Assembly: GCA_903930805.1 (NCBI GenBank)
Contig: CAIYZZ010000050.1
Span: 1 to 11,746, forward strand
Source: an uncultured Rhodocyclaceae bacterium
GTDB taxonomy: Bacteria; Pseudomonadota; Gammaproteobacteria; Burkholderiales; Rhodocyclaceae
DNA: 11,746 bases
Reading direction: 5' to 3'
The position numbers were made by a program, and so were the translations under genes. The stretch's first letter is position 1. The number at the start of each line of letters is the position of its first letter. The notes beneath the pieces are model-generated. The model searched no databases. It was given only the letters and a program-made list of their open reading frames with translations, and was not told the origin of the DNA. This document shows, one piece after another, positions 1-11,746 of the stretch.

Positions 1-40
1 GATGCACCGCAATGAGTCAGCAGTAATTAGCGTAGGTGCC

Positions 41-62
41 TGATGACCATTCTGGATCATCA
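41..62. terminator. conserved hairpin downstream of the GNSSYG-repeat gene
   Basis: TGATGACC, a five-base ATTCT loop and GGATCATCA pair with one bulged A. The same hairpin recurs at 9570-9591. There is no T tract on either side, so an intrinsic terminator is only possible. It may be a transcript-end stabilising stem instead. Confidence 0.3.
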
Positions 63-250
63 GCATAAGTAACTGACGCGTAGCCAACTTATGAGGATGG
101 CCACAGGGTTACCCACAGAAATAGTGGATTACCTCAACAACATCAAACAAGCAACCGTAGCCCCCGACATTCGACCACCTTCCGTGTTAGCGATAACGTT
201 CCCATAGGGAGCGTTACCTTCGCGTACCTGATTGCCAGTGACAGTGGCTA
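41..250. repeat. direct repeat copy 1 (3' end and downstream of GNSSYG-repeat gene)
   Basis: This segment aligns without gaps to 9570-9779 at a constant offset of 9529. I counted about 30 mismatches over 210 positions (about 86% identity). It covers roughly 88 bp downstream of the gene and its last 40 codons. Similarity may continue a little to the left, since AATTAGC at 25-31 matches 9554-9560 in register. It stops sharply after 250. Confidence 0.85.
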
Positions 251-533
251 TGGTTTTGCCGTAGGAACTGTTTCCCTCATGGACTCGACCATGCTCGTCG
301 ACAGTGGCAACCACTGAACCATAGCTGGAGTTGCCTTTCCGAATCTTGTTACCGTCCATGGTGAAGATCACCGGGCCGTAGGATGAGTTTCCAAGCCTGA
401 CCTTGTCACCGGTAACAGTCATGGCGACTTTGCCGTAGGAGCTGTTGCCTTCACGAATCCGCAGCGGGGTTTCGGCAAGTGCAGGCACAGCAACAAGTAG
501 GGAGAGCAGGAAGAGCATTTGAGATGTGTTCAT
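129..533 (-). CDS. secreted five-repeat GNSSYG protein (beta-flower-like)
   Basis: 134 residues. Residues 1-20 form a Sec signal peptide with a probable cut after ALA (20), so the product is exported. The mature part is five copies of a 19-20-residue unit centred on GNSSYG at residues 29, 48, 67 and 87 and a variant GNAPYG at 106. Each is followed by a strand-like segment of the form xVIATVxGNxVR. At DNA level the units recur every 57-60 bp (202, 259, 319, 376, 433). The pattern recalls proteins that databases name '5-fold beta-flower', in which each repeat supplies one blade; I infer that from the repeat count, not a search. No catalytic residues are evident. The tail (112-134) is less repetitive and ends in a short hydrophobic run. 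The ribosome site before ATG 533 is weak. It is divergent from the disrupted gene at 793, and its 3' end is duplicated at 9658-9779. Confidence 0.75.
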   Translation of the reverse strand: MNTSQMLFLLSLLVAVPALAETPLRIREGNSSYGKVAMTVTGDKVRLGNSSYGPVIFTMDGNKIRKGNSSYGSVVATVDEHGRVHEGNSSYGKTIATVTGNQVREGNAPYGNVIANTEGGRMSGATVACLMLLR

Positions 534-731
534 GCCGGATAAAAACGCGGAAGGACACGGAAGGATGACACCAGATCAATGAGCATTAGTGGCCTTGGAG
601 GACTTCCAGCCTAATGCAATAGAAGACGGAAACCGTCGTGCCTTTCCCCAAGACAGCATTGCGGTTCAAACACTTCCCTGAAATGTCCTAGAACTAAAGT
701 CATATGCCTTTCGCTCAATATACAAATGGAA

Positions 732-760
732 TTGGAAAGCGTAGTCTGCTTCCATACATA
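732..760 (+). promoter_or_regulatory. possible sigma-70 promoter of the disrupted STAS-like/hemerythrin gene
   Basis: TTGGAA (732-737) and TACATA (755-760) are 17 bp apart, upstream of GTG 793. Both hexamers match the consensus poorly. Directly after lies an inverted repeat ATTCG-AG-CGAAT (760-771) that could be an operator. This is a weak call from spacing alone. Confidence 0.2.
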
Positions 761-832
761 TTCGAGCGAATTAGTCATTCAGGGAAATCGCCGTGGCCGC
801 CGTTTTGTCGATCGAAAAAGACCGTGTTGTTG

Positions 833-836
833 TTAA
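833..836. repeat. target-site duplication TTAA (left)
   Basis: TTAA directly abuts the left inverted repeat and is matched by TTAA at 2033-2036. Four-base YTAR-like or TTAA targets are usual for the IS5 group. Confidence 0.8.
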
Positions 837-852
837 GGAAACACTGAACAAG
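837..852 (+). repeat. IS5-family left terminal inverted repeat
   Basis: GGAAACACTGAACAAG differs at one position from the inverted copy at 2017-2032. The bases inward of it do not match the other end. Confidence 0.85.
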
Positions 853-944
853 CCACCGAGAATTTCATCGGCGGCGACGACATGAGACGAAATGACGAAA
901 CGAGAGCGAATTTCATCGCTGGAAGCCCCCTGGGAAGTTGAAAC

Positions 945-965
945 TGGGGGTGTTCCCCCATTTTT
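945..965 (+). terminator. rho-independent terminator inside the IS, facing host transcription
   Basis: TGGGGG-TGTT-CCCCCA is a perfect six-pair stem with a four-base loop, followed by five T on the plus strand. It sits just beyond the transposase stop (969). It would stop transcripts entering from the host promoter at the left, and so keep host read-through out of the antisense transposase region. Confidence 0.65.
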
Positions 966-968
966 CGC

Positions 969-1940
969 TCATGCCAGACGCACCTCTCCCGTCAGTGGTC
1001 TGCCGTGCTTGAGAATGTTGATCGCTGCCAACATGGCGAATGTGCGGTTGGCGTTGTTCGCCAGGCCGCGATAGCGTACCTTGGCGAAACCCCACAAGCG
1101 CTTGAGGATCAGGAAGGGATGTTCGATCTTCGCCCGGATGCTCGACTTGCGGCGGTTGGTCTCCTTATCGGCATCGGTCAGGGGGGCGTTGCGGTACGCT
1201 CGCTGGTTGGTGAAGTCCTTGGCGCGAGGGGCAATCATCTTCAATCGCTCCCGCTGCGCCTTGCCCCGGTAGGCACTGTCACCGTAGAACCGTGTCTCAT
1301 TGCCGTGCAGGAGATTCTCCACCTGATGGCTGTCATGCACGTTGGCCGCCGTCACACTGGCACTGTGGATCAACCCGGTCTGGCTATCAGCACCGATATG
1401 GACCTTCATGCCGAAATACCACTGGTTGCCTTTCTTGGTCTGATGCATCTCGGGATCACGGGTCTTCGCTTCGTTCTTGGTCGAGGGCGGGGCGGCAATC
1501 AGCGTGGCATCAACGATGGTGCCGCCGGATACCTTGACACCGTTGGCCTGCAACAGGGCACCGACACGGGCGAACATCGCCTGGCCAAACTCATTCTTCT
1601 CCAGCAGGTGCCGGAACTTCAGCAGGGTCGTGGCATCCGGGATCCGTTCCCGGCCCAGATCGAAGCCGCAGAACTCACGGAACACGGGTATGTCGTACAG
1701 CGCATCCTCGCAGGCTGCATCAGCCAGGTTGAACCAGTTGGCCACCCAATACATGCGCAGCATCCGCTCCAGCCCCACCGGCGGACGGCCGTTGCCAGCC
1801 TTCGGGTAGTGCGGTTCAATCAAGGCACACAACTCCGACCAAGGCATCAGTCCATCCATCTTTGTCAGAAACTCCGCCTTGCGCGTCGGCCGCGCATGCA
1901 ACTCAAAGCCCGTTCCCATCGCCAGTGTCTGTTGCTTCAT
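969..1940 (-). CDS. IS5-family DDE transposase
   Basis: 323 residues from ATG 1940, which has GGGGGA seven bases upstream; an in-frame TTG at 1955 would add five residues but lacks such a site. The protein cuts and rejoins the ends of its own element. The catalytic triad is visible as D144 (IVDATLI), D221 (YGDSAYRG) and E273 (RAKIEHPF), with the family's typical spacing and the usual Y-x-G-x-K block (residues 175-179) between the first two. The N-terminal part (about 15-130) contains the DUF772-like region GRPPVGLERMLRMYW. Length and motifs match full-length IS5-group transposases, and no frameshift is seen. It fills most of the element, opposite in strand to the gene it interrupts. Confidence 0.95.
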   Translation of the reverse strand: MKQQTLAMGTGFELHARPTRKAEFLTKMDGLMPWSELCALIEPHYPKAGNGRPPVGLERMLRMYWVANWFNLADAACEDALYDIPVFREFCGFDLGRERIPDATTLLKFRHLLEKNEFGQAMFARVGALLQANGVKVSGGTIVDATLIAAPPSTKNEAKTRDPEMHQTKKGNQWYFGMKVHIGADSQTGLIHSASVTAANVHDSHQVENLLHGNETRFYGDSAYRGKAQRERLKMIAPRAKDFTNQRAYRNAPLTDADKETNRRKSSIRAKIEHPFLILKRLWGFAKVRYRGLANNANRTFAMLAAINILKHGRPLTGEVRLA

Positions 1941-2016
1941 CTTGTCATCCCCCAATCTTGTGACCGATACCCCTCGTCAGACAACATGACATGCAAATCG
2001 TTCACGCCAGTTGGAA

Positions 2017-2032
2017 CTTATTCAGTGTTTCC
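2017..2032 (-). repeat. IS5-family right terminal inverted repeat
   Basis: On the minus strand it reads GGAAACACTGAATAAG, matching the left end at 15 of 16 bases. Through this end the downstream host fragment gains an in-frame TTG (2011), a conceivable but unsupported restart codon. Confidence 0.85.
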
Positions 2033-2036
2033 TTAA
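2033..2036. repeat. target-site duplication TTAA (right)
   Basis: Matches TTAA at 833-836. The host frame resumes here as (gt)t-aac-gta-agc. Confidence 0.8.
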
Positions 2037-2595
2037 CGTAAGCGACAGCTTGGGCTACGAAGCCTGGGAGGTATTACGTGACGCGCGCAACCAGGCCGAG
2101 ACAACACACCTGCCCTTGTGCGTTGATATCGAGCAATGCAAAATCAGAGAAGGCGGCAGAATGGCAGGAGATACGGCAAGCCCCGTGCTGTCATGCATTG
2201 AGAATGAGGCCGACACACTTGAACGTCTATTATCCAACGCGCAAATAGACTTTCACAGTGAAGTGATCTGCGATCAAACGCAATGTGAGCACAACCCGCA
2301 GTGTTTGCAGGATGTGCAGAAAACATTAGGGCGCGTGCTTAAGTTGGCGAACGATCATTTGATGGCTGAACAGAAAGCGATAAAGCCGCTGTGTGATCGT
2401 GCACGATACGAGAGTCACTGCGCTGAACACGGTGAGATGATGGGGCTAGTTCACTCCGCCATATCCATCTTTTGTCAGACGCAATGCTGCCACAGTGCCT
2501 TTCAGCAGATCCGGAAGTTTCGCACTTTATTTCAGCAGCACAGAGAGTCTGCTGACGCAATGTTTGCTGCTACGCTAGTCAATTGTCGTGACTAA

Positions 2596-5500
2596 CTATG
2601 CATCTATCTGTGAGTCTAGGATTTTCATCGCGATGCCCCACGTAGTTTCCAATGTAGAAAAATCATCGCGACGTTGGGATAAGTCATCCGTTCCCTGGAT
2701 AGATTCTGCTAGTGTCTTGTCAAGTCGGGCAGCAGCAGCTTGTAGCTCAACCAAACCTATGGTCCCGGCCCCTCCTTTCAGCGTATGAGATAGTCTCCGT
2801 GCAGTTGTAAGGTCGTCTTGCTCCAATGCGGCACCAATCTTGGCTACAGTATCGGTGTTGCGCTCGCGGAATAGACGCAGAAAACGCTTAAGAACAGCTT
2901 GGTCACCGTTAAAGTTAGCGAGAGCCATAGCGAGATCGAATCCATCCGCAATTGCAAGAGGCAATGATGGGGGAGGTCCTAGTGGAAGAGCTGACGCTAG
3001 CGAGGCGGAGTTGTCCGGCGAATGTGGGGGAGACTGACGGCTTGCTGCCAGCCATTGAACGAGCATGGCATAAAGGATATCTGGCAGGATTGGCTTGGTC
3101 AGGATGTCATTCATGCCGGCAGCCTGTACGCGTTCCCGTTCCTCGGCCATGGCATGGGCGGTCAGGGCGAGTACCGGCAAGTTTGGCAGGCGCTCTCGAA
3201 TATGACGGGCAGCAATGTAGCCGTCCATCACCGGCATCTGCAGATCCATCAGCACCAGATCGTAACTGCCCACCTCAACAGCTGCCACTGCCTGTTCGCC
3301 ATCGTTGGCAGTCTCAACGGTGGCGCCGGTGATCGCGATCAGCTCGCGGCCGACCTCGCGGTTGAAATCATTGTCATCTACCAGAAGAATGCGTGCGCTC
3401 TTCAAGTCTGGCACGGTTGTTTGTGCGATAGCAAGCGGAGGGAGGCTGGCATGCCCACCCAATACGCTGATCATGGCGTCGTGCAGAGAGGAGCGCGAAA
3501 TAGGCTTGGTGAGAAATGCCTGAAAGTCACCTTCGCAAGCCTGGGTCCGCGCCACCTCCGGTTCGTCGCCGGTAATCAGGATGATGGGTACGCCATTACC
3601 GCTTGTGCGAATTTGGCGGGCGGTAACCAAGCCATCCAAATCAGCCATGTGCCAGTCGAGCAGGATGAGATCGAAATGCGTCCCCAATCGAAGCCTCTTT
3701 ATAACCTCTTGGCCGGAGTCAACCGCTTCTACCCAGCATCCGAAAGCTTCCATGCCTCGGCTTAACAAAGTGCGCATGACAGCATTGTCATCCGCTACCA
3801 ATATCTGCTTGCCGACGAGAAGCGAACGTGCCGTCGTTTGTGCAGGCTCGACTGCGCCTATGCCGAAGTGTGCGGTGAAGCTGAAAGTAGAACCAACTCC
3901 GAATTCGCTCTCGACGCCGATCATGCCACCCATGTGTTCCACCAGTTGTTTGCTGATGGCCAACCCAAGCCCCGTCCCGCCAAATCTTCGCGTCGTAGAT
4001 CCGTCAGCCTGAGTAAAGGCAGTGAATAACTTAGCCTGCTGCTCAGGGTGCATACCTAGGCCGGTGTCGCGCACCGCAAAACGAAGTGTTATGGAGGTGG
4101 TGTCCGCATCGTCGGCAACGATCGTCACTGGTTCTACGGTCAGACTGATTTCGCCGTGCTCGGTAAATTTCAGGGCATTGCCCGTTAAGTTGATGAGAAC
4201 CTGGCCCAGCCGCAAGGGGTCGCCCAGTAAGTGGTCTGGTATGCCAGGCAGGGCGCCGATGACCAACTCCACACCCTTTTCACGTGCCTTGAGGTTGAAC
4301 AGGTTGGCGATGCGGTGCAGTACCTCGCCCAGACTGAATGAAACGGATTCCACCTCCAGCTTGCCGGCTTCTATCTTGGAGAAGTCGAGCACGTCGTTGA
4401 TGATGCCCAGCAAGGATTGGCCTGCACTGTGAGTTTTTTCGACGTAGCCGCGCGCGCGCGTGGGCAGATCATCAAGTGTCAGGCAGAGGTGAGAAAACCC
4501 CAGCATGGCGTTGATTGGAGTGCGGATTTCATGGCTCATGTTGGCCAGGAATTCCCCCTTGGCCTTCGCGGCTTCCTGTGCGGTGATGAGCGCGAGTTCC
4601 AGTTCCTGCTGTGCCACTTTTTGCGTGGTGATGTCACGGATCACGCCGATGAAGGTACTGCCTGAATCATCAACTATCTCGTTGACGGAAAGGTCAATAG
4701 AAAAATGACGGCCGTCCTTGTGCCGGCCTTCAAACTCACGCCGCCTGCCAACAAGGGAGGTCTGCCGAGTTGTCTGGTACCGCTGCATATAGCCATCATG
4801 GGCGCTGCGGTGAGGCTCAGGCATCAGCAAGCTGACATTCTGGCCGATCAACTCTTCCTCCTCGTAACCAAACAGATCCTCGATAACGGCATTGACTGAA
4901 AGCACGGAGCCATGGGCGTCGATAGTCACTACACCATCGCGCAGGGTGCGCAAAATGGCGCGGCTACGTGCCTCACTTGCTTTCAGTTTGATTTCTTCCA
5001 GTTCGACAAGGCGTCGCGAATTTGCGATGGATTTCGATGCATGATTCAGCGCCTGATTCAAAGCTTCCAGTTCGACGGTGGGATAGTTCATCTCCAGTAT
5101 TTCGTCGCTGGGGACATCAATATGCCTTGAATAATCAGTCGCTCGGCTCAGTTGGCGCATTGGACGCCGCAGATAAAACAGGATTACCGCTGCACTGAAT
5201 AACGAAGTGAACAGTCCTGTTGTTAAGTTGTCCAGCCAAATGTTCTCCCTCGCCTTGCGCACGGGCTCCAGGCTGTATTCGACGCGTACCCAGCCAATCA
5301 CATTGCCCGCTCGAATCGGTTGCCAGATCAGCAGTGACGATCCTTCGATAATGGGATCAACAATTAATGAATCGGTTTGTGGAGGCAGGTAGACCTTGCC
5401 GAAACGCACTTCCCCTTCCTTGTCGGGAGCTGCCACGACATCCGCCAAGGCTTGTCCGTTCGGTTTGATGATCTGGAGCGAGAGAATGCCGGGAAACTTG

Positions 5501-5745
5501 ACCGCTTGCCTTACCAACTGCTCGAGGCTGTCGAGTTCTCCTTGAACAATGCTGGAAGAAGCACTCACGGCAATGTTGCCGGCTAGTGCCAGCGGCTGGG
5601 CCCTTAGCTGATGTTCAAGAAAGTCAGCCTGCTCGTTGGCAGTATGGACCGTATAGCCAATTTGCGAGATGAGCAGCGCACCGACGACAAGCAGTGTCAA
5701 CTGTATGGAGAAGCGGCGCGGCAAGAAGCGTTTCAACGGGCCCAT
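2596..5745 (-). CDS. membrane hybrid histidine kinase (PAS-HisKA-HATPase-REC-REC-Hpt)
   Basis: 1049 residues counted from ATG 5745, chosen because AGGA lies nine bases upstream; TTG 5754, overlapping the previous stop, would add three residues. Order: TM1 about 11-33; periplasmic domain about 34-172; TM2 about 173-193; PAS about 263-375; HisKA with phosphoacceptor H405 (NMSHEIRTP); HATPase with N-box NLTGNALKF (about 520), DTGLGM (about 560) and GGTGLGLAI (about 589); receiver 1 with D697; receiver 2 with D834 ([11 protein letters not shown]); Hpt with H987 ([10 protein letters not shown]). All phosphorelay residues are present. It probably senses the state of the PhnD-type protein encoded just upstream and relays phosphate to the separate receiver protein at 6659-7555. 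Third gene of the operon. Its TAG stop directly abuts the TAA of the convergent broken gene, leaving no intergenic terminator. Confidence 0.95.
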
Positions 5746-5750
5746 CCGCT

Positions 5751-6614
5751 TCAATCCTGCTCGATGACGATATACCTCTCCAGCTTGAGCCGCTCCAGCG
5801 GTTGGTAGTCGCGCGCGTAGTCAGCCACGATCGGCTCGGCCATCTGCACTGCCTGGAGGAGTGGTGCCGCCGTTGCGTCCTCGCGCAGCTTGAGAATGGC
5901 CGTCATTACAGCCTTGCGTTGTGTCGCGGAAACGCGTGGATGGGCAGACAGAGGATGCGGTGCCACACCCGGCGTTTCGAACAGCACGCGCAGTTGCGCT
6001 CGCACGGCATCCGGCTCACGCTGAAAACTGGTGTTGACCGTGCCACCTGCAACCGCCTCGCCCTGGATGACGTGGCGAACGACATTGGTATGGGTCTTGA
6101 GGTAGGCAGGCTCGATCTTTACGTTCTCCTGTTCGGCAAGCAAGGCACGCATGTAGAGAGATGCACCGAAGGCATTCGGAGAAGGAAATGCGAGCTTGCT
6201 ACCGGCCAAATCTTTGGTCGTTTTGACCGGGCTGTCCTGACGCACCAGCAAAATGCCGGTAAGTTGCCGGGTATCGCGCACCAGCGGAAGATAGCCGGCG
6301 GCGCGCTTCGCCATGACTTCGTGATAAGGATTCATGAAAGCAAGGTCGGGAACACCCTTGAGTACATCCGCCTCGAAATCAGGGATGCGTTGATATACCT
6401 TGAGCGTCAGTGGAACGCCACTATCGCGCGCGACCCGTTCCAGAAACGGCGTCCAGTCCTTGTGAATCTGCAACGGCGTGAACTGTGGCACCACGGCAAC
6501 GACCAGAGGACGCAAGTCGCTGGTAGGTGGGGAGGGTAATGTCTGGGCATTGGCGGCAATAGCCAACAATGAGAGTGCCAGCCATGACAACCGAAAAAAA
6601 CGTGAAAGCATCAC
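5751..6614 (-). CDS. PhnD/SsuA-type periplasmic substrate-binding protein
   Basis: 287 residues with a signal peptide cut near ANA-QT (23), so periplasmic and soluble. The mature protein has the PhnD-like fold signature: an opening strand [19 protein letters not shown] (37-54), [11 protein letters not shown] (90-100), [20 protein letters not shown] (135-154) and the hinge-side segment [10 protein letters not shown] (189-198). No ABC permease or ATPase gene is nearby; it lies between a receiver gene and a hybrid kinase. That argues for a sensory rather than transport role, as for AioX with AioS. The ligand cannot be read from sequence. GTG 6614 has AGGA nine bases upstream, and ATG 6611 follows immediately; either may be used. 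The gene starts 44 bp after the receiver gene, and its TGA is five bases before the kinase ATG, indicating co-transcription. Confidence 0.9.
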
Positions 6615-6658
6615 GATAAATATTCCTTCAGAACAATCTCATGGTATTCGGGATTTAC

Positions 6659-7555
6659 TCACAACGTGTCAGCCGGGGTTGCCGTCACCACCACCACGTT
6701 ACCGCAACCCTGATACTCGATGCTGGGGAATGCCAGCTGACGCGCCATGGCGATACCTCGACCATGGGGGTCGAAGGCGCGAGCGGGATCCATTTCAAGG
6801 TAATTCTTCCAATCAAAGCCTTGGCCCTGATCGCGGATAGTTATGCGTAGACAGTCGGGTTCGCGTCGGTATTCCAGTTCCGCCCAACGACTTCCTAGTT
6901 CGGGATCGCCGAGACGGCTTTCGATTTCTTTGGCGAGGAGTTCCTTCTGTATTAGTTGAGTCTTTTCTGCATAGGTAATGCCGAGGTTACCGTGCTCCAC
7001 CGCATTGAGCATCAATTCTGTCAGACCCAAGGCCATCATGCTTTCATTAGTACCGAGATGCGCGATGACGCTGGCCAGGCGGCGGGCCGCATCATGAGTG
7101 CGAAACCGATACGTGGCCGATGTCGTCATGGACAGCACGGCCTGCAGTTCCTCGCTCAGTCGGACCAGATCGCCCTGGCTAAGCCTGTCGGCCAGTGCGG
7201 CTGCGACGATTTGCCTTAGAGCATCGCCGCGATATGGCTTGGATAGGTAATACCAGGCTCCAGCAGCCAACCCCTCAGCGACCTCGTCGGGGGTGTTCGC
7301 AGCAGTCTGCATGATGATCGGCAGATGCTTGAGGAGCGGATCTGCCTTGCAGAGTCGCAGTACTTCCATGCCATCCATGATTGGCATGAGGCGGTCAAGA
7401 ATTACCGCATCGAAGCGATCGGGCGCATCGGTAAGTTGTCGCCAAGCCTCCTGGCCATCCTCGGCATATACTAAACTGTGGTGCTGGTCCTTAAGATGCT
7501 CGGCAATCAAATCCAGATTGAATGTATCGTCATCGACTACTAACAGGCAAGACAC
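6659..7555 (-). CDS. response regulator with RsbW-type ATP-binding output domain
   Basis: 298 residues from GTG 7555 (AGAGGG ribosome site seven bases upstream). Residues 1-120 are a receiver: acidic D8-D10, phosphoacceptor D54 (VILDRLMPIMDG), T84 and K106 (SKPY). Residues about 150-295 are a HATPase_c_2/RsbW-like domain: N-box ELMLNAVEHGN with N184 (180-190), DQGQGF (242-247), and HGRGIAMARQL (264-274). There is no PP2C phosphatase domain and no DNA-binding domain. RsbW-type proteins bind and phosphorylate STAS proteins or hold sigma factors, so the likely output of this phosphorelay is protein partner switching. First gene of the operon, so its level may set the stoichiometry. The candidate STAS-like partner is the IS-disrupted gene at the other end of the cluster. 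Confidence 0.93.
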   Translation of the reverse strand: MSCLLVVDDDTFNLDLIAEHLKDQHHSLVYAEDGQEAWRQLTDAPDRFDAVILDRLMPIMDGMEVLRLCKADPLLKHLPIIMQTAANTPDEVAEGLAAGAWYYLSKPYRGDALRQIVAAALADRLSQGDLVRLSEELQAVLSMTTSATYRFRTHDAARRLASVIAHLGTNESMMALGLTELMLNAVEHGNLGITYAEKTQLIQKELLAKEIESRLGDPELGSRWAELEYRREPDCLRITIRDQGQGFDWKNYLEMDPARAFDPHGRGIAMARQLAFPSIEYQGCGNVVVVTATPADTL

Positions 7556-7679
7556 AGGATTACCCTCTCTTTAAAGGTGCGTTACTTCGCTAACTTGGTA
7601 CCTGATTCCAGGTTGGACCGGATAGCCGTTGAAATGGTGCCCCGCCTGCAATAGCGCCTACCCTCGATTTCCAGTTGGA

Positions 7680-7907
7680 TTACTTCTTCAGTTGCCTGTC
7701 AAAGTCAGCCATGATCGACCCGGTATCCTCAAATTCGGCAGTCAGAGCCTTGTACACTTCGGGATACTGGCCTAGCGGGCTTTTTTTTGCTGGCTTATCG
7801 ATCCATCCGGCGGCACTGCGTAAGAGATACCCGATGGCAACCCCTATAACGATGCCAAGATTGTTGTCTATCCACAGGTCTTTTGCAGCTTCCACGTATT
7901 GATACAT
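7680..7907 (-). CDS. small single-pass membrane protein, unknown function
   Basis: 75 residues from ATG 7907, with GGAG about ten bases upstream. One hydrophobic, glycine-rich helix spans about 17-34 (LGIVIGVAIGYLLRSAAG). It is preceded by an amphipathic start with charged residues and followed by a polar, acidic C-terminal half ending in RQLKK. I do not recognise a family. It lies 125 bp upstream of the receiver gene on the same strand, so weak co-transcription with the operon is possible, but it has no clear link to it. An opposite-strand frame of the same length looks like a shadow because it lacks this coherent TM pattern. Confidence 0.6.
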   Translation of the reverse strand: MYQYVEAAKDLWIDNNLGIVIGVAIGYLLRSAAGWIDKPAKKSPLGQYPEVYKALTAEFEDTGSIMADFDRQLKK

Positions 7908-7952
7908 AAAAAGTCTACTCCAGTCGGTTCCGGGGTTGAATGATAAACCGTG

Positions 7953-8081
7953 ATGATCGAATGGCTAGGTCCGCATTGGCCTCACGTCAGTGATTTCATA
8001 GAAAATCCGCTGCTTTGGTTTATGAGGGCTTTTGTCAGCGCACGTTTTGGTGATGAGATCGAGGAGCTGAAGAAAGCGTAA
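7953..8081 (+). CDS. 42-residue small ORF upstream of DUF1330 gene
   Basis: Starts at ATG 7953 (GTG 7950 is an in-frame alternative) and ends at TAA 8079-8081. The N-terminal half is rich in Trp, Pro and His (MIEWLGPHWPHVSDF). A short hydrophobic stretch LLWFMRAFV follows, then a charged tail DEIEELKKA. The composition is protein-like and the stop is followed 38 bp later by the DUF1330 gene on the same strand, suggesting a small operon. No convincing ribosome site is present, and I recognise no family. It could be a chance frame. Confidence 0.4.
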   Translation: MIEWLGPHWPHVSDFIENPLLWFMRAFVSARFGDEIEELKKA

Positions 8082-8119
8082 TCTCGACTGTCATCGGTAT
8101 TGTTGATCTGGAGAATCGA

Positions 8120-8425
8120 ATGACCAAGGGATACTGGATAGGGCGGGTTGATGTTACTGATCCGGATGCATACAAGAACTACGTAGCAGCGAATGCAGAA
8201 CCTTTCAGAAAATATGGGGCGTACTTTCTGGTCCTGGCAGGACCATTTGAAAACCCGGAGGGTACAAGCCGGTCGCGCAATGTCGTGATCGAGTTTCCGA
8301 CGTACCAGGCAGCACTCGATTGCTGGCAATCACCGGAATATCAGGCAGCAATGCAGCACAGGATTTCGGCGGCAACCATTGATCTGGTCATCGTTGAAGG
8401 TTATGACGGGCCACAACCTGAGTGA
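8120..8425 (+). CDS. DUF1330 domain protein
   Basis: 101 residues, the usual size of a single-domain DUF1330 protein. It starts at ATG 8120 with GGAG six bases upstream. The family's opening KGYWIGRVDVTDPDAYKNY (3-21) and its later blocks are clear: FLVLAGPFENPEGT (36-49), RNVVIEFPTYQAALDCWQSP (53-72) and EYQAAMQHR (73-81). DUF1330 adopts a ferredoxin-like alpha/beta barrel fold related to dimeric alpha-beta barrel proteins; its function is not established. There is no signal peptide, so it is cytoplasmic. It follows the 42-residue ORF by 38 bp and is convergent with the small lipoprotein gene at 8479. Confidence 0.9.
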   Translation: MTKGYWIGRVDVTDPDAYKNYVAANAEPFRKYGAYFLVLAGPFENPEGTSRSRNVVIEFPTYQAALDCWQSPEYQAAMQHRISAATIDLVIVEGYDGPQPE

Positions 8426-8478
8426 CGATTTCTCCCTGTGCTAGCCTCAATCACGCGAAGCAAGCCAATCGGCCAATG

Positions 8479-8643
8479 CTAGCGACGGTCGCCATCATAA
8501 CGCCCGTGTCGGGAATAGTCGCCACGATGGTGATAATTGTCCCCGTATCCGTAACCCCTATCCCGATAGCCGAAGTCTAAAGGGACGATAGCGCAGCCGC
8601 CTAGCAGGCTGGCAATGAGTATCACAGTGATGAAACGTGCCAT
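8479..8643 (-). CDS. 54-residue lipoprotein, Gly/Tyr/Arg/His-rich
   Basis: Starts at ATG 8643 with a modest GGTGA site six bases upstream and stops at TAG 8479-8481. Residues 1-16 are a lipoprotein signal with lipobox LLGGC, so C17 would be the lipidated residue. A short linker AIVPLDFG follows, then a low-complexity tail of tyrosine, glycine, arginine, aspartate and histidine (RDRGYGYGDNYHHR). Because the residue after the cysteine is alanine, outer-membrane sorting is expected. Such tiny lipoproteins with YG/RG/H-rich tails occur in many betaproteobacteria without assigned function. It is divergent from the coiled-coil gene at 8912 across 268 bp. Confidence 0.7.
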   Translation of the reverse strand: MARFITVILIASLLGGCAIVPLDFGYRDRGYGYGDNYHHRGDYSRHGRYDGDRR

Positions 8644-8733
8644 ATTGGTCACCATTTTCTTTGATTGATAATGGCTTAACGCTTCAGGCTAACTCCCCGT
8701 TATCTGGAGGTGTGTAAGACTTTGTATCACAAA

Positions 8734-8764
8734 CCTGATTCGATCAGGCGCAGCAATCTCTGCG
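8734..8764. other. two back-to-back hairpins in the divergent intergenic region
   Basis: CCTGAT-TCG-ATCAGG (8734-8748) is directly followed by CGCAG-CAATCT-CTGCG (8749-8764), with no base between the stems. The remaining 8644-8911 interval has no gene I can support; G-rich sequence follows to about 8815. Confidence 0.4.
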
Positions 8765-8911
8765 TCACTCAGAGGGGAGCGAAGAAGCCTCAGGGGGAAG
8801 CCCGTGGGGATCTTTTGCATTAGCTGCTGCTGGCCCAATTGAAGGGTCTGTCATCGCCCCAGGGATTGTTGCGTTAGACCCTTTTATTGAGGACAGCTTG
8901 GGGTATGTCGC

Positions 8912-9559
8912 ATGGCATCCATTGTCAATTGGTCGATCGCAGGTCTGATGGTCATGGGTGGCATTTATCTCCACCAGATGGACACCGATGCACAGGTGGC
9001 CTTGGCGGAATCGCGTCGAGTTGAAGCCGAAACCCAAGACAGACTCCGTAGGGTTCAGGAAGGTCTCGACAAACTGGCAATGAAACGGCAGGCATTCGAG
9101 GAGAACAGCAACCAGCGTCTCCAGCAACTGGCCGAGACCGAAACCCGGATTCGCAACGAAACAGACGCAGCCACTGAGGCAGAGAATCGTCATGCCGAGT
9201 TGCTCCAGCGGCAGAACGATGAAGAAAGACAGAGGATTGTCCTGCTCCAGCGACAGCAGGAAGACCGCCTGCGTCAGGAGGAACTACATCGTGTCCAACA
9301 GGCAGAACGACTAGCGGCGGCAGAAAGCCGTATCCAATTGGCCCAGCAAGCGCTGGTCAATTCACAGCGGCATGAAGTTGTGCGACCCATGACTGTCATC
9401 TGGGCGCCCCATCCCCAGCCTGTTGTTTTTCAGGATCACCACCAACACCATCAAACAACCTCTCCAGCCAAACCGTCAGTCACCCAACCGCCCGCATCAA
9501 GACATTGCGAACGCAATGAACATCATGGATCTGGATCGAGGCGTAACGATTGCAATTAG
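8912..9559 (+). CDS. membrane-anchored coiled-coil protein with His/Pro-rich tail
   Basis: 215 residues. An N-terminal hydrophobic helix (about 5-21, VNWSIAGLMVMGGIYL) should anchor it in the inner membrane. Residues about 25-150 are a long, charged Glu/Gln/Arg/Ala heptad region (ESRRVEAETQDRLRRVQEGL and similar), a near-certain coiled coil. The tail (about 155-215) is proline- and histidine-rich (DHHQHHQ, 173-179) with two cysteines (residues 199 and 214). It resembles TolA- or energy-transducer-like stalks in composition only; no domain supports a function. The opposite strand is open over much of it, but that frame lacks any coherent domain. The ribosome site is weak (GGGG nine bases before ATG). 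The gene ends ten bases before the second repeat copy. Confidence 0.75.
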   Translation: MASIVNWSIAGLMVMGGIYLHQMDTDAQVALAESRRVEAETQDRLRRVQEGLDKLAMKRQAFEENSNQRLQQLAETETRIRNETDAATEAENRHAELLQRQNDEERQRIVLLQRQQEDRLRQEELHRVQQAERLAAAESRIQLAQQALVNSQRHEVVRPMTVIWAPHPQPVVFQDHHQHHQTTSPAKPSVTQPPASRHCERNEHHGSGSRRNDCN

Positions 9560-9569
9560 CCCAACTCCT

Positions 9570-9779
9570 TGATGACCATTCTGGATCATCGTCATAAGTG
9601 GCTGACGCATAGCTAACTTGTGTGGATGGCCACAGGGTTACCCACAGATTTTGTGGATTACATCAACAACATCAAACTAGCCGCCGCCGCTCCTGACATC
9701 CGCCCGCCTTCCGTGTTGGCAATCACGCTTCCATAGGAAGAGTTACCTTCGCGTACCTGATTGCCAGGGACAGTGGCTA
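9570..9779. repeat. direct repeat copy 2
   Basis: Aligns without gaps to 41-250 (offset 9529, about 30 mismatches counted by eye). It retains the hairpin (9570-9591), the downstream flank and the last 40 codons of a GNSSYG-repeat gene. The right edge is abrupt, 17 bp before the stop of the DUF302 gene. Confidence 0.85.
9658..9779 (-). pseudogene. 3' remnant of a second GNSSYG-repeat gene
   Basis: The minus-strand frame reads ATVPGNQVREGNSSYGSVIA, continues through the same NTEGGRMSG block as the intact gene, and ends with TAA at 9658-9660. It corresponds to residues 95-134 of the intact protein. Only one repeat unit and the tail survive; signal peptide and four repeats are missing, and no start codon or ribosome site is seen. 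Frame, repeat motif and stop position are all preserved, so it was probably truncated by a rearrangement at about 9780 rather than decayed slowly. Confidence 0.75.
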
Positions 9780-9796
9780 GCCTCCAAGTTGAATCG

Positions 9797-10243
9797 CTAC
9801 CTGATAGAGTCCTTGACGATATCCTCAACGAGGTCCGCCACTTGTTTTACGCTGTGGGCAGGAGGAAACTTGCGGTAGGCAATGTAGGCCGTGTCTGCCT
9901 CCCCTGGCAGCGAATAAATCGAAATGCTATAAGGGCACAAGACGATTGCATTAGAATCAGTTTCCATGACGGCTCGTGACACCTTGGCGCTACAGAATTC
10001 GATGACTTCGGCGTTCTGATAAATTCTTTTGTCACTTCCGATATCTCGTCCCGTACGCTCCAACATACTTCCGACATGAGCTGTGGTGTTGATAACAAGC
10101 CCTTGGCTCTGAATGGCCAATACAACACTGGTTTTGACGTCGTCAAAACTTCTATTGACCTTCACCACCTGAGCGTAGTCACTTTGTCCCGTCGCAACTG
10201 CTGCAAGAAAGAAAAGAATCACGCCCCCAAATATTCGGTTCAT
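9797..10243 (-). CDS. exported DUF302 family protein
   Basis: 148 residues from ATG 10243, which has AGGAG six bases upstream; the adjacent GTG 10246 is too close to that site. A signal peptide spans about 1-20 (ILFFLAAVATG), so it is likely periplasmic. The DUF302 features are visible: an opening amphipathic block SFDDVKTSVVLAIQSQGLVI (32-51), then VIEFCSAKVSRAVMETDSNA (80-99), then LCPYSISIYSLPGEADTAYIAY (102-123). C84 and C103 fall where many family members have conserved or semi-conserved positions. DUF302 has no settled biochemical role; it is often found near sulfur-metabolism and redox genes. Here it lies 82 bp downstream of a DsrE-family gene on the same strand, probably as one transcript. 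Confidence 0.85.
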   Translation of the reverse strand: MNRIFGGVILFFLAAVATGQSDYAQVVKVNRSFDDVKTSVVLAIQSQGLVINTTAHVGSMLERTGRDIGSDKRIYQNAEVIEFCSAKVSRAVMETDSNAIVLCPYSISIYSLPGEADTAYIAYRKFPPAHSVKQVADLVEDIVKDSIR

Positions 10244-10325
10244 CACTTACTCCTCTTCTGATAACAATGCATTGTGGCTATATCGGACAGTGAAAATATT
10301 TTGCCGTTGCGCATAACGATACCCA

Positions 10326-10754
10326 TCAAGGCTTCAGGTAGACGAATCCTTCCTTTGCCTGTAGCCGGACAATCTCGACGACACCCGCCGGAACAATCCT
10401 AGCATCACTGAGTACCTGCTTGGGATCAATGCTGCGACTTGTAAGGGTATTGTTGCAAACTCGAAAATCAACGCCAGCTAGAGAAAGTTCGTCAACAGTG
10501 TTTTCAAAAGCATTGCCATTCTTGTCCTTCGCACCTTTGAGCAGGAAGTCGATGCCGGGACCATAGCCAACGACTACGATCTTGACAGTAGGATCACCGA
10601 TTAGATGATTTCTGATGTTGCGAAGGCCACTCGATGCCTGTTCAAGGCCTTCACTAAAGTGGTAGACGACCTTAATCGGTCCGTCGGCGAACGCCGTCGT
10701 GGCGACAAACAGGAGCAGCAGGGCCAGACGACGAAGGGATGCAAGTACATTCAT
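10326..10754 (-). CDS. exported DsrE-family protein
   Basis: 142 residues from ATG 10754 (GGAGA six bases upstream). Residues 1-23 are a Sec signal peptide (LALLLLFVATTAFA-DG), so it acts in the periplasm, unlike cytoplasmic DsrE of the DsrEFH complex. The domain follows the DsrE/DsrF-like plan: KVVYHFSEGLEQASSGLRNI (28-47) with its helix, the strand VKIVVVGYGPGIDFLL (57-72), and VDFRVCNNTL (95-104) holding the single cysteine C100, the position used for persulfide carriage in active family members. The C-terminal AGVVEIVRLQAKEGFVYL (123-140) is typical of the signal-bearing subfamily. First gene of a probable pair with the DUF302 gene. Confidence 0.9.
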   Translation of the reverse strand: MNVLASLRRLALLLLFVATTAFADGPIKVVYHFSEGLEQASSGLRNIRNHLIGDPTVKIVVVGYGPGIDFLLKGAKDKNGNAFENTVDELSLAGVDFRVCNNTLTSRSIDPKQVLSDARIVPAGVVEIVRLQAKEGFVYLKP

Positions 10755-10930
10755 AACTTTTCTCCAATAACTTTATGGTTGCGGTCGGATGAAACAGGAT
10801 CAGGTAATACCCGAATTGTCCTTCATGCCTGTCAGTTTTGGTGCATTAAGCCGGCGCGCAGCAACAGTCTTTTTTCGCGCAGCCAGACTCATTACGGCCT
10901 AATGACATATTGAAAGCCGAGTTCGATCGC

Positions 10931-10947
10931 ACACCCCCAATTGGGGT
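10931..10947. promoter_or_regulatory. perfect palindrome CCCCAATTGGGG
   Basis: A 12-bp palindrome (10935-10946) lies 23 bp beyond the hemerythrin stop and about 190 bp upstream of the DsrE-family gene. No T tract follows on either strand, so an operator is as likely as a terminator. The interval 10755-10969 also has a direct repeat CGCGCAGC (about 10856 and 10875) and no gene I can support. Confidence 0.3.
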
Positions 10948-10969
10948 CGGCCAGTGTCCATCGATAGAC

Positions 10970-11401
10970 TCAATTGTCCTTGGGTGCAGCCACAGGATCG
11001 ACCCCTTTACTCAGGAAATACGCGACTAATTCACGATCATGCTTATCGATGTGATCGATTAGCCACAACTGTATGAAGTTCGAAAGCCCGTCCGAAATGT
11101 CGTGGTCTTGTGCGCGTTGACTGAATATCTTAAGTTGATCAGTCAGATGGCGATGTTCCGACACATGGGCGTCGGTCTCGGAAAAGGAGAGAAGACGCAT
11201 CAAGCTCTCTTCCACCGCGAAATGAATCCGAGTTTCTAAGTCTAGTTCCGCCAAGATTGCATTCACCGCGTAGCCGAAGTGCTTATCGGTTACGTTCCTC
11301 AGGCGTTCAAGCAGAGAATAAAGTCGCTTGTGTTGTAAGTCGATTTCGGCAATACCGATCTCGAATTCAATGGGTAGTAAGGAGGGATGATGAGATGTCA
11401 T
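10970..11401 (-). CDS. bacteriohemerythrin
   Basis: 143 residues, the usual length of a stand-alone bacterial hemerythrin. A four-helix bundle holds a di-iron site that binds O2 (or NO). All seven ligands are present: H24 (EIDLQHKRL), H60 and E64 (HFAVEES), H79 and H83 (HVSEHRH), H117 and D122 (HIDKHD). There is no signal peptide or partner domain, so it is cytoplasmic. A role in oxygen storage, delivery or sensing is the family expectation; nothing here decides between them. ATG 11401 lacks a strong ribosome site, but a TATAAT hexamer lies upstream. It is transcribed toward the DsrE-family gene on the same strand, 215 bp away. Its ligand spacing supports reading the broken gene at 793-2595 as a second hemerythrin. 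Confidence 0.93.
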   Translation of the reverse strand: MTSHHPSLLPIEFEIGIAEIDLQHKRLYSLLERLRNVTDKHFGYAVNAILAELDLETRIHFAVEESLMRLLSFSETDAHVSEHRHLTDQLKIFSQRAQDHDISDGLSNFIQLWLIDHIDKHDRELVAYFLSKGVDPVAAPKDN

Positions 11402-11433
11402 TCTTTGTAAGAGCTAACTACAAGAATGTGCGC

Positions 11434-11439
11434 ATTATA
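11434..11439 (-). promoter_or_regulatory. -10 element upstream of the bacteriohemerythrin gene
   Basis: A perfect TATAAT on the minus strand lies 32 bp before ATG 11401. No good -35 hexamer is found at 16-18 bp, so an activator may be needed or the match is chance. The rest of 11402-11615 shows no gene. Confidence 0.35.
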
Positions 11440-11615
11440 TCGAAGGGTATAGGTGCAACCAGTCCCGCCCAACCCCTACCCACAACGGCTCAATGACGCA
11501 TGTAAGTACAGCAGCAACTTTCCATCACATAGCAACCTACAGCCCTACGTTAATCAGACAACTCTCCACGAATGCATAACGGTAACTAGGCAGTCCGGTA
11601 GATTTGCGGCCACCC

Positions 11616-11746
11616 TCAGCGCAAGCCCGAGAAGTTGAACGTGCCGCCCTGGTTGAGAAACTCCAGGTTCAGTTCGCCGTTCGGGGCCAGTTGTTGCAGG
11701 GAGAGTGCCTGTGCCGATGCCTTGGCTTGCGCCTCGGTCAGTTGCC
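11616..11746 (-). CDS. C-terminal end of a gene cut by the window edge
   Basis: The last 42 codons are visible and end with TGA at 11616-11618; the start lies beyond the window. The readable part begins with a helical, alanine- and glutamine-rich run (QLTEAQAKASAQALSLQQ), then LAPNGELNLEFLNQGGTFNFSGLR. The coding pattern is convincing because this is the only long open minus-strand frame there, with GC-rich third positions. I cannot name the family from this tail. Confidence 0.55.
   Translation of the reverse strand, partial: QLTEAQAKASAQALSLQQLAPNGELNLEFLNQGGTFNFSGLR

Follow-up and report, generated by a model that had tools for sequence, protein, structure and literature searches.

Within the 11,746-nucleotide stretch of DNA analysed here (the window), from an uncultured Rhodocyclaceae bacterium, an IS5-family insertion sequence interrupts what is probably the surviving 5′ part of a STAS-only gene, immediately upstream of a separate hemerythrin-like gene. 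Residues 1-49 of the interrupted frame belong to a family of STAS-only proteins, and what follows the point where STAS homology breaks off is a whole hemerythrin-like protein, preceded by a possible ribosome site and starting at an ATG of its own. The protein obtained by joining the two appears to be an isolated product of gene loss rather than a new kind of sensor. An earlier note on this DNA had read it as a sensory STAS-hemerythrin fusion linking di-iron or redox sensing to partner switching, a reading left unsupported by the half-length STAS domain and the lack of a second fusion in the searches described below. The features discussed are as follows.

793-836, plus strand: first codons of the STAS-like gene remnant, from a GTG start to the insertion at codons 14-15, assigned by identity to the protein P0036 and including the left target copy TTAA (833-836)
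837-2032, no strand assigned: IS5-family insertion sequence of 1196 bases, delimited by end repeats and flanking TTAA
969-1955, minus strand: IS5-family DDE transposase, 328 aa, matching NF033581 and PF01609
2033-2036, no strand assigned: right target copy TTAA
2037-2139, plus strand: rest of the STAS remnant, ending at Cys49 in joined-frame numbering, assigned by P0036 and profiles A5 and A6
2140-2160, plus strand: join of 21 bases between the STAS remnant and the hemerythrin-like gene, its role judged by eye
2161-2595, plus strand: hemerythrin-like gene, 144 aa from ATG 2161, assigned by L149, P0001, weak HMM matches and an AF2 model
2269-2304, plus strand: loop between helices A and B with cysteines spaced C-x4-C-x5-C, assigned by the spacing in relatives
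2596-5754, minus strand: hybrid histidine kinase with PAS, HisKA, HATPase_c, two receiver domains and Hpt, a convergent neighbour
5751-6614, minus strand: phosphonate-binding-type periplasmic protein (PF12974, 159.9 bits)
6659-7555, minus strand: protein with a receiver and HATPase_c_2, an RsbW-like ATPase (PF00072, 78.0 bits; PF13581, 39.1 bits)

The insertion element and the interrupted frame

The element at 837-2032 combines an IS5-type transposase with inverted ends and a target duplication, and the IS5-type insertion with TTAA duplication described in the earlier note is borne out by all three. Its two end repeats agree at 15 of their first 16 bases, and the transposase matches NF033581 (IS5 family) with 339.9 bits (E 1.1e-101) and PF01609 with 113.3 bits. 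The element is like other IS5-family insertion sequences in its DDE transposase, inverted ends, and short target duplication, and no unusual features were seen in it. The assembly, a draft of 558 contigs with 5.69% contamination, contains this one full copy; besides it, contig 128 carries a relative at 77%, and two contig ends give matches of 140 bases at 73%. The TTAA duplicated on both sides of the element favours a true insertion over a chimeric contig.

When the flanks were joined by script, the frame was open from GTG 793 for 200 codons to the stop at 2595, encoding 12 cysteines and placing H88, H122, E126, H142, H146, H183, and D188 exactly where the earlier note had put them. That this frame was continuous before the insertion, as had also been proposed, is supported by P0036, a 111-aa metagenome protein that spans the insertion point and starts with almost the same residues. 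P0036 is identical to the joined frame at 12 of 14 residues before the junction and 26 of 35 after it, or 38 of 49 in total, and at 1 of 17 residues after the STAS break. A STAS-family profile from which the window was excluded, its 30 rows drawn from 29 database proteins with one protein present twice, gave 65.2 bits to joined residues 1-60, 47.9 bits to residues 15-60 alone, and 5.8 bits to the first 14 alone; shuffled sequences scored at most 9.7 bits (5000 shuffles, 4668 of which gave a score). An intact relative can thus prove an in-frame read across an insertion sequence, and an in-frame join proven in this way can still mislead about function.

The STAS remnant

The GTG start at 793 agrees with P0036, which also begins with V, and with the relatives L210 and L211, whose first methionines align with it. 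STAS homology ends abruptly at residue 49 (base 2139), in mid-domain, and the window retains 49 of the roughly 100 residues of a complete STAS fold, its first half, in keeping with the half domain noted earlier. The STAS-like label for this start was right, and is secure only because a new family that includes P0036 was found, the general profile from the same genus being too weak. That profile, built from 30 same-genus proteins, gave 3.5 bits for joined residues 1-60, a level also reached by 19 of 2000 shuffles and by three other stretches of this sequence, and 1.1 bits for the whole joined frame; in a PF13466 search at E 1 the window piece was absent from the matches.

A search of 249 same-family genomes with the 46-residue piece to the right of the element (2035-2172) matched 35 of them at E 0.5. 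Besides the window, the clear relatives were L210 (1450-1782, plus strand; E 5.6e-7) and L211 (1342-1665, minus strand; E 1.9e-5), and the remaining 32 genomes matched at E 0.07 or worse. The frames at L210 and L211, 110-117 residues long, belong to the STAS-only family and match STAS_2 weakly (21.0 and 16.0 bits, with a cut-off of 29.2). Frames at L216 and L219 were dropped as candidate relatives, having no Pfam family match, and two of the eight genomes from the STAS-family search (L229 and L230) yielded ordinary STAS proteins. A codon test gave the upstream 56 codons +5.3 bits, compared with -10.3 for the hemerythrin part, and did not mark the upstream piece as non-coding, with 11% of true coding windows as low and 24% of stop-free wrong-frame windows as high in its calibration, and with one reverse frame slightly higher. 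The codon result fits either recent loss or kept function.

A serine-less, cysteine-rich STAS family

The STAS-only family (P0012-P0040) consists of 29 proteins of 77-145 aa with conserved cysteines near the C-terminal end, found in a protein search with A5 that covered about 61-194 aa, a range that a 200-aa fusion exceeds. At the loop that bears the phospho-serine, all 29 read DMGG instead of the DSS of canonical STAS, whereas each of 30 STAS proteins from the same genus has Ser or Thr in that column (35 loci, five of which lacked a usable frame and were dropped). The conserved-loop serine has a role in the phosphorylation of anti-sigma antagonists (PMC8256260). A phosphorylatable Ser is absent from the family, and the loop itself is missing from the window remnant. 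The lack of a phospho-serine in the family argues against classical partner switching, and the partner-switching role once proposed for the window protein finds no support there, nor in a hemerythrin part that has its own plausible start at ATG 2161.

The family is related to PF13466 (STAS_2), with 24 of 27 members matching at E ≤0.1 (best 3.4e-6) and precomputed PF13466 annotation on 16 of 29; P0036 alone has no Pfam match at E 0.1. By sequence, the window piece is a member of this STAS_2-related family, although PF13466 itself does not pick it up. Searches by sequence alone returned no solved structure at E below 0.49; the family profile reached RsbV at no better than E 0.94, and lyases unrelated to it ranked higher. 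In NCBIfam the family matched no STAS model, and 13 of 27 members had weak matches, E 0.006 at best, to a hydrolase that is unrelated. A model of P0036 built with 26 relatives has a SpoIIAA-like fold, and its fold matches are led by SpoIIAA and RsbV chains. The modelled order of strands and helices is that of these STAS-only anti-sigma antagonists, from which the family differs in having DMG rather than DSS in all 29 relatives and conserved cysteines near the C-terminus, and from which the window differs in holding the first half of the domain only. A cysteine STAS relative also occurs joined to a PilZ-like domain at L227 (1471-2190, minus strand, 240 aa) and L228 (1468-2223, minus strand, 252 aa), the PilZ parts matching PF07238 with 24.8 and 17.1 bits, respectively (cut-off 22.5).

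The hemerythrin-like gene

An AGAAGG stretch resembling a ribosome site lies within 2140-2160 and is followed by ATG 2161, as judged by eye. The database protein P0001 starts at this ATG, and the closest hemerythrin relative, L149 (40% identity over 114 aa), has its first in-frame Met at the same position, its start being taken as the first in-frame ATG only. The hemerythrin-like part scores below the curated cut-offs of both PF01814 (16.3 of 25.3 bits) and TIGR02481 (19.1 of 51.75 bits), and L149, with a score of 23.9, also falls just short. An alignment of 27 rows combined 25 relatives with the window piece and with the window's ordinary bacteriohemerythrin; at E 0.1, TIGR02481 is matched by 22 of the rows and PF01814 by 16, and their profile matches DcrH-Hr at E 1.4e-6. 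The AF2 model made from this alignment is a four-helix bundle. Foldseek returned no match to this model in the PDB at E 0.001 or better, and a second ranking places DcrH-Hr among unrelated bundles. The hemerythrin-like label given earlier to this part of the frame is upheld by the predicted bundle and by relatives that match hemerythrin families.

The hemerythrin ligand signature is H-HxxxE-HxxxH-HxxxxD (PMC9388753), and the window protein has six of the seven canonical ligands, the helix-A His of L149 being replaced by Ala. H122/E126, H142/H146, and H183/D188 hold up as members of the ligand set listed earlier, but H88 was rejected as the helix-A ligand: an alanine occupies the ligand position, and H88 comes 15 residues after it. 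L149 shares H88, which sits at the end of helix A in the AF2 model. Many relatives carry a cysteine loop between helices A and B. The C-x4-C-x5-C spacing recurs in L149, L150, L163, and the first half of L011, and other relatives have different cysteine spacings or fewer cysteines. Compared with bacteriohemerythrins and DcrH-Hr, the window protein has Ala for the helix-A His, adds a cysteine loop between helices A and B, and scores below the Pfam and NCBIfam cut-offs.

Several relatives are of note in their own right. Two same-genus proteins, L011 (988-1920, minus strand, 311 aa) and L012 (991-1929, minus strand, 313 aa), have two hemerythrin-like halves with cysteine loops in both, and their genes are convergent with the end of a hybrid-kinase-like gene. 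The short relatives P0002, P0005-P0009, and L010 (1402-2016, minus strand) keep the cysteines and miss several canonical iron ligands, with Q or nothing for E and, in most, S, T, or N for an H that P0006 retains; from these substitutions, they are perhaps metal-free. The window also encodes an ordinary bacteriohemerythrin (10970-11401, minus strand; PF01814, 41.4 bits).

Genomic context and the search for further fusions

The genes from 2596 to 7555 are real, as their domain matches attest. Elsewhere in the window, 129-533 (minus strand) encodes a secreted-looking protein with GNSSYG repeats that matches the 6-fold beta flower family (PF21786, 73.5 bits). A receiver search gave 74 matches in the window's genome alone, too many to be of use for synteny, and the 12 best besides the window gene were compared. 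L038, the locus of the closest receiver-ATPase relative (56%), holds no STAS-family or hemerythrin-like frame within 15 kb, so the check for uninterrupted orthologues beside homologues of the 2596-7555 operon, proposed in the earlier note, came out negative there. A kinase or receiver frame occurs in the flanks of 9 of 25 hemerythrin relatives, compared with two of the eight plain hemerythrin loci in the window's genome, in both of which it is the hemerythrin's own long frame; these counts are too few, and no link between the hemerythrin relatives and two-component genes is claimed.

Among 1,459 frames in 50 loci, only the window's own frame, recurring in each set, matches both families, and a protein search spanning about 102-325 aa, wide enough to cover a fusion of 200 aa, yielded the window's own protein and nothing else. 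Seven regions of 6.6 to 19 kb, each retrieved from around a member of one family or the other, contain no case of the two together. RsbR carries a STAS domain. In haem RsbR, a stressosome protein, an oxygen-binding domain is coupled to STAS (PMC4976288), an idea shared with the joined frame, with haem there and a hemerythrin-like domain here. Literature searches found no paper on a STAS-hemerythrin fusion, and the relevant portions of a review of hemerythrin sensors make no mention of STAS (PMC9388753).

Competing explanations

A working fusion that once coupled di-iron or redox sensing with partner switching, and that the insertion has now inactivated, would account for two halves with real relatives, for a frame that is continuous once the element is set aside, and for an RsbW-like ATPase encoded 4 kb away, and it has a precedent in haem RsbR (PMC4976288). 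It is nonetheless quite unlikely, given that the STAS domain is only half present, the relatives have DMGG where canonical STAS has DSS, and the helix-A ligand is absent; the 29 STAS relatives are too short for both parts, within the range searched, and neither the 50 loci nor the 102-325 aa search produced a second frame with both. At the other extreme, the STAS-like start could be a chance open frame or the 5′ untranslated region of the hemerythrin-like gene, in line with the 3.5 bits of the same-genus profile and the absence of the locus from PF13466 matches at E 1. This last suggestion is refuted by the 38 of 49 identities of P0036 across the junction and by profiles A5 and A6, which exclude the window and match the 2037-2139 region at E 2.7e-9 and 4.2e-12.

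The two genes may alternatively have been neighbours and functional partners, of which the window preserves a pair after deletion. Two cysteine-rich proteins are joined in frame here, genus groups g7 and g18 each hold one of the two in different genomes, and genome G186 has a cysteine-loop hemerythrin (L154) and a PilZ-joined STAS member (L228) about 1 Mb apart; set against this is the count of zero in seven fetched regions, and we consider such a partnership unlikely. More specifically, a serine-less, cysteine-tail STAS protein and a cysteine-loop hemerythrin-like protein would form a two-part thiol/iron redox switch, with the window pair first fused and then broken by the insertion, a proposal to which we attach little weight. 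The reading as a truncated STAS gene before a separate hemerythrin-like gene has its own difficulties: the codon test does not class the remnant as non-coding, no stop interrupts the frame at the break, perhaps a one-in-four outcome by chance, the assembly is a draft with some contamination, and no relative has both genes adjacent in the seven regions or at L038. Since the genes are not adjacent in the seven regions, a former STAS/hemerythrin-like neighbourhood is a guess.

Proposed course of events and significance

Under the truncated-gene reading, a deletion would have removed the last 60 or so STAS codons and left the two frames in register, so that a short-lived chimera of 200 aa may have been translated before the element arrived. 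The IS5 element would then have inserted at codons 14-15 of a remnant that was no longer needed, and today the 144-aa hemerythrin-like protein would be made alone from ATG 2161. This is probably a small cytoplasmic iron or thiol redox protein, its di-iron site probably incomplete where Ala replaces the helix-A His, and the cysteine loop may be where its chemistry takes place.

The interrupted frame, taken as a single truncated join, is only modestly interesting. More interesting are two little-described cysteine-rich groups that emerged alongside it, the serine-less STAS proteins and the cysteine-loop hemerythrin-like proteins, either of which could be a redox version of a known switch.
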